Notes under the pieces: model-generated | Seen by the model: only the letters and a program-made list of their open reading frames with translations | Database searches by the model: none | What the model was told of the DNA's origin: nothing | Shown: positions 1-64,000 of the stretch, piece by piece | How positions within the stretch are numbered: position 1 is the stretch's first letter | Layout of the letters: every line of letters starts with the position of its first letter | Translations under genes and position numbers: made by a program | Assembly (NCBI RefSeq): GCF_900115065.1 | Contig: NZ_FOVE01000008.1 | Span: forward strand, 1-64,000 | Length of the DNA: 64,000 nucleotides | Source of the DNA: Formivibrio citricus | GTDB lineage: Bacteria > Pseudomonadota > Gammaproteobacteria > Burkholderiales > Chitinibacteraceae | Direction of reading: 5' to 3'

Positions 1-786
1 ATCGTGGCGATGGCCTACAAGTACACGGTGGGCCAGCCGTTCATGTATCCGCGCAATGAACTGAATTACGCGGAGAACTTCCTGCACATGATGTTCGCTA
101 CGCCTTGCGGGCCGTATACGCCCAATCCGGTGCTGGCGCGGGCGCTGGATCGCATCCTGATCCTGCATGCCGATCATGAACAAAACGCGTCGACTTCGAC
201 GGTGCGCCTGTCAGGATCTTCGGGGGCGAATCCGTATGCCTGCATCGCTTCGGGCATCGCCTGCTTGTGGGGCCCGGCGCATGGCGGGGCCAACGAGGGG
301 TGTCTGAACATGCTGTTCGACATCCAACGCCAGGGCGGGGTCGAGAAGATCGGGGAATTCATCAAACAGGTGAAGGACAAGAATTCCAATACCAAGCTGA
401 TGGGCTTCGGGCACCGGGTCTACAAGAACTTCGATCCGCGCGCCACCTTGATGCGCGAAACCTGCCATGAGGTGCTGAACGAGCTGGGTTTGCAGAACGA
501 CCCCTTGTTCAAGCTGGCGCTGGAGCTGGAACGCATTGCGCTGGAAGACGACTACTTCGTGAGCCGCAAGCTGTATCCGAACGTGGATTTCTATTCCGGC
601 ATCGTGCAGAAGGCGATCGGCATTCCGGTGCAGCTCTTCACCGGCATCTTCGCCATGGCGCGCACCATCGGCTGGATCGCGCAGTGGAACGAGATGATCC
701 ACGATCCTGAACAGAAGATCGGCCGGCCACGGCAGTTGTATGTGGGGGCGCAGCGGCGCGGAGTGGTGGACAAAAGCATGCGTTAA
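1..786 (+). CDS. gltA: citrate synthase, C-terminal part (partial at window start)
   Basis: Citrate synthase condenses oxaloacetate and acetyl-CoA to citrate in the first step of the TCA cycle, in the cytoplasm. Reading frame 1 is open from the first base, so the gene begins outside the window; about 261 residues are visible. The motifs [21 protein letters not shown] and NVDFYSG carry the two catalytic histidines and the aspartate of hexameric type II citrate synthases. The C-terminal GRPRQLYVG stretch and the length after the motifs match the normal protein end, so the 3' end is intact. The 229 bases before the next gene hold no clear terminator. Confidence 0.97.
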
Positions 787-1015
787 CAGGGTAGTGAAAA
801 CTCCGGGGCGTTATCCACTGGCATGATCATCGGAGCCGCTGAAATGCTCAAAACGTGGACAATTGTTATCAAAAATCGCCATTTTTTTGCTCAAAATTCA
901 GGCTAACGTTGTAGGGTAATATTTTCACGCGCCGGCTAATATCAATCAGAGGCAACAGTGGGTGCTGGTGCTTTCTTTGTCATCTGCAAATGTCCACCCG
1001 ATAAAGGTGAAGTCC

Positions 1016-2620
1016 ATGCGTATTACCCAAAAATTGTTTTTACTAGCAGCAAGTGCAATTGTGGCGCTGATCGTTGTCGTCCTGACTGGCTGGCATTCCG
1101 TTAGCAGCCAAGCCGAGACTTTGCAAATCCTGAACACCCAAACAATGCCTGGCTTGCACCTGATGCATTCTTTGCGTTCAGACCAACAGCAAATCGCGCT
1201 GGCCCTTTTCCGGCAACTCAATACGCCCGATCCCGAGGCGCGTGAAGCCATTTCCAAAAACATTGATGCATTGCTTGTTTCGCTACGAAAAAACTTCAAG
1301 GACTATGAAGCATCGATTCGAACCCCGAAAGGGCGAGAACTCTACGATGCGGAACGCAAAGTCCTGGACGGCTATGTGGACATGGTTGAAAGTTACCTGA
1401 GAGCGATCCGGAGCACGGGCGAAGCCAAAAACATGTCCGGCCCGATGGGCGCCAAACGTGCTGAGTTGGCCAAGTTGCTTGATCAGCATCTGGCGCTGAT
1501 CATTTCGGGCTCGGCCGAGGAAGCCGCCGCAGCCAAAGCCAACGCGACACGCAACAACCTGGTTTCCATCACCATTGCCTTGGCGGCGATTCTGGGTGTT
1601 GGTGTTTTGAGCTTTTCCATCACTCGCGGCGTTCAGCGCTCCCTGCAAGACATTCGCGATGCAGTCACCGGCATCGAAAACAATCTCGACTTTACCATTC
1701 GCGCCAAAATCAACGGCCGCGACGAAATCGCAGAAACGTCGCACACCTTGAATCGTTTGCTGGCCAAGCTGGGGCAAAGTTTTTCGTCCATCATCGGCCA
1801 CAACAAGGATATCGCCGGCTCAAGTGTAGATATGACCCACTCCGCTGAACAGGTCGCCTGCGCGGCCACCCAGCAAAGCGATGCTGCGGCAAGCATGGCC
1901 GCCGGCATCGAAGAACTGACGGTCAGCATCAATCACGTCAACGCTCGGGCGGCCGAAGCACGCGAACTCTCAAGAGCATCGGGCAGGCTTGCCAGTGAAG
2001 GGGCGGTAGTGATCCGGGAAACCATCAACGACATCAACGCCATATCACGCTCTGTCAACCAGATTGCCGGTCGAATCAATGAGCTGGAAAAGCACAGCGA
2101 CAAAATCGCGTCTATTGTTTCCGTAATCAAGGAAGTGGCAGAGCAGACCAACCTCCTGGCGCTGAATGCCGCCATCGAAGCGGCCAGAGCCGGCGAACAG
2201 GGAAGAGGATTTGCAGTGGTTGCCGATGAGGTGCGCAAGTTGGCGGAAAGAACCTCTCATTCCACGATCGAGATCGCCGATATGATTGCCGCTATCCGCA
2301 ACGTCTCCAGCGAAGCGGCCGGTGAAATGAAAAATGCGGTGGCCCAAGTGGAAGATGGCGTACAGCGCGCCAATAAGGCCGACAGCGCCATTCGGCGCAT
2401 TGGCGAGAGCAGCTTGCAAAGCACATCCATGGTCGAAGAAATCGCCAACTCAATTACCGAACAAAGCGAAGCCAGCAACAATATCGCAGTTAATGTCGAG
2501 AAAATTGCACAGATGGCTGAAGAAAGCAGCTCCGCAGCCGCCAACAGCGCAGCGGTGGCACACCGCTTGAACTCTCTGGCTGAGGAAACGCAGGGTATTC
2601 TTGCGCAATACCGCGTCTGA
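1016..2620 (+). CDS. methyl-accepting chemotaxis protein with four-helix-bundle sensor
   Basis: Inner-membrane chemoreceptor that signals to CheA/CheW. The ATG at 1016 follows an AAAGGTG ribosome binding site; an in-frame GTG at 962 lacks one. Residues 7-25 form the first membrane helix, about 26-180 a helical periplasmic domain of 4HB_MCP type, and 181-200 the second helix. A HAMP linker follows (about 201-255), then the cytoplasmic coiled coil. The conserved hairpin tip reads [20 protein letters not shown], followed by [16 protein letters not shown]. There is no C-terminal CheR pentapeptide. The ligand is unknown. It lies upstream of a second receptor in the same direction, but the 298-base gap suggests separate transcription. 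Confidence 0.93.
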
Positions 2621-2918
2621 TCTGCGCCCGCCAAAGCTCCAGTATCAGCCGCCAGGTCTTTCGGATTGGGGGTTGGTGGGCGTTACAGGACGACGGTTCC
2701 GCAGGCCATTGAAATGGCCAACCATGCTTTTGGTCGCGGATGTCTGAGTTTGATCAGTCGCTGTTCAATACCCGGTGCCACACTGATGGAATACGGCGAA
2801 AGTGAAACGGCCCTCGGCAGGCTTGATTCTGCATTCAGATCGGACGACCGGTATTGTTCACATGGTGGCGCAAATGGCTCGAACAATGCGACCCGGGTTT
2901 TGATGAAAGGGATTGATC

Positions 2919-4772
2919 GTGTTCAAACTCGACAGCATCAAGAAAAAGTTTTTTTTAAGTTCAACCATGCAGGTGGTGATACCGCTGTTCTGTGTGGTCG
3001 TGTTGCTAAGTTACTCGCTGGCAAAAAAATCAGAGCGCGATTTTATGGCGCGAGCCACTGGGGAGATTACTCAGGTTATCGAGGTAATCAATACCATGTT
3101 TGATTCCGTTTTTTCTGGAATTGATTATATTGGCAATTCTAAAACTTCGTTGCAGGCCTCCAACAAGAACGCCATAAATAATTACATCAACAGCAGTGTT
3201 GATGTTCCAAATTCTGCCATTGTACGTAGCCCAGTAGAGCGTGATTTGGATGCTTTATCCAGCAGCTTAACGAAATCATATGGGTATGATGGGACGATAT
3301 TTGGGAACAAATTTGGAGATTATTACGCAGGCAGTCCAAAAATAATTATTCCGCCGAAAACGGATGCCAGAAAACGCGGGTGGTATATTGACGCCGTTAA
3401 CAACAATGGCAAGCCTGCCATAGGAAAAGCCTATTTGGCGCCTACTGGCGATTATGTCGTCACGGGCAGCCGTGCATTTAAATCTGGTCAAGATGATGTG
3501 GATTACGTTGTAGCTGTTGCAATCGGTCTGCAGCAACTTTCTTCCAAAATTAAAAAGATAAAGATTGGAGAATCAGGTTATTTGATTCTTGCCGAGCGTG
3601 ATGGGACTATATTGGCGCATCCGCAAAATGAACTTATTTCAAAAAACATAAACGCACAAAATGAAGCTCTGGGTAAGGCTGTTAAAAATGGCGATACCAC
3701 TGTCGATTACAAGTGGGGGAACATAGATAAAATTGCACGCGTGATGACAGTTCCTGTTTCAGGGTGGCGCATAGTCGCGGTGATTGATCGTGACGAAATT
3801 CTATCCAGTGCGCGTAGCTTGACTTTGATGATAGTGTTGGTTGGCTTGGTTTTTACAGTTATAGCGGTAGCAATCGGTTATCTCATGGCAAATAGAATTG
3901 CCAACCCCATCCGTGATGTGGCGCGCGTGTTGAATGAAACTGCCAAAGGTGATTTTACTCACCGCATCGAACGAAAATATGAAAAAAGCGCTGATGAAGT
4001 GGGCATGCTGGCCAAAAGCTTCAACGGCTTTATCGAAAAAATGGCCGAAACCATCAGTAAGATTGTCACAGCCGCCAATCAGGTGGCTGGTGGTGCGGCC
4101 CAGATTGCGGAATCTTCGCAAACGATTTCCCAAGGTTCGCAGGAGCAGGCTGCCAGCGTAGAAGAAGTTTGCTCTACCATCGAAGAAATTGCTTCCACGA
4201 TCACCCTTAACTCTGACAATTCCGCTCAGACCGAACGCATAAGCTGCAAGGCAGCAAAGGATGCAGAAGAAGGCGGCAAGGCGGTCGCTGAGACTGTGAC
4301 TGCGATGAAGGATATTGCCGGCAAGATCGGCATTATCGAAGAAATCGCACGCCAAACCAATCTGCTGGCACTCAATGCCGCCATTGAAGCCGCTCGGGCA
4401 GGTGAAGCCGGCAAAGGTTTTGCGGTGGTGGCCAGCGAAGTACGCAAACTGGCCGAGCGTAGCCAACATGCAGCAGGGGAGATTTCCGGGCTTTCCTCCC
4501 AATCGGTTGCCGTGGCGGAACGAGCAGGTGAACTGCTAGGCAAGATCGTTCCGGATATCAAGAAGACTTCGGATTTGGTACAGGAAATCTCGGCATCCAG
4601 TCGCGAACAGGCCAGTGGCACCGAGCAGGTATCGACGGCAATCAATCAGTTGACCAGTGTGATCCAGCAAAACGTGGCGGCCAGCGAAGAATTGGCATCA
4701 ATGTCGGATGAATTGGCAGGACAAGCTGGTTATTTGAAAGAATCGATGGCATCTTTCAAATTAAAATCGTAA
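2919..4772 (+). CDS. methyl-accepting chemotaxis protein with Cache-type sensor
   Basis: Second chemoreceptor, 617 residues from a GTG at 2919 placed 8 bases after GAAAGG; an in-frame TTG at 2913 is too close to that site. After a short N-terminal tail and a membrane helix (about residues 15-35) comes a periplasmic region of about 250 residues with the look of a double Cache domain ([21 protein letters not shown] and [10 protein letters not shown] type motifs). A second helix, a HAMP domain ([20 protein letters not shown]) and a full signalling domain follow, with tip [20 protein letters not shown]. Cache receptors usually bind small organic acids or amino acids; this ligand cannot be read. 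The 298 bases upstream show no convincing gene. Confidence 0.93.
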
Positions 4773-4869
4773 TCAGGCGTGGAAAATATTTTCGATATGA
4801 CATCAACGATAGGCTTTGTTACACAAATCCAGCATAGTAACTGCGGGCGCCTTTAAAAAAGTATCGCTT

Positions 4870-5778
4870 TTATATTTGATTCGTGTTTTTTGCAAACCAA
4901 TCCATCAAAAACTGGACACACACTCTCAGCCGGGCCGAGTTGGAGAGGCGATGGGGATAAATAGCGGCAACATCGGCATCTTGCCGGTACTCGGGAAGAA
5001 CCCGCACCAGCAGACCGGACTGCAAGTCGCCGCCGACATCCCAGACCGAGCGCAGGAAGATACCGTGCCCCTTTAGCCCCCATTGGTGCACGATTTCGCC
5101 ATTGTTGGATGACATGGCAGCCGATACCTTGACGGTTTCCACCCCGTTTGGCCCGATCATGCGCCATTGGCCAAACGGTTGGTCGCGCTCGCGGATGGGA
5201 ATGCAGCGGTGTTGCGCCAAATCTTCAAGGCATTCCGGTACGCCACGGGTAGCCAGATAGTCTGGCGAGGCGCACAGAACCCGGTAATTGCGGGCCAGTA
5301 CACGGGCAATCAAACTGGGCTGATGTTGCCCCCCTACCCGGATATCCAGGTCAAACCCCTCCCCGATCAAGTCAACCGGGCGATCCAGCAGCTCAAGGTC
5401 AACGCTCAGGGTTGGATACAACAACATCAATTCAGAGAGCGCAGGCGCTAACCGGTTGCGGCCAAAACCGGTACTGGAGGCGATGCGCAACAAGCCGCGC
5501 GGCACCGTCTGGGCGCAGGCGGCGACATCGGACATTTCTTCCACGTCTTCCAGAATTTTTTGCACGCGCAGCAGAATGGCCTCGCCTTCCTGTGTCAGAT
5601 TGACGGTACGCGTCGTGCGCTGGAACAAGCGCACCTGCAGTGCCTGTTCCAGTGCGGCAATACGTTTGCTGACAAACGCCTGCGAAACGCCTTCGCTTTT
5701 GGCCACCGCGGAAAAACTGTTGCTGCGGGCAACCAGACAAAACAGGCGCATATCCTTCAAACCCAGCTCATTTATCAC
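4870..5778 (-). CDS. dmlR: LysR-family regulator, DmlR-like
   Basis: LysR-type transcriptional regulator of 302 residues, transcribed divergently from dmlA, as in E. coli dmlR-dmlA. The N-terminal winged helix-turn-helix (FCLVARSNSFSAVAKSEGVS) is followed by the inducer-binding domain with GLLRIASSTGFGR and the C-terminal AMSSNNGEIVHQWGLKGHGI typical of the DmlR/CrgA subfamily. The best start is the GTG at 5778; a Met at 5751 is possible. By analogy it would activate dmlA in response to D-malate or tartrate. It shares its subfamily with the frameshifted LysR gene near leuC. Subfamily placement is from motif resemblance. Confidence 0.88.
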   Translation of the reverse strand: MINELGLKDMRLFCLVARSNSFSAVAKSEGVSQAFVSKRIAALEQALQVRLFQRTTRTVNLTQEGEAILLRVQKILEDVEEMSDVAACAQTVPRGLLRIASSTGFGRNRLAPALSELMLLYPTLSVDLELLDRPVDLIGEGFDLDIRVGGQHQPSLIARVLARNYRVLCASPDYLATRGVPECLEDLAQHRCIPIRERDQPFGQWRMIGPNGVETVKVSAAMSSNNGEIVHQWGLKGHGIFLRSVWDVGGDLQSGLLVRVLPEYRQDADVAAIYPHRLSNSARLRVCVQFLMDWFAKNTNQI

Positions 5779-5813
5779 GATATGAAATTTCTGTGTTTAC
5801 ATTTTCAGCAATT

Positions 5814-5829
5814 ATAACCAAATCGTTAT
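5814..5829. promoter_or_regulatory. candidate LysR operator in the dmlR-dmlA intergenic region
   Basis: ATAAC and GTTAT form a perfect inverted repeat with a 6-base spacer in the AT-rich gap between the two divergent genes. LysR proteins usually bind such interrupted palindromes near the start of the target gene. The assignment is by position and symmetry only. Confidence 0.35.
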
Positions 5830-5892
5830 CAATTATGATCATGAGACGAAGGAATGAGGCATTTGCCTCCAACCAGACAGAGGGGAAAAGAG

Positions 5893-6972
5893 ATGACCAA
5901 GCACAAGATCGCAGTCATGGCCGGGGACGGCATCGGCAAGGAAGTCATGCCGGAAGGTATGCGGGCTTTAGAGGCGGCGGCAAGCAAATACGGGATCGAA
6001 ATCGAGGCCACACATTTTGACTGGTGCTGCGCTGAATACTATGTCAAACACGGCCGCATGATGCCGGAAGACTGGGCCGAGCAACTCATGGCTTACGAGG
6101 CCATTTTCTTTGGCGCGGTAGGCTGGCCGGACGTGGTGCCGGACCACATTTCGCTGTGGGAATCCCTGCTGGCATTCCGCCGCGGTTTTGACCAGTACAT
6201 CAACCTGCGCCCCGTCCGCCTCATGCCGGGAGTGCCCACTCCCCTTGCCAATCGCAAGGTTGGCGATATCGACATGATGATCGTGCGCGAGAATACCGAA
6301 GGCGAATACACCACCATGGGCGGGCGGATTTTCGATGGCACCGATCGGGAAGTGGTCATCCAGGAAGCCGTGTTCACCCGCACCGGCGTAGATCGCGTAC
6401 TCAAGTATGCTTTTGACCTGGCGATGACCCGTCCGCGAAAGCTCCTGACTTCCGCGACCAAATCCAACGGCCTGGCCGTGAGCATGCCCTACTGGGACGA
6501 GCGCACGACGGAGGTTGCCAAGAATTATCCGGAGGTGCGCTGGAACAAGGAACACATCGATATTCTGACCGCGCGTTTCGTGCTGAATCCGGATCGTTTC
6601 GATGTGGTGGTGGCATCCAACCTGTTTGGAGACATCCTCTCCGATCTGGGGCCGGCCTGCGCGGGAACCATCGGCATTGCCCCCTCGGCCAACATGAACC
6701 CGGAACGGCATTTCCCGTCGCTGTTCGAGCCGGTACACGGCTCTGCCCCCGATATCGCAGGGAAAGGCATTGCCAATCCCATCGCCATGATTTGGTCCGG
6801 CGCGATGATGCTGGATTTCCTTGGTCGTGGCGATGCCCGCTATCGCGCGGCACATGATGCCATTGTTGCTGCTATCGAGTCTGTATTGGTTTCCGGCCCC
6901 AAGACGCCCGATCTGAAGGGCACGGCAAATACTGAAGAGGTAGGGAAGGCAATCGCTTCCGCAATTGGCTGA
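5893..6972 (+). CDS. dmlA: D-malate/tartrate dehydrogenase (decarboxylating)
   Basis: NAD- and metal-dependent beta-decarboxylating dehydrogenase that converts D-malate to pyruvate and CO2 and usually also accepts L-tartrate. The 359 residues align along their whole length with E. coli DmlA: AVMAGDGIGKEVMPEGM at the N terminus, FDQYINLRPVRL, VRENTEGEY, TSATKSNGLAVSMPYWDER, the metal-site SNLFGDILSDLGPA and EPVHGSAPDIAGKGIANP. The start at 5893 follows GGGGAAAAGAG; an upstream in-frame ATG at 5854 adds residues absent from the family. The enzyme is a paralogue of LeuB, which matters because a LeuCD-like pair lies 4 kb downstream without leuB. A hairpin terminator follows. Confidence 0.93.
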   Translation: MTKHKIAVMAGDGIGKEVMPEGMRALEAAASKYGIEIEATHFDWCCAEYYVKHGRMMPEDWAEQLMAYEAIFFGAVGWPDVVPDHISLWESLLAFRRGFDQYINLRPVRLMPGVPTPLANRKVGDIDMMIVRENTEGEYTTMGGRIFDGTDREVVIQEAVFTRTGVDRVLKYAFDLAMTRPRKLLTSATKSNGLAVSMPYWDERTTEVAKNYPEVRWNKEHIDILTARFVLNPDRFDVVVASNLFGDILSDLGPACAGTIGIAPSANMNPERHFPSLFEPVHGSAPDIAGKGIANPIAMIWSGAMMLDFLGRGDARYRAAHDAIVAAIESVLVSGPKTPDLKGTANTEEVGKAIASAIG

Positions 6973-6987
6973 TCAAAGAATCGGGAA

Positions 6988-7017
6988 GACGGGAAAGCCC
7001 GCATGGTCTTTCCCGTC
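6988..7017 (+). terminator. hairpin after dmlA
   Basis: A 10-base perfect stem (GACGGGAAAG / CTTTCCCGTC) with a 10-base loop begins 15 bases after the dmlA stop codon. The T-run after it is weak, so it is a likely but not perfect intrinsic terminator. Confidence 0.6.
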
Positions 7018-7121
7018 CGACTGGGCTTTGTTGCAAAAATAAACCACAATCTATTGATTGCCAAAGCTTCAACAATCCTTATCAAAAAAATTTTTATTTT
7101 ATAAATCAGTGCACTATAGCC

Positions 7122-7880
7122 TCACACAACAAAGCCCACCAGCATCAAAGCAGCGACCCCAACCATGACACTGCTGAAGGCCATCCTTAAATAGGATGTT
7201 TTGAGTTTGTGCGCTAAAGCAACTCCCCAAGAAACACTAATAACCCCTCCAAGCGCAAGCGGAATACCAGTACCCCAATTGACATAACCAGCTTGCGTAT
7301 AGGCAAACAAAGCGGTTATTGATCCAGGAATAACAAGAGCGAGAGCGGTTCCTTGCGCCTGCGTTTGTTTAAAGCCAAACAGAGAAATCAAGAGCGGGAC
7401 AACGACCAGTCCACCGCCCACGGCAAAAATACCCGACATTATTCCGCTCAACATCCCCAACAATGCATAGTATTTAGCAGACAAGGTTTTGGCAGGGGGT
7501 TCCGAGCCTGATTTTGATCTAGACTGCACTGCGTAATACACCGCCAATCCAAGTAAAAATATTGCAAATGCCTTTTGCAGGTTATCATGGCTAATCCATG
7601 TGGCAATGCGTGCCGCAAAATAAGATGTAATTGTTGCGGATATACACATCGCAAATATTGGCTTGAATCTTATTTCATTTCTTTGGCGATACCTAATAAA
7701 GCCAATCAACACACTAGGAACGATCATGATTAATGTCGTTCCCTGTGCAAGATGTTGGTTCATTCCATACATAAAACCAAGCATGGGGATTGCAATAATT
7801 CCGCCAGCAATCCCCAACATGCCTCCCGTCACACCTAGAAGCAACCCACACGCAAAATCAACAAGCATCTGCCCCAGCAT
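7122..7880 (-). CDS. TauE/SafE-family membrane permease
   Basis: Integral membrane protein of about 252 residues, mostly hydrophobic, with the two-repeat TauE/SafE layout. GVTGGMLGIAGGIIAIPML in the first half is echoed by GMLSGIMSGIFAVGGGLVVVP in the second. The family exports or imports small anions such as sulfite, sulfoacetate or organic acids. The open frame runs far upstream, but the ATG at 7880 sits 7 bases after GAAGGA and gives the usual family length; an ATG at 7886 is too close to that site. It is divergent from a LysR gene at 8155 that probably regulates it. The neighbourhood suggests a dicarboxylate or related anion, which is inference. Confidence 0.88.
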   Translation of the reverse strand: MLGQMLVDFACGLLLGVTGGMLGIAGGIIAIPMLGFMYGMNQHLAQGTTLIMIVPSVLIGFIRYRQRNEIRFKPIFAMCISATITSYFAARIATWISHDNLQKAFAIFLLGLAVYYAVQSRSKSGSEPPAKTLSAKYYALLGMLSGIMSGIFAVGGGLVVVPLLISLFGFKQTQAQGTALALVIPGSITALFAYTQAGYVNWGTGIPLALGGVISVSWGVALAHKLKTSYLRMAFSSVMVGVAALMLVGFVV

Positions 7881-7958
7881 AAACATGTCCTTCAAAAATG
7901 AACCGCCCCACCTGCCGACACAACTTAACCAGTCGGGATAAAGCAAACATCCAGATGT

Positions 7959-8011
7959 TGCGGCACATGCCGCACGCTTCGATCCAGGCCATTTTATCCA
8001 CAGAAAATGGC
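7959..8011. promoter_or_regulatory. two palindromes between TauE and LysR genes
   Basis: TGCGGCA-CA-TGCCGCA (7959-7974) is a perfect 16-base palindrome. GCCATTTT and AAAATGGC (7988-8011) form an 8-base inverted repeat around an 8-base spacer. TTGACA at 8012 could be a -35 box, but no good -10 follows. The 274-base gap between the divergent genes holds nothing else that was recognised. These are candidate operators by position only. Confidence 0.3.
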
Positions 8012-8154
8012 TTGACAATCGCATTCCTCTCAACCACCCTTTCCTTAACGGAAAACCAGCGCGTTTAAAATAGTGCGAGCTCGTTGCATTTTTACGTCGC
8101 ACCGAATATATCCGCTCTTGAATTTTACCAAATTTTATTGGCGCACATTTTGAC

Positions 8155-9069
8155 ATGATCAACCCATTGCATTTCAACCTCCATTCCATTAGAGCATTTT
8201 TATTGGTCGCCGAATCAGGCAGTCTGACCAAGGCAGCAGAAAAATACAACATGACACTCTCCGCGCTAAGCAAAAGAATTGCCGACATGGAACAAACCAT
8301 CGGCTGCGCCTTATTTCTACGTTTGCCTCGCGGATTAGAATTAACCCCGGCAGGAAAAGAACTTTTAAAGCATGCGCGCTCCATCATGGATGCCATAAAC
8401 AGCATGGCAGATGAAATGAGTGATTTTGCTTCTGGGGTACGGGGGCGTATCAGAATTTGGGCAAATACTTCGGCGGTCATTCAGTACCTACCTCATGACC
8501 TTGCAAATTTCTCCAACAAAAACCCGAATATCGGAATTAGTCTTGAGGAAAAGATGGATGAAGAAATTGTCGCTGCAATCAATGAAGGCAAAGCGGATAT
8601 TGGAATCTTGACCGACAACACCTCGACACCAGGGATCGATAAATTTTTTTATCGGCACGATCAGTTAGTCGTTCTTGTCCCCAAAGATCACCCGCTGGCC
8701 TTCCGTTCGAGCATTGAATTTCTGGAAACACTGGATTACGATTTTGTTGGTCTAAATCAAGGCAGCTCTTTGCTCAGGCGATTAATGGATGTCTCCACCG
8801 CACTGGGACGCTCTATAAGAATAAGAATTCAGGTAAGAAGCTTTGACGCGGCTTGCCGAATGATTAGGGCTGGATTTGGAATAGGCATTCTACCGGAAGG
8901 GGCCATTCAATCAGAAATTATGGACAAAAAATTGAATGCGGTCCCTTTGGTCGATACATGGGGACGTAGAACCTTATGGTTGGGCGTCAAGGAAGGCACT
9001 ATGCTTCAGCCGGAAACAAAAAAACTGCTATTACATCTAAGCCGGGAGTCCCCATTGGATTCTTTTTAA
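8155..9069 (+). CDS. LysR-family transcriptional regulator
   Basis: LysR-type regulator of 304 residues. The N-terminal helix-turn-helix reads FLLVAESGSLTKAAEKYNMT, followed by LSALSKRIADMEQTIGCALF. The effector domain has VRGRIRIWANTSAVIQYLP and MIRAGFGIGILPEGAI. It is not in the DmlR subfamily of its neighbours. The ATG at 8155 gives the normal family length. It is divergent from the TauE/SafE permease, whose gene is its most likely target. Its base composition is lower in GC than the flanking enzymes, as is the permease, hinting that the pair arrived together. The co-inducer is unknown. Confidence 0.9.
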   Translation: MINPLHFNLHSIRAFLLVAESGSLTKAAEKYNMTLSALSKRIADMEQTIGCALFLRLPRGLELTPAGKELLKHARSIMDAINSMADEMSDFASGVRGRIRIWANTSAVIQYLPHDLANFSNKNPNIGISLEEKMDEEIVAAINEGKADIGILTDNTSTPGIDKFFYRHDQLVVLVPKDHPLAFRSSIEFLETLDYDFVGLNQGSSLLRRLMDVSTALGRSIRIRIQVRSFDAACRMIRAGFGIGILPEGAIQSEIMDKKLNAVPLVDTWGRRTLWLGVKEGTMLQPETKKLLLHLSRESPLDSF

Positions 9070-9326
9070 GGGGCATGATCCGAGGCGAAATGCGTCAGCG
9101 GGGAGAAAGTCCCCGAGCATCAAGCTGGAACCTTCTATACCACTGGCTCAGATTCTGCCCACACAAAAATCGAGCACTTCTGTGCCGTCTTGCAAAAAAA
9201 CCGTTCAGCGACTGTGACGTTGCCAGGCAGCATCTGCAACACTACGCGAAAATCCAGATGAAAAAGAAAGGCGCTAAGAGAATGGCAACTACACCCAACT
9301 GGCTAGCGCTGCCGCAAAAATGAAAC

Positions 9327-9345
9327 GGGCACCTTGTCGGCACCC
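9327..9345 (-). terminator. weak hairpin after the FAH-family gene
   Basis: On the minus strand GGGTGCC and GGTGCCC can pair with two G-T wobbles around a short loop, followed by a T-rich tract (GTTTCATTTTT). It lies 15 bases past the stop of the hydrolase gene. The 257 bases from 9070 to 9326 hold no gene that was recognised. Confidence 0.35.
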
Positions 9346-9359
9346 AATTTCATAACATT

Positions 9360-10208
9360 TCAGCGATTTTCTGACACCACAAGGTTACTCAACCGCCCCA
9401 CCCCTTCGATTTCGACCTCGATCCGGTCCCCATCCTTGAGGAACAGGGGCGGATTGCGCTTCATGCCCACGCCGCCCGGCGAGCCCGTGATGATGACATC
9501 CCCCGGGGAGAGCGGGCTGAAGGCACTGATGTAGGCGATCAATTCCGGGACGGAACGGACCATGTTCGCCGTATTGTCGTCCTGCACCGCCTGTCCGTTC
9601 AGATAGGTATGAATCGCCAGGGCATTGGGATCGGGCACTTCATCTGTCGTTACCAGCCAAGGGCCAAAAGCGCCGGTGTGCGACCAGTTTTTGCCCGCGG
9701 TGAACCACGCAAACTGCATGTTGCGCGCGGTGCCATCCATGAAACAGCTATAGCCGGCCACATAGGAAAGCGCATCTTCCTTGCGAACCGCCTTCGCCGG
9801 CTTGCCGATCACCACGGCCAGCTCGCCTTCGTAATCGAACTCGTTGCATTGCGCCGGCTTCACCACCGGGCTTCGATGTCCGGTCAGGGAATCGGCAAAA
9901 CGAATGAACAGGGTCGGCGCATCGACCGTTTCATCGAATTCCTTGCGCTTCTCGGCATAGTTCATGCCCACACAGAAAATCTTGTGCGGGTGTTCGATCA
10001 CCGGCAGGAAGGTCAGGTCGTCGACCATGTAGTCGGCGGGATGGTTGGCCACGGGGGCCAAGGCCGGCAGGGCATGCGCCTCCAGCGCGGATTTCAAATC
10101 GGGGAAACGCCATCCGACACGCAAACCGAGATCGATCACCGCGTCGCCACAGACCACGCCAAAGCTCTTGTGTTGGCTCTCTGGAAGGAAATAACTTGCC
10201 AGCTTCAT
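9360..10208 (-). CDS. fumarylacetoacetate hydrolase family protein
   Basis: Enzyme of the FAH superfamily, 282 residues, which hydrolyses or decarboxylates beta-keto acids such as fumarylpyruvate, maleylpyruvate, acylpyruvates or oxo-hepta-dienedioates. The metal-binding region FDYEGELAVVIG, the FCVGMNYAEKRKEF loop, the GDVIITGSPGGVGMKR block and the C-terminal GDRIEVEIEGVG are all present. The start at 10208 follows GGAGCAACAAG. It lies 82 bases downstream of the leuCD-like pair on the same strand and probably shares the transcript. With a LeuCD-type hydratase and D-malate dehydrogenase nearby, a maleylpyruvate hydrolase role is attractive but unproven. Confidence 0.88.
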   Translation of the reverse strand: MKLASYFLPESQHKSFGVVCGDAVIDLGLRVGWRFPDLKSALEAHALPALAPVANHPADYMVDDLTFLPVIEHPHKIFCVGMNYAEKRKEFDETVDAPTLFIRFADSLTGHRSPVVKPAQCNEFDYEGELAVVIGKPAKAVRKEDALSYVAGYSCFMDGTARNMQFAWFTAGKNWSHTGAFGPWLVTTDEVPDPNALAIHTYLNGQAVQDDNTANMVRSVPELIAYISAFSPLSPGDVIITGSPGGVGMKRNPPLFLKDGDRIEVEIEGVGRLSNLVVSENR

Positions 10209-10290
10209 CTTGTTGCTCCATTACGCGCCTGAACCAGACAGGGCGCGTCCACGGCATTGGCTGCCAGATGAGCGCCCTTCCTCTTGGGTA

Positions 10291-10938
10291 TCAAGGATAC
10301 TTGATATTCATTCTCGGCAAATCGATTTTTGCCCACGGATTTTGCGCCCAGTGGCGCTGCTCGAACGCTTCGATTTCCGGCAGTTGGCGCAGGGAAGCCT
10401 GCACCATGTCGAGACCTTCCAGAATCATGCCCTTCTGGCGCGCGGTCAGATCGAAAGCGAATTCGCGACCGGATGCCGTGATCACGACTTGGCGCTCGAC
10501 GTCGATGGTGAGTTGATTATTGGCGGGGTCGGAGATTTCCGCAGTCAACTCTTCGATCTCTTCCGGTTTCAGGATCACGAGCAGCAGGCGGTTATTGCCG
10601 GCGTTGAAATAGAAGATTTCGCCATAGCTCGAAGAAATGATGGCATCAAACCCGAGTTGCTGAAGCCCCCACACGGCATGCTCGCGGCTGGAACCGCAGC
10701 CGAAGTTGGAGCCGGTCACCAGAATATTGGCCTGGGCATACGCCGGCTGGTTCAGCACGAAATCGGCAATCGGTTTGTCATCGGCGTCAAAACGCATGTC
10801 ATGCAGGGTGCCGTCGGCCAGCCCCGATTTGTCGATACCGAACAGGAAGCGCTTGGGCATGATCTGGTCGGTATCCAGATTATTGAGCGGCAGCGGCGCG
10901 GCAACGCCCTGGATCTTGGAAAAGTCGGTCATGTTCAA
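10291..10938 (-). CDS. leuD: LeuD-like hydro-lyase small subunit
   Basis: Small (swivel-domain) subunit of an isopropylmalate-isomerase-type hydro-lyase, 215 residues, with TDQIMPKRFL near the N terminus and the family signature GSNFGCGSSREHAVWGLQQL. It pairs with the large subunit encoded just upstream; the start ATG lies after AAGGAGTTTTGAAC and overlaps the leuC stop by 4 bases, which implies translational coupling. In most genomes this gene would belong to leucine synthesis, but no leuB or leuA is present here. Related pairs act as maleate or citramalate hydratases. The symbol reflects family, not proven substrate. Confidence 0.88.
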   Translation of the reverse strand: MNMTDFSKIQGVAAPLPLNNLDTDQIMPKRFLFGIDKSGLADGTLHDMRFDADDKPIADFVLNQPAYAQANILVTGSNFGCGSSREHAVWGLQQLGFDAIISSSYGEIFYFNAGNNRLLLVILKPEEIEELTAEISDPANNQLTIDVERQVVITASGREFAFDLTARQKGMILEGLDMVQASLRQLPEIEAFEQRHWAQNPWAKIDLPRMNIKYP

Positions 10939-12329
10939 AACTCCTTGCGCACATCAACAATACGGCCGGCAATCGCTGCGGCAGCGACCATGATCGGGCT
11001 CATCAGGTGGGTCAGCCCCCCGCGGCCCTGGCGGCCTTCAAAGTTGCGGTTGGTCGATGAGGCACAACGCTCGCCCGGTTCCAGATAATCGTCGTTCATG
11101 GCCAGACACATCGAGCATCCCGGCTGGCGCCACTCGAAACCGGCATCGATAAACTGCTGCGCCAGGCCTTCACGCTCGGCCTGTGCGCGGACCAGACCGG
11201 AACCCGGAATGATCATGGCGCGCACACCCGCGGCCACCTTGCGGCCCTTGATCACGCTGGCAGCCAGACGCAAATCTTCGATACGGGCATTGGTGCAGGA
11301 GCCGATGAAAGCGCGGTTGATTGGGGTTCCTTCCACCGGCATACCAGCCTTAAGGCCGATGTAGTCCAGTGCCTTGCAATCGTCGTCGTTGAGCTTGTCA
11401 TCGGTCGGGATGGTTTCGCTGATCGCGATGGCCTGATCCGGGCTGGTGCCCCAGGTCACATATGGCTCGATGTCTTCGGCATCGAAGGTGTATTCCAGAT
11501 CGAACTGTGCATCGTCGTCGGAACGCAGGGTTTTCCAGACTTCGACGGCCTTGTCCAGATCGGCAGGCGACATGTCGCGTACATGCTCGCGGACATACTT
11601 GAACGTTTCTTCATCCGGCGCCAGCAGCGCAGCGCGCGCGCCCGACTCGACCGCCATATTGCTGATGGTCAAACGCGCTTCCGTCGAAAGCGTGGCAAAC
11701 GTAGTGCCGGCAAACTCAATCGCGTAGCCACGCGCGCCTTGGGCGCCGATCCTGGCCACGATGTGCATGATGACGTCCTTGGACGAAACACCCGGCTTCA
11801 GGTCGCCATTGACGGTGATGCGCATGTCCTTGCAAACGCGGTAGATCAGGGTTTGGGTCGCCAGCACATGCTCGACTTCGGAGGTTCCGATCCCGAAGCC
11901 CAGCGCCCCCAGTGCACCATACGAGACGGTATGGCTATCGCCGCACAGGATCACCATGCCGGGACGAACACAGCCTATCTCCGGAACTACCACGTGTTCA
12001 ATGCCCTGAATCGGGTCGTTGATGTCGAACAGTCGAATGCCGTGCTTGCTGCAGTTGCGAACGAAGTTGGCGGCCTGCTTGGCCGGCGCTTCGATGCGGA
12101 TCGTGCGCTTGCCGATCGGATCGGGGTGGGTGGGGTTCACATGGTCGACTACGCCCATGTTCTGCTCCGGGCGGTGCGTCAGGATGCCTTTCTCGTCCAG
12201 CCCGCCAAAAGCCTGCGGGCTGGTGTATTCGTTCATGATGTGAAAATCGGCGTACAGCATCACGTGCTGGGCGTCGATACGCGCCACTGTGTGGGAATCC
12301 ACCAGTTTCTGGTACAGGGTTCTGGACAC
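10935..12329 (-). CDS. leuC: LeuC-like hydro-lyase large subunit (4Fe-4S)
   Basis: Large subunit of an aconitase-superfamily isomerase or hydratase, 464 residues. The cluster cysteines are in GSCTNARIEDLR and GCSMCLAMNDD, and the C-terminal SSTNRNFEGRQGRGG is conserved. The GTG at 12329 lies 6 bases after AAGGAG; an upstream TTG at 12350 has no site. The protein is clearly divergent from biosynthetic LeuC: the substrate-region motif is CGDSHTVSYGA, where E. coli LeuC has CGDSHTATHGA, and the N-terminal third differs more. This supports a catabolic paralogue, possibly a maleate hydratase. A LysR gene of the DmlR type, now frameshifted, is divergent from it. Confidence 0.88.
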   Translation of the reverse strand: MSRTLYQKLVDSHTVARIDAQHVMLYADFHIMNEYTSPQAFGGLDEKGILTHRPEQNMGVVDHVNPTHPDPIGKRTIRIEAPAKQAANFVRNCSKHGIRLFDINDPIQGIEHVVVPEIGCVRPGMVILCGDSHTVSYGALGALGFGIGTSEVEHVLATQTLIYRVCKDMRITVNGDLKPGVSSKDVIMHIVARIGAQGARGYAIEFAGTTFATLSTEARLTISNMAVESGARAALLAPDEETFKYVREHVRDMSPADLDKAVEVWKTLRSDDDAQFDLEYTFDAEDIEPYVTWGTSPDQAIAISETIPTDDKLNDDDCKALDYIGLKAGMPVEGTPINRAFIGSCTNARIEDLRLAASVIKGRKVAAGVRAMIIPGSGLVRAQAEREGLAQQFIDAGFEWRQPGCSMCLAMNDDYLEPGERCASSTNRNFEGRQGRGGLTHLMSPIMVAAAAIAGRIVDVRKEF

Positions 12330-12532
12330 TGTCTTCTCCTTGGATAACAAAGCATCTCTCCCGAAGTTGTTTTCGAGAGCTTCAGGTGAACAAGGTAATT
12401 CCTCGCATGGATCGACGATCTCACCAAAACGAAATCAACAGCACTTGTTCTGCCCTTCGTTGAGCATGTTAATCCGCGGACAAAAATATAAAATAACGAT
12501 AAAACTAATCCATATTTAAATATAATTTAACA

Positions 12533-13454
12533 ATGGACACGATCTCCGATCTGAAATTCTTTGTTGAGCTGGTCAAGCATGGCAGCCTGACCTCGCTAGC
12601 CCGCGAGCTGGGCATTACCCCGCCCGCGGTCAGCACCCGGCTGGCTCAAATGGAACGCCGTCTGGGAGTGCGCCTGTTGAATCGAACCACGCGCCGCATC
12701 AGCCTGACTCACGAAGGCGAACTCTACCTGCGAACCGGCAGTCGCCTGCTGGCGGAGCTGGATGAACTTGATCGGGAGGTGTCCAGCAGCCGAGCCACTC
12801 CCAAGGGGTTGCTGCGCGTCAACGCCAGTTTCGGTTTTGGACGACGCCACATTCACCCCGATTCTTTCAAAATTTCGTCAAAAGCATCCCGAGGTCGAGA
12901 TTCAACTGGAACTCACGGACAAACCCTTGAATCTAGCCGACTCAGCATTCGATGTCGGCATCCGCTTTGGAACGCCTCCCGATTCGCGCCTGATTGCGCG
13001 CAAAATCGCCTCCAACCGGCGCCTGCTCTGCGCTTCGCCGCTCTACCTCAAAACCGTCGAAGCACCGCAGGCCCCGCGCGATCTGCTCAAGCATCGCTGC
13101 ATCATCCTGCGCGAGAACGATACGGCCTATGGCAACTGGCATCTGAGCAAGGGTTCAAAACAGGAAACGGTGAAAGTGCATGGCGCAATGAGCAGCAATG
13201 ACGGCGAGGCCACGCTGCAATGGGGGTTGGACGGGCAGGGAATCCTGATGCGTTCCGAATGGGATGCCGGGCCTTATCTTGATTCAGGCCGGCTGGTGCA
13301 GATTCTTCCCGAATGGCATCTCCCACCGGGAGACATTTACGCGGTCTATCCGGAGCGCATGAACATCTCGGCCAAAGTGACCTCGTTCGTGGAATTTCTG
13401 GACAATCATTTCAAGGGGCTGCCGCCTTGGAGGTCCAAGCCGGGTGGTGCTTGA
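12533..13454 (+). pseudogene. LysR-family regulator, frameshifted
   Basis: A DmlR-type LysR gene split into two frames. From 12533 the helix-turn-helix (FFVELVKHGSLTSLARELGI) and linker read normally to GLLRVNASFGFGRRHI. The effector domain then continues one base later as TPILSKFRQKHPEVEIQLEL through to PPWRSKPGGA at 13454. Removing one C from the CCCC run at 12856-12859 restores a single frame of 306 residues, the standard LysR length. Apart from this the gene looks intact, so it is either a very recent pseudogene or a sequencing error. It is divergent from leuC and would be that operon's regulator. Confidence 0.85.
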
Positions 13455-13460
13455 AAACAT

Positions 13461-13485
13461 AAAAGGCCGGGAACCCCGGCCTTTT
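13461..13485. terminator. bidirectional terminator between LysR gene and cydX
   Basis: AAAAGGCCGGG and CCCGGCCTTTT form a perfect 11-base stem with a 3-base loop. With A-runs on one side and T-runs on the other it can stop transcription of both convergent units. Confidence 0.9.
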
Positions 13486-13490
13486 ATGCA

Positions 13491-13598
13491 TCATTCCGCT
13501 TCTTTCTTGCGGTCTTCCTGCGCCTCGTACCACATCGCATTCATGGCGGCGAGCAACAGGGCGGCGGTCAGGCCCAATACCCAGGCAAAGTACCACAT
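13491..13598 (-). CDS. cydX: cytochrome bd accessory subunit CydX
   Basis: A 35-residue single-helix membrane protein that stabilises cytochrome bd oxidase. It begins MWYFAWVLGLTAALLLA, keeps the conserved MWYE before the charged C-terminal tail, and has the length and position expected of CydX directly after cydB. The ATG at 13598 follows AAGGGGACGATC, 11 bases after the cydB stop. It ends just before a strong terminator, so it is the last gene of the cydABX operon. It is too short to be called by most gene finders. Confidence 0.92.
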   Translation of the reverse strand: MWYFAWVLGLTAALLLAAMNAMWYEAQEDRKKEAE

Positions 13599-13609
13599 GA
13601 TCGTCCCCT

Positions 13610-14746
13610 TCAGTACACAGACTTGCTGTTTTGTTCGATGAAATCGCCCGTCACCTTGCCGCGCATCACGCGGTAGGCCCAGCTCGTATAGAACACCACG
13701 AGCGGCAGGAAGAGCACCACGACCGCCAGCATGATCGCCAGCGTCATCTTGCTGGACGTGGCATCCCACACGGTCAGGCTGCTTTGCAGATGGCTCGACG
13801 AGGGCAGGATGAACGGGAACAGCGATACGCCCGCCGTGCCGATCACGCCGGCACAGGCGACACTGCTGGCAATGAACGCCACACCGCCCTTCTTCTTGAG
13901 CGCGGCCAGCCAACCGATGCCGATCGCGGCAAAGGCGACCACGGGCAACAGCACGGTAGCCGGATAACGGCTGTAGTTGGCGAGCCAGGCACCGGCTTCG
14001 CGCGCCACGGTCTTGGCCAGCGGATCAGCAGGCCCGTTGGGCAGCGCACCGCCGGTAATCGCATAACCCGGAATGCCGAACGCCAGCCAGAGCCCGGCCA
14101 ACGCAAAACCTGCGCCCAGCACCAGGTTGAACAGCAAAGCAGCACTGCGCGCCCGCACGGCCACTTCGCCGTCCGTGCGCAGCATCAGGTAATGCGCGCC
14201 CTGCGTAACAATCAATGCGAGGCTCACGATGCCGCACAGCAACGGGAACGGGGTCAGCAGGCCGAAGAAGCTGCCGCTGTAGGCCACGCGCAGCGTGTCG
14301 TCGAACTGGAACGGCACGCCGAGGAACAGGTTGCCGAAGGCCACACCGAAAATGATCGGAGGAACAGCTCCGCCCACGAACAGGCCCCAGTCCCAGAAAT
14401 TGCGCCAGCGCGGGTCTTCGACCTTGCTGCGGTAATCGAAGCCGACCGGACGAAAGAACAGCGCCCACAGCACGGCCATCATGGCGATGTAGAACCCGGA
14501 AAACGCCGTGGCATAAACGAACGGCCATGCGGCGAAGATCGCCCCGCCCGCGGTGATAAACCACACCTGGTTGCCGTCCCAGTGCGGGGCGATGGTGTTG
14601 ATCATGACCCGGCGTTCGGTATCGTTCTTGCCCACGAAAGGCAGGAGCGCGCCGACCCCCATGTCATGGCCGTCCATGATGGCGAAACCGATCAGGAGCG
14701 CGCCGACCAGCAGCCACCAGATGAATTTCAGCGTTGCGTAATCCAT
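13610..14746 (-). CDS. cydB: cytochrome bd ubiquinol oxidase subunit II
   Basis: Membrane subunit II of cytochrome bd quinol oxidase, 378 residues, with the expected series of hydrophobic helices. The N terminus LKFIWWLLVGALLIGFAIMD and the DMGVGALLPFVG and GNQVWFITAGGAIFAAWPF blocks are diagnostic. Together with CydA it reduces oxygen to water using quinol without pumping protons, and it works at low oxygen. It starts 2 bases after the cydA stop, so translation is likely coupled. The operon lacks cydDC, which must be elsewhere. Confidence 0.97.
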   Translation of the reverse strand: MDYATLKFIWWLLVGALLIGFAIMDGHDMGVGALLPFVGKNDTERRVMINTIAPHWDGNQVWFITAGGAIFAAWPFVYATAFSGFYIAMMAVLWALFFRPVGFDYRSKVEDPRWRNFWDWGLFVGGAVPPIIFGVAFGNLFLGVPFQFDDTLRVAYSGSFFGLLTPFPLLCGIVSLALIVTQGAHYLMLRTDGEVAVRARSAALLFNLVLGAGFALAGLWLAFGIPGYAITGGALPNGPADPLAKTVAREAGAWLANYSRYPATVLLPVVAFAAIGIGWLAALKKKGGVAFIASSVACAGVIGTAGVSLFPFILPSSSHLQSSLTVWDATSSKMTLAIMLAVVVLFLPLVVFYTSWAYRVMRGKVTGDFIEQNSKSVY

Positions 14747-14748
14747 GC

Positions 14749-16305
14749 TCAGGCTCCTTTCTGTTCAAGATGGTACTTGCCGGTGCCGAGCGAGCTCGGC
14801 CCGAGGCGCGTGTACTTGATCATCAGGTACATCTCGGCGACCAAGAGCCCGGTATAGAGCAGGACGAACCCCGCCAGCGAGAACACGATGCTGCCCACGG
14901 TCAGGGACGACGTGGAAAGGTACGTGGGCAGAACCCCGTAAATGGTCCACGGCTGACGGCCGTATTCCGCTACGAACCACCCCAGCTCACACGCGAGCCA
15001 AGGCGCGGGCAGGAACAGAATGGCGGCCTTGAGCAGCCACGGGTTCTGTTCGACGCGGTTGCGCGCCGTGGCATACAGCGCCACTACGAACAGCAGCAAC
15101 ATGCCCATACCCAGTCCCACCATCATGCGGAAAGCCCAGAACATCGAAGGCACGTGGGGGATGGTATCTTCCGCTGCCTTGTCCATGATCTCCGGCGTGG
15201 CCTGGCGTACATCGGCCACATATTTCTTGAGCAGCAGGCCAAAGCCGAGGTCCGCCTTGAAGCGGTCGAACACGGATTTGACAACATCATCCTTCGGATT
15301 GGCGCGCAAGGCCTCCAGCGCAATCACCGCCTTCTGCCCACGTTCGATGCGTGCCCGATTGATCGAGATAATCTCTTCGATGCCCGGAATCTCCTTGGTC
15401 ACGGAACGGGTGCCGATCAGGCCCATGACGTACGGAATTTTCAGCTCGTAATGATTGGTGCGCGCGGTCTGGTCCGGAATGGCAAAGAGCGTGAGCCCCG
15501 CCGGTGCCGGTTCGGTTTCCCACATCGCTTCCATTGCAGCGAGCTTGGAATGCTGCGATTCGGTCACGGTATAGCCGGATTCATCGCCCAGCACGATCAC
15601 GGACAGCGCCGAAGCAAAGCCAAACGCGGCAGCGATGCGGAAGGAACGCAGCGCGAATGCCTTGTCGCGCCCCTTGAGCAGGTACCAGGCCGAAATCGCC
15701 AGTACGAATACCGCACCGGTCACGTAGCCGGCCGACAGGGTGTGCACGAATTTGGCCTGTGCGGTCGGGTTGAACAGGATCGCCCAGAAATTGGTCATTT
15801 CCATGCGCATGGTCTGGTAGTTGAAGGCCGCCCCGACCGGGTCCTGCATCCAGCCGTTGGCGATCAGGATCAAGAGTGCAGACAAGTTCGAACCCAGCGC
15901 CATGAGGAAGGTTGCCAGCAGGTGTCCCCATTTCGACAGACGCTGCCAGCCGAAGAAGAACAGGCCAACGAAGGTCGATTCCAGGAAGAACGCCAAAAGG
16001 CCCTCGATCGCCAGCGGCGCGCCGAAGATGTCACCCACGTAATGCGAGTAGTACGACCAGTTGGTACCGAACTGGAATTCCATGGTCAGGCCGGTGGTCA
16101 CCCCCAGCGCGAAATTGATGCCGAACAGCTTGCCCCAGAACTTCACCATGTCGCGGTAAATTTCCTTGCCCGTCATCACATAGACCATCTCCATGATGAA
16201 CAGGATCCAGCACAGGCCGAGCGTAAGCGGCACAAACAGAAAATGGTACATGGCCGTGACGGCAAACTGCCATCGCGACAAGTCCACCAGCGTTTCACTG
16301 ATCAT
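14749..16305 (-). CDS. cydA: cytochrome bd ubiquinol oxidase subunit I
   Basis: Haem-bearing subunit I, 518 residues, close to the E. coli length, so it has the long Q-loop type. Haem ligands are visible: His21 in [14 protein letters not shown], the His of [14 protein letters not shown] and the Met pair of [11 protein letters not shown]. The quinol-region signature [14 protein letters not shown] is present. The start at 16305 follows GGAGGTCCC; the frame runs 21 codons further upstream without support. It is the first gene of cydABX. Expression is probably under oxygen control, given an FNR-like sequence far upstream at 16558. Confidence 0.97.
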
Positions 16306-16557
16306 GGGACCTCCGATTTTCAGGTAAATACAAAATTCATTGCTGGCGGTCGGATCGAACATAGCCAACGCATGTTCTCAACCACCCTCACAAGTCATTG
16401 AAGGAGACACAGGGTCAAACCGCAACCAGCCAAGCCTCCACGGCAAGCATTTCTCTCCAAATAATCATGAGAACGCTTATCGTTGCAATCATTGCGCCAT
16501 TTTAGGAAATAAAGACCATCATGTGCAGGTGTTTTTGGGGAGAAGCACCGGTAATTG

Positions 16558-16571
16558 TTGCGCTCAATCAA
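16558..16571. promoter_or_regulatory. FNR-like site upstream of cydA
   Basis: TTGCG-CTCA-ATCAA matches 8 of 10 defined bases of the FNR/ANR consensus, with one perfect half-site. It is about 250 bases before the cydA start, within the 318-base gap (16306-16623) between cydA and the end of the sensor kinase gene. Nothing else was recognised in that gap. The distance makes a direct role uncertain. Confidence 0.25.
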
Positions 16572-16623
16572 GAATGATACGCGATAAAGAAACCCGAACA
16601 CCTCGGTTAATGGGCTTGGTGAG

Positions 16624-19600
16624 CTACCCGTTCAGTTCGCGATGCTCGCTGCGGGCCTGAGTGATCTCACCCCTGGCCTTGTCAAAGTTGAAGTCCTCGA
16701 CACTCTGGAGCAGATCATCCCCCAAGCGGCCAAACGCGCTGCGAATCTCGGCGGCATGGCTCTGACAAAGATCGAAGCATTGGGTATCCCCGATGCGCAG
16801 CAGCCCATCCAGCCTTGTCAGCATGGCATTGAGTTCCAGCCAGTTTGGCGGTTGATCGGTGCTTGCCGTCACCTCAGGAACAGCGGGCAGCGTTTCAGTG
16901 ATTTTTGCGATCAGCGTATTGAGTTGCGCGTCCAGTTTTTCAATCAAAGGCGCCAAGGTTTCCTGTGCGCCCCCGGCCTTGATGGCGGCCTCAAGCGCAC
17001 TCGCCCCATCCTTGACTTCCGTGCCGCCCAAGTTGGCCGCGACACCTTTTAGCGAATGGGCAATGATCAGCGCCGATTCCCGGTCTCCGGCGGCCAGTTT
17101 CTGGCGCAGTTGCGCCATATCGCCCGGATGCAGGGAAACAAACTTCCGCAGCAGGCGCACATAATTTTCTGCCTTGCCACCGGCTACATTCAGGCCCAGC
17201 TTGGTATCCAGGCCGGGAATGTCAGCCAGCCGCGCCATGAGCGCGTCGTTGCTGGCATTGTCGGCTACCGGCTCAAGCGGCGAGCTGGACGGCGTGGTAC
17301 TCCGGGCCGTCTTGGGTAGCCATTTGAGCAAACTGCGATAGAGCACATCGGGATTGACGGGCTTGGGCACAAAGTCGTTCATGCCTGCTTCAAAACAGAG
17401 GCGGCGATCCTCGTCGAACGCATTGGCGGTCATCGCCAGGATTGGCTTTTTCTGCCAGTCGGGCAGATTGCGAATGATGCGTGTCGCCTCCAGGCCATCC
17501 ATTTCCGGCATCTGGATATCCATCAGGATCAGGTCGTAATCCTTGCTGCTTGCCATCTCGACGGCCTGCCGTCCGTTACCGGCGACATCGACCGATAGCC
17601 CGGCCGCCTGCAGCAGGTCGGTCGCGACTTCCTGGTTGATCGGATTGTCTTCAACCAGCAACAGCCGGGCATCGGCATACCAGCGCCGCAATTCGAGCTC
17701 GGCGTTATCGCCACCTTGATACTCTCGAGGTACCGCCATCATGCGCCCCCTGCCCCGCAATACCCGAACAGAGAACCAGAAGATGCTGCCCTTGCCCAAC
17801 TCGCTTTCGACCCCCACCGCCCCGCCCATCAACTCAACCAGGCGCCGGGTAATCGTCAAGCCAAGACCGGTACCGCCATATTTGCGTGTGGTCGACACAT
17901 CTGCCTGTTCAAAGGCATCGAACAAACGCGGCAATTTCTCTGCGGCAATCCCGATTCCCGTGTCCTGAACCTCGAAGCGGAGGGTGAGCTCGTCGTCTTT
18001 TTCATCGATCAGCCTGGCGCGCAAGACAATCACGCCTTGCTCGGTAAACTTCACCGCATTGCCGGCAAAATTCAGCAGGGCCTGGCGCAGCCGGGTGGGG
18101 TCGCCATGCAGCCAGGCCGGCACACCGTCACCGTCCACTTCAAGCGATAGTCCCTTGTTGCGCACCGAATCACCGATCAGCGAAGCCACATGATCGAGAA
18201 CATCGGCCAGCGTGAAGTCGGTATCCTCAAGCAGCAGCCGTCCGGCTTCGATCTTCGACAGATCAAGGATGTCGTTGATCACCGACAACAGGTGTTTCGA
18301 GGCGGCGCCGATCTTGCTTAGACGCTCGCGCTGCGTGGGGTCTGTTGTGTCGCGCTGCAGCAGATGGGTGAGGCCGAGGATGGCATTCATCGGCGTACGG
18401 ATTTCGTGGCTCATATTCGCCAGGAAAGCGCTCTTTGCCAGATTGGCTGCCTCGGCCTGCTGCTTGGCCAGGCTAAGCTCTTCGGTCCGTGACTTGACCA
18501 GGTCTTCGAGGTGCTGGCGATGGCGATCAAGCTCGGACGCCAGGCGTTTTTTCTCGGTGATGTCTTCCTGGACCGAAACGTAGTGGCTGATCTGTCCATC
18601 CGGCTGACGGATCGGTGCAACGATCGCAAACTCGACATAGTCGCTGCCATCCTTGCGCCGGTTCTGGAATTCCCCTTTCCAGACCAAGCCCTGCGACAAG
18701 GCCTGCCACAGCCGCTGGTAACTGGCGGCGGGGGTCTTCCCGGAATGCAGGATGCACGGCGTCTGGCCGACCACTTCAGCGCCACTGTAGCCGGTCGTTC
18801 GTTCGAAGGCTTCATTGACGTATTCGATTTCGCCCTTCAGGTTGGTGATGATGACGCTTTCCGGGCTTTGCTCGACGGCCTTCGAGAGCTTGCGCAACTG
18901 CTCCTCGGCATTTTTTCGCTCGGTGATGTCATGCACGATCGAGAAAAGGAACGTCCTCCCGCCAATCGCAATCGGCCCGCTGAAAGCCTCGACATCACGA
19001 ATCGAGCCATCGGCCCGCCGATGCCGGAAGAAAAAGTGGTTGCTCCGGGACTGCCGCGCCCTTTCCATCTCCTGCCTGAGTTCGTCGTTCGTCAGGGTAT
19101 TGATCTGTGAAATGTGCATGCCGAGAAGCTCGGCGCGTGTCCAGCCGTAATAGCGCGCAGCCGCCGGATTGGCATCCACGATGGCGCCATCTTCCGGATT
19201 GATGATCAGCATGACCGAATAACTGTTGTCGAAAATGCTGTGATAGCGCGCTTCGCTTTGTTCAAGCTCGGCACTCTTGCGCCGGATCTCGGCGGTCTGG
19301 GCCTCGACCTTGCGCTGGATGGCGGCAGTCCGGCCCGTCATACCCAGCATCAGCACCTGAAGCAGCGTGGCAAAAAACAGCCCGACCACCCCCACCAACC
19401 AGGATGTCCAGTGGCGCTGCTGCTGGAAATAGGTCTCCGTCGGCACCAGGGATATTTCCCATGTCCGGTCGCCGATGGTGATTGGCGTCCTCCATGTTCG
19501 GGCATCGAGCGCTTTACCTTCATTGCCGTTCGACTGATGAAGCAGATTTTTGCCAGGCTCGGCCGCGGGGTCACAGAGTTGAAGCCGAAGTCCGGCCGGC

Positions 19601-20919
19601 AGCTGACCGTGCGTAGCAATACGGACCATCTCGTCGACCCGGATGACGACGACCGCGAAACCGGCCAGCGTTTCCTTGCTGCCTCGCGCCGAGCCATTGC
19701 CCCCTCTGGCATGAACCGGCGACAGCATCAATACGCCCGCCCCCTGCTTCTGCTCCTGAACCAGCCGGATCGGCGCCGTCACGGCCATCTCCCCGGAGGC
19801 GATAGCCCGCTGGATGGCGTCATGACGGATCGGCTCCGAATTGATGTCGAAGCCCAGCGCCGGCAAATTGGCAGGCATGGGGCCGATAAACCCCACGGGA
19901 ACGTACTCATCCTTTGCAATGGCGGGAGCCAGCCGGTTCTGGTTATCGCGCTCAATGATCCGGTAGCCTGGCATGGCTGTTTTGCCAGCCATATCCCTTT
20001 CAAACGCCTCCCGTTGCTGGCGGCGCACATAGGGGTTGTAGCTCAAGGCAAAGATGTCCGGCTCGTCGCGCAGGGTGGTTTCGATCAGATAGGAGAACTG
20101 GCTGAACCGGATTTCCGGCGTCACTTCGATGAAACGCCGCAGCGAGAGCAATACCTCACGATGTGCGACCAGGCGCTGGCTGATGTCCTTGGCCAGCGCC
20201 TCGCCATCCGCCTGCAGTTGCTGATTCTGCGCTTCCTGCTCCCAACGCGCGGCGCCGAGCAGGGCGCCCCCAACCAGCCCCAGGACCAGCAGCATGGGAA
20301 CGATCAGTCGGCGACGCCTTTCGGCCCAAAGGTCGCCCCCGGCGATCAACAGGCAGAGCGCAATCGGCGTACCGATCAGCACGCCCAGTGCATCGCCGAC
20401 ATACCATGTCCACCAGGTAAAAAAGTAGGCCGAACTATCCAGCCCGCCCAGTGCAGACAGGCAGAAAGTCCCCACCGAAGGAGAGATCAGGCAAGCAAGT
20501 GGCCCGCCCAGCGCGAGAAAACCGAAAATGCTCTGCTCGTTTTCCAGTGTTCGCCATTGATCGCCCTGAAAACGGCCGATCAGTACCCGGCCTCCCCACG
20601 CCTGCAAGGTCGCGCCACTAGCCATACCCAGTGTGGAGAGAAACATTCCCCAGCCCAGACTGCTGTCCAGCCAGGCACCCACAACCTGAATCGTCAGGGC
20701 GCCGAGCCAGATACCCGGCAAGGCGATATTGCCCCAAACCAGCACGGCCGCCAGCGCCAAGCCCGCCGCCGGAAATACGGGGCTGGCATGCCCCGAGGGC
20801 ACAGCGAGCATCAAGCCCAACGCGCCCAGCACGGCATAGGCCAAAGCCAGGGCCGAAATTTGCGCCCAAGCACTGCGATTGCGTGGCACCACCTCCACGG
20901 CCATCTCCCTGAAAACCAC
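16624..20919 (-). CDS. hybrid sensor histidine kinase (MASE1-CHASE-PAS-PAS-HisKA-REC-HPt)
   Basis: Very large phosphorelay kinase of up to 1431 residues. In order: a multi-helix MASE1-type membrane module (about 16-220), a periplasmic CHASE domain (about 245-490), a membrane helix (about 505-527), PAS/PAC domains (about 555-665 and 675-790), HisKA with the phospho-His in [16 protein letters not shown] (about 838), an HATPase with GTGLGLTI, a receiver with Asp in LILMDIQMP (about 1134) and an HPt domain with His in [15 protein letters not shown] (about 1288). GTG at 20919, ATG at 20904 and GTG at 20898 are possible starts; AGGGAG best fits 20898. No separate response regulator is adjacent, so the output partner is unknown. 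Confidence 0.93.
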
Positions 20920-21133
20920 GGCATCCAGAATCCGAGTGGTTAAGAGCCAAACGAATCCTGAACAAACACACCGTCTTGTAGTTATTTATAGAACTACAGA
21001 GGCATGGGGAGCACAGAGAAACAACACGTCGCTACGGGGAAGCGACGCAGGCATCACCCAACGCATGAAACACAAACGTCGCAAAACGCTTCGCTTTTCC
21101 GATCCGCTCGCGAAAAGCAGGCGCCAAACAAAA

Positions 21134-21161
21134 CCGGGGCGTTTCAACAGAAACGCCCCGG
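21134..21161. terminator. terminator downstream of the DUF4337 gene
   Basis: CCGGGGCGTTTC and GAAACGCCCCGG form a perfect 12-base stem with a 4-base loop, 26 bases after the minus-strand stop codon at 21187. The rest of the 20920-21133 gap shows nothing recognisable. Confidence 0.75.
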
Positions 21162-21186
21162 CTCCAGTACAAGCGAAATCCCGGAA

Positions 21187-21774
21187 TCAGATATGCGCGA
21201 GCGCCAACCCGCCAAGGATCAAGCCACCTGCAGCCGAAATGCCCGTCACCACGTTGAGCCAGCGCTTGCGCGTCAGCAGGGTGATGGCCGCCATGGCAAT
21301 CGCGATCTGGATGCCGGTCATGGCCTGCGCCCAGCGGTGATGCTGGTGCATGGCAATGTCACTTTTCTTCTCGAATTCCTTGACCTGGGCTTCGAGTTTT
21401 TCCGCGGCATCCTTGATTTCCTTCTTCTCCGCCTTGTAGCGCTCGACTTCCTTCAGGTATTCGGCCTTCTTGGGGCCTTCGGTCAGCGCCACGGAAAGCT
21501 CGGCCAGGTTCTGCTTGTTGCTCTTGGCCTGATAGTAGTTCCACTGGTTCGATGCCTCGGTTTTCTTGATGGCTGCCGAGTTCTTGAACATCATGGCGTC
21601 GTTTTGTGTCGCCCCGCCCTGAAAGCTGAACAAGGCACCTACCGTAGACAGAATTGCGGTCATCACTGCAATGCGCGAAGCAAAATTGTCGCCATCTCCA
21701 TGACCGCCATGCGAGGCGCCATGCTCAACGGCATGATCGTGCGGGCCGTGTACGTGGAAGTGTCCTCCGGACAT
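21187..21774 (-). CDS. DUF4337-family membrane protein
   Basis: Protein of 195 residues from the ATG at 21774, which follows CAGGAGATTTGC; an upstream extension of 15 codons has no such site. The N terminus is rich in His and Asp (HFHVHGPHDHAVEHG, then GDGD). Next come a membrane helix (RIAVMTAILSTVGALFSF), a conserved segment ending in NQWNYYQAKSNKQNLAEL, a charged coiled coil (about 100-145) and two C-terminal membrane helices. This is the layout of DUF4337 proteins, whose function is unknown. The His-rich tail could bind metal, which is inference. It stands alone, 83 bases downstream of ycaO on the same strand. Confidence 0.85.
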   Translation of the reverse strand: MSGGHFHVHGPHDHAVEHGASHGGHGDGDNFASRIAVMTAILSTVGALFSFQGGATQNDAMMFKNSAAIKKTEASNQWNYYQAKSNKQNLAELSVALTEGPKKAEYLKEVERYKAEKKEIKDAAEKLEAQVKEFEKKSDIAMHQHHRWAQAMTGIQIAIAMAAITLLTRKRWLNVVTGISAAGGLILGGLALAHI

Positions 21775-21857
21775 GCAAATCTCCTGAAATTCAATCGACA
21801 AACGAATGGGTGAAACCAAGCATAAACAAAGCCCGGCAAGCCCACAAGCGCCATAAA

Positions 21858-23582
21858 TCAGCCGGCTTTGCGGGCCTGGACCTTGTCATAGGCCGCCAGC
21901 AGGCGTTGGTGCATCGCAGAGCCTTCATAGTTCCCGCCCAGCGGGTCAAGGCCGAAGAAACGCACCTCGCCGGCCAGCAATGCCTGGGCCAGCTTCAGCG
22001 TTTCCGCGCCATAGAGCTGGGACAGGGTCGCACCATAGGCTTCCGGTTTTTCCAGTCCGAGCAGGGATTCGATGCAGTGGTAAACGCTTTGGCGGGCGGC
22101 GTCGAGCTGGCCGAAGTTGCGCACCCACTCGCAACCTTCGAGGATGGAATCCTCGTCGCCGACGGCCAGTGCCAGCAGGGCTTTCAATTCGCCGACCCGC
22201 AAACCCTCCCATGCCGAACCCGGATCGGCCGCCAGACCGATCAAGGTGGCAATCGAGCGCTGGTCGTCGAGGTTCAGCTCTTCGAGCATGTCGTAGACCT
22301 CGGCGCATTCTTCTGCTTCCAGTTCATGCAAATCGACCAGCGCCGGGCGCAGGATGTTGCCGACGCTGTTGTTTTCCCATTCCAGATCGTCGACAGGGTA
22401 GATCTCGGACATGCCCGGCACCAGGATGCGGCAGGCATACACGCCCAGATGCGTGTATTCAGCCAGATAGACATCGAAACCTTCGGCATGGATATGCTCG
22501 ACCAGCCAGTCGCAATCCTCCTGCGTGGTATGGGTGAAATTCCAGTCGCAGAAGTCGAAATCCGGCGCGTTGCCGAAACTGCGCCAAGCCAGCGTTCCCG
22601 TGGAATCGACGAAATGGCTTTCCAGGTTGGGCGCGTTGTCCACGTCTTCCAGATCGAACACCGGCGAAGGAAAGCCGTCGAGCTGGTTGAGCGCCCGCCC
22701 CTGCAGCAACTCGGTCAGCGCCCGCTCCAGTGCGATCTCGAAACGCGGATGCGCGCCGAAACTGGCGAAACACCCCTGGTCGCGCGGATTGAGCAGCATG
22801 ACGTTCATCACCGGATAGCGCCCGCCCAGCGAAGCATCGCGCACCTGGATGCCGAACCCCGCGGCGCGCAGCGCGGCGATGTCGGCGGCAATATGCGGAT
22901 AACGGGCAATCACCTCATCCGGAACGAGCGGCAGGCAAATCCCCTCGGCGATGACGCGGAATTTGACATGGCGCTCGAAGATTTCCGAGAGCGCTTGCGC
23001 GCGCGTCTCCGCCGGCGTGTTGCCCGCAGCCATGCCGTTGCTCACGTACAGGTTGGCGGTGATATTGACCGGGAACCAGACCTTCTCGCCATCGCGCAGG
23101 CGCGTATAGGGCAAGGCGCAAATGCCGCGCTCGTCGTTGCCGGAATTCAGATCGACCAGCGAATCGGCATCCACGCCGCCTTCCGGGTTGTAGAACGCCT
23201 GCAGTTGCGGCGTGAGCAATTCTTCCGGCCAGGTGCTGTCATCCCCCAGCGGAAACCACTTCTCCTGCGGGAAATGCACGAACTCGCCTCCGGCGCGCGC
23301 CTCGCCCAGATAGTGGTGAGTCCAGAAATAGTTGCTGCTGGCGCGTTCGAAAAATTCGCCCAGCGCACTGGCCCGCGCCGCGAGTTCGGTCGCTCCCTTG
23401 CCGTTGGTGTAGATCAGCGGGCAATCGCGGTCACGCAAATGCACCGACCAGATAGCCTCGACCGGATTGAGCCAGGCATACTCCTCGACCTCGAAACCCA
23501 GTTCCTGCAATTTCTGCTGCATGATGCGGATGGTGGATTCCAGCGAGGCATCCTTGCCGGGAATGAAGTGTTCGTTTTGCAT
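21858..23582 (-). CDS. ycaO: YcaO-domain protein (ribosomal S12 methylthiolation accessory factor type)
   Basis: Full-length homologue of E. coli YcaO, 574 residues. The YcaO ATP-binding domain shows TNGKGATELAARASALGEFFERA, here split as TNGKGATELAARAS then ALGEFFERA, plus NLYVSNGMAAGNT, ALSEIFERHVKFRVIAEGI and LERALTELLQGRALNQLD. The C-terminal TPR-like part (LGVYACRILVPGMSEIYPV, RVGELKALLALAVGD) also matches. E. coli YcaO assists RimO in beta-methylthiolation of ribosomal protein S12. No azole-peptide precursor or dehydrogenase lies nearby, so a RiPP role for this copy is unlikely. An inverted-repeat element separates it from the divergent phosphopantetheinyl transferase gene. Confidence 0.93.
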   Translation of the reverse strand: MQNEHFIPGKDASLESTIRIMQQKLQELGFEVEEYAWLNPVEAIWSVHLRDRDCPLIYTNGKGATELAARASALGEFFERASSNYFWTHHYLGEARAGGEFVHFPQEKWFPLGDDSTWPEELLTPQLQAFYNPEGGVDADSLVDLNSGNDERGICALPYTRLRDGEKVWFPVNITANLYVSNGMAAGNTPAETRAQALSEIFERHVKFRVIAEGICLPLVPDEVIARYPHIAADIAALRAAGFGIQVRDASLGGRYPVMNVMLLNPRDQGCFASFGAHPRFEIALERALTELLQGRALNQLDGFPSPVFDLEDVDNAPNLESHFVDSTGTLAWRSFGNAPDFDFCDWNFTHTTQEDCDWLVEHIHAEGFDVYLAEYTHLGVYACRILVPGMSEIYPVDDLEWENNSVGNILRPALVDLHELEAEECAEVYDMLEELNLDDQRSIATLIGLAADPGSAWEGLRVGELKALLALAVGDEDSILEGCEWVRNFGQLDAARQSVYHCIESLLGLEKPEAYGATLSQLYGAETLKLAQALLAGEVRFFGLDPLGGNYEGSAMHQRLLAAYDKVQARKAG

Positions 23583-23641
23583 GAGAATATCCAGTTCGAT
23601 GAAAGCGCCCCGTTCCGGGCTTGTGCGACAATTGTCTCATG

Positions 23642-23881
23642 ATCCTAAAAACCTCAGTTGACCGCTTGTTTTTCTTCGGAACCAGCAGATGAATGCGTGG
23701 TTTGACCGGATTTTTACCCTTCACCTTCCGGGTGAGCACGCTACGCATCCGCAAGCGGCACTGGTGGGACGTATGACGTTGTTGCTCCTCGTAGCAGGGA
23801 ATGACCATGCGTCCTCGTCGCGCCTAGCCATCCGCCCCACCAGCGCCACTTTCGAACGCGTCCAACTGAGGTTTTTAGGAT
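23642..23881. repeat. palindromic element with 19-base perfect terminal repeats
   Basis: ATCCTAAAAACCTCAGTTG at 23642-23660 recurs as an exact inverted copy at 23863-23881. Inside, a second imperfect hairpin pairs GGCACTGGTGGGACG (about 23757) with CCGCCCCACCAGCGCC (about 23831). The 240-base element has no coding content and the look of a MITE. Its right end contains the GAGG and the ATG of the next gene. Confidence 0.75.
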
Positions 23882-24515
23882 GATAGAACTTGAAATCCTG
23901 CTTGCCGACCAGCGTCTTTTTTCGACGGCCTGTCTGGCGGCACAGCCACTGTCGGCTTCCAGCGCCCAAAAACTGGAAGGCATGGTCGCTCCGGAACGCC
24001 GCCAGCAGTTCCTGCTCGGGCGCTGGTTGTTGGCCCGCGCAAGCGGTTGCTCCCCGCAGGAAATCGAGGAAAGCGCGGCCGGATTCCCCGTCATCACCCA
24101 CCGGCCCGACATCCACGCCAGCCTGTCGCACAGCGGGCCATACGTCGGTGTCGTGGTGAGCACCGGCTTCCGCTGCGGGCTGGACATCGAATACCCGGCA
24201 AGGGAAAGAGACTGGCTGGCGCTGGCAGAGCGGGCCTTCCACCCCGACGAGCGGGCATGGGTTGCCGCGGCGCCGGACGCCATCGTCGAACGCTTCCACA
24301 CCATCTGGACCTTGCGCGAAGCTGCCTTCAAGGCCGGGCTGCGCGACGAAGTGGTAGCCGGCCCTCAGGCCTTCGATCCTGTCCGGCTGCAGGCCATGCA
24401 GCGCATTTGCTGGCACTATCAACAACAGCAAGGGTTTCATATATCCCTCGTCGCTCGCGAGCCCTTCACCTCCTGCCTGCGTTTTCTTGACCCCGAACGG
24501 AATCCGCGCAGATGA
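23880..24515 (+). CDS. 4'-phosphopantetheinyl transferase (Sfp type)
   Basis: Transfers phosphopantetheine from CoA to a serine of carrier proteins. The 211-residue protein has the family motifs in order: HASLSHSGPYVGVVVS, CGLDIEYPARERDW with the metal-binding Asp and Glu, and FHTIWTLREAAFKAG in place of the usual WxxKEA core. No polyketide, NRPS or acyl-carrier genes lie in the window, so the target carrier is unknown. The start and GAGG site fall within the right end of a 240-base inverted-repeat element. The stop overlaps the next gene by 4 bases, so it is translationally coupled to the Ser/Thr kinase, an unusual pairing. Confidence 0.9.
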   Translation: MIELEILLADQRLFSTACLAAQPLSASSAQKLEGMVAPERRQQFLLGRWLLARASGCSPQEIEESAAGFPVITHRPDIHASLSHSGPYVGVVVSTGFRCGLDIEYPARERDWLALAERAFHPDERAWVAAAPDAIVERFHTIWTLREAAFKAGLRDEVVAGPQAFDPVRLQAMQRICWHYQQQQGFHISLVAREPFTSCLRFLDPERNPRR

Positions 24516-25792
24516 AGAAGCTCGGAAAATACCAGCTCTTGAACCTTCTGGGAGGAGGGGCAACCGCCGATGTTTATCTCGCCCAGGATACCTTTCTGCA
24601 ACAGCGGGTTGCCCTGAAGATCTTCAAACACGAATCGCTGCGAGATCCTGCCTATGCCGGCAAAATTCAACGCATGTTTCAGAACGAAGCCCGGCTGGTT
24701 CGCAGTCTCAGGCATCCTGGCATCGTGGAAATACTGGATGCAGTGCAGGATGAAAGCCACGCCTATATTGTCATGGAGTATGTAGAGGGGCGCCCGCTTT
24801 CCACCCATGCTCGGGCGGATAACCTGCTGCCCGTACCGCAAATTTTGCAAATTGCTTTCAAATGCTGCACGGCCATGCAGTATGCAGCCTCGCGCGGACT
24901 GATACATCGAGACCTCAAGCCGGACAACCTGCTGCTGACACCCCGCGGCGACGTCAAAATCAGTGACTTTGGCACGGCACGTCAATACGACCAGGCCATG
25001 ACCATGCTCTCCAGCATGATGGGGACGCCGGCTTACATGTCACCCGAGCAAATCTGCGAACAACCTCTGGATGCCCGATCGGATATCTTCGCTCTTGGCA
25101 TCGTCCTGTATGAATTACTGACCGGAACGCGACCGTTCCAGGCCGATACCATGATGGCCCTACTGTACCGAATACAGAACGAAACTCATCCTCCGCTGCG
25201 GGCGTACCGCCAAGACCTGCCCTCCGCACTGGAAAGCCTGATTGACATTGCCCTGCAAAAAAATCCGGAGGCACGATTTTCTTCATGGCAGGCGTTCGCC
25301 GACCATCTTTCCGCCATTGACCATACCCTCTACCCTCCCAGCAATACGCTCTCCGACCGCGAAAAATTTCTGGCCTTGCGTCACAACCCGTTTTTTGCGC
25401 AATTTGAAGAACCGGAAATCTGGCAAGCCCTGCATATGGCTCGCTGGCACCGTCTGAAGGCCGGTACGGTACTGATGCACGAAAACAGCCCCGGCAATTC
25501 ATTTTCCATCTTGCTGGATGGTGAGGTTGAAGTCCGTAAGCAGGGAAAGCTGTTGTTCATCCTGCAACCTGGTGCATGCTTGGGAGAAATGGCTTTCCTG
25601 ATGCCTGATCAGCCGTTGCGCTCAGCCACCATCAAGGCCACCAACAAAGTCACGGTGGTCAAATTCAGTCGGGAAAGTATCGAGAATGCAGGTCTCGACC
25701 TGCGCGCACGCTTTGAGAGGCGTTTTTTGCACATTATGGTCGAACGACTGATGGATACCACAGGACAACTGGCATCCTCTGCCGTTTTTTGA
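24512..25792 (+). CDS. serine/threonine protein kinase with cyclic-nucleotide-binding-like domain
   Basis: Cytoplasmic Hanks-type kinase of 426 residues. Residues 8-260 contain the glycine loop (LLGGGATADVYLAQD), the lysine (VALKIF), the catalytic loop HRDLKPDNLLL, the DFG motif (ISDFGTAR) and the GTPAYMSPEQI activation segment, so it should be active. A CAP-like domain follows (about 295-405: SFSILLDGEVEVRKQGKLLF, GEMAFLM). It resembles cNMP sensors, but the phosphate-binding arginine is not obvious, so ligand binding is unsure. There is no membrane helix. It overlaps the PPTase gene by 4 bases, placing both under common control. Confidence 0.92.
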   Translation: MKKLGKYQLLNLLGGGATADVYLAQDTFLQQRVALKIFKHESLRDPAYAGKIQRMFQNEARLVRSLRHPGIVEILDAVQDESHAYIVMEYVEGRPLSTHARADNLLPVPQILQIAFKCCTAMQYAASRGLIHRDLKPDNLLLTPRGDVKISDFGTARQYDQAMTMLSSMMGTPAYMSPEQICEQPLDARSDIFALGIVLYELLTGTRPFQADTMMALLYRIQNETHPPLRAYRQDLPSALESLIDIALQKNPEARFSSWQAFADHLSAIDHTLYPPSNTLSDREKFLALRHNPFFAQFEEPEIWQALHMARWHRLKAGTVLMHENSPGNSFSILLDGEVEVRKQGKLLFILQPGACLGEMAFLMPDQPLRSATIKATNKVTVVKFSRESIENAGLDLRARFERRFLHIMVERLMDTTGQLASSAVF

Positions 25793-25915
25793 TCAATTCT
25801 TACGCGAGCGGGTATTTACCCTCAGGACAAGGCATTTGACGCGCCACGTCCTTTTCCTCTCGTGCACAGAACCTGTTTTATCTACTGCCAGGCCCTCAAG
25901 GCGTGAGGCTTATTT

Positions 25916-25963
25916 TTTCTCGGTATTCCCTGTGCCTCTGTGCTTCAACCTGGTTTTTCAGGA
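25916..25963. repeat. single arm of the CACAGAG palindromic repeat family
   Basis: CCTGTGCCTCTGTGCTTCAACC downstream of luxR matches, in part, the right arms of the elements at 38732 and 39391 (CTCTGTGCCTCTGTGG). Only one arm is clear here, so the copy is degenerate. The gap from 25793 to 25957 has no gene. Confidence 0.5.
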
Positions 25964-26671
25964 AAGGAATCCCAGCATGGCGGCCCGAATAGCCGCCGAC
26001 GTCTTGTTGTTGACGCCCAGTTTCTCAATGGCGTTGTTCACATGGAAATCGACGGTGCGCTTGCTGACGCGCAGGATATCGGCAATCTCGATGGAGGTTT
26101 TTCCTTCAGCCGTCCAGCGCAATACTTCGATCTCGCGGCTGGTGAGCATCACCCCGGTTTCCGGCATCAGTTTGGGCAGCAAACAGCGCGACATCCCGAT
26201 ATGCGCGACCTGCGACAGCCACGCCATCTTCTGCATCTTGTCGCGCAATTCCTTCTCGCCCAATGTTTCGCTCGAACGGGCCAATGTCAGCAAACCAATG
26301 GTGCCTTGCGGCCCATGGTATGGCTGTGCCCAGCCTATTTCCAGACCGAATGAACGCGCCTCCTCCCAAAAATCCCGGCTGGAGCCAAACACATCGTCAG
26401 ACCACAGTAGCGGCAAGGATGAGCGCAAGGCATGCTTCACGGTCGGGTCGACCGCAAGGTATCCGCGCTCCTGGTAGCAGAGCTGCCACGCCTCAGGGTA
26501 ATTGTTGAAAGTAACGATATTGGGATTGGTCAGGGGGAACGGGACACGAAACCCATAGGCGCAGTATTCGAATCCCAAGGCTCGCGTCATGGTTTGCAAG
26601 TGCTCGAAAAGGGCTTGTTCGGACTCCCCTTCAAGCAGCATCTGGATATGACTATCCTGCCAAACTTTCAC
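25958..26671 (-). CDS. LuxR-family acyl-homoserine-lactone-dependent regulator
   Basis: Quorum-sensing transcription factor of about 237 residues. The autoinducer-binding half has the conserved Trp, Tyr, Asp-Pro and Trp positions (YPEAWQLCYQERG, then YLAVDPTVKHAL and PLLWSD). The DNA-binding half is a GerE helix-turn-helix (LTSREIEVLRWTAEGKTSIE, then RVSKRTVDFHVNNAIEKLGV). The GTG at 26671 lies 6 bases after AAGGGG and is preferred to the TTG at 26677. It is divergent from rsaM and luxI, with a lux-box-like site 36 bases before its start. It is the likely cognate receptor for the LuxI product. Confidence 0.93.
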   Translation of the reverse strand: MKVWQDSHIQMLLEGESEQALFEHLQTMTRALGFEYCAYGFRVPFPLTNPNIVTFNNYPEAWQLCYQERGYLAVDPTVKHALRSSLPLLWSDDVFGSSRDFWEEARSFGLEIGWAQPYHGPQGTIGLLTLARSSETLGEKELRDKMQKMAWLSQVAHIGMSRCLLPKLMPETGVMLTSREIEVLRWTAEGKTSIEIADILRVSKRTVDFHVNNAIEKLGVNNKTSAAIRAAMLGFLS

Positions 26672-26706
26672 AAACAACCCCTTCCAAAACGCCGGTTTTG
26701 CTCAAT

Positions 26707-26726
26707 ACCTGTCAAGAGTAACAACT
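26707..26726. promoter_or_regulatory. lux-box-like site between luxR and rsaM
   Basis: ACCTGTCAAGAGTAACAACT shares ACCTGTCAA and TAACA with the better site before luxI. It departs from CT-N12-AG only at the last base. Its position between divergent luxR and rsaM suggests control of either or both. Confidence 0.5.
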
Positions 26727-26863
26727 TACGCCCCTCCGCTTGGGCGGTTAGTATGCCGAACAAGAACAAATCCGGTTCAGCCTCCATGCGAGTTCCCCAT
26801 AAACCACATTCAGTGGCCGTCGAGCAATACCGGTGCAACAACCTATTTCCAAGGAGTATTACC

Positions 26864-27268
26864 TTGCTCGAAGCATACCAACAAAATTCCCATCAGGTAT
26901 CAATATGTACAGATGGCTATATCCGCCTGACGCTTGCGCAATTCGAAGCACTTCGGTTTGAGCACCTGTTTTCCGGTATCGAATACGAACCATCCAACTC
27001 TTTGCAAAACGAATGTGGCGCCAGTACCACGATATTTGGTTACACCGAATGGATCAGTACAACCTCCCCGGTCGTCTCGCTGGGCTGGGACTGGAACCTG
27101 CACGGACAAAACAGAAAAGCCTACTGCGTGCATAGCGGCGACGTCCGCAGCAATGTCATGTTCGTGGACAACCATGAAAAGGACCTGGGATTGGAACAGA
27201 CCAGCCTTCTTTTGGAGCGCTGGCTATCGTCGTTCGATTGGAGCGCCCGTGTGCTGGACACGCTGTAG
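26864..27268 (+). CDS. RsaM-like quorum-sensing repressor (DUF4902)
   Basis: Small protein of 134 residues encoded between luxR and luxI. The start is a TTG at 26864, 7 bases after a perfect AAGGAG; the open frame extends much further upstream but that part is antisense to luxR. The sequence CTDGYIRLTLAQFEALRFEH and the conserved SLGWDWNLHG and FGYTEW segments fit the RsaM family as known from Pseudomonas fuscovaginae and Burkholderia, where RsaM/TofM proteins lie in the same position and damp AHL production. Family placement rests on remembered motifs and on position. The protein has no DNA-binding motif, as in known RsaM proteins. Confidence 0.8.
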   Translation: MLEAYQQNSHQVSICTDGYIRLTLAQFEALRFEHLFSGIEYEPSNSLQNECGASTTIFGYTEWISTTSPVVSLGWDWNLHGQNRKAYCVHSGDVRSNVMFVDNHEKDLGLEQTSLLLERWLSSFDWSARVLDTL

Positions 27269-27394
27269 CTCCCAATTTGACACACAAAAAAAGAAAGCAA
27301 AAAAGCACAAATAAAAAAGAAACATTTCCGTCCGTTTACTTAATTTCTCATTTATTAGCCCACATGGCCGATTATTGGCCCAACAGGGGTCATT

Positions 27395-27414
27395 ACCTGT
27401 CAACCTTAACAGTT
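27395..27414 (+). promoter_or_regulatory. lux box upstream of luxI
   Basis: ACCTGTCAACCTTAACAGTT is a 20-base imperfect palindrome that fits CT-N12-AG exactly. It ends 63 bases before the luxI start, a suitable place for LuxR activation. This implies the usual positive feedback on signal synthesis. Confidence 0.75.
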
Positions 27415-27441
27415 ATGAGGAATCGCAAACAAAGGTGAAAT

Positions 27442-27472
27442 GCTCCCTGCCGAAACAACTTCAGCAGGGAGC
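27442..27472 (+). promoter_or_regulatory. hairpin sequestering the luxI ribosome binding site
   Basis: GCTCCCTGC (27442-27450) and GCAGGGAGC (27464-27472) pair perfectly over 9 bases. After one C-A mismatch a further 3 pairs (GAA/TTC) close a 5-base ACAAC loop. The 3' arm contains the GGGAG Shine-Dalgarno sequence, 5 bases from the ATG at 27478. In mRNA the site would be buried, so luxI translation should be repressed unless the helix opens. Confidence 0.75.
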
Positions 27473-27477
27473 GCAAC

Positions 27478-28119
27478 ATGGAACTCATTTATGGCAAGAC
27501 AATGACGATTTCCCCCGAAGCGGAACGCTCCATCGCCGCCTATCGCCACAAGGTATTTATCGAATTGCTGGGTTGGGACATGCCGGTCCAGGATGGATTC
27601 GAGCGAGACCAATTCGATCATGAAGACACGGTCTACGTCATGGCCCGCAACGACTCCGGTGCGGTCTGCGGCTGCGCCAGATTGCTGCCAACCACCAGTC
27701 CCTACCTGCTCTCGGAAGTGTTCCCGCAACTTCTGAACGGCGTCACGCCGCCCTGCTCACCCGAAGTATGGGAGCTTTCCCGCTTCGCCACGGTCGATTT
27801 TTCTGCCCAGACCACAAACGCCATGTCGCAGTTTTCATCGGAAATCTGCGTCGAATTGCTACATGCGTCCATTCACTGCGCTTACCAGCATGGCGCCAAG
27901 CGCCTGATCACGGTTTCCCCACTGGGAATTGAAAGACTGCTGCGCCGCATGGGCGTGCATGCTCACCGGGCCGGGCCGCCCATGACCATTGACGGGCACC
28001 ACATTTACGCCTGCTGGATCGAGATCGACGAAATCACCATCAAGGCACTGGACGCGCTTTCGGAAAAAACATACGACTTTACCGATATGGCATCGGGACG
28101 CCATTCCATTCAGGACTAA
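27478..28119 (+). CDS. acyl-homoserine-lactone synthase (LuxI family)
   Basis: Makes an N-acyl-homoserine lactone from S-adenosylmethionine and an acyl carrier. The 213 residues hold all family hallmarks: AYRHKVFIELLGW near the N terminus with the conserved Arg, Phe and Trp, DQFDHEDTVYVMA with the two aspartates, GCARLLPT and VWELSRFAT with the Glu and Arg. Acyl chain specificity cannot be read. The gene is preceded by a lux box and by a strong hairpin over its ribosome binding site, so it seems to be controlled at transcription and translation. A small unknown gene follows 6 bases after the stop. Confidence 0.95.
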   Translation: MELIYGKTMTISPEAERSIAAYRHKVFIELLGWDMPVQDGFERDQFDHEDTVYVMARNDSGAVCGCARLLPTTSPYLLSEVFPQLLNGVTPPCSPEVWELSRFATVDFSAQTTNAMSQFSSEICVELLHASIHCAYQHGAKRLITVSPLGIERLLRRMGVHAHRAGPPMTIDGHHIYACWIEIDEITIKALDALSEKTYDFTDMASGRHSIQD

Positions 28120-28125
28120 GGAACC

Positions 28126-28581
28126 ATGCCCGTTTCAAGAAAAAAATCTTCGCCCCTGCGGGACATGCCTCAGGGACCCCTGGCCCAATCCGAGGTCGAT
28201 GCACAACTTCTAGCCACCAAACCCCAGGTTGCAAGCGAGGTCCAGGAAGGCGACAAGCTCTTCCTGGCGCTTTACCGACTGCAACAGGACCTGGCTGTCG
28301 TCGCGCTCCACAACGGGCTCGTGGTCGGGGAGTTGACTTGTGCGCAATTGCAGCTTCTGAGAAACCACATCGAGCAGGGCGTTGTCTTTACCGCCTGCGT
28401 CACACGAAAAATCGGCGAGCTGATCAAACTGCGAGTCAAACCGACCGATATCGATAACAAGCGTCCCCACCGCCTGCTGTACCGCTACACCAAAATTCAT
28501 GAGCCGGTTCTTCGTTCCAGGATCTTCGGTTTGAGACGCAGCGGGGATGGGGTTGAGGCTGCTTGTTCAGAGCCTTCCTGA
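28126..28581 (+). CDS. hypothetical protein co-transcribed with luxI
   Basis: Protein of 151 residues, not recognised. The ATG at 28126 is 6 bases after the luxI stop, with AAGGAACC as a modest ribosome binding site, so it is almost certainly in the luxI transcript. The N-terminal 45 residues are polar and probably disordered (SRKKSSPLRDMPQGPLAQSE). The middle looks like a compact beta-rich fold (LAVVALHNGLVVGELTCAQL, then VVFTACVTRKIGELIKLRVK). The last 20 residues are low quality and may run into repeat DNA. There is no signal peptide or membrane helix. A role in quorum sensing is inferred only from position. Confidence 0.7.
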   Translation: MPVSRKKSSPLRDMPQGPLAQSEVDAQLLATKPQVASEVQEGDKLFLALYRLQQDLAVVALHNGLVVGELTCAQLQLLRNHIEQGVVFTACVTRKIGELIKLRVKPTDIDNKRPHRLLYRYTKIHEPVLRSRIFGLRRSGDGVEAACSEPS

Positions 28582-28610
28582 AGGCCTTTGCACCTTGCTG
28601 GGCATCTCTG

Positions 28611-28669
28611 CGCTGCATGTGACGCTGACCAAGAAAAATGCCGTTCACCTGGTTTGAGTGAACGGCATT
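28611..28669. repeat. copy of the AATGCCGTTCA repeat family
   Basis: On the minus strand this stretch reads like the left end of the element at 48442-48754, with only a handful of differences over 59 bases, including the shared CTTGGTCAGCGT and CATGCAGC. The copy includes the glmM terminator hairpin, which suggests that the repeat has been taken over as a terminator. Confidence 0.7.
28637..28669 (-). terminator. glmM terminator
   Basis: AATGCCGTTCAC and GTGAACGGCATT form a perfect 12-base stem with a 9-base loop. On the minus strand it is followed by TTTTTC, 31 bases after the glmM stop codon. It also lies at the end of the convergent luxI transcript. Confidence 0.85.
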
Positions 28670-28699
28670 CCCGCCAAACAACAAACAAAACAAGCCGGG

Positions 28700-30058
28700 T
28701 CAGGCCTGCGCCTCCTGCGTCACGATGCCGGCAATCTTCTCCGCCCATTGTCTGGCCGTAGCGCTGTCGGCATGTTCGACCATCACGCGCACCACCGGCT
28801 CGGTCCCCGAAGGCCGCAGCAACACCCGCCCGTCACTGCCCATCGCCGCTTCAGCCTCGGCAACCGCTACCTTGATGGCTTCATTGCCGTTGCAATCAAA
28901 ACCGCGCGCGATGCGCACGTTCTTGAGAACCTGGGTAGACAGCGTGAGCTCCTTGCAGAAATCGCCCAAGGTTCGCCCGGATTCCTGGATCGCCGTCAGC
29001 ACCTGCAGCGCGGAAACAATGCCGTCGCCGGTGGTGTGTGCATCCAGGCACAACAGATGCCCCGATCCCTCGCCGCCGACCTGCCAGCCGTTTTCCTGCA
29101 GCATTTCCAGTACATAACGGTCACCAACCTTGGCGCGGCCAAAGCCGATGCCGCGCGCCTTGAGCGCGTTTTCCACACCGAGGTTGGTCATCAGCGTTCC
29201 CGCCACGCCGCCGCCCAGCCGGCCCTTGTCCTGGCGATGACGCGCCAGCACGTAGAGCAGCATGTCACCATCGATCAAGGAGCCGTCGCGGTCGATCATC
29301 ATCAGGCGGTCGCCGTCGCCGTCGAGCGCAATGCCGTAATCGGCGCCTTCGGCCAGTACGGCGCGGCGCAGCGCATCGGTATGCGTGGCGCCGACTTCCT
29401 CGTTGATATTGAAACCGTTGGGCTGCGCACCGATGGTCACGACCTCCGCGCCCAGTTCGTGGAAGACGTGTGGTGCGATATGGTAGGCCGCGCCGTGGGC
29501 GCAATCGACCACGAGCTTGAGCCCGCGCAGATCAAGATCATTGGGGAAGGTGGACTTGCAGAATTCGATGTAGCGCCCGGCCGCATCATCCACGCGCTTG
29601 GCTTTGCCCAGTTCGCGGGAGCCGACGCATTGCTGTTGTTCATCAATGGCCGCTTCGATCGCCAGTTCGACTTCATCGGGCAGCTTCTTGCCGCCGGCAC
29701 TGAAGAACTTGATGCCATTGTCGTGGTACGGATTATGCGAAGCGGAAATCACCACGCCGGCCGACAGGCGCAACGCACGGGTCAGGTAAGCCACGCCAGG
29801 CGTAGGCAGCGGGCCGGTCAGGAACACGTCGACACCTGCCGCAGTGAAACCCGCCACCAGCGCGGCTTCCAGCATGTAGCCGGACACGCGCGTATCCTTG
29901 CCGATCAGCACACCGGCATGCTCGCCGTTCTTGCGTGCCTCCTTGGCCGCCAGCACCTTGCCGGCCGCGAAGCCCAGCTTCATGGCGAAATCGGGCGTGA
30001 TCGGATACTCGCCCACCAGACCGCGCACCCCGTCGGTGCCGAAATACTTGCGCGCCAT
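28700..30058 (-). CDS. glmM: phosphoglucosamine mutase
   Basis: Interconverts glucosamine-6-phosphate and glucosamine-1-phosphate on the way to UDP-GlcNAc for peptidoglycan and lipid A. The protein has 452 residues from the ATG at 30058, which lies 6 bases after GGAAAGG; a TTG two codons earlier is not supported. It begins [19 protein letters not shown], has the phospho-serine loop [17 protein letters not shown], the metal site DGDGDRLMM and the sugar loop GEGSGHLL. It is a single gene here, without the usual folP or ftsH neighbour, and ends at a terminator. Confidence 0.97.
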
Positions 30059-30255
30059 GCTCAACCTTTCCGCATTCTGAAACGAATGCGCAATTCTAGC
30101 GCAAAGTACCGCCTCTCCGGTGAGCCCCTGTTCAGAGTCCCTCAGGCTTCGTGCATTTTTCTGCTCTTGTTTGCATTGACCTGCCCGGCTCCGGTACCTA
30201 TCTTGCTTGGGTCTAGCGCAACAAAGCAGCGCTCCATCAACGGCAAACCACCCCC

Positions 30256-30945
30256 ATGAACACGAACCAGTTAGGCATCGTCAAGAAAACCATTGTCCGA
30301 GCAGACAAAAGCGCCATCGACCGTCTGGCCCATTTTGGTGTCGCAACCATACATGAAGCCATGGGCCGGATTGGTCTGATGAAACCCTACATGCGTCCGG
30401 TCTATTCAGGAGCCCGATTCTGCGGGCCGGCAGTCACCATCCTGCTGCAACCCGGCGACAACTGGATGTTGCATGTTGCAGCCGAGCTATTGCAGCCAGG
30501 CGACGTGGCCGTTGCCGCCTGCACCTCGGACTGCGAGGATGGTTTTTTCGGCGACTTGCTGGCTACATCGTTTCAGGCAAGGGGCTCGGCAGGATTGGCC
30601 ATCGATGGCGGCGTTCGTGACGTTGATGCCTTGGAACAAATGAAATTTCCGGCATTTTCCCGCGCAATCCATGCCAAAGGCACGATCAAGGCTTCTTTGG
30701 GTGCCGTCAATATTCCGGTCATATGCGCCGGCGCACTAGTCAACCCGGGAGACGTGATCGTGGCCGATACGGACGGTGTTGTCGTGGTGCCATCCGGGAT
30801 TGCGCACCAAGTCGCCGATGCCGCCGAATTCCGAGAAAACAACGAGCGCGCAAAGAGAGAAAAACTGGCAAGCGGAATACTTGGGCTCGACATGTACCAG
30901 ATGCGCGAGCCACTGCAAAAAGCCGGCCTGCGCTACATTGATTGA
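30256..30945 (+). CDS. 4-carboxy-4-hydroxy-2-oxoadipate aldolase / RraA-like family
   Basis: RraA-fold aldolase of 229 residues. It resembles LigK/GalC over its full length: [56 protein letters not shown], the metal and active-site block [17 protein letters not shown], and [20 protein letters not shown]. LigK/GalC splits carboxy-hydroxy-oxoadipate to pyruvate and oxaloacetate in protocatechuate and gallate meta-cleavage, and also decarboxylates oxaloacetate. No other ring-cleavage genes are next to it. The ribosome binding site before the ATG at 30256 is weak. Substrate is inferred from family. Confidence 0.88.
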
Positions 30946-31031
30946 GCATGCCGTGGCCGCATGCATTGCTAATTTTTGCTCTTTGCTGCCACACCCTCTA
31001 CCATTGCGCTTTTCCTGACTGATCCAATTTC

Positions 31032-32048
31032 ATGCTGGTTCTGGGCATCGAATCCTCCTGTGACGAGACCGGCGTCGCACTATACGACACCGAAGCCGGT
31101 CTGCTTGCGCATCACCTGCATTCGCAGATCGCCATGCATGCCGAATACGGCGGCGTGGTGCCGGAGCTGGCTTCGCGCGACCACATCCGCCGCGTACTGC
31201 CGCTCACGCAAGCCACGCTGGATGAGGCCGGGCGCCAACTGACAGACATCGACGCCATCGCCTACACCGCCGGCCCCGGTTTGGCCGGAGCGCTGCTGGT
31301 CGGCGCGAGCGTAGCCAACGCACTGGCCTTTGCTCTCGGCAAGCCTACGATTGCCGTCCACCACCTCGAAGGCCACCTGCTCTCGCCGCTCCTGGCCGAC
31401 CCCGCCCCGTCCTTCCCGTTCGTGGCGCTGCTGGTGTCCGGCGGCCACACCCAACTCATGGCCGTGCACGGCGTGGGCCACTACGAATTGCTCGGCGAAA
31501 CGGTCGACGATGCAGCCGGAGAGGCTTTCGACAAATCCGCCAAGCTCTTGGGCCTGGGCTATCCGGGCGGCCCCGCGCTATCAAAACTCGCCGACCAGGG
31601 CGATGCCACGCGCTTCAAGCTGCCGCGCCCGATGCTGCATTCCGGTGATCTGGAGATGAGTTTTTCCGGGCTGAAAACTGCGGTATTGAATCTGGTGAAG
31701 GAACAATCGCCGCTGAATGAAACCACCACGGCGGACATCTGCGCGGCGTTCCAGGAAGCGATTGTCGAAGTACTGGTGAAGAAAAGTCTGGCAGCGCTCA
31801 AGCAAACCGGGCTGAAGCGGCTGGTCATCGCCGGCGGCGTGGGCGCCAACCGGCAACTGCGTGCCGCACTGGACGATGCGGCCCGGAAACGCCGCTTCGA
31901 AGTGTTCTATCCGCCGCTTTCGCTCTGTACCGACAACGGTGCCATGATCGCCCATGCCGGCGCCAAACGGCTGGCGTTCGCCCAAGCGGCCGGCAGCTTC
32001 AGTATCCAGCCACGATGGGATCTGGCCAGCCTGCCTGCGGTGGAGTGA
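31032..32048 (+). CDS. tsaD: tRNA threonylcarbamoyladenosine transferase subunit TsaD
   Basis: Universal ASKHA-fold protein that transfers threonylcarbamoyl to A37 of ANN-decoding tRNAs together with TsaB and TsaE. The 338 residues show [15 protein letters not shown] at the N terminus, [13 protein letters not shown], the metal-binding [21 protein letters not shown], and the nucleotide loops [11 protein letters not shown] and [12 protein letters not shown]. Length is normal. It stands alone between the aldolase gene and a minus-strand gene. Confidence 0.97.
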
Positions 32049-32181
32049 AGTAGAAAAGTTGTTGGTTGGGTCGCAGAGCACACGCCCGATCAGTGACGTG
32101 AATGCAACCGACGCCATGCGTGCGATTACGCTATGCTAATCGCACCTACGGCCCTTACGTCCATAAGGCAGCGGGTTGGCT

Positions 32182-32679
32182 CTAGCGGATTGAGTGTTTT
32201 GCGCGGTACGCAGAGATTCTCTTTTTTGCTGATTCGAGAGCTCCGGGCGCCCAAACATCTACTTGACTTCCATCTTTCATATATTCATCCGTGAAGTCCA
32301 TGGCGAATTGCTGAGGCAGGTATTCAACACCCGTTGCAGCAGCAATTTCTCGATTGCGGTACCAGAGATCAAGAATCGCAATGTCAATAGTCCCTGACAA
32401 TTCTAATGCCTCTCGAAGTGACTGGTGCCATTCAGATACGCGAGTATTGAAAACCTTCTGGAGATTCATGGCCTGAATTGCCTTGGACTTCTCCTGCGGA
32501 AGTTCTCCAATAACATCGAGAATGTAGTGTTCAAAAAACAAATAGATGGGATTACTTTTGTACCGAGGATGATCGAGGACGGTCATAGGCTTTGGCGGGG
32601 TCTCGCTGACTACCTGAGCGCTGCCCCCACTGCAAACTGCAAAGGCAAGAAAGAAGGCTGCGACGATGTGCGATGACAT
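32182..32679 (-). CDS. hypothetical secreted protein
   Basis: Protein of 165 residues, not recognised. The first 22 residues form a signal peptide (HIVAAFFLAFAVCSGGSA) with likely cleavage after GSA, so the product should be periplasmic. The mature part has 143 mixed residues with a conserved-looking HYILDVIGELPQEKSKAIQA helix and WHQSLREALELSGTIDIAIL. There is no Cys pair or obvious enzyme motif. Its lower GC content than the neighbours hints at recent gain. The ribosome binding site is weak. Confidence 0.65.
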   Translation of the reverse strand: MSSHIVAAFFLAFAVCSGGSAQVVSETPPKPMTVLDHPRYKSNPIYLFFEHYILDVIGELPQEKSKAIQAMNLQKVFNTRVSEWHQSLREALELSGTIDIAILDLWYRNREIAAATGVEYLPQQFAMDFTDEYMKDGSQVDVWAPGALESAKKRISAYRAKHSIR

Positions 32680-32749
32680 AGGTTAACTGATATTAAAGCC
32701 ACACTGAAGTAACGGAATATGTCCACTGAAGACGCTGTCGCTTAATAAC

Positions 32750-33670
32750 TCAAGCCAGCCACTGCGCCATGCTGAGCATCAACACCACCACCAGCCACAG
32801 CAGCACCGAGCGCCACACCAGGCCCACTGCGCCGGGCAAGTCATCCGCGCAGGCAGGGGCGCCCGTTCCCAGCTCGGGGCGGAACCGCACCGTGTGGTCC
32901 TGATGCACCGCTTCGCCCAGGCGCACGCCGAGCGCGCCAGCGCCGGAGGCCAGCAGGATGCCGTAGTCGTAATCGGCCCATTCCTTGGCCTGCATGCGCC
33001 AGCAGTACACTGCGTCTTCGAAATCGCCCATCACGGCAAAGCCGGCGGCGGCCAGACGCACCGGGATATAGTCCATCATGCCAAGAATCGAGGTGGCAAA
33101 GGCACCGAACGGCTCGTTGCCGCGCCATTTCTGCTGCAACAGACAAGCAGCGCGGTAAACCAGCGCCCCGGCCGGGCCGGCAATCCATGCCAGCGCCACG
33201 AACCAGAAAATGGTACCGAACACGTAACGGTAGGAATCGACCACGCCCTGCTCGATCGTAAGCTTGGCGACTTCGTCGGCGGTCAATTCGGAAGTGGATT
33301 GCCCGGTCCAGTCGGCCAGAAATGTCCGCGCGCCGTCGAGGTCTTCCACCTTCAACGCCTTGGTGATGCCGGTAAAGGCATGGCTGAACTGGCGAAAGCC
33401 CATGGTAAAATAGAGGAACAGCACATTCCAGGCCAGCGCCAGGATCACGCTGCCCTTGTAAATGAACAGCCAGTAGCCACCCGTCCCGACCAGAATCAGC
33501 GGCAGCACGGCCACGCACCAGGCCAGCACGCCGTTGCGGTATTCGCCCGCGTTGAAGCCGCGCTCCAGCTTGTTGGCGAAGCGGATAAAGGCCAGATAGA
33601 AACGGTTGCGGCTGCTGATGGGGCGGAATTGCTCCAGCGCCAGCGCCAGAATCAGGGAAAGAATGCTCAT
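32750..33670 (-). CDS. CobD/CbiB (AmpE-like) family membrane protein
   Basis: Inner-membrane protein of 306 residues from the ATG at 33670. It begins SILSLILALALEQFRPIS, has several membrane helices and ends in a hydrophobic anchor. The central MMDYIPVRLAAAGFAVMGDF is like the CbiB and AmpE signature (DWVPVRLAG in AmpE). CbiB makes adenosylcobinamide phosphate in cobalamin synthesis, whereas AmpE-type members are linked to beta-lactamase regulation or unknown roles. No other cobalamin genes are in the window, so the AmpE-like reading is safer. The adjacent gap holds a 166-base inverted-repeat element. Confidence 0.8.
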   Translation of the reverse strand: MSILSLILALALEQFRPISSRNRFYLAFIRFANKLERGFNAGEYRNGVLAWCVAVLPLILVGTGGYWLFIYKGSVILALAWNVLFLYFTMGFRQFSHAFTGITKALKVEDLDGARTFLADWTGQSTSELTADEVAKLTIEQGVVDSYRYVFGTIFWFVALAWIAGPAGALVYRAACLLQQKWRGNEPFGAFATSILGMMDYIPVRLAAAGFAVMGDFEDAVYCWRMQAKEWADYDYGILLASGAGALGVRLGEAVHQDHTVRFRPELGTGAPACADDLPGAVGLVWRSVLLWLVVVLMLSMAQWLA

Positions 33671-33720
33671 GGTCTCAGAACGGGGTTGGGCCTTGTTTGA
33701 AAGGCACGATAACACAGGGC

Positions 33721-33886
33721 TAGTAGTCAGTCACGCAGGTTTGCGTGGATGCCGAGGCACGCATCTGCGCCCCATGCGCGCGAAGCGAACCGCAGCCATG
33801 GCAGGGCTATGGCGAGGATGAGCGACAAAACGAATGGGGGATGCAGGGCGTGCTGAACATAGCAGAGTCTGCGTGACTGACTACTA
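33721..33886. repeat. 166-base MITE-like element with 18-base perfect terminal repeats
   Basis: TAGTAGTCAGTCACGCAG (33721-33738) and its exact inverse (33869-33886) bound the element. If the outer TA is a target duplication, the terminal repeats are 16 bases and the target site is the TA used by IS630/Tc1-type transposases. The inside also folds (GCACGCATCTGCGCCCCAT against ATGGGGGATGCAGGGCGTGC). It has no coding capacity. It lies between the CobD-like gene and sodB. Confidence 0.8.
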
Positions 33887-33998
33887 AATATCGCGCCAAA
33901 ATCTTCACATGAACCGATTGGCAATTTCCACCTTGAAAATGAGATCAAGTCGCACCATCTTTCTCATTACCACTTCACCAATCTGACTGGAGACAAGA

Positions 33999-34589
33999 AT
34001 GGAGCACAAACTGCCCGACCTGCCCTACGCGCTGGATGCCCTGCAACCGCATATGTCCAAAGAAACGCTTGAATACCATTATGGTAAGCATCACCAGGCT
34101 TATGTGACCAACCTGAACAACCTGATCAAGGGCACGGACAACGAAGCCAAAACGCTTGAAGACATCGTGAAAAGCGCTCCGGCTGGCGGTCTCTTCAACA
34201 ACGCCGCACAGGTCTGGAACCACACCTTCTTCTGGTTCGGCCTCAAGCCCAACCCGGCGTCGGAAACCCGCGCGCCGTCCGGCAAGATTGCCGATGCCAT
34301 CAACGCCAAGTGGGGCTCGTTCGATGAGTTCAAGAAAGTTTTCAACGCCTCGGCCGTCGGCAACTTCGGTTCCGGTTGGACTTGGCTCGTGAAGAAACCC
34401 GACGGCAGCCTCGACATCGTCAACACCACCGCCGCGGCAACGCCGCTCACCACCGCCGACGTTGCACTACTGACCGCCGACGTCTGGGAGCACGCCTACT
34501 ACATCGACTACCGCAACAGCCGCCCGAACTATCTGGAAGCGTTCTGGAAGCTCGTGGACTGGGACGTGGTAGCCAAGCGCTTCGCCTGA
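33999..34589 (+). CDS. sodB: iron superoxide dismutase
   Basis: Cytoplasmic enzyme that dismutates superoxide to peroxide and oxygen, 196 residues. Metal ligands are in [28 protein letters not shown] and [13 protein letters not shown]. The sequence QVWNHTFFW with the [11 protein letters not shown] block points to the iron rather than the manganese form. A good ribosome binding site (GGAGACAAGA) precedes the ATG. It ends at a bidirectional terminator shared with the convergent pyrB. Confidence 0.97.
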
Positions 34590-34610
34590 TCGGCAACGCG
34601 TTCGCCATGA

Positions 34611-34639
34611 AAAACGGCAGGCGCCAAGCCTGCCGTTTT
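34611..34639. terminator. bidirectional terminator between sodB and pyrB
   Basis: AAAACGGCAGGC and GCCTGCCGTTTT form a perfect 12-base stem around a 5-base loop. It has flanking A and T tracts on the right sides for both convergent genes. Confidence 0.9.
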
Positions 34640-34655
34640 GTTTGCCTCACCGCAA

Positions 34656-35672
34656 TCAGTTGCGGGGCCGGTAGAACCAGTTTACCGGCCGGCTGTCGCG
34701 GTGGATCTGGTCGGATACGCCCAGCGCCAGCGTAAACAGCGCCATGCGGATCGGGATGCCATTGTCGGTCTGGCGGAAGATCGCCAGTTGCGAATGGTCG
34801 TTCAGGTCCACGTCGATTTCGTTGGAGCCGGGGCGGGAATCGCGCGGCAGCGGATGCAGGATGATCGCCTCCGGTTTGCAGAAACGGGAGAACACGTCGC
34901 GGCTTACCGTGTAGCAGCCGCGATGGCGCTGGTAGTCTTCCACCGAAGCGAAACGTTCTTCCTGGATGCGCGTCATGTAGATCACGTCGGCACCGGCCAC
35001 GCCTTCGGGCAGATTCTCGGTGATAAACACCTCATGGCCGCGTTCGCGCAGCATTTCCAGAATGTATTCCGGCATTGCCAATTCGGCCGGGGAAACGAAA
35101 CGGAAGCTGATTTTCTTGAACAGCGACAGCAGCTTGGTCAGCGAGTGCACGGTGCGGCCGTGCTTCAGGTCGCCGATCATGGCAATCGTAATGCCGTCCA
35201 CGTCTTCCAGTTCGCAGCGACGCTCCTTCATGATGGTGTAGAGGTCGAGCAGCGCCTGCGTCGGGTGCTCGCCGGGGCCGTCGCCGGCATTGATCACCGG
35301 CACGCTGCTGGCATCGGCAAAAGCGGCGACCGAACCGACTTCCGGATGGCGCACCACCATCACGTCGGCATAACCGCTGATCACGCGGCTGGTGTCGTAG
35401 ATCGACTCGCCCTTGGCCATCGAGGAAAAGGTAAAGCCGGTCGTGCTCGTCACCGTACCGCCCAGAAGGGCAAACGCCGATTCGAAGCTGATGCGGGTGC
35501 GGGTACTCGGCTCGAAAAACAGGCTCGCCATCACCGCGCCTTCCAGCACGCGCGTGACGCGCTCGCGGCGGGCATAAACCTCAAGCTCGCGAGCCACGTC
35601 GAAAATTTGCCGGAGGTCGGAAAGGTTGCCAAATTGGGCAATCGAGAGCAAATGCGCGCCGCAGAGGTTCAT
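34656..35672 (-). CDS. pyrB: aspartate carbamoyltransferase catalytic subunit
   Basis: Catalyses the first committed step of pyrimidine synthesis, joining carbamoyl phosphate and aspartate. The protein has 338 residues, about 25 longer than E. coli PyrB, largely at the C terminus (IHRDSRPVNWFYRPRN). The carbamoyl-phosphate loop FFEPSTRTRISFE, HPTQALLDLYTI, GDLKHGRTVHSL and HPLPR are all intact. Neither the regulatory subunit pyrI nor an inactive pyrC partner is adjacent. The ATG at 35672 is preceded by GGGTGAAAAAAC. A palindromic repeat lies in its upstream region. Confidence 0.95.
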   Translation of the reverse strand: MNLCGAHLLSIAQFGNLSDLRQIFDVARELEVYARRERVTRVLEGAVMASLFFEPSTRTRISFESAFALLGGTVTSTTGFTFSSMAKGESIYDTSRVISGYADVMVVRHPEVGSVAAFADASSVPVINAGDGPGEHPTQALLDLYTIMKERRCELEDVDGITIAMIGDLKHGRTVHSLTKLLSLFKKISFRFVSPAELAMPEYILEMLRERGHEVFITENLPEGVAGADVIYMTRIQEERFASVEDYQRHRGCYTVSRDVFSRFCKPEAIILHPLPRDSRPGSNEIDVDLNDHSQLAIFRQTDNGIPIRMALFTLALGVSDQIHRDSRPVNWFYRPRN

Positions 35673-35732
35673 GTTTTTTCACCCGAAAAACTGGTCGTAA
35701 TTGGGCGCGATGATAGCACAGCCCCAAGGGGT

Positions 35733-35908
35733 GTAGGGCGCACTCAAAGCGTAGCGTAGTGCGCCGGATATTTGGTTTGCCGCGGCAAATCGACTGATGC
35801 ATTGCGTGATCGAGCTACCGCTTGGAGGTGCAAGACATTCATCCAGAGGGGCAGGCTAACGGGCCGGGCACATTTGGCGCACTGCGCTCCGCTTCGAGTG
35901 TGCCCTAC
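35733..35908. repeat. GTAGGGCGCACT palindromic intergenic element
   Basis: The 33 bases starting GTAGGGCGCACTCAAAGCG at 35733 pair with the imperfect inverse ending CGAGTGTGCCCTAC at 35908. The element fills most of the 310-base gap between pyrB and the MFS gene. It belongs to the broad class of GTAGGGTGCGC-type repeats seen in many proteobacteria (from memory). No gene was recognised in the gap. Confidence 0.7.
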
Positions 35909-35982
35909 GGCTGACACACGCCGAGGTGATGCCAGCGAGCGAGCGCCAGGACTGGGACGCTCAATCTCCCGGCAAACAGGTT

Positions 35983-37275
35983 TCAGCTCGCCAGCCGCGG
36001 CGCCAGCTTGCGCAGCTTGAGCGCCACCGCGAAACTTGCCAGCAGGAACACGCCCAGCAGCAGCACGACGCCGTTCCATTGCGCCCAGTTCCACATGAAC
36101 CCGGTCACCGAGCCCAGGCAACTGGAGCCAAGGTAATAGATGCTCAGGTACAGCGCGGTGGCGAGCGCCTTGTTGCGTACGGCGCGAAAACCCAGCCAAC
36201 TGCTGGCAATCGAGTGCCCGCCGAAGAACCCGAACGAAAACACCGCCGTACCGAGATAGATCAGCGCAATCGGGCTGGCCAGGGTCAACACCAGTCCGGC
36301 CAGCATGCATAGCGCCATGATCCACAGCACGTTGCGCCGCCCGAAGCGGTCCGCAAGCCTGCCGGCCCAGGGCGAGGCCACGATGCCTGCAGCATTGAGC
36401 GAGTAGATCACGCTGATCTGGCTCTGGCTGTAGCCATAGGGTGCTGCCGCCAGTCGGTAGGCCAGGTAATTGAACAGGCTGACAAAACAACCCATCAGGA
36501 TGAAGCCGGTCAGGAAAAGCCAGGGCAAGCCGGCATCGGAAAAATGGCGGCGCGCCGCTGCCATGGTGCGCTTGACCGTCACGCCCGACGGCTGGAAATT
36601 GCGCGATTCAGGCAGGCTGCGCCAGAACTCGATGGCTGACAGTAAACCCGCCCCTCCCAACACCAGCGTAGCTACTCTCCAGGAAAAATGATCCGCGAGG
36701 ATGGCCATGGCAAAACGGCCGCACATGCCACCCAGCGCGTTGCCCGCGATATACAGGCCGATGGCGCGCCCCAGCACGTCGGGATCGATTTCCTCGCTCA
36801 GATAGGCCATGGCCACGGCCGGCAGGCCGGCCAGCGCCACACCCAGCAGCGCGCGCAGGATCACCAGTTGCTGGAAATCGACCGCTACCGCAGACAGCAG
36901 CGTCAGCAAGGCGGAAAGCATGAGCGAGACACTCATCACCGTCTTGCGGCCAAAACGATTGGCCAGAAGGCTCGCCGGGATCAGCGACAGCGCCATTGCA
37001 CCCGTTGCCGCGGAGATCACGCCGCTCGCGGCGGCGGGGCTGACATGGAATTGCTGCGAAAAAGCCGGCATCAGCGGTTGCATACCGTAGAGCAGGGCAA
37101 AGGTCGCAAAGCCGCCTAGCACCATCGAGCGTGTCGTGCTGGCGTATTCGCGCGATCCCGGAAGGATGCGGGACGGAGAGGATTCTGCTGGTTTTCGAGA
37201 ATTGACTTTCTGCTGGCCGCAATCTACCGTCGTGGCCGTTGTTCCTTGGGAAGGGACCGTTGCAGGGCTTGGCAT
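35983..37275 (-). CDS. MFS transporter, YnfM-like
   Basis: Twelve-helix major facilitator of about 430 residues. It aligns well with E. coli YnfM: GGFATFALLYGMQPLMPAFS, FGRKTVMSVSLMLSALLTLL, AVAMAYLSEEIDPDVLGRAI, GLYIAGNALGGMCGRF, FGFFGGHSIASSWLG and LSIYYLGSSCLGSVTGF. YnfM is a putative drug or metabolite exporter. The ATG at 37275 gives a reasonable N terminus; the frame continues to a TTG at 37341, so the start is uncertain. A LysR gene is divergent from it, as with ynfL-ynfM in E. coli, and probably regulates it. Confidence 0.88.
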   Translation of the reverse strand: MPSPATVPSQGTTATTVDCGQQKVNSRKPAESSPSRILPGSREYASTTRSMVLGGFATFALLYGMQPLMPAFSQQFHVSPAAASGVISAATGAMALSLIPASLLANRFGRKTVMSVSLMLSALLTLLSAVAVDFQQLVILRALLGVALAGLPAVAMAYLSEEIDPDVLGRAIGLYIAGNALGGMCGRFAMAILADHFSWRVATLVLGGAGLLSAIEFWRSLPESRNFQPSGVTVKRTMAAARRHFSDAGLPWLFLTGFILMGCFVSLFNYLAYRLAAAPYGYSQSQISVIYSLNAAGIVASPWAGRLADRFGRRNVLWIMALCMLAGLVLTLASPIALIYLGTAVFSFGFFGGHSIASSWLGFRAVRNKALATALYLSIYYLGSSCLGSVTGFMWNWAQWNGVVLLLGVFLLASFAVALKLRKLAPRLAS

Positions 37276-37356
37276 ACCGGGCTTTATTTCGACGCAGCGC
37301 GCCGCTTGGACATGCACGAATCCTAGGCTTGCCCAAAACAACAGTCCAATATATAT

Positions 37357-37371
37357 TTAATTATTGATTAA
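37357..37371. promoter_or_regulatory. candidate LysR operator between MFS and LysR genes
   Basis: TTAAT-TATTG-ATTAA is a 15-base AT-rich palindrome of the LysR T-N11-A form, 17 bases before the LysR start and within the divergent promoter region. Evidence is symmetry and position only. Confidence 0.4.
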
Positions 37372-37388
37372 TATAGAAAAACATATAA

Positions 37389-38309
37389 ATGGAACTGCGC
37401 CATCTGAAGTATTTCATGGTCGTCGCCGAGGAGCTTCACTTCACGCGCGCCGCCGAAAGACTGAACATCGGCCAACCGCCGCTGAGCCAACAAATTCAGG
37501 CGCTGGAAGATGAGCTCGGGGTGCTGCTTTTCGAGCGCACGCGCCGGAAAGTCGAGCTGACCGAAGCCGGAAAACGCTTGCTGACCGGAGCAAAGCGCAT
37601 CTTTGCCGAAGCCGAACATGCGGTAGAAGAAGCGCGCCGCGCGGCACGTGGGGATGTGGGCGAACTGCGCATCGGGTTCAGCGCCTCGATTCCGTTCACC
37701 AACCTGCTGCCCAAGGTTCTGCATGACTACCGCGAAGCCCATCCCGGCGTCGAACTGGTCTTGAGTGGACTGTTTTCCGCCGAACAATACGATGCTCTGC
37801 TCGCGGGGCGGCTGGACGTCGGCCTGTTGCGTTACTCCGGGACAGACATTCCGCCCGAAATCGAGCTGCACGAAATCACCCGGGATGCCTTGCGCGTGGT
37901 CGTCCATGAAAACCACCCGCTAGCCAAGAACGAGGCCGTCTGGCTCAACGAACTGAAAAACGAAGGATTCATCACCTACCCGCACGACATGGGCGAGCGC
38001 TTCAACCTGCAGGAACGCCAGCTTTGCCTGGCAGCAGGATTCGAGCCGCGCGTCGTGCAGGAAGCGCGCGAGGCCACAACCCAGATCGGGCTGGTCGCCG
38101 CCGGTTTCGGCGTGGCATTGCTGCCGCAGCCGCTGGAATGCGTCCACATCGATTGCGTCCGCTACCTGCCGATCCGCGACGAAGGTGCCTACGTCACGCT
38201 CGCCGCCGCCGTGCGCCGGGGCAACACCTCGCCCCTGATTGCGGACTTTCTCTCGGTATTGCTGGGCTTGCGGGCCGGGCCAGCCGACGGGATTTCATCC
38301 CCGACGTAA
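37389..38309 (+). CDS. LysR-family regulator, YnfL-like
   Basis: LysR-type regulator of 306 residues, divergent from the YnfM-like transporter. The helix-turn-helix region is FMVVAEELHFTRAAERLNIG followed by QPPLSQQIQALEDELGVLLF, typical of the BenM/CbnR-like group. The effector domain has GDVGELRIGFSASIPFTNLL and EARE-type linkers, then GLVAAGFGVALLPQPLE. The start ATG at 37389 lies just downstream of an AT-rich palindrome. The co-inducer is unknown; by analogy it senses a compound exported by the neighbouring transporter. Confidence 0.92.
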   Translation: MELRHLKYFMVVAEELHFTRAAERLNIGQPPLSQQIQALEDELGVLLFERTRRKVELTEAGKRLLTGAKRIFAEAEHAVEEARRAARGDVGELRIGFSASIPFTNLLPKVLHDYREAHPGVELVLSGLFSAEQYDALLAGRLDVGLLRYSGTDIPPEIELHEITRDALRVVVHENHPLAKNEAVWLNELKNEGFITYPHDMGERFNLQERQLCLAAGFEPRVVQEAREATTQIGLVAAGFGVALLPQPLECVHIDCVRYLPIRDEGAYVTLAAAVRRGNTSPLIADFLSVLLGLRAGPADGISSPT

Positions 38310-38333
38310 AAGCATCCGGCATTGAACCCCCGC

Positions 38334-38711
38334 TCAGTGCCGGACAATCAGCAATCCGCGAATGCATTCGATCCGGTTGTAGATTTTTTCAATCGCCAGC
38401 ATCTCCTCGTCAGAGCAGTCGAGCAGCAACTTGAGCTCGGCATCGCGCTTGTCGAGGTCGACGCTCGCGATCACGCCGCACACTCGGCAATCCGCCAGCG
38501 ACTTGCCTTCAGCCGCCACACCCAGCCAGACATCCAGCCCCTCTCCATCAGCGGAAAGCGTTCCTTCCAGGTAACCGTAGTCCAGCGGATAGATGAAATC
38601 CGTGAAGCGCGGATGACGGAAGCCACGCGGGCGGTCGATCACCAGTTGAGATTGCGGCAGCAGCGCATCCAATGCCTGCCAGAAATCGTCGCGATTGTTT
38701 GTTGTGAGCAT
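38334..38711 (-). CDS. short inorganic-pyrophosphatase-like protein
   Basis: Protein of 125 residues, much shorter than the 175-residue bacterial pyrophosphatase, but it keeps recognisable pieces of the fold: VIDRPRGFRHPRFTDFIYPL, DYGYLEGT, DGEGLDVWLG and DLDKRDAELKLLLDCSDEE. The aspartates of DGEGLD match the first two metal ligands; the third lies in the DKRDAELK stretch. These short forms are found in scattered bacteria and their substrate is not settled. It has no operon partner: a LysR gene converges from one side and a CACAGAG repeat lies on the other. Confidence 0.75.
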   Translation of the reverse strand: MLTTNNRDDFWQALDALLPQSQLVIDRPRGFRHPRFTDFIYPLDYGYLEGTLSADGEGLDVWLGVAAEGKSLADCRVCGVIASVDLDKRDAELKLLLDCSDEEMLAIEKIYNRIECIRGLLIVRH

Positions 38712-38731
38712 TCAAAAATCCTGAAAAAGCT

Positions 38732-38868
38732 GTTTAACCACAGAGACACAGAGGCGCAGAGAACCCGGAGGGAAAAGCGCTGCAATCCAGAGTCATTGGA
38801 CGACACCCGATATTTCAAAACCTTCCAGTCTTTGCTTTTCTCCCGATCTCTGTGCCTCTGTGGTGAAA
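38732..38868. repeat. CACAGAG palindromic repeat, complete copy
   Basis: The left arm TTTAACCACAGAGACACAGA and following bases to about 38776 pair with a right arm at 38835-38868 that ends CTCTGTGCCTCTGTGGTGAAA (given here from its last 21 bases minus the final A). The arms are imperfect inverse copies around a 58-base centre. The element fills the gap between the pyrophosphatase-like gene and ispF. Confidence 0.75.
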
Positions 38869-38874
38869 TTGTTT

Positions 38875-39348
38875 TTAGACCGGCAGCAACAGGCAAACCG
38901 CCTGCGCTTCGACGGCCAGCGATTCGCCAACCGGGCCGAGCGTTTCGTAGGTTTTGGCCTTGACGTTGACCTGCGCCGGTTCGACGCCGAGGTCGGCGGC
39001 GATGTTGGCCACCATGGCCGGAATGTGCGGCGCCATTTTAGGGCGCTGGATCAGGATGCTGGCATCGACATTGCCCACGCACCAGCCGGCCTCGCCCACC
39101 CGACGCACCGCCTCGCGCAACAATACCCGACTGTCGGCGCCGGCGAACTCGGCAGCGGTATCGGGAAAATGCCGCCCGATGTCGCCCAGCCCTGCAGCCC
39201 CCAGCACGGCATCGGTAATTGCATGCAGCAAAGCATCGGCATCCGAATGCCCGAGCAAGCCCTTCTCGAACGGAATTTCCACGCCGCCCAGAATCAGCCT
39301 GCGCCCCTCAACCAGCCGGTGCACGTCCCAGCCCTGTCCAATCCGCAT
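38875..39348 (-). CDS. ispF: 2-C-methyl-D-erythritol 2,4-cyclodiphosphate synthase
   Basis: Fifth enzyme of the MEP isoprenoid pathway, 157 residues from the ATG at 39348 after AAAGGATTC. The zinc ligands are in [11 protein letters not shown] and [19 protein letters not shown], and [10 protein letters not shown] is conserved. It is separated from ispD, encoded upstream on the same strand, by a 160-base CACAGAG repeat. In many bacteria ispD and ispF overlap, so the repeat seems to have been inserted into an ispDF unit. Confidence 0.97.
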
Positions 39349-39390
39349 TTTGAATCCTTTGAAAATCGTGTAACTGCCAAAATTGTCCAA

Positions 39391-39550
39391 AATCCTTCAC
39401 CACAGAGACGCAGAGGCACAGAGAAAAGCGAGAAATTAGCCCTTAAGTGTTTTACTGCCTCACTCATTGGCTGAGGCAATCTCAAGACATAACGGTTTGA
39501 GTTTTCTCTGTGTTCTCTGTGCCTCTGTGGTTCAACCGGGGTTTTAAGGA
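39391..39550. repeat. CACAGAG palindromic repeat between ispD and ispF
   Basis: The left arm (39391-39426, CACCACAGAGACGCAGAGGC) and the right arm (39502-39550, CTCTGTGCCTCTGTGGTTCA) are inverse copies. The centre holds a smaller hairpin, TGCCTCA / TGAGGCA. The right end meets the ispD stop codon. Same family as 38732-38868. Confidence 0.8.
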
Positions 39551-40228
39551 TTATCGGCCCTGCAGAATCAACGCCGCCAGCCGCAGGTCCTGCGGATACG
39601 TCACCTTGAGGTTCCACGGGCTGCCCATGACCAATTGCGGCGCCAGGCCCTGCTTCTCAATGGCGCTCGCCTCGTCGGTAATGTCCGGCCCCATGAAGGA
39701 AGCCAGCGCCGCGATCAGCTCGCCACGGCGGAACATCTGCGGCGTTTGCGCCTGCCACAGGCCGTCACGCGGTTCGGTGCGCGCGATACGGTCGCCGACT
39801 GCAGCCCGCTTCAGGGTATCGGCCACCGGCACGGCCAGGATGCCGCCCACGGCGTCGTCCCGCAATTCGTCGATCATCGCACTGACGTGTTCCGGCTCCA
39901 GGCACGGACGAGCCGCATCGTGCACCAGCGCCCAGTCGTCATCCGCCACAGTTGCCACACGCAGGCCGTTCAAGACCGATTCGGCACGCGTCGCGCCGCC
40001 GCAACGCAATACCTGCAAGCGCGGAAACTCCGACCAGTCGTAGCAATCCCACCACTCGTCGCCAGGGCTGATCACCACACAAACACGCTCGATTTCCGGT
40101 ACGGCAGCAAGCGCGCGGACCGTGTGCCAGATCAGCGGTTTGCCCAGCAGATCGAGATATTGCTTGGGCGTGGCCGCCCCCATGCGCGAGCCGGAACCGG
40201 CCGCCGGGATCAACGCAAAACAGCTCAT
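39551..40228 (-). CDS. ispD: 2-C-methyl-D-erythritol 4-phosphate cytidylyltransferase
   Basis: Third enzyme of the MEP pathway, joining CTP and methylerythritol phosphate. The protein has 225 residues from the ATG at 40228, which overlaps the dnaQ stop by 4 bases. The CTP-binding loop PAAGSGSRMGAATPKQYL, HDAARPCL, the GGILAVPVADTLKRA block and RTEPRDGLWQAQTPQMFR are conserved. Coupling to dnaQ means an isoprenoid gene rides on a replication operon, a layout seen in some betaproteobacteria. Confidence 0.97.
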   Translation of the reverse strand: MSCFALIPAAGSGSRMGAATPKQYLDLLGKPLIWHTVRALAAVPEIERVCVVISPGDEWWDCYDWSEFPRLQVLRCGGATRAESVLNGLRVATVADDDWALVHDAARPCLEPEHVSAMIDELRDDAVGGILAVPVADTLKRAAVGDRIARTEPRDGLWQAQTPQMFRRGELIAALASFMGPDITDEASAIEKQGLAPQLVMGSPWNLKVTYPQDLRLAALILQGR

Positions 40229-40965
40229 GCCGCTGCCTCGACTTGCGGCGGGTTTTCGAGCGCTCGCCACATGCAGGTACCTTTGACGCTCTTGTCCAGC
40301 GTATCCAGGTAAGCCGCATGCTCGGCCAGCTCTTCCTCGCTCGCCGGCAGTACTTTCAGTGGCCCATTGGGACGGAAGGCCGTCGCCTGGCCGGCCTCGC
40401 CGCCGGAGCTGGCTGCGCCGCCGAAATCGATCAGCAGGCTGTCCTGTCCGCGCGTGAGGCACAGGTAAACCTCGGCAAGCAACTCACAGTCGATCAGCGC
40501 GCCGTGCAGCACCCGGTTGCTGCGGTCGACCTCGAAGCGGTCGCACAACGCATCCAGGTTGTTGCGCTTGCCCGGGAACTGGTCTTTGGCCAGCGCCAGC
40601 GTATCGACGATGCCGCTGACGTGATCGGTGATCTTGCCAAGCCCCAGGCGCTCCAGCTCCATGTTGAGATAGCCGACATCGAACGGCGCGTTGTGGATGA
40701 TCAACTCTGCGCCGCGCACAAAATCGAGAAACTCGTGCGCGATGTCGGCAAATTTCGGCTTGTCGGCCAGGAATTCCTGCGTCAGGCCGTGCACATTGAG
40801 CGCGCCCTCTTCGCTTTCACGTTCCGGGTTGATGTAGCGGTGCAAATGGTGCTCTGGTGGCGATACCTTGCGGTTGAGCATCTCTACCGCAGCAATTTCC
40901 AGAATGCGGTTGCCGTCCTCGACGCGCAGACCGGTTGTTTCGGTATCCAGAATGATTTGTCGCAC
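40225..40965 (-). CDS. dnaQ: DNA polymerase III epsilon subunit
   Basis: Proofreading 3'-5' exonuclease of the replicative polymerase, 246 residues from a GTG at 40965. The DEDDh residues lie in LDTETTGLRVEDG, IHNAPFDVGYLNMEL and HGALIDCELLAEVYL. The C-terminal third, which binds the polymerase alpha subunit, is present. It is in a minus-strand run methyltransferase - rnhA - small Cys protein - dnaQ - ispD with very short gaps or overlaps. Confidence 0.96.
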   Translation of the reverse strand: MRQIILDTETTGLRVEDGNRILEIAAVEMLNRKVSPPEHHLHRYINPERESEEGALNVHGLTQEFLADKPKFADIAHEFLDFVRGAELIIHNAPFDVGYLNMELERLGLGKITDHVSGIVDTLALAKDQFPGKRNNLDALCDRFEVDRSNRVLHGALIDCELLAEVYLCLTRGQDSLLIDFGGAASSGGEAGQATAFRPNGPLKVLPASEEELAEHAAYLDTLDKSVKGTCMWRALENPPQVEAAA

Positions 40966-40971
40966 GGAAAC

Positions 40972-41187
40972 TCAGTCCTTCAGATAATGGTGCAAATCGC
41001 CCCAAGGCTTGCCGGCCTCGAGCAGCGCGGCGCGCGGCACGTACTGGAAATGTGCACCGCATGCGCAGGAGATCGATTCTCCCGCCATGAAAGGCGCGTA
41101 ATTGGCATCTTCCCAGGCCAGATTTTCCGCCTTGTGTTCAGCGCACATGGGGCAATAACGGGGAAGCACATCCGATAGAAAAATCAT
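40972..41187 (-). CDS. small zinc-ribbon-like hypothetical protein
   Basis: Protein of 71 residues between rnhA and dnaQ. Two Cys pairs, CPMC near residue 12 and CAC near residue 42, suggest a small zinc-binding fold. The start follows a strong AGAGGAGGACAAT site and the stop is only 6 bases before dnaQ, so it is a real, co-translated gene. The function is unknown; the family was not recognised beyond the Cys pattern. Confidence 0.8.
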   Translation of the reverse strand: MIFLSDVLPRYCPMCAEHKAENLAWEDANYAPFMAGESISCACGAHFQYVPRAALLEAGKPWGDLHHYLKD

Positions 41188-41206
41188 ATTGTCCTCCTCT
41201 TTCGGT

Positions 41207-41650
41207 TCATACGCGGCTCAGGACACCGCGATTGGCCAATTCGTCGGCCCGTTCATTGAATTCATGCCCGGCGTGACCCTTGACCCAGCGCCAGTCGATG
41301 CGGTGGCGCTGTTGTGCTTCGTCAAGTTTCAGCCACAGATCGGCGTTCTTGACCGGTTTCTTGTCGGCCGTCTTCCAGCCGTTTTTCTTCCAGCCGTGAA
41401 TCCAGGTCGTGATGCCGTTCTTCACATACTGCGAATCGGTATGCAGGATGATCGCACAGGGCCGGCTCAGCGTATTCAGCGCGGAGATCACGGCCAGCAA
41501 TTCCATGCGGTTGTTGGTCGTTTCCGGCTCGCCGCCGAAGAGTTCCTTTTCGTGTCCGTTGCAGCGCAGCAGCGCGCCCCAGCCACCGGGGCCGGGGTTG
41601 CCCTTGCAGGCGCCGTCGGTGTAAATCTCGACTTGGGTCAATTGAGTCAT
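41207..41650 (-). CDS. rnhA: ribonuclease HI
   Basis: Degrades the RNA strand of RNA-DNA hybrids. The protein has 147 residues from the ATG at 41650, which overlaps the methyltransferase stop by 4 bases. The four catalytic acidic residues are in [35 protein letters not shown] and [11 protein letters not shown]. The conserved gene order with dnaQ and gloB matches E. coli. Confidence 0.97.
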
Positions 41651-42381
41651 TCCGAATCTTTGATGATGGGTGTTTTTTCCGCTACGGCGGCAGGTTTGGC
41701 TTTGGCGGAAGGCACGCGTCGCCACTGCGGCTCGATGACGCGCATACCCCTGACGCGCTTGACGACATTGAGGCAATACACGCTGCCCGCTGCCGGCCAC
41801 CAGCGGTCGCCAGCCAGCTCCAGGAAGCGGGTACGATTCAGCCAGGAGTCCCGTTGCAGCGGCAAGCTGTAACAAAGGTATTCGCCGCGAATGGTTTCCA
41901 GCCCCAGCAGGGCCAGCCAGTCCTTCAGCCGTGGCAAGGAAAGTGCATTGCCCTGCCAGGGCGAACCGGCTTCTTCCGCCCCGGGCTTGAAACGGCGCAG
42001 CCCCCACAGACTCCAGGGATTGAAGCCGGTAATCAGTAAACGCCCTTCCGGCATCAACACCCGCGCCGCCTCGCGCAGCACGGCATGCGGGTCTTTCACG
42101 AAATCCAGCACATGCGGCAACGCAACCAGGTCAAGACTTTGCTCGGCAAACGGTAACTGGTCGGGCGCGCAACGCAATTGCACGCCGGAAGCCAACCCTG
42201 CCGTGGCACGCCAAGGCATGCGATTCGTCTGCAGGCACTGGATCTGCGGCAATTCGAGCTGCACCGCGCGATAACCGAATATGTCGGCCGCCTCGCGGCC
42301 GAACCATGCGTTTTCTTCGTCGGCCAAATACTGCCCTAGCGGCGTAGCCAGCCAATCGGCAAAATGATCGAGTCGGGTCAT
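41647..42381 (-). CDS. SAM-dependent methyltransferase, YafS-like
   Basis: Class I methyltransferase of 244 residues. The post-I region [20 protein letters not shown] and [20 protein letters not shown] are typical of the Methyltransf_11 fold, but the glycine-rich SAM loop is weak. It holds the place of E. coli yafS between gloB and rnhA, and the two proteins share the WSLWGLRR-type motif expected there. The substrate is unknown. It is divergent from gloB with start codons 34 bases apart. Confidence 0.88.
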
Positions 42382-42414
42382 TTGGAACCCTTCCGATCAG
42401 GGAGCCTGTACGTC

Positions 42415-43167
42415 ATGTTGAGCATCCACCCTCTGCCAAGCCTGGAGACCAATTATATCTGGGTTTTGCAGCAAGGCCGTTCCGCCGTTGCTGTCGACCC
42501 CGGCGATGCCGCGCCGCTCGTCGAATATCTGCAGCAAAACCAGCTGGAACTGCGGGCCATACTGGTGACGCATCGTCATGCCGACCACACGGACGGGCTC
42601 CCCGCGCTGCACCACGCGTTTCCCGCTCCGGTCCATGGCCCCGCCACGATTCCCGGCGTCACCCATCCGGTCCGCGACGGCGACACGCTCCGCCTCCTCG
42701 ACCGGGATTGGCGCGTGCTCGCCACGCCGGGCCATACCGACGAGCATGTCGCCTATTATGGCGACGGCGCACTGTTCTGCGGCGACGTCCTGTTCGGCGC
42801 AGGCTGCGGGCGCATTTTCGACGGCACACCGCAAGAAATGTACGCATCGCTGATGAAGCTCAACGCGCTCCCGCCGGATACCCTCGTCTATAGCGCGCAC
42901 GAATACACGCTACCCAACCTGCGCTTTGCCGCTGCCGTGGAACCCGGCAATCCGGTCATCGCCCGGCGCATCGCGCTGGACCAGGAAAAAATCGCCCATG
43001 GACAGCCCACCCAGCCTTCGGCGCTTGCAGACGAACAAGCCACCAATCCTTTCCTGCGCTGCGACGTACCCGAAGTCATCGCCAATGCGCGCCTTCACAT
43101 GCCGCAAGCACATACTCCAACCGAAGTTTTTGCTGCCTTGCGAGAGTGGAAAAACCATTTTAAATAG
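42415..43167 (+). CDS. gloB: hydroxyacylglutathione hydrolase (glyoxalase II)
   Basis: Hydrolyses S-D-lactoylglutathione to D-lactate and glutathione in methylglyoxal detoxification. The protein has 250 residues from the ATG at 42415, with GGGAG upstream. The binuclear metal motif THRHADHTDG, ATPGHTDEHVAYY, LFCGDVLFGAGCGR and YSAHEYTLPNLRFA are intact. The following gene is mltD, giving the same mltD-gloB adjacency as in E. coli, though with reversed order relative to transcription. Confidence 0.96.
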   Translation: MLSIHPLPSLETNYIWVLQQGRSAVAVDPGDAAPLVEYLQQNQLELRAILVTHRHADHTDGLPALHHAFPAPVHGPATIPGVTHPVRDGDTLRLLDRDWRVLATPGHTDEHVAYYGDGALFCGDVLFGAGCGRIFDGTPQEMYASLMKLNALPPDTLVYSAHEYTLPNLRFAAAVEPGNPVIARRIALDQEKIAHGQPTQPSALADEQATNPFLRCDVPEVIANARLHMPQAHTPTEVFAALREWKNHFK

Positions 43168-43237
43168 TGGGTTATGCATTGACGCAGCGCCCTTGCGTCG
43201 TTAACATCCCAAGCTATTCAGCACCAAGGGCATCCCC

Positions 43238-44848
43238 ATGAAGTATCGACTGCTTGCCGGATTGCTGGCTACGCTCTGCGCCAGCGCCTTCGCTTCGGAA
43301 CAAGCCGCCGGAATCAGCATTTCGCGACTTGATTACCAACTCAGCAGCACGGCTCTCACCTTCAAGGAACCCTCCAAGCCCACCCCGGAAGAGGTTGCCA
43401 GCCTCTCCAGCACGCTCTTCACCGAGGCACAAGATCAGGCGGAGGAAAAGCAGACGCTGAACATCGCCGATGCCGCGAAGCATCCCGACTTGTGGTCAAG
43501 AATCCGCACCGGCTTCCGGATGCCCGATCTCGATTCGCCGACCGTGCGCAAGTGGGAACAGTATTACGCAAACCGTCCGGACTACCTGAACCGCATCATC
43601 GAGCGCGGCAGCCGTTACCTTTACCACGTGGTCGAAGAAGTGGAAAAACGCGGCATGCCGATGGAAATCGCCCTCCTGCCAATGATCGAGAGCGCCTACA
43701 ACCCCAAGGCAGAATCCTCTGCGCGCGCATCCGGAATGTGGCAGTTCATCCCGGAAACCGGCAAGCGCTACGGCCTGGAACGTACCTGGTGGTACGACGG
43801 TCGGCGCGACGTAGTCGCCGCCACCTCGGCTGCGCTGGACTACCTGACTGAAATCCACGGCATGTTCGGCGACTGGCAGCTCGCGCTCGCCTCCTACAAC
43901 TGGGGCGAAAATGCCGTAGCCCGCGCCGTAGCCAAAAACCAGAACGCAGGGCTTTCGACCACCTATTCCGATCTGCGCATGCCGGTCGAGACCGCCAACT
44001 ACGTTCCGAAGCTGATGGCCGTACGCAACATCATCGCCAACCCTTCGGCTTATGGCATCGAAATCGCCGACGTCCCCAACAAACCCTATTTCAAAGCCAT
44101 CGAAAACAACCGGCACATGGATGTCAGGGTCGCAGCCCAACTCGCCGAAATTCCCGTCGCCGAACTGCTGCGTCTCAATCCCGGCTTCATGCGCCCGGTC
44201 ATCGCCCAGAAAGACGAACGAAAATTGGTTCTGCCCGCAGACAAGGTGGAAACCTTCCAGACCAACCTGGCGAAATACGACAAGCCGCTACTTAACTGGC
44301 AACCCTATGTCACGCGCAAGGGCGAAGACCTGAGCAGGCTGGCAGGCCAATTCGGCATCTCGCTGGCCGAACTCAAGAACGTCAATGACATTCCAGCCAA
44401 GGCGCGCGTTGCGGCCGGCCAGACCATCCTGGTTCCCAAGGTCGAACACCTCGACGTTTCTGACAGGCAGACGCTGGCAGCCCTTGCTTCCAACCGCTTG
44501 GCAGACCCAGTAGACCGCGGGGAAAACGACCAACCGAGCGCGGCGAAAAACTTTACGCAGCACCGCGTAGCCCGCGGCGAGACCGCGTTCAGCATCGCCA
44601 AGCGCTACCACATCAGCGTCGCGCAGTTGCGCGCCATGAACGGCAAGAAAAACAACCGCGTCGCCGTCGGCGAGACCCTGCGCATCGCCGCGGCACCGGC
44701 GCAAACCAGAAAGCAATATGTCGCCAAGCGCGGCGATACGGTGGCAGCCGTGGCCAAGCGTTTCAATGTCGCCGCCGTCGATCTGATGAAGTGGAACAAT
44801 CTGGAGCACGCCAACCTGCAACCTGGCTCCCGAATCGTGATTCATTGA
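43238..44848 (+). CDS. mltD: membrane-bound lytic murein transglycosylase D
   Basis: Cleaves glycan strands of peptidoglycan in the periplasm, giving 1,6-anhydro ends. The protein has 536 residues: signal peptide 1-19 (LLAGLLATLCASAFA) without a proper lipobox, an SLT domain with the catalytic Glu in LLPMIESAYNPKAES and SGMWQFIPETGKRYGL, then three LysM repeats (about 350-395, 430-473 and 485-536) that bind glycan. Three LysM repeats is one more than in E. coli MltD. It ends at a perfect terminator. Confidence 0.95.
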   Translation: MKYRLLAGLLATLCASAFASEQAAGISISRLDYQLSSTALTFKEPSKPTPEEVASLSSTLFTEAQDQAEEKQTLNIADAAKHPDLWSRIRTGFRMPDLDSPTVRKWEQYYANRPDYLNRIIERGSRYLYHVVEEVEKRGMPMEIALLPMIESAYNPKAESSARASGMWQFIPETGKRYGLERTWWYDGRRDVVAATSAALDYLTEIHGMFGDWQLALASYNWGENAVARAVAKNQNAGLSTTYSDLRMPVETANYVPKLMAVRNIIANPSAYGIEIADVPNKPYFKAIENNRHMDVRVAAQLAEIPVAELLRLNPGFMRPVIAQKDERKLVLPADKVETFQTNLAKYDKPLLNWQPYVTRKGEDLSRLAGQFGISLAELKNVNDIPAKARVAAGQTILVPKVEHLDVSDRQTLAALASNRLADPVDRGENDQPSAAKNFTQHRVARGETAFSIAKRYHISVAQLRAMNGKKNNRVAVGETLRIAAAPAQTRKQYVAKRGDTVAAVAKRFNVAAVDLMKWNNLEHANLQPGSRIVIH

Positions 44849-44864
44849 TCCTGTCGCCTCAAAC

Positions 44865-44894
44865 AAAAACGCCACGGCATGCCGTGGCGTTTTT
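44865..44894. terminator. terminator after mltD
   Basis: AAAAACGCCACGGC and GCCGTGGCGTTTTT form a perfect 14-base stem around a 2-base centre, 17 bases after the mltD stop codon. It works in both directions. Confidence 0.92.
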
Positions 44895-44932
44895 GTTGAG
44901 TGCTGTAGATTCGGTCAAATCATGCTTGAACT

Positions 44933-45009
44933 CGTCACCCCGGCGCAGGCCGGGGTCCAGTGGCTTGATTCAGTGTTGCAACTGGATACCGGCCTGCGCC
45001 GGTATGACG
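44933..45009. repeat. short palindromic repeat of the CCGGCGCAGGCCGG type
   Basis: CGTCACCCCGGCGCAGGCCG (from 44933) and the inverse ending GGCCTGCGCCGGTATGACG (to 45009) flank a 19-base centre. Translating it gives the RRRPGSS and WIPACAGMT strings familiar from spurious proteins in many proteobacteria, which marks it as a widespread non-coding repeat. Confidence 0.8.
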
Positions 45010-45051
45010 ACGAAAATTCAAACTTCACCGGACCGGATCAATAAGCAGCGC

Positions 45052-45615
45052 TCAGTTGGCGCGCTTCTTGAATTCGCCGGTACGGGTATCGATTTCGATC
45101 TTTTCGTCGGATTCGATGAACGCAGCCACTTGCAGCTCATAGCCGTTAGCCAGCTTGGCGGTCTTCATTACCTTGCCGGAAGTGTCGCCACGGGCGGCCG
45201 GCTCAGTGTAAGCCACGGTACGGACGATGGTGGTCGGCAGTTCAACGGAAATCGCCTTGCCTTCGTAGAAGGTCACTTCGCAGACATCGTTCATGCCGTC
45301 TTCGATGAAGTTCAGCGTATCGCCGAGATTGTCCTTTTCCACTTCGTACTGGTTGTACTCGGTGTCCATGAACACGAACATCGGATCGGCGAAGTAGGAA
45401 TAGGTGCAATCCTTCTTGTCCAGCACCACGACGTCGAACTTTTCGTCGGCCTTGTACACGGCTTCGGAAGGCGCGTCGGTGAGCAGGTTCTTCATCTTCA
45501 TCTTCACAACAGCGGAGTTACGGCCCGACTTGTTGTATTCAGCCTTTTGCACCACGAGCGGCTGACCATCGACCATGATCACGTTGCCGGCGCGGAGTTC
45601 TTGAGCGGTTTTCAT
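45052..45615 (-). CDS. efp: elongation factor P
   Basis: Relieves ribosome stalling at polyproline. The protein has 187 residues, with the three-domain EF-P layout and the C-terminal signature. The loop that enters the peptidyl-transferase centre reads [13 protein letters not shown], so residue 32 is Arg instead of the Lys34 of E. coli. Arg32 is the site rhamnosylated by EarP in betaproteobacteria and Pseudomonas. The earP gene lies 46 bases upstream in the same direction, which fits this. Confidence 0.97.
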
Positions 45616-45661
45616 GCTTGAGCAGTCCTGTTACAGCGGGTTGGGTTAGAAAAACAACCCG

Positions 45662-46783
45662 TTATTGTACCTTGCCGGAAACAAATTTGACCAGATTGGC
45701 AGCCAGATCCCCGTTCGCCGTCAGTCGGACCACCCAGGCTTGCGCATGCGCCTGCAACAAAGGCAGCGCCACCTCAAACGACGGCCATGCCTTGTCCGCG
45801 CTCTCGCCCACGTTCCAGGCCAGCCAGAAATTACGCAAGGACACAGCCGCTTCCGTATCCATCCCGGCAACATAGCGGTCCATGTATGCCGTCAGCTTGT
45901 GGTGGTGCGCTTCGTCGTCCTGCGGATAGATATGCCAGACAAACGGACGGGCAGCCCATTGGGCACGCACGAAGCTGTCCTCACCGCGCACGAAATTGAG
46001 GTCGCAGCTCCACAACAGGCGGTCGTAGTCGTCCTGCGGCAACATCGGCAGGCAAGTCAGCGTCAGCGCCCCGCTCCGGACGGTCTCTCCGGGATTCAAG
46101 CCGGGCGCCGCCAAGGCTTGGCGAACCTGCGGCAACAGACGCCCTTCGGGCAGGAACGCATGCACCGGACGCCCCGCCGCGCTCCAGCCGCGAAGCAACC
46201 CGGCCAGCGCCGGGTTCTCATAGGCGAAAAGCGAAATCGCCAGCGCTCCTTCGTTAACCGGGGCAAAGCGCGAAAGGAAAGCCGCACCATCGGCTGGCGA
46301 CCACTGCGCTCTCGCGGCGCGCATGACCGCCTCGCCTGGCACTCCGCCGGTCCTGCCGGAAAAACCCGGAAAAAAGAAATACTTGGCCAGCCCGGCCTGC
46401 GGTGAAACCAGGCCATGACAGCCCTCCACCCAGTCTTCGGCGGAAAGATATTCCAAGTTGATCCAGACCGGCTTGGCGGCACGCATACGCGCTACGTAAC
46501 CGGGAGGCAACTCGCAGGCAAAAGCCTCGACCACGACATCGGCAGGCTCGGCTTGGGGAAACGGATCGCTCCAGCGGCAAACGATCACGCCCTGGCATGG
46601 CTGCTCATCGAGCGCCGGATCAATCTCCGGCTGGATACGCGCAAAACTTGCCAGATCGTCGACCCACAGCCGGACCAGCAGCCCATGCTCCTGCGCCAAT
46701 TGCCGCGCCAGACGCCAGCAAACGCCGATATCGCCGAAATTGTCGACTACCGTACAGAAAATGTCCCAGCGCCCAATTGACAT
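45662..46783 (-). CDS. earP: EF-P arginine 32 rhamnosyltransferase
   Basis: GT-B glycosyltransferase that attaches rhamnose from dTDP-rhamnose to Arg32 of EF-P. The protein has 373 residues from the ATG at 46783; the frame extends 17 codons further without a ribosome binding site. The N-terminal WDIFCTVVDNFGDIGVCWRL contains the catalytic aspartates, and the C-terminal NFVRGEDSFVRAQWAARPFV and WHIYPQDDEAHHHKL bind the nucleotide sugar. It forms an earP-efp unit. Confidence 0.96.
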   Translation of the reverse strand: MSIGRWDIFCTVVDNFGDIGVCWRLARQLAQEHGLLVRLWVDDLASFARIQPEIDPALDEQPCQGVIVCRWSDPFPQAEPADVVVEAFACELPPGYVARMRAAKPVWINLEYLSAEDWVEGCHGLVSPQAGLAKYFFFPGFSGRTGGVPGEAVMRAARAQWSPADGAAFLSRFAPVNEGALAISLFAYENPALAGLLRGWSAAGRPVHAFLPEGRLLPQVRQALAAPGLNPGETVRSGALTLTCLPMLPQDDYDRLLWSCDLNFVRGEDSFVRAQWAARPFVWHIYPQDDEAHHHKLTAYMDRYVAGMDTEAAVSLRNFWLAWNVGESADKAWPSFEVALPLLQAHAQAWVVRLTANGDLAANLVKFVSGKVQ

Positions 46784-46845
46784 AAATGAAGTCCGATCAA
46801 AACCGATCCCGTGAAGATACCCAAGACGGAGCAAAAATCAATCGT

Positions 46846-46996
46846 CTCAGAACCTGTTCACAATCTGTCGCGAGAAGCCGTCAGCGGGGTGAAGAGCAGC
46901 GCAAAAACCGGAGTGTACAAGGAGTACATGAGGATTTTGAGCAGGGCATGAGCCCCGATCACGGCTTCGCAGCAAGATTGTGAATCAGGTTCTCAG
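46846..46996. repeat. 151-base palindromic element (CAGAACCTG family)
   Basis: CTCAGAACCTGTTCACAATC and following bases at 46846-46881 pair imperfectly with 46961-46996, which ends TGAATCAGGTTCTCAG. The centre carries GTGTACAAGGAGTACATGAG. CTCAG occurs directly at both ends and could be a target duplication. The rest of the 340-base gap between earP and ndh shows no gene. Confidence 0.75.
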
Positions 46997-47123
46997 CCAA
47001 CCCGATCAATATCATGGGTATTTTTGCCGGCCTCTGCGTGACATAGTTGCGCCCGCGCGAAGCGCATTGCTTTTTATTCTCATTTACAATTAGATCAATT
47101 GAAAAAGCAACAGCGGAGACAAC

Positions 47124-48383
47124 ATGAAAAAGCCCAAAATCGTCATCGTCGGCGCCGGATTCGGCGGGCTGGCCGTGGTGCGCGCACTGCACAAGGCGGC
47201 GGTCGACATCGTGGTTATCGACCGCCGCAACCACCATCTGTTTCAGCCGCTGCTCTACCAGGTCGCAGCAGCGATTCTCTCCCCCGCCGAGATCGCTACG
47301 CCGGTTCGCAGCCTGCTGGCCGGGCTGCACAACGTTTCCGTGATGCTCGGCGAAGTCAATGAGGTCGATACCGAAGCCCGGCACGTGCAGGTCAACATCG
47401 GCAGCCGCACGGAACAGGTCGATTACGATTACCTCGTTCTGGCCACCGGCGCACGGCATGCCTACTTCGGCAACGATCACTGGGAAGCGCTCGCGCCCGG
47501 CCTCAAAACCATCGACGATGCCACCGCGATCCGCAACCGCATACTGCTCGCTTTCGAACGCGCCGAGATGTCGAACGACCCCGAGGAAATCCAGCGCCTC
47601 CTGACCATCGCCATCGTCGGCGGCGGCCCGACCGGCGTGGAAATGGCCGGAACGATTGCCGAACTGGCGCATGCTGCCCTGAGCAAGGAGTTCCGCCGCA
47701 TCCACCCGGAACAGACCCGCGTCATGCTGGTCGAAGGCTCGCCTCGCGTACTGGCTTCTTTCCCGGAAGATTTATCCAAAGCGGCGGCAGAATCGCTGCG
47801 CAAACTGGGTGTGGAAGTGCTGGAAGGTGCCCGCGTGACCGATTGCAATGAAGCCGGCATCGTCATCGGCAACAAACAGGTCGCCGCCGGCACCGTGATC
47901 TGGGCTGCCGGCGTCAAGGCTTCTCCGGCCGCCGCATGGCTCGGCGTGGAAGCTGACCAAGCCGGACGGGTCAAGGTCAAGCCCGATTTCAGTATTCCGG
48001 GGCGGGAAAACGTCTTCGTAATCGGCGACACGGCCGCTCAAACCGATGCCACCGGCAAAGCCGTTCCCGGCGTCGCCCAAGGCGCCATTCAGGGAGGGGA
48101 GCATGTAGGCAAGCAAATCCTGGCCCGCCTCGCCGGCAAACCTGCGCCCGCGCCTTTCCGCTATTTCAACTGGGGGAACATGGCGACCATCGGCCGGCAT
48201 TCCGCTGTCGCCGACTTCGGCTGGATGAAAATGAAAGGCGCATTGGCCTGGTGGTTGTGGGGCGTGGTACACATCATGTTCCTGATCGGCTTTCGCAACC
48301 GGATCGCCGTGATGCTGCACTGGCTGTGGTCTTTCCTGACTTTCAAGCGGGGAGTGCGGCTGATTACCGGCACCAAAACCTGA
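47124..48383 (+). CDS. ndh: type II NADH dehydrogenase
   Basis: Single-subunit, non-proton-pumping NADH:quinone oxidoreductase on the inner face of the membrane. The protein has 419 residues. The FAD-binding loop is KIVIVGAGFGGLAVVRAL, the NADH-binding loop IAIVGGGPTGVEMAGTIAEL, the second FAD contact VFVIGDTAA, and FQPLLYQVA is the NDH-2 signature. A C-terminal amphipathic or membrane segment (ALAWWLWGVVHIMFLIGFRN) anchors it. Together with cytochrome bd it would make a short non-pumping respiratory chain. The ribosome binding site GGAGACAAC is good. Confidence 0.95.
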   Translation: MKKPKIVIVGAGFGGLAVVRALHKAAVDIVVIDRRNHHLFQPLLYQVAAAILSPAEIATPVRSLLAGLHNVSVMLGEVNEVDTEARHVQVNIGSRTEQVDYDYLVLATGARHAYFGNDHWEALAPGLKTIDDATAIRNRILLAFERAEMSNDPEEIQRLLTIAIVGGGPTGVEMAGTIAELAHAALSKEFRRIHPEQTRVMLVEGSPRVLASFPEDLSKAAAESLRKLGVEVLEGARVTDCNEAGIVIGNKQVAAGTVIWAAGVKASPAAAWLGVEADQAGRVKVKPDFSIPGRENVFVIGDTAAQTDATGKAVPGVAQGAIQGGEHVGKQILARLAGKPAPAPFRYFNWGNMATIGRHSAVADFGWMKMKGALAWWLWGVVHIMFLIGFRNRIAVMLHWLWSFLTFKRGVRLITGTKT

Positions 48384-48430
48384 AAACCTTGGTCGAACCA
48401 CAGAGGCACGGAGACACAAAGGGAAAGCAG
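48380..48430. repeat. single arm of the CACAGAG repeat after ndh
   Basis: GAACCACAGAGGCACGGAGA and the flanking CTGAAAACCTTGGT match the left arm of the repeats at 38732 and 39391. No matching right arm follows; another repeat element begins at 48442 instead, so the copy may have been interrupted. Confidence 0.55.
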
Positions 48431-48441
48431 ATCGTTACGAC

Positions 48442-48754
48442 AATGCCGTTCACTCAAACCAAGTGAGTGACATTTTCTTGGTCAGCGTTGCATGCAGCAC
48501 GCTCCGCCCTAGAAGGCGCCGAGAAGCACAGCAAGACGCGGGAATTCGGCGAGCACTGTTTGAGGCCGCAGGCCGAGTTGCGCAGCCGCCGCGTCTTGCG
48601 AGCATCGCAGGGAACCCCGCAGGGGCGCCGGAGTGGGCTCGCCTTTGGGGTGAAGGGGTATTTGGCGAGACAAATACCCCTTCCTGCCTGCCGGGCGGAA
48701 CCGGCTGTAAATCCCGCGCCGCAGGCGCATGAAAATCCTTAAATGAACGGCATT
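48442..48754. repeat. 313-base element bounded by AATGCCGTTCA inverted repeats
   Basis: AATGCCGTTCA at 48442-48452 and its exact inverse at 48744-48754 bound a stretch without a credible gene. Its left 59 bases recur, inverted, at 28611-28669. An open frame inside starts MTFSWSALHAARSALEG and looks like the spurious peptides that such repeats produce. Repeats occupy nearly all of the 400-base gap between ndh and the poly-Asn gene. Confidence 0.7.
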
Positions 48755-48783
48755 ACGCCGTCACGGCAAGCGCAAACGGCCCA

Positions 48784-49242
48784 TCACCCGTTGTTGTTAT
48801 TATTGTTATTGTTGTTGTTATTATTGTTGTTATTGTTGCTGTTCCCGCCCTGGTCGCGCTTGTTCTGCCTGGCCTTGGCATCACCGTCGGCATACGCCGT
48901 TGCCGCTGCACCCAGCGCCAGCCCGCCAGCCCCCAGCATGACGGTTTGCCCGGTCAGGCAGTACATCTGCGGATCGATTGCCGAGATTTTCAGCCCGTCG
49001 CACCAGACGGTCTTGTCCTGCGTTGCCTCCGCGGCAGCATGGCTCGTCAACACCCGGCCATTGCGGTAATAGAACAGCTTGTTCTGGTTGTAGACCACGT
49101 AATCCCGCCCGGCCTTGCCTTCGGCAAAACGGCTGACGATATCTTCTTCCACCTGCGTGCGCGCTTGGCCGTCTGCCCAATGGCACGCATCCAGAAAACG
49201 CTCGACGGTAAACGCGATTTTTTCAAGTTCCTGGGCGTTCAT
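48784..49242 (-). CDS. small protein with 16-residue poly-asparagine tail, candidate radical SAM substrate
   Basis: Protein of 152 residues, family not recognised. The ATG at 49242 lies after GGAGGATGCCG and overlaps the radical SAM stop by 20 bases. Residues 1-95 are a folded-looking, Cys-containing domain (ending near WCDGLKISAIDPQMYCLTGQ). Then comes a Gly/Ala-rich hydrophobic segment (MLGAGGLALGAAATAYA), a charged linker (DGDAKARQNKRDQGG) and the tail Asn-Ser-Asn16-Gly. The tail uses 10 AAC and 6 AAT codons in irregular order. It is last in a four-gene unit. A leader-plus-core layout for a modified peptide is an attractive inference. Confidence 0.8.
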   Translation of the reverse strand: MNAQELEKIAFTVERFLDACHWADGQARTQVEEDIVSRFAEGKAGRDYVVYNQNKLFYYRNGRVLTSHAAAEATQDKTVWCDGLKISAIDPQMYCLTGQTVMLGAGGLALGAAATAYADGDAKARQNKRDQGGNSNNNNNNNNNNNNNNNNG

Positions 49243-51055
49243 CCGGCATCCTCCGCGGCAGGTAATGGAATTCAAGGTTCTGGAACGGCAGGTTCACTGC
49301 CTGGATATGGTAGAACGCGTTCGCTTTCTGCTTCTGGTAATGATACTCGCGCAGGTAAAGCGTGGTCACGAACAGGTTGTTCAGTACACCTTCGCGGTAC
49401 AAACCGGCATGCAGATCGACAATGCCGGACAGATCAACCATCACGAATTCCGGGCCGAAGCGGTCGCTGGGCATGAGGCAATTGGCATAGAGCTGGTAGG
49501 TGAACAGGTGCTCCTGCTTGGTGCGGCGCTCGTCGCCATATACCACCGGCGTATCGCGCAGCATCTGCAGATACAGCGTATTGCGGATCGGCTCGTCGCA
49601 TCCGGCTTCGAACACCGACTTGCGCACGTGCAGCACCAGCCGCTCGCCCGCCGCCAGCGTGTACCAAGTTGCGTGCGGCTTCAGCAACTGCGAAGTCAGC
49701 GCCACCGTCTCATTGGGCAACTCCAGAATGAAGGCATCGTCGCTGTAGAGCGTCTGCAAAACCGGGTCGGACTCGATCAGGGATTGCAGCGCGTTCTTGT
49801 CCTCGTAAAGATCGCGCGGCAGCACGACGGCGGGCGCCGGTTTCGGCAGCGGAATCTCGCCGGAGACGACCAGATGCGGATGCATGCCCTGGGCATACTC
49901 GCGCGCATACGCCTGCTGCCCGTCCGGACTGGCGGGCGGGAAGCTTGCCGGGTTGTCGCGGTAGATCGCTTTCTGCAACTCGCAGGTATAGGAGCGCCCG
50001 CAGCCGCTTTGCCGTTTCACCACCGGGCAACCGGTCCGGCACAGGTGCAGGTATTCGCAGTGGCGGCAAGCTTCGTCGAAACCCTGTTCCTGATGCGCGA
50101 GACAAATCTTGCGCGCGCCGGCATCGAGCACCTCCCCGACCGGATCGGTCAGCAGGTTGCCGTAATGGAATTCCTCGAGCCCCTGCCCGCGCACGCAGGA
50201 ATACACCGCACCATCGCTTTGCAGCAGGTAGAAGCGTTCGCCGCAGTTGAAGGCATTGGTGCAGTAACTCGGCTTGAATTCGTCGAACCAGTTGCGTCGC
50301 AGCCCGTCTTCGAGTTCGGTGCCGGTGAATTCGCGGTTCAGCGCCTCGTAGAGCGCCAGTTGCAGGTCCGGCGGCACGGGCTGCAACACGTCGCCGCCCT
50401 TGGCCGCGCTGTTCAGCCCCGAGGCAAAGGCGAACATGATGTTGAAGTTGTTCATGTCGAAACCCAGCTCGCGGTGGATGAACCAGATGTCGTCGATGAA
50501 CGCAGGAATGTCCGCCAGGTGTTCCCGGCACAGGGTGGCCGAAATTTTCTTGGCGTGCGGATATTTCGCCAGCAGCCGGAGGTTGTCGATGGCCCGGTCC
50601 AGCCACGGCTTGCCGCCGCGCGTGGTGCGGTATTGTGCGTGCATGGCCAGCGGCAGGTCGATGCTGGCGCTGATCGAGACCTTGTGCCGGTCAAAGAGGT
50701 CATACAGCGGCGCAAACGTGTAGAGATTGGTCTTGATGTGCGGCGCAGACTTCTTGTGGCCCAACGCGGCAATCGCATCGAAGTGCGCGAGGTAATGCCT
50801 GCGGATGATCGTAAAGAGTTCGTCGAGCACTGCTGCCGGCAGCGTCGTGACTTCGCCGCCGTGCAACGAGACGTTGAACGCCAGTACGCCAGCTTCGTCG
50901 AGCCGGGCCAGCGCCGTGCGCAGCGTGGCCGCCGCGCGCGCAGCATCCACCTTGAGCGCGGCTTGCGTGGTCTGCTCGCCCAGATAGCAGTAGCGGCAAC
51001 TGAGATTGCAGCACAACGTCGGAACGTACAACAGATGGATCGGGCGCAACGCCAT
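49223..51055 (-). CDS. radical SAM/SPASM protein with long C-terminal extension
   Basis: Protein of 610 residues from the ATG at 51055, which shares its A with the stop of the gene before (a TTG one codon earlier is also possible). Residues 1-200 are a radical SAM domain with the 4Fe-4S motif LCCNLSCRYCYLGEQ and LHGGE. A SPASM region follows (about 265-370: CTNAFNCGERFYLL, DGAVYSCVRG, then CRHCEYLHLCRTGCP and CGRSYTCEL) for extra clusters. The last 220 residues are not recognised. SPASM proteins modify peptides or proteins. The poly-Asn protein encoded next is the obvious candidate substrate. Confidence 0.88.
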   Translation of the reverse strand: MALRPIHLLYVPTLCCNLSCRYCYLGEQTTQAALKVDAARAAATLRTALARLDEAGVLAFNVSLHGGEVTTLPAAVLDELFTIIRRHYLAHFDAIAALGHKKSAPHIKTNLYTFAPLYDLFDRHKVSISASIDLPLAMHAQYRTTRGGKPWLDRAIDNLRLLAKYPHAKKISATLCREHLADIPAFIDDIWFIHRELGFDMNNFNIMFAFASGLNSAAKGGDVLQPVPPDLQLALYEALNREFTGTELEDGLRRNWFDEFKPSYCTNAFNCGERFYLLQSDGAVYSCVRGQGLEEFHYGNLLTDPVGEVLDAGARKICLAHQEQGFDEACRHCEYLHLCRTGCPVVKRQSGCGRSYTCELQKAIYRDNPASFPPASPDGQQAYAREYAQGMHPHLVVSGEIPLPKPAPAVVLPRDLYEDKNALQSLIESDPVLQTLYSDDAFILELPNETVALTSQLLKPHATWYTLAAGERLVLHVRKSVFEAGCDEPIRNTLYLQMLRDTPVVYGDERRTKQEHLFTYQLYANCLMPSDRFGPEFVMVDLSGIVDLHAGLYREGVLNNLFVTTLYLREYHYQKQKANAFYHIQAVNLPFQNLEFHYLPRRMPDERPGT

Positions 51056-51534
51056 CAACTCCGCCCTTGGCCGCTGGTCACGATTTCAACCTGCGGCGCC
51101 GTTGCGCTGACCTTGGCGACGATCTTTTCCGCCACCTTGAAGAACTTGGCAGCCGTGTTGGCGGCAACCTTGTGCGCCTTGCGCGCATTGGTCGGGAAGT
51201 TCTTCTGCTCGATCAAGAGCGAGCGACCGGAAACGGTCTGTAGCAACAGTGTGCCTTTCTCATATTCGAGCGTGATCCGGGCCAGGTTGTGATAGTAAAT
51301 AATCGAAGCACCGCAGATCAAATAGCGCGGCCCGATGTAAAGCTTGGCCGCATTCAGCCTGCGGATGGCGATGATGATGAGCGGGACCAGCACCAGCATG
51401 CCAAATGGGAAAAAACGCACGACGCAAAACAGCACAAGCACCGCAATTGCCAGGTATTTCAGCGCCCTCATTGCCGTGAACGAACCCGCTTCGCGGTGTC
51501 TGTACTTGAAGACTGCGAAGGTCCTGTTTTCCAT
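51055..51534 (-). CDS. membrane protein with two helices and PH-like domain
   Basis: Protein of 159 residues from the ATG at 51534. After a basic N terminus (FAVFKYRHREAG) two adjacent membrane helices form a hairpin (ALKYLAIAVLVLFCVVRFFP and GMLVLVPLIIIAIRRL). A cytoplasmic region follows that looks like a bacterial PH domain (LYIGPRYLICGASIIYYHNL, then ARITLEYEKGTLLLQTVSG) and a helical tail. The stop TGA overlaps the radical SAM start in a TGATG, so the two are coupled. The function is unknown; a membrane scaffold for the modification system is possible. Confidence 0.75.
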   Translation of the reverse strand: MENRTFAVFKYRHREAGSFTAMRALKYLAIAVLVLFCVVRFFPFGMLVLVPLIIIAIRRLNAAKLYIGPRYLICGASIIYYHNLARITLEYEKGTLLLQTVSGRSLLIEQKNFPTNARKAHKVAANTAAKFFKVAEKIVAKVSATAPQVEIVTSGQGRS

Positions 51535-51557
51535 GCGGCTCCTTGAGTTGACCATCG

Positions 51558-52322
51558 TCATACCGGAAGATAATGGGCGCGGATCCGCTTCAGTTCGCCG
51601 GATGTATCAAGCTTCTTCAGTGCTGCGTTGATGCGCTTGACGATTGCCGGCGAAGCTTTTCTGGAGAACGCGGCATGCATGCCCCCGACCTGGAAGCGGA
51701 TTGGCAAAAACTTGACCTGATCCTGGATTCCCAAGGCGGCGATGTCCTCTACCATATTGAAATCGGTGCCATACACGAAACGCCCGCGTCCGGCGATCAG
51801 CTTGCGCAGGTTGGCCACGCTGGAATTGGAATTATCGTCGATGATGAGCCCACCCAGCGATTTCAGGTACTCGGGCTGCGCAGCCTTGGCCGCCGTAATC
51901 ACGATGCCATCCCTACCCAGCTTGCGTACGTCATCCCAGTTGTTCACCACAACCGGGTCATCCGCACGTACCACCAACACCTGCGCGCTCGGATAAAGAA
52001 TGGTATCGGACAGGATAAAGGTCGCCATGCGCCGCTCGTTCTTCATCAGCCCCCAAGCCACATCGATTTCACCGGCTTCGAGATCGGTCTCGATTCTGGC
52101 CATCGACCCCTTTCTCTCCAGGCCGATGAATTTGAGTTGCGGGTCAATTCTTTCTATGGCGCGGATGATCTCAAGACAGATACCCGGTTTGACCGGATTC
52201 TCCCCGTTGAATTTTCCGCGATAGCCTTCCTGCGCAATCGTCCTGACCAACAGAGGCTGGGCGCTAACCAAGCCTGCCAAAACAAAAAACAGCGCACCGG
52301 CAATTACCTGAGTCAATCGCAT
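51558..52322 (-). CDS. periplasmic substrate-binding protein (SBP_bac_3 type)
   Basis: Protein of 254 residues with a signal peptide (VIAGALFFVLAGLVSA) and the fold of family 3 binding proteins: CLEIIRAIERIDPQLKFIGL, RIETDLEAGEIDVAWGLMKN, RMATFILSDTILYPSAQVLV, and a C-terminal PAIVKRINAALKKLDTSGEL. Such proteins bind amino acids or similar small molecules, but no ABC permease or ATPase is adjacent, so it is an orphan. It is first in the four-gene radical SAM unit, 23 bases before the membrane protein. GRRM radical SAM systems also carry an orphan binding protein. Confidence 0.88.
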   Translation of the reverse strand: MRLTQVIAGALFFVLAGLVSAQPLLVRTIAQEGYRGKFNGENPVKPGICLEIIRAIERIDPQLKFIGLERKGSMARIETDLEAGEIDVAWGLMKNERRMATFILSDTILYPSAQVLVVRADDPVVVNNWDDVRKLGRDGIVITAAKAAQPEYLKSLGGLIIDDNSNSSVANLRKLIAGRGRFVYGTDFNMVEDIAALGIQDQVKFLPIRFQVGGMHAAFSRKASPAIVKRINAALKKLDTSGELKRIRAHYLPV

Positions 52323-52454
52323 GTTGAAACGCCCCCCTCTTGGCTTCGACAGCAGCTTTCTGATTTTTATTTATTTTATTGCAAACATCAAGTTAAAACC
52401 TCTGGCCGTAAGAAATCATATTTCAGCAGGATAATCAAGAAATTGTCATGCCTG

Positions 52455-54233
52455 TCATCGATCGGGCTCGAACAGTACCGAACCGATACAGGCATTCGGG
52501 CGGAATGCGGCAATGCCTTTCAGCCCCGCCCGCCACGCCTCAAAATAAAGCACTTCGAATTCAGCAAACGGATAATTCGCCGGGATATTGACCGTCTTGG
52601 AAATCCCGGCATCGACATAGGGCTGAACCGCAGCAACCATGCGCATGTGATCAAGCGCTTGCAACTCCAGCGCAGAAACAAAAGCCGGCGGCAGGTTCTG
52701 CGTATCACCCCCTTGGGCGCTATACGCGCGCCAGGCATGGTCTTCCACCTTGAATTCAAGAACGCGCCCATCCGCCATGCGCTTGTTGCGCTTGTAACTC
52801 CAGGCATAAGCCGGCTCAATGCCATTGGAGGCATTGTCGGCAAAGGCGAGGCTGATCGTTCCGGTCGGCGCGATGCAGGTCAGATGGCTGTTGCGCAAAC
52901 CATGGCGACGAATCCGGTCCTTGATGCTAGCGGGCAGCCGGTTCGCGCTGTGATCGCCCGAGAGCATGCCTTCGGCGGAAAACAGCGGAAAAGCGCCTTT
53001 TTCGCGCGCCACTTCCACACTGCTTAGATAAGCCTCGTTGCGTAAAGTTTCGGCAATGCGAGCGGCAACCCCCCGCCCTTTCTCGCTGTCGTAGCGCAGG
53101 CCAAGCATGATGAGCGCATCGCCCAGCCCCAAAAACCCCAGCCCAAGCCGGCGCTTTTGCAAAGCTTCTTGTCGTTGTTGCGGCAGTGGCCAGCGCGTTA
53201 CGTCGTAGACATTGTCGAGCATCCGCACCGCAACGCGGGCGAGCTGCCCCAACGCGGAAAAATCAAACGTGGCATCGGCAGCAAACGGCCGACGCACCAA
53301 CCAAGTCAGATTGATCGACGCCAGATCGCAGCAGGCGTAGTCGGGCAGCGGCTGCTCGCCGCAGGGATTGGTCGCAGAAATATGTTCGCAATAACCCAGG
53401 TTGTTGTCGCGGTTGATCTTGTCCAGAAACAGGATTCCGGGCTCGGCATGATCGTAGGCCGAGGCCATGATCTGCGTCCACAAATCGCGGGCACGCAGCG
53501 TGCGGTAGCACCAGCGTCCGTCCGGGCGCCGGCTGGCCTGCGGGTACACCAGCAGGTCGGGCTCTGCGACATGGACCAGATCCCACAGCGCATCGTCGGC
53601 CACCGCCTGCATGAAGCGGTCCGTCGCCCCCACCGAAAGATTGAAATTGCGAAACTCGCCCTTGTCCTTGGCATGGACAAAAGCCTCGATATCGGGATGA
53701 TCGCAATCAAGCACGCCCATCTGCGCACCGCGCCGTGCGCCCGCCGATTCAATGACATCGCAGGAAGCATCGAACAGATGCATAAACGAGACCGGCCCCG
53801 ATGCGAGTGTTCCCGTTCCCTTGACCTTCGCGCCAGCGGGCCGCAGCGCGGAAAAGTTGTAGCCGACCCCTCCACCGCGGCGCATGGTTTCTGCCGCCTC
53901 GCGCAGAGACTGATAGATGCTGTCGATCGAATCACCCACCGGCTGCACGAAACAGTTGAGCAGCGTGGCATCAAGCGCAACGCCAGCTGCACTGTTGATT
54001 CTGCCGCCGGGAATCAACCCGCCCCGCAGCGCATGGTAAAAGCGGGGCTGCCAGTACGAAACATCGCGCTCTACGGCAGCCAACGCAGCTGCCACGCGCA
54101 GACGCTGCGCATCCACGTTCTCTTCGCCTTCCAGCGCATAACGTTCACGAAAGACTTCCTGCGAGATTTGCTGCGGCTCCAGATCCACGGGCGGGCTCCA
54201 CCATGAACATGGTTCCATCATAGTTGACCCCAT
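52455..54233 (-). CDS. nrdJ: adenosylcobalamin-dependent (class II) ribonucleotide reductase, short form
   Basis: Reduces ribonucleotides to deoxyribonucleotides with B12, without needing oxygen. About 592 residues; ATG codons at 54233, 54221 and 54218 are all possible. The N-terminal redox Cys is in LNCFVQPVGDSID, AAETMRRGGGVGYNFS follows, and the active-site loop NPCGEQPLPDYACCDLASIN has the thiyl Cys and Glu. IAPTGTISLAFADNASNGIE and AWRAGLKGIAAFRPN are typical. The protein stops at CIGSVLFEPDR, where longer NrdJ proteins go on for hundreds of residues with Cys motifs, so the C-terminal redox tail is missing. It is divergent from a YkgJ gene. Confidence 0.92.
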   Translation of the reverse strand: MGSTMMEPCSWWSPPVDLEPQQISQEVFRERYALEGEENVDAQRLRVAAALAAVERDVSYWQPRFYHALRGGLIPGGRINSAAGVALDATLLNCFVQPVGDSIDSIYQSLREAAETMRRGGGVGYNFSALRPAGAKVKGTGTLASGPVSFMHLFDASCDVIESAGARRGAQMGVLDCDHPDIEAFVHAKDKGEFRNFNLSVGATDRFMQAVADDALWDLVHVAEPDLLVYPQASRRPDGRWCYRTLRARDLWTQIMASAYDHAEPGILFLDKINRDNNLGYCEHISATNPCGEQPLPDYACCDLASINLTWLVRRPFAADATFDFSALGQLARVAVRMLDNVYDVTRWPLPQQRQEALQKRRLGLGFLGLGDALIMLGLRYDSEKGRGVAARIAETLRNEAYLSSVEVAREKGAFPLFSAEGMLSGDHSANRLPASIKDRIRRHGLRNSHLTCIAPTGTISLAFADNASNGIEPAYAWSYKRNKRMADGRVLEFKVEDHAWRAYSAQGGDTQNLPPAFVSALELQALDHMRMVAAVQPYVDAGISKTVNIPANYPFAEFEVLYFEAWRAGLKGIAAFRPNACIGSVLFEPDR

Positions 54234-54282
54234 CGTAATGCCGCCGGATTCGGTACAATGCGCACCAGCAGAAGGCAAGCTC

Positions 54283-54675
54283 ATGAAGAAAGCAATCATC
54301 CACCGCTCCGACCTCGACCGCACCGAAACCTGGCTCAAGTACCGCGCCGGCCTGTGCGCCACCTGCCGCGCCACCTGCTGCACCATGCCGGTCGAAGTAA
54401 AGCAGCCGGATCTGGTCCGCCTTGAACTCATCGATGAATTCGAGCTGGGAGAGGAACCCAAGCAGATCGCCAAGCGCCTGCAAAAAGCCGGGCTGATCGA
54501 GCACTTCAATTTCCGCAACAGCATCTTCACGCTGGCACGCCGGGCCAATGGCGACTGTCGCTATCTGGACAAGGAAACGCGGCGCTGCACGGTCTACGAA
54601 AAACGCCCCAACACCTGCCGCAACCACCCGCAAATAGGGCCGAGGCCGGGCTACTGCGCTTATCAATGCAAATAG
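54283..54675 (+). CDS. YkgJ-family cysteine cluster protein
   Basis: Protein of 130 residues from the ATG at 54283, after AAGG. The Cys pattern is typical of the YkgJ/CxxCxxCC group: GLCATCRATCCTMPVEV near residue 25, and GDCRYLDKETRRCTVYEKRP followed by NTCRNHPQI near the C terminus. These proteins probably bind a zinc or iron-sulphur cluster; their function is unknown. A -10-like TACAAT lies 27 bases before the start. The partner across the divergent promoter is nrdJ. Confidence 0.88.
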   Translation: MKKAIIHRSDLDRTETWLKYRAGLCATCRATCCTMPVEVKQPDLVRLELIDEFELGEEPKQIAKRLQKAGLIEHFNFRNSIFTLARRANGDCRYLDKETRRCTVYEKRPNTCRNHPQIGPRPGYCAYQCK

Positions 54676-54780
54676 CCGGCAAAAAGATTCTGTAACCCCG
54701 CCTTTCAAGGGCAATCCCCGATTGCAGTGTTTGCACCTGAGGATAAAATCAGGTCGACAGCTTTCGTTTATTTGCAGAAC

Positions 54781-55389
54781 ATGACCCGCCCGACTCCCCA
54801 ACCCCACACCTTGCTCGAAGATGCCCAAGCGCTGCTGGTAGGCACGCTGTTTGTCGCGCTTTCCGTCGTCCTCTATCGCCAATCAGGGCTACTGACCGGC
54901 GGCACAGCAGGGCTGGCCTTTCTGCTTCACTACCTGGGCGGGTGGCAATTCGGTCTCGTCTTTTTCGCGATCAACCTGCCGTTCTACATTTTTGCCATTC
55001 GGGCTTTGGGCTGGCAATTCACGATCAAGACCTTCGCTGCCGTCTCGCTACTGTCGCTTTACAGTGAATTGCTGCCGCACTGGATCCAGATCGGCAACAT
55101 GAATCCGTTTTTTGCGGCGATCATGGCCGGCCTGCTGACCGGGGTCGGCATCCTCATCCTGATCCGCCACAAAGCCAGCCTCGGCGGAGTCACGGTTCTG
55201 GCCATCTACCTGCAGGAAAAACGGGGCTGGCGCGCCGGGAACATCCAGATGGCAGTCGATTTCGCCATCGTGCTGGCTACGCTACTGATCAAGGGATTCT
55301 ATGTTGTGGGGCTTTCGATGCTGGGCGTACTGGCGCTGAACATGGTCATCACCATCAACCACAAACCAGGACGCTATTCGGGATTTTGA
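54781..55389 (+). CDS. YitT-family membrane protein
   Basis: Inner-membrane protein of 202 residues from the ATG at 54781. It has five or six hydrophobic helices with the YitT (DUF161) signatures LLTGGTAGLAFLLHYLGGWQ, FFAINLPFYIFAIRALGWQF and GVGILILIRHKASLGGVTVL. The cytosolic C-terminal domain of longer YitT proteins is absent, which is common in Proteobacteria. The family may transport small substrates, but none is established. The gene stands alone downstream of the YkgJ gene. Confidence 0.88.
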   Translation: MTRPTPQPHTLLEDAQALLVGTLFVALSVVLYRQSGLLTGGTAGLAFLLHYLGGWQFGLVFFAINLPFYIFAIRALGWQFTIKTFAAVSLLSLYSELLPHWIQIGNMNPFFAAIMAGLLTGVGILILIRHKASLGGVTVLAIYLQEKRGWRAGNIQMAVDFAIVLATLLIKGFYVVGLSMLGVLALNMVITINHKPGRYSGF

Positions 55390-55699
55390 GAATCCTGCTT
55401 CAAGAACCTGCAGCAAAACCGTTGCTGAATCTGGCACTTCCGACCACCTGTTTTGATGTTCGTGATCGCTTCGCTGGCCGTGCCAAGCCAGGCTCAGCAT
55501 TACGCCGTTTGCAGTTCTGGAATTCCAATTGAATCCATCAACATTATCCCGGATGTCGAAAGATGGGATGTTCTGCTGCATGCTGTTTGGCACTTGCTCT
55601 GTTCGGCCGTTGCGGCCGATCTGCATTGCCATGAACAAGTGCGGCTTGCCAGGAAATCCGGATAAATCCCCGTTAATAACTCCGATCTTTCCAGGCAAC
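55390..55699. other. 310-base stretch without a recognised gene
   Basis: Short open frames exist on both strands, for example 55453-55665, but none has a convincing start site or a family resemblance. Codon use is mixed. It may hold a decayed gene. Nothing more can be supported. Confidence 0.4.
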
Positions 55700-55726
55700 A
55701 AAAAAGCCGCTTGCAGCGGCTTTTTT
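55700..55726. terminator. terminator after rpsI
   Basis: AAAAAAGCCGC and GCGGCTTTTTT form a perfect 11-base stem with a 5-base loop, 20 bases after the rpsI stop codon on the minus strand. Confidence 0.92.
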
Positions 55727-55745
55727 GCAGGGCAATCCCGAGCGA

Positions 55746-56138
55746 TTAACGCTTGGAGAATTGCTTGCGGCGACGGGCTTTGTGCAGACCGACCTTCTTA
55801 CGCTCAACTTCACGAGCATCGCGGGTCACGAGGCCGGCGGCCTTGAGGGTACCCTTGAAGGCTGCGTCGAAATCGATCAGAGCGCGGGTGATGCCGTGAC
55901 GCACTGCGCCAGCTTGGCCAGTTTCACCGCCACCAACCACGTTCACCAGAATGTCGAACGCTTCGAGGTTGTTGGTCAGCACGAGCGGCTGACGAACGAC
56001 CATGCGGCCGGTTTCGCGGGAGAAGTATTGGTCGAGCGGCTTGCCGTTGACGACGATGTTGCCAGTGCCTTTGGCGAGGAACACGCGAGCCACGGCGCTC
56101 TTGCGACGACCGGTACCGTAATTGTACTTGCCTACCAT
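55746..56138 (-). CDS. rpsI: 30S ribosomal protein S9
   Basis: Small-subunit ribosomal protein of 130 residues. It begins [19 protein letters not shown] and ends in the basic tail [16 protein letters not shown] that reaches the P-site tRNA. It is the second gene of the conserved rplM-rpsI operon, 32 bases after rplM. A strong terminator follows. Confidence 0.98.
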
Positions 56139-56170
56139 GATGTCATTTCCAGTTTAGAGGAGGCGCCGCC

Positions 56171-56599
56171 TCAGAGTTCCAGAGCTTTCGGCTGCTGCGC
56201 GGTGTGCGGATGCTCGCTGCCGGCATAAACCTTCATCTTCTTGATCATTGCATAGCCGAGCGGACCCTTCGGCAGCATGCCCTTGACGGCCTTCTCGAGC
56301 ACACGGCCCGGGAACTTGGCTTGCATTTCCTTGAAGGTACGTTCGTAGATGCCACCCGGGAAGGTGGAGTGGCGGTAGTATTTCTTGGACTCGGCTTTGT
56401 CGCCGGTCACGCGCAGCTTGTCTGCGTTCACCACCACGATGTAATCGCCGCAATCCACGTGCGGAGTGTATTCGGCTTTGTGCTTGCCACGCAGGCGCTT
56501 GGCAATTTCAGCAGCAACGCGGCCGAGCACCTTGTCAGTGGCGTCTACGACGAACCACTCGCGCTTTACCTCGTGCGGCTTGGCAGAAAAGGTTTTCAT
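56171..56599 (-). CDS. rplM: 50S ribosomal protein L13
   Basis: Large-subunit ribosomal protein of 142 residues. It begins [20 protein letters not shown] and contains [20 protein letters not shown] and the C-terminal [16 protein letters not shown], all typical of L13. The ribosome binding site is GGAAGAG. It is the first gene of the rplM-rpsI operon. A small RNA with its own promoter and terminator lies about 100 bases upstream on the same strand. Confidence 0.98.
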
Positions 56600-56701
56600 A
56601 ACTGCTCTTCCAAGATTCTGAATTTGAGAAAGTCGGGCATTTTAGCTAACAAACCAAATCCATGTCAAACACAATTAACGGAAAGGCTTGTCTGAATCCG
56701 A

Positions 56702-56792
56702 CAAAAAAAACGCAACCCGGTCAGGGTTGCGTGCAATCCACCAAAGAAGGAGGAGGAGGAGACAACACCAAAGCCGTAAGCTCCGATGTTGT
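56702..56792 (-). ncRNA. probable small RNA with anti-Shine-Dalgarno linker
   Basis: About 90 nucleotides. A 5' hairpin of 13 pairs (56762-56792, loop at 56775-56779) is followed by a single-stranded CU-rich run, TCTCCTCCTCCTCCTT (56762-56747), complementary to Shine-Dalgarno sequences. A terminator hairpin (CGCAACCC / GGGTTGCG, 56711-56731) and eight T residues end it. A good promoter precedes it. The layout resembles what is remembered as the Rfam family Betaproteobacteria toxic small RNA; membership was not tested. Confidence 0.75.
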
Positions 56793-56796
56793 TTTC

Positions 56797-56825
56797 ATTA
56801 TGCACCGCAACATTTTTTAATTCAA
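56797..56825 (-). promoter_or_regulatory. sigma-70 promoter of the small RNA
   Basis: On the minus strand TTGAAT (56825-56820) and CATAAT (56802-56797) are separated by exactly 17 bases and match the consensus at 4 and 5 of 6 positions. The predicted start lies at the foot of the 5' hairpin. Confidence 0.75.
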
Positions 56826-56926
56826 GGAAAATTTGTGCAGCGCATCAAAAATTTTCCGTGGACTCTGCGCCTTATTGCCCCAACTGGTAAACTCGTCCAT
56901 CCCCCACCGACCTGGACAACAAAATC

Positions 56927-57346
56927 ATGAAAGTACGCCTGAAATGGGTCGAAGATGCCAGCTTCCTCGCCCAATCCGAATCCGGTCATGCCGTCCTCAT
57001 GGATGGCCCGACAGAGGGCGGCGGCCGCAACTTGGGACCGCGCCCCATGGAAATGCTGCTAATGGGAACAGCCGGCTGCTCCGCTTACGATGTGGTTCAC
57101 ATCCTCAAGAAAGGGAGGGCCGACATCCGGGACTGCGTGGTAAACGTGGATGCAGAGCGCGCCACGGAAGACCCCAAGGTCTTCACCCGCATTCACCTGC
57201 ATTTCGCGGTAACAGGCAAGGCATTGAAACCCGAACTGGTGGCCCGCGCAGTCAAACTGTCTGCGGAGAAATACTGTTCGGCATCAATCATGCTCGGGAA
57301 AACTGCGCAGATCACGCACGATTACGAAGTTATCGAAGCCGATTAA
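56927..57346 (+). CDS. OsmC/Ohr-family protein, YhfA-like
   Basis: Protein of 139 residues with the OsmC fold. The two conserved cysteines are Cys51 in LLMGTAGCSAYDVV and Cys117 in SAEKYCSASIMLG; in this family they reduce organic hydroperoxides or are used in unknown thiol chemistry. NLGPRPMEMLLMG is the usual N-terminal helix motif. The sequence is closer to the YhfA group than to Ohr or OsmC proper. It ends at a perfect bidirectional terminator shared with the convergent FNT gene. Confidence 0.9.
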   Translation: MKVRLKWVEDASFLAQSESGHAVLMDGPTEGGGRNLGPRPMEMLLMGTAGCSAYDVVHILKKGRADIRDCVVNVDAERATEDPKVFTRIHLHFAVTGKALKPELVARAVKLSAEKYCSASIMLGKTAQITHDYEVIEAD

Positions 57347-57360
57347 CCTCGCCCCGGCAA

Positions 57361-57394
57361 AATAAAACGGCAGCCCGCAAGCTGCCGTTTTATT
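57361..57394. terminator. bidirectional terminator between OsmC-like and FNT genes
   Basis: AATAAAACGGCAGC and GCTGCCGTTTTATT form a perfect 14-base stem with a 6-base loop in the gap between the two convergent stop codons. Confidence 0.93.
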
Positions 57395-57410
57395 TTTCAC
57401 AAACAGCCGA

Positions 57411-58238
57411 TCATGGCATGTGCGTATCGGAAGGCTCTTCCACCTTGCCTTCGGTTTCACTGTACAGCCAGGCATACGGCAGGCCGATGAACACCGCACC
57501 GCCCACGATATTGCCCAGCGTCGCCGGAATGAGGTTATTGACCACAAACTCGCCCACCGTGGCATGCAGACCTGCCATCATGGCGGCGGGAATGAAGAAC
57601 AGGTTGGCGATGCTGTGCTCCATGCCCAGCGCAACAAAGGTCATCACCGGCGCCCAGATACCTACCATGCGCCCCAGTGTATCCTTGGCGGAATAGCCCT
57701 GCCACGCCGCCAGACAGACCAGCATGTTGGCCAGAATACCCTTCATGAACACCACGACGAACGATGCGTCGAGCTTATGCTCGGCCAGCTTGAACACGAA
57801 CGGCGTCCAGGGATTGCTCATGGAAAGCAGCCCCGTCATGTAGGCAAATGCCCAAGCGGCAAAAAGCGCGCCGATCATGTTGCCCAGGTAAGACAGGCAC
57901 CAAACCCTGCCGACTTCAATGGCGCTCACCTGACGGCGGAACAGCGGCACCATTTGCGTGGCACAGTTGGAAGTAAACAGGTCTGCGCCAGTCAGAACCA
58001 CCGCAATAAAGCCCACCGGAAACAGCGAGCCGAACAACAGCTTGTCGAGCCCCGGATTGGATGCCAGCAAGCCGGTAGCCCCGCCGGCCACCACCAGCGC
58101 AAGCAACCCTCCAAGGGCGATGTAGACACCACCCAGCATCGACATGACAAGCAGGCGCGGCGGGCGCAACGCCACCTTGCTCATCGCAGCATTGTTGATG
58201 TAATCGACGATATAGGAGGGGGACAAAATCTGTGCCAT
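57411..58238 (-). CDS. formate/nitrite transporter (FNT family)
   Basis: Aquaporin-like pentameric channel for formate, nitrite or other small anions, about 275 residues with six membrane helices. Family motifs include LGGVYIALGGLLALVV, LFTSNCATQM, LSYLGNMIGAL, KGILANMLVCLA and the central histidine in GMEHSIANLFFIP. Specificity between FocA-type and NirC-type is not clear from the motifs. The ATG at 58238 and a TTG at 58244, which is 7 bases after AAGG, are both possible starts. It lies downstream of an OFA-family carrier on the same strand, beyond a terminator. Confidence 0.93.
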   Translation of the reverse strand: MAQILSPSYIVDYINNAAMSKVALRPPRLLVMSMLGGVYIALGGLLALVVAGGATGLLASNPGLDKLLFGSLFPVGFIAVVLTGADLFTSNCATQMVPLFRRQVSAIEVGRVWCLSYLGNMIGALFAAWAFAYMTGLLSMSNPWTPFVFKLAEHKLDASFVVVFMKGILANMLVCLAAWQGYSAKDTLGRMVGIWAPVMTFVALGMEHSIANLFFIPAAMMAGLHATVGEFVVNNLIPATLGNIVGGAVFIGLPYAWLYSETEGKVEEPSDTHMP

Positions 58239-58320
58239 GTTCAATCCATTACCTTGAATTCAATGCGGCATTTATACCCACTTGCGCACATGACATACAG
58301 TGTAAAAATTACCCCATAGA

Positions 58321-58356
58321 CAACAAAAAAGGCCGGAAAACCGGCCTTTTTTGTTG
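58321..58356. terminator. terminator between OFA-type carrier and FNT gene
   Basis: CAACAAAAAAGGCCGG and CCGGCCTTTTTTGTTG form a perfect 16-base stem with an AAAA loop, 17 bases after the minus-strand stop codon at 58373. It should end the carrier transcript before the FNT gene. Confidence 0.95.
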
Positions 58357-58372
58357 TGCATCAGAAATGCTA

Positions 58373-59686
58373 TCAGTGATAGCTTTCTTCTTCGTCAGCA
58401 GCCGTAGCCATGGCAGCGCCTTCCACTTCACCATAGGTCAGGTGCTTCTTGGCCAGCTCGCGGTTCACGAAGATCTTCATGGCAACCGAAACAGCCAAAG
58501 CAACCAGGAAAATCACGGCGTAAACCTTGGTCATCGCAGCATAGCTGCCGGTCGCCTGACGCAGGAACGAAGCCAGTGCGGAGCCAACCAGACCCGCCAT
58601 CGCCCAGGCAGTCAGAACATAGCCGTGAATCGCGCTCACCTGCTTGGTGCCGAAGATGTCACCGATGTAGGCCGGCAGAGTGGAGAAACCGCCACCGTAG
58701 CAGGTCATGATCAGGTACAGCACAACCTGGAAGATGAACACTTCCTTGAGGCTCGGCAGCAGCCAGAATGCGCCCACTTGCACCACGAAGAAGGTGATGT
58801 AGGTATTCGGACGGCCAAGAATATCGGAGAACGAAGCCCAGCCCAGACGGCCAGCACCGTTGAACAGACCGATCATGCCCACCACGCCGCCGGCAGCCAG
58901 TGCGGTCATGCCGGTTACTTCCTGCGCCATCGGGGATGCCACGGAGATCACCGAGATGCCGCAGGTGATGTTGATGAACATCATGATCCACAGACCGTAG
59001 AACGGCTTGGTCTTAACGGCTTCGTTGGCGTTCATCGGCATCAGGTCCATGGCCGGCTTCTTCTTGCCGGAGGCCAGGGCTTCAGCCATGCCAGCCGGCT
59101 TCCAGTCCTTGGGCGGCGGCTCCAGGTACTGGGCGGAGGCGATCATGATCACGAAGTACACGGCACCCAAGATATAAAAGGTATTGGAAATACCTACACC
59201 TTGAATCATCTTGGCCATGACCGGAGCACCGAAGAAAGCGCCGAAGCCGAAGCCCATGATCGCCAGGCCAGTGGCCAGACCGCGACGGTCCGGGAACCAC
59301 TTCATCAGCGTGGACACCGGGGTCACATAACCCGTACCCAAGCCGATACCCGCAATCACACAGAACAGAAGGAGCGCCCAGTAACGCAATTCGTTGCTGG
59401 ACACCATATCAGAAGTAACAAAACCTGCGCCAAACAGACCAATCGCCCAGAAGATGGTCGACAAGGTACCGGAATAGCGCGGACCGCGTTTTTCAACAAC
59501 GTGGCCCATCACTGCTGCGGACGTACCGAGCAGAAAAATGGCCAGACCAAAAGGCATACCGGCTTGCAACTGGCTCCAGCCAAACGCTTGAATGAACGGG
59601 TTCTTGAACACGCTCCAAGCGTAAACCGAGCCAAGTGAAGCGTGAATACCGACTGCTGCAGCAGCAATCAACCAACGGTTTTTCAT
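58373..59686 (-). CDS. MFS transporter, oxalate/formate antiporter (OFA) family
   Basis: Twelve-helix carrier of 437 residues of the OFA group: GIHASLGSVYAWSVFKNPF at the N terminus, GTGYVTPVSTLMKWFPDRRG, LATGLAIMGFGFGAFFGAP, RLGWASFSDILGRPNTY and GGGFSTLPAYIGDIFGTKQV. Family members carry oxalate, formate, lactate or related monocarboxylates; E. coli YhjX is a remote relative. The C terminus is acidic and cytoplasmic. An FNR-like box lies about 100 bases before the start, so anaerobic expression is likely, and an FNT channel gene follows downstream. Confidence 0.92.
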   Translation of the reverse strand: MKNRWLIAAAAVGIHASLGSVYAWSVFKNPFIQAFGWSQLQAGMPFGLAIFLLGTSAAVMGHVVEKRGPRYSGTLSTIFWAIGLFGAGFVTSDMVSSNELRYWALLLFCVIAGIGLGTGYVTPVSTLMKWFPDRRGLATGLAIMGFGFGAFFGAPVMAKMIQGVGISNTFYILGAVYFVIMIASAQYLEPPPKDWKPAGMAEALASGKKKPAMDLMPMNANEAVKTKPFYGLWIMMFINITCGISVISVASPMAQEVTGMTALAAGGVVGMIGLFNGAGRLGWASFSDILGRPNTYITFFVVQVGAFWLLPSLKEVFIFQVVLYLIMTCYGGGFSTLPAYIGDIFGTKQVSAIHGYVLTAWAMAGLVGSALASFLRQATGSYAAMTKVYAVIFLVALAVSVAMKIFVNRELAKKHLTYGEVEGAAMATAADEEESYH

Positions 59687-59785
59687 CCCGCATCTCCTAG
59701 AGCTAAAAAGTAACGCAAAAAATTAAAAGACAAATAACAACCTAAAAAATCCCGCGAAGGCTAACACCCGACGCCGGACCTGCAA

Positions 59786-59799
59786 TTGACATAAATCAA
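59786..59799. promoter_or_regulatory. FNR/ANR box upstream of the OFA-type carrier
   Basis: TTGAC-ATAA-ATCAA matches 9 of the 10 defined bases of the FNR consensus. It lies 100 bases before the carrier start in a 227-base AT-rich gap shared with the stop of coq7. The carrier is the only gene that starts from this gap. Confidence 0.65.
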
Positions 59800-59913
59800 T
59801 TTGCAAAATTTATTGCGGGGCAACACACAAGCAAATCCGACATATTCACATTCAAATTTGTGCAAAATGCCCTTGCCTCATTTTTTGCAAGCAAACATGT
59901 CGCCCCGCGTCAG

Positions 59914-60549
59914 CTATACCCGGTAGCTGGTTGAGGTCATGACTTTGGATGCATTCCTCATTAGAACCTGCAAGGGAAACGGAAGTTCCGCTCCACCCAA
60001 CTCTTTTGCCAAGCAGGCATGCTGCATCTCGTCCCGATACATCTGCTCGACGATGGCACGGCTTTTCGCATCGTGCTCCGGAAGCCCCTGCAAGTGCAAC
60101 TGCAAGTGCGCGCCAACCTGCTCTTCCGTTTCCGCCAGAAACCCAAGGTTCCACTTATCCCCAGCCAAGCCGGCAACCACACCGAGCGCCAAGCTGCCGG
60201 CATACCACAGCGGATTGAGCAGACTCGTCCGCCCCCCCAGCTCGTGAACGCGGCGCTCGGTCCACGCCAGATGCTCGACCTCTTCGCGGGCGGCTTGGCG
60301 CAAGGCATCGCGGGCGGCGGGGTCGCGAGCGGTGAGCGCCTGCCCTTGGTACAGAGCCTGGGCACACACCTCGCCGCTGTGATTCACCCGCATCAAACCG
60401 GCCGCATGCGCTTTTTCCTCTTCTGAAAGCTCCGTATCTTCCATTCCGGCATCCGGGTGCGGGCGCTGGCTGACCGGTTTGGCCGCGAGCGTGCGCAGTG
60501 CTGTATCGAATCCGACAATCAAATCATCAAACGAGGGCAGTCTGGGCAT
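59914..60549 (-). CDS. coq7: ubiquinone biosynthesis hydroxylase Coq7
   Basis: Di-iron monooxygenase that hydroxylates the demethoxyubiquinone ring in the last hydroxylation of ubiquinone synthesis. The protein has 211 residues; the ligands lie in [37 protein letters not shown] and the later [13 protein letters not shown] stretch. Coq7 replaces UbiF of E. coli in many betaproteobacteria and requires oxygen, so the cell respires aerobically at least some of the time. It is a single gene, divergent from the periplasmic cyclophilin. Confidence 0.95.
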
Positions 60550-60618
60550 GGTCGTTTCTCCTTACCCTGAATTCTAAGCTATGATTGCCCGAAATCAGAC
60601 TAGAGCCGGAGTTTTTGC

Positions 60619-61185
60619 ATGCGCCGTTTTCTTCCCCTGCTACTGGGATGCCTGTTCAGTGTTTCCGCTTTTGCCGCCAACCCGCGCGTGGAGCTTGTAA
60701 CCAACCAGGGCAATATCGTTCTGGAACTCGACCAGAAAAAGGCACCTGCCACCGTAGCCAACTTTCTGCAGTATGTACGCGCCAAGCACTATGACGGCAC
60801 GATCTTTCACCGCGTCATCGGCAACTTCATGATCCAGGGCGGCGGTTTCGATGCCGGCTTGAAGGAAAAAGCCACGCGCGCACCGATCAAGAACGAAGCT
60901 GGCAACGGCCTGAAAAACAAGGTCTATACGATTGCCATGGCGCGCACGCCTGACCCTCACTCGGCCAGCGCCCAGTTCTTTATCAACGTCAAGGATAACG
61001 ACTTCCTCGACCACCGCGCGCCGACCCCGCAAGGCTGGGGTTATGCCGTCTTCGGCAAAGTCGTGAAGGGACAGGAGGTTGTCGACAAGATCAAAACGGT
61101 TAAGACCGGGAACCGCTATCCGCACAGCGATGTCCCGCTTGAACCGGTTATCATCCAGTCCGCCCGCGAAGTCAAAAACAAGTAA
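60619..61185 (+). CDS. ppiA: periplasmic peptidyl-prolyl cis-trans isomerase (cyclophilin)
   Basis: Cyclophilin of 188 residues with a signal peptide ([16 protein letters not shown]), so it acts in the periplasm as a proline isomerase. The active-site Arg is in [16 protein letters not shown], and [17 protein letters not shown] and [13 protein letters not shown] are conserved. The start follows CGGAG by 7 bases. A cytoplasmic paralogue is encoded 33 bases downstream; the two share most of their core and arose by tandem duplication. Confidence 0.94.
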
Positions 61186-61218
61186 CTTTCCGAATCCTGA
61201 ACCGTAAAGGAAATCCCA

Positions 61219-61716
61219 ATGACCCAAGTCAAACTGACCACCACCTTCGGCGACATCGTTCTCGAACTCGACGAAGCCAAAGCGCCGCTGACCGTGGCCA
61301 ACTTCGTGCAGTATGTGAAGGACGGTCACTACGACGGCACGGTCTTCCATCGCGTGATCGATGGCTTCATGATCCAGGGCGGCGGCTTCGAGCCGGGGCT
61401 CAAGCAGAAAGAGACGCGCGAAACCATCCAGAACGAAGCCGACAATGGTCTGAAGAACGTGGCCTACAGCATTGCCATGGCGCGCACGCCCGAGCCGCAT
61501 TCAGCTTCTGCCCAGTTCTTCATCAACATTGCCAACAACGATTTCCTCAACTTCCAGCACAAGACCCCCCAAGGCTGGGGCTATGCCGTGTTCGGCAAGG
61601 TCGTCGAAGGCACCGAAGTCGTGGACAAGATCAAGGGCGTCAAGACCGGCAGCCGCGGCTTCCACCAGGACGTTCCGGTGGAAGACGTGCTGATCACCAA
61701 GGCCGAAGTGCTCTGA
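61219..61716 (+). CDS. ppiB: cytoplasmic peptidyl-prolyl cis-trans isomerase B
   Basis: Cyclophilin of 165 residues without a signal peptide. [38 protein letters not shown] and [18 protein letters not shown] match PpiB. A clear AAAGGAAATCCCA site precedes the ATG. It forms an operon with ppiA and probably lpxH; ppiB next to lpxH is also the order in E. coli. A UUCG-loop hairpin lies between it and lpxH. Confidence 0.95.
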
Positions 61717-61730
61717 TCCATTGACTGATC

Positions 61731-61748
61731 GGGCGGCTTCGGCCGCCC
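61731..61748 (+). terminator. UUCG-loop hairpin between ppiB and lpxH
   Basis: GGGCGGC and GCCGCCC close a TTCG tetraloop, an exceptionally stable helix, but no T-run follows. It may be a weak terminator, or an mRNA barrier that reduces or shapes expression of lpxH. Confidence 0.5.
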
Positions 61749-61757
61749 TCCCCCGAC

Positions 61758-62522
61758 TTGAAACCCGTCTACTTCATCTCTGACCTGCACCTCTCCCCGT
61801 CCGACCCCGCGACGGAGGAGGCATTTGCAATCTTCCTCGCCGGCCCGGCGCGCCAGGCACAGTCGTTGTACATCCTGGGCGACCTGTTCGAATACTGGAT
61901 CGGCGACGACCAGCTCGACGATCCCTTCTTCGCGCGCCAGTGCCGCCGCATCGTTACGCTCGCCGCCAGCGGCGTGGCTGTGTATTTCATGGCCGGCAAC
62001 CGGGATTTCCTCTGCGCGCGCCAATTCGCGCTCGCCTGCGGCCTGACCCTTCTGCCCGATCCGTACGTTGCCGATATCGAAAGCGAAAAGATCCTGCTTT
62101 CGCACGGCGACCTCTATTGCACCGACGACTTGCGCTACCAGCGCTACCGCAAAATCGTGCACCATCCGTCCGTGCAATGGCTCTGGCTGCACTTGCCGCG
62201 TTTTTTGCGCAAGATCGAAGCGCGTCGCCTGCGGACAAAGTCGCAAAACCAGACGAAACAAAAGCCAGCGTCCTGGACCGACGTCAATCCGTCCGCCATC
62301 GAAGCCGCCATGCAGGCAGCCGGCGTAGCGCGCATGATCCACGGCCACACCCACCGCCCTGCATTGCATGAACACGTCTGCGGCCTGCGCCATGTTCTTC
62401 CGGACTGGCATCAGGGAAAAGGCGGCTATCTGCTGCGCGACGATGGCCGATGGCGTTTATGTCATCTTGATGGCTCGGTCATGACTTGCTCGCCGCAAGA
62501 TCTGTCCTGCGCAGACGCGTAA
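61758..62522 (+). CDS. lpxH: UDP-2,3-diacylglucosamine diphosphatase
   Basis: Peripheral membrane calcineurin-type phosphoesterase of lipid A synthesis that yields lipid X and UMP. The protein has 254 residues. All metal motifs are present: YFISDLHL, LGDLFEYWIGDD, FMAGNRDFL, LSHGDLYCTDD and MIHGHTHRPALH. The start is a TTG at 61758 with no Shine-Dalgarno sequence, right after a stable hairpin; no better start exists because DLHL must be close to the N terminus. The 3' end overlaps the convergent XRE gene by 44 bases. Confidence 0.94.
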   Translation: MKPVYFISDLHLSPSDPATEEAFAIFLAGPARQAQSLYILGDLFEYWIGDDQLDDPFFARQCRRIVTLAASGVAVYFMAGNRDFLCARQFALACGLTLLPDPYVADIESEKILLSHGDLYCTDDLRYQRYRKIVHHPSVQWLWLHLPRFLRKIEARRLRTKSQNQTKQKPASWTDVNPSAIEAAMQAAGVARMIHGHTHRPALHEHVCGLRHVLPDWHQGKGGYLLRDDGRWRLCHLDGSVMTCSPQDLSCADA

Positions 62523-63234
62523 AGCTTTCAGGCTCCCATTCCCGCAACGCCAATAAAAAACCCATCCCGTATTTGCGGTGTAAAGGCAGACTGGCGCATT
62601 CACGATGCAGCTCGGCAAATTTTCTCCGCAACCGGCTCACTTCCGCCTCCATTTCCGCCATCGCAGCGGGCGTCAACATGCCATGTACAAAGAAATATCC
62701 GGTCTCAGAACCGATTGCATCCCCCGCCAGAAAATCGGCCTGACATTGCTGTCGAAAATAACACTGAATAGGCCCATTCGGCAGCCAGGCGAAATCGCGA
62801 GCGATCGTGAGGCGAATCCGGTTACCTGGCAGCAGGCGGATCAAGCCGATACGTTCCAACCGCAACAGATATTTCAGGCACTCCGGCTCGGTCAGGGCAT
62901 AGATGCTTTGTATTTCGTCCAGCCGCCATTGATTGATCGCACAGGCGGCCACCAGGAGCATGCGCTCATCCGAGACCAACTCGGCTTCCTGTTCCATGGA
63001 AAGCGCACGAATCGGCAATTGATCCGATTGCGTTTCCTGCACCAACTCTGCCAGCGTCAAGCCCAGAAAAGCGCTGAGTTCAGCTAGACGGTCAACACTC
63101 AGGCGCTGGGCAGAAAACAGCCGCTTCACGCTGGCCTCGGAAAGATGCAACGCCTGCGCGACATCCCGATAGGTGTGCCCTCGGCTTTTCAGCAAGCGCT
63201 TGATGGTAAAAACGAGTTGGGCCGCTTCGCTCAT
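62479..63234 (-). CDS. XRE-family transcriptional regulator
   Basis: Protein of 251 residues from the ATG at 63234. Residues 15-65 are a Cro/CI helix-turn-helix (SRGHTYRDVAQALHLSEASV, KRLFSAQRLSVDRLAEL). The remaining 185 residues have no known motif beyond YALTEPECLKYLLRLERIGL, which looks like a winged-helix or effector segment. It could sense a small molecule. It is convergent with lpxH, overlapping it by 44 bases, and divergent from the YebB-like gene, which it may regulate. Confidence 0.88.
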   Translation of the reverse strand: MSEAAQLVFTIKRLLKSRGHTYRDVAQALHLSEASVKRLFSAQRLSVDRLAELSAFLGLTLAELVQETQSDQLPIRALSMEQEAELVSDERMLLVAACAINQWRLDEIQSIYALTEPECLKYLLRLERIGLIRLLPGNRIRLTIARDFAWLPNGPIQCYFRQQCQADFLAGDAIGSETGYFFVHGMLTPAAMAEMEAEVSRLRRKFAELHRECASLPLHRKYGMGFLLALREWEPESFTRLRRTDLAASKS

Positions 63235-63371
63235 AGTATGGATTTCACCATAATTAGTATCGAAAAACGATACCACAAAGCGCAATCATCGCCACCTGCA
63301 ACGCCAAAGGTTTAACAATTCAATCCAGAAGCGCATCCTGAAATCAACCCACCCTATTTAAGGAGCGCATC

Positions 63372-64000
63372 ATGATCCACTTCAAACTGAAACACGTCCT
63401 GGGTGTAGTTTTGGGAATAGGTACAGGCGTCATGGCAGGACTGTTTCTGGGTGCATCCGATGCAACCGCCACAACCGGCCCCTTGCAACAATCGACACTG
63501 GAAGACATTGCCGAACAACTGCAGGTAGGCGACGTGGTCTTTACGCGCATCAAGGTGCGCCCCTTTCTGAAGGTCGCCGCAGCGACCGGAAGCTGGACCA
63601 ATCATGTCGGCATCGTCACGGACATCTCCGGGAGCGAGCCCCAGATCAGCGAGAGCACTTTTCCGCTCTCGCGCACCACCCCGCTGTCGAAATTCGTGGC
63701 CCGCTCCGAATCCGGGCGGGTAGCGGTGGCCCGACTCAAAACGGAGATCAGCCCGGAGCAGCAAACCGGCATCCGGCAAGCGGCAAAGAAACGCAGCGGG
63801 ATTCTGTACGACACCGGTTTCAACCTGCACTCTTCGCGCCAGTTCTGCTCGCGCTTCGTCCGCGAGGTGCTAGCCGAATCGACCGGCGTCCATGTCGGGA
63901 AAGTGGAAAATTTTGCCACCTTGCTGGCACAACGCCCCGACACCGATCTCGGTTTCTGGAAGCTCTGGTATTTCGGGCGCATTCCCTGGCAGCGCGAAAC
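63372..64000 (+). CDS. YebB-like permuted papain-fold protein (partial at window end)
   Basis: Open from the ATG at 63372 to the window end, 209 residues visible. It follows AAGGAGCGCATC. After a signal-like hydrophobic start (VLGVVLGIGTGVMAGLFLGA) the protein matches E. coli YebB: QVGDVVFTRIKVRPFLKVAA, WTNHVGIVTDISG with the catalytic His, SSRQFCSRFVREVLAESTGV with the Cys, and LGFWKLWYFGRIPWQRE. The family is a circularly permuted NlpC/P60-like or papain-like fold, probably hydrolysing amide or ester bonds. The C terminus is outside the window. Confidence 0.9.
   Translation, partial: MIHFKLKHVLGVVLGIGTGVMAGLFLGASDATATTGPLQQSTLEDIAEQLQVGDVVFTRIKVRPFLKVAAATGSWTNHVGIVTDISGSEPQISESTFPLSRTTPLSKFVARSESGRVAVARLKTEISPEQQTGIRQAAKKRSGILYDTGFNLHSSRQFCSRFVREVLAESTGVHVGKVENFATLLAQRPDTDLGFWKLWYFGRIPWQRE

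Follow-up and report, generated by a model that had tools for sequence, protein, structure and literature searches.

Several described radical SAM/SPASM systems bear comparison with the locus presented here. One is the sulfatase maturase anSME (structures 4k36-4k39; profile TIGR03942), an oxidiser of Ser or Cys. Another is GRRM (GrrM/OscB; TIGR04261), in which a SPASM maturase stands beside a low-complexity protein of Gly-rich repeats, with a binding protein as a partner. The cyclophane maturases DynA, AmcB, YhhB, XyeB, and FxsB are likewise SPASM peptide maturases, acting on cores with an aromatic residue. PMC8326336 describes radical SAM epimerases that act without a leader and possess a conserved hydrogen-donor Cys beyond the cluster ligands, as well as the NxxC system of ranthipeptides, in which the site attacked is the Asn C-beta, a precedent for C-H abstraction from Asn. 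The epimerases PoyD and EpeE work along the core, and the substrates of PoyD possess a large folded leader. No known maturase family fits the enzyme of our locus, and no description of the system was found in the literature searched.

The locus is located in the window, the whole stretch of 64,000 nucleotides analysed, of Formivibrio citricus (NZ_FOVE01000008.1, positions 1 to 64,000). As in the original prediction, four ORFs, for a binding protein, a two-helix membrane protein, a radical SAM/SPASM enzyme, and a small protein with an Asn16 tail, are all present on the minus strand; the last three form a unit, with the binding-protein ORF upstream. The short or overlapping spacing claimed is also present, but not the four junctions, as four genes have three: a 23-base gap (a 4-base overlap with the first ATG of the two-helix gene), a 1-base overlap, and a 20-base overlap. 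The features are as follows.

51558 to 52322, minus strand: adjacent family 3 binding protein, 254 aa (SBP_bac_3), a non-conserved neighbour
51055 to 51534, minus strand: two-helix membrane protein, likely start 51534, in an ORF extending to 51561
49223 to 51055, minus strand: radical SAM/SPASM enzyme P0001, 610 aa, from family profiles, alignment, and fold comparison
50987 to 51010, minus strand: CxxxCxxC radical SAM motif (C16, C20, C23), in 44 of 45 aligned rows, the 45th being truncated at its start
49982 to 50263, minus strand: SPASM region, its eight Cys (C265-C358) invariant in 45 of 45 rows
49226 to 49939, minus strand: C-terminal domain, residues 373-610, with many residues invariant in the alignment
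48784 to 49242, minus strand: partner protein P0002, the putative substrate, 152 aa, whose relatives are recognised by profile in 48 of 49 loci and, in L053, via the tail
48958 to 49242, minus strand: folded N-terminal domain, residues 1-95, from an AlphaFold2 model
48889 to 48948, minus strand: hydrophobic linker segment, residues 99-118, from sequence
48790 to 48837, minus strand: Asn16 run, with Gly and stop codons next to it at 48784-48789

P0001 belongs to the radical SAM/SPASM enzymes by its CxxxCxxC motif, by the SPASM arrangement of its Cys, which includes two auxiliary sites, and by its score against the SPASM profile TIGR04085 (39.4 bits, cut-off 27); its Pfam scores are below cut-off (Radical_SAM, 22.4 versus 29.5; SPASM, 16.3 versus 21.5). 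Alignment A3 has 45 rows, namely the enzyme of the window, 39 from the 49 bacterial loci, and five from phages (L021, L024, L025, L028, L031, L039, L043, L045, L054, and L055 are omitted, along with near-identical phage copies, L093, L119, and L123, and the ranges of L035 and L042 are shortened). The 11 cluster Cys are conserved in 44-45 of these rows, those of both auxiliary sites being retained throughout, and no other Cys is invariant. With anSME, P0001 shares the identical set of cluster cysteines and, over residues 4-373, the fold (Z 28.6, rmsd 3.4, 339 aligned). However, it scores 71.2 bits against TIGR03942, with a cut-off of 349.45, so that it is not a sulfatase maturase, consistent with the original prediction; it adjoins an Asn-tailed protein, not a sulfatase; and it possesses an extra C-terminal domain, whose invariant residues include N492, R511, K513, H516, Y571-Y573, Y582, and H583. 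The anSME Asp after the SPASM Cys, which we take to be the catalytic one (D277 in anSMEcpe), is also not conserved: the matching position in A3 is V, H, or P, with R289 and Q291 invariant. Without the general base of anSME, the chemistry of P0001 must differ from that of anSME.

The likeness to GRRM is one of arrangement, a SPASM maturase beside a low-complexity protein and, in the window, an adjacent binding protein. However, the maturase is a different one, as proposed originally (58.9 bits against TIGR04261, cut-off 310), the tail is Asn16-Gly as opposed to Gly-rich repeats, and relatives of the binding protein are found in 0 of the 49 related loci at the threshold used. The latter protein (44 bits against Pfam SBP_bac_3, cut-off 26.4; three NCBIfam matches at E up to 1, GRRM models not among them) was therefore rejected as a member of the system in which the original prediction had placed it. 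The profiles of DynA, AmcB, YhhB, XyeB, and FxsB match 44-45 of 45 members weakly over their whole length, with the window enzyme under every cut-off, and, unlike cyclophane cores, the bacterial tails are free of aromatic residues in the Asn run and beyond it, except in an extension at L024. EpeE structures match at Z of at most 15.0, and the defence libraries returned one weak match only, to viperin (16.1 bits).

The enzyme search recovered 120 stretches encoding a relative, with 77 loci among the matches listed. In named genomes from several phyla (40-72% identity), a neighbouring gene with an Asn run is present in 49 of 49 homologous loci among the matches listed, versus 0 of 28 loci of generic radical SAM enzymes (nine of which were used in the enzyme tree), these counts not representing independent events, since the phage loci and many of the bacterial loci are closely related. 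A precursor-like gene thus adjoins the maturase in each of the 49, as expected of RiPP systems in the wide sense. The rule set beforehand, of a low-complexity protein always adjoining the homologue, also holds in the five later loci that are readable; a sixth is cut at a contig end. Enzyme copy G783 (L167, L168) stops less than 80 bases from such an end, so that its neighbour is not readable. Of 399 genomes of the order, exactly three contain DNA for Asn6-Gly-stop, located at the cassette, and these are the three in which the enzyme is present; in five divergent genomes 34 of 36 matches to the AAY7 pattern are at the cassette. In the 3.07-Mb genome of the window, all ten AAY7 matches fall inside 48790-48837, none outside the tail, placing the tail beyond chance. 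The partner profile produced one extra match among 299 genomes of the phylum (L097), which was dropped, its run being internal to a protein that presumably resembles the transcription terminator Rho.

P0002 itself ends in Ser-Asn16-Gly. Its AlphaFold2 model has a pLDDT of 86-96 per block over residues 1-90, and comparison of the N-terminal domain with solved structures gave no match above Z 3.7, which does not establish a new fold. At the threshold applied, 38 of 49 partners have a similar hydrophobic segment. Partner identity is 35% in the N-terminal domain and 90% in the tail; alignment A2 comprises the window partner and 46 of 49 relatives, leaving out L024, in which 42 residues follow the run, so that it is not at the very end, and L029 and L041, whose sequence is partly masked inside the run. 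Among the 49 bacterial partners the run measures 6-27 residues. Its codons are mixed (403 AAC, 261 AAT, the AAT share being that of ordinary Asn codons), third positions varying and first and second positions being unbroken. The run is preceded by Ser in 42 of 49 partners, by Cys in three, and by Thr, Gln, or Phe in single partners; after it, in bacterial partners and phage fibres, come Gly, Arg, His, Tyr, Phe, Ser, or none. Thus, of the tail features, the Asn run alone is constant.

Distant enzyme homologues (about 33%) are encoded in Campylobacter-type prophages. Where the enzyme is present, 14 of 14 tail fibres finish with Asn2-5, followed by no more than one residue and preceded by Thr, Ser, Gly, or Cys, some terminating in Tyr or Phe; where it is absent, 0 of 20 end in an Asn run. 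Among the 14 phage enzymes, L093 and L123 appear frame-broken. The count leaves out L130 and L131, with open ends, and L129, L136, L141, and L149, with less than 1.5 kb after the fibre, none of them Asn-ended; L125-L127, L133, and L134 are contigs already counted. A four-row alignment of bacterial enzymes found no relatives in viral contigs. These contigs hold 14 Asn6-Gly-stop stretches, nine of them 8-residue frames reading KNNNNNNG, and the enzyme scans picked out none of these 14 contigs.

In 40 of 49 loci, a relative of the two-helix protein is encoded upstream of the enzyme. From its first ATG the window protein has 168 aa (51055-51561), and the alignment with homologues begins at the Met of MENRT (51055-51534); among the 19 members of alignment A4 (P0003 and 18 of the 40 relatives), no Pfam family is present in more than two. 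Divergent loci lack both this protein and the hydrophobic linker, and their neighbours have zinc-ribbon matches, all below Pfam cut-offs. As regards a dedicated protease or exporter of the RiPP kind, BLASTP clustering of neighbours revealed no further gene family recurring at a fixed place near the enzyme.

An Asn run at the C-terminus accompanies the enzyme in bacteria and, independently of that, also in phages, and from these two associations the run is very probably what is modified. The original idea of a SPASM maturase acting on the poly-Asn protein is thus supported by the 49 and the five loci, with the prophages as an independent test. As enzyme relatives, those of Campylobacter phages included, come with an Asn tail, the pairing looks like an undescribed protein modification. 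As a whole, the data are likely best explained by an undescribed radical SAM/SPASM subfamily acting on the C-terminal Asn run. As to the chemistry, oxidation at Asn is proposed, at about an even chance, and is favoured over epimerisation because only the 11 cluster Cys are conserved.

Epimerisation would yield D-Asn all along the run, comparable to the action of PoyD in polytheonamide, and with it a tail of mixed chirality. Such iterative action suits a run of variable length beside a folded N-terminal domain, neither a leader nor a cross-link partner being needed. However, the donor Cys of the known enzymes has no invariant equivalent here, C486 being present in 37 of 45 rows only and absent from the phage rows; although another donor may take its place, we consider this reading unlikely. 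Somewhat less likely still is that the run is a docking handle only, with the modified residue elsewhere, such as the preceding Ser or Cys or the C-terminal residue. The prevalence of Ser, along with occasional Cys, before the run suits this, as does the closest fold being that of a Ser or Cys oxidiser, but the residues on both sides of the run vary and the Asp of anSME is replaced. An accidental, functionless low-complexity tail, to which the differing run lengths might point, is highly improbable, already contradicted by the run in all 49 loci among the matches listed, across several phyla, the codon mix, the uniqueness in the genome, and the phage pattern.

Should the enzyme oxidise Asn, SAM would be cleaved at the first cluster, and the 5'-deoxyadenosyl radical would abstract hydrogen from Asn, at C-beta more probably than at C-alpha, with the auxiliary clusters accepting the second electron. 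The product would be an oxidised Asn, either alpha,beta-dehydro-Asn or, the more attractive option, Asn residues joined to their neighbours by a C-N ring or cross-link; a Cys partner as in the NxxC system is missing from most tails. The bacterial substrate would be the small partner's tail, which the hydrophobic linker and the two-helix protein probably tether to the membrane, and in the Campylobacter-type phages it would be the tail-fibre tip.

We give about even odds to the reading that C-terminal oligo-Asn is a substrate code, that the enzyme makes of it a new oxidised poly-Asn polymer providing a binding or structural surface, and that the fibre tip, a 211-aa accessory protein, and the enzyme form an exchangeable phage adhesin module. 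With a substrate code of this kind, one enzyme family would serve two unrelated settings, bacterial membrane-associated proteins and phage fibre tips.

The rule that where the enzyme is present an Asn tail is present is clean enough for a direct test of the chemistry. If the proposal is true, the core on which this maturase acts would be a homopolymer of a single ordinary amino acid, carried by unrelated proteins, and phages would subject their tail-fibre tip to chemical modification; to our knowledge, it would be the first phage tail fibre modified by a radical SAM enzyme.

The four-gene minus-strand unit with an Asn16-tailed small protein, proposed in the original prediction, was recovered in full, with the following layout in the window.

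48784-52322, minus strand: four ORFs, encoding a family 3 binding protein, a two-helix membrane protein, a 610-aa radical SAM/SPASM protein (49223-51055; the enzyme) and a 152-aa protein (48784-49242; its partner)

The partner terminates in Ser-Asn16-Gly, and all 10 matches to a DNA pattern of seven consecutive Asn codons in the source genome (3.07 Mb scanned, 44 contigs, 99.5% completeness) fall inside this tail, with none elsewhere. About 100 bases past the cassette is an inverted repeat with perfect 12-base arms and a 6-base loop (AAGGGGTATTTG ... CAAATACCCCTT, 48653-48682), without a T run behind it. The flanking ORFs at 45662-46834 and 52455-54548 presumably encode EarP-type rhamnosyltransferase-like and adenosylcobalamin-dependent ribonucleotide reductase-like proteins, respectively.

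As to the nature of the enzyme, the SPASM domain was the only NCBIfam model over cut-off among the matches listed (39.4 versus 27), and all Pfam models scored under cut-off. The next-best models, DynA (68.4 versus 450), AmcB (67.7 versus 425) and anSME (71.2 versus 349.45), were under cut-off as well, the last arguing against the known sulfatase-related family that the original prediction had named as an alternative, and GrrM/OscB scored lower still (58.9 versus 310), in line with the expectation that this maturase differs from that of GRRM systems. In the AlphaFold2 model (pLDDT 91), residues 4-373 are predicted to adopt an anSME-like fold (Z 28.6, rmsd 3.4, 339 aligned; Foldseek E 2.6e-14), residues beyond approximately 373 being scarcely covered by the structure searches. 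The conserved cysteines are three of the radical SAM and eight of the SPASM type, with no further invariant Cys. The position of the catalytic Asp of anSME is occupied in this family by V, H or P instead, and R289 and Q291 are invariant. Many residues of the C-terminal domain are invariant across bacterial and phage sequences, and it is this domain, we infer, that may grip the Asn tail.

The enzyme is uncommon and its distribution patchy. Within the window's family 3 of 43 genomes encode it, as do 3 of 399 in its order and 1 of 299 in a phylum sample (the window's own genome), together with 2 of 250 and 6 of 145 genomes of the families of two Firmicutes loci, L052 and L053, respectively. A scan of named genomes found 120 relatives, with 77 loci examined, comprising 49 homologous loci (L008-L056, many of them metagenome bins), 40-72% identical to the enzyme and matching along its length unless cut by a contig end, and 28 loci (L057-L084, 22-32% identity) encoding generic radical SAM proteins. 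The hosts of the homologous loci are Beta- and Gammaproteobacteria, Geobacteraceae and relatives, Desulfobacterales, Myxococcota, Clostridia and Bacilli. In a quick tree, whose root and placement of phage sequences are unsure, the homologous enzymes separate from the nine generic sequences included, and their phyla are intermingled, a pattern that would fit horizontal transfer.

The original prediction had asked whether a low-complexity small protein always adjoins the homologue. The gene that follows the enzyme indeed carries an Asn run in 48 of the 49 homologous loci (among the 77 of 120 examined), as does a gene before it in the remaining one (L050), and the run is also present in all five loci found later (L170-L174; L174 is cut inside the run), a sixth later copy being outside the count, with fewer than 80 bases to the contig end and its neighbour unreadable. 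The run comprises at least seven consecutive Asn in 48 of 49 loci and six in L012, with the sequences of L029 and L041 masked within it, and it is located at the end of the protein or a few residues from it. One exception is a Giesbergeria bin (L024:7788-8336), in which 42 unrelated residues come after Asn13, possibly through an error in the reading frame or loss of the stop codon. No seven-Asn run was found, in any frame, in the 28 generic loci. Of 36 matches to the seven-codon pattern in five divergent genomes, 34 are at the cassette. Likewise, an Asn6-Gly-stop DNA pattern was found in 3 of the 399 order genomes, the same three that possess the enzyme, and at the cassette, a coincidence with a chance of about 1 in 10 million by random draw, kinship among genomes ignored.

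The tails do not resemble fresh slippage repeats, as the share of AAT among their 664 Asn codons (403 AAC, 261 AAT) is ordinary (39.3%, versus 38.3% in the enzyme genes), and identical neighbouring codons are fewer than expected from shuffling (274 versus 316). The Asn tail is, judging by its codons, selected as protein. Mean identities among partners are 35% for N-terminal domains, 32% for linkers and 90% for tails, the latter figure helped by the aligner. The run is preceded by Ser in 42 and by Cys in 3 of the 49 partners and is followed by Gly in 42, most of the Firmicutes seen having Arg, His or nothing at this position.

Another example of an Asn run accompanying the enzyme is presented by phage tail fibres. 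Full-length homologues (32.6%) are encoded by Campylobacter phage CAM-P21 and a C. coli plasmid record, with no small poly-Asn protein at either locus, and with a tail fibre, encoded two genes upstream, that ends in STNNNNY. Two scans of viral contigs added 12 further distinct enzyme loci; 2 of the 14 enzymes (L093 and L123) look frame-broken. In all 14 the fibre closes with Asn residues, followed by no more than one other residue (nine NNNNY, three NNF, one NNS, one NNNNN), and 10 of them carry the N-terminal fibre domain used as the query, the other four fibres being truncated or of another type. An Asn end was found in none of 20 comparison loci, which possess this domain, lack a detectable enzyme and were read for at least 2.4 kb past the fibre. 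Both sets include many close relatives rather than independent events. Several fibre-end types occur in both groups. A 211-aa gene lies between fibre and enzyme (L006:5351-5986; same place in L085-L094, L119 and L123), and its product may be a fibre-tip chaperone or an enzyme partner. In the five annotated enzyme-less loci (L151-L155) a gene of about 167 aa, named DUF4376 in three, follows the fibre; the CAM-P21 211-aa protein showed no similarity to one of these DUF4376 proteins, from an enzyme-less prophage. As loci with and without the enzyme differ in both fibre end and post-fibre gene, the fibre end, the 211-aa gene and the enzyme seem to form a single module that is exchanged as a whole. 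Radical SAM genes have been noted in virulent Campylobacter phages (PMC2853527; PMC3322345), not linked to fibres in the accessible parts of these papers.

The C-terminal Asn run is the sole element apparent in common between the bacterial partner and the phage fibre and, mainly for this reason, its role as the putative substrate is strongly supported by association, suggesting that the bacterial partner's N-terminal domain is dispensable in principle. A search of mostly open literature, a weak test with subscription papers mostly outside, gave, among the papers listed, no description of this system, whether for poly-Asn or Asn-rich proteins, SPASM substrates or tail fibres. SAM would be cleaved at CxxxCxxC, as in the family generally, and hydrogen would be abstracted at Asn of the putative substrate, for which NxxC ranthipeptides, attacked at Asn C-beta, offer a precedent (PMC8326336). 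Two-electron oxidation would be the favoured fate of Asn, as the family retains both auxiliary sites but has no conserved donor Cys, whereas the known radical SAM epimerases require one (PMC8326336). Thioethers and cyclophanes appear unlikely as products in bacterial tails, since Cys and aromatic residues are generally absent from reach. Neighbouring Asn residues may serve as reaction partners, and the smallest run seen is of two (GNNF).

As to the neighbouring genes, the two-helix protein is encoded upstream of the enzyme in 40 of the 49 loci. Among the nine loci that lack it, a contig end lies at or close to the start of L041, L051 and L055, and five others (L046, L047, L050, L052 and L053) are divergent, leaving L016 as the one unexplained case. 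A hydrophobic linker is over threshold in 38 of 49 partners, being below it in all the divergent ones and a few others. In Firmicutes (L052, L053, L170, L172, L173), a zinc-ribbon-like protein of 334-345 residues is encoded after the poly-Asn gene, with zinc-ribbon matches under cut-off in the two loci scanned, and in L052 a leucine-rich-repeat protein gene precedes the enzyme, similar genes being present in later loci. In two gammaproteobacterial loci (L050:5136-5981, L051:2235-3041), a membrane protein of 268-281 aa, without a Pfam match and GIDE-like in appearance by eye, adjoins the poly-Asn gene. In a Desulfobacterales locus (L046:5356-6123), a secreted-looking protein, by eye like a family 3 binding protein, is encoded about 2 kb past the poly-Asn gene, with no match to the window binding protein at the threshold used. 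Outside close relatives, none of the other neighbour genes of the loci is found repeatedly in a set position. Because of this, and of the two-helix protein and the linker, we infer that the putatively modified protein would stay whole and work at the membrane.
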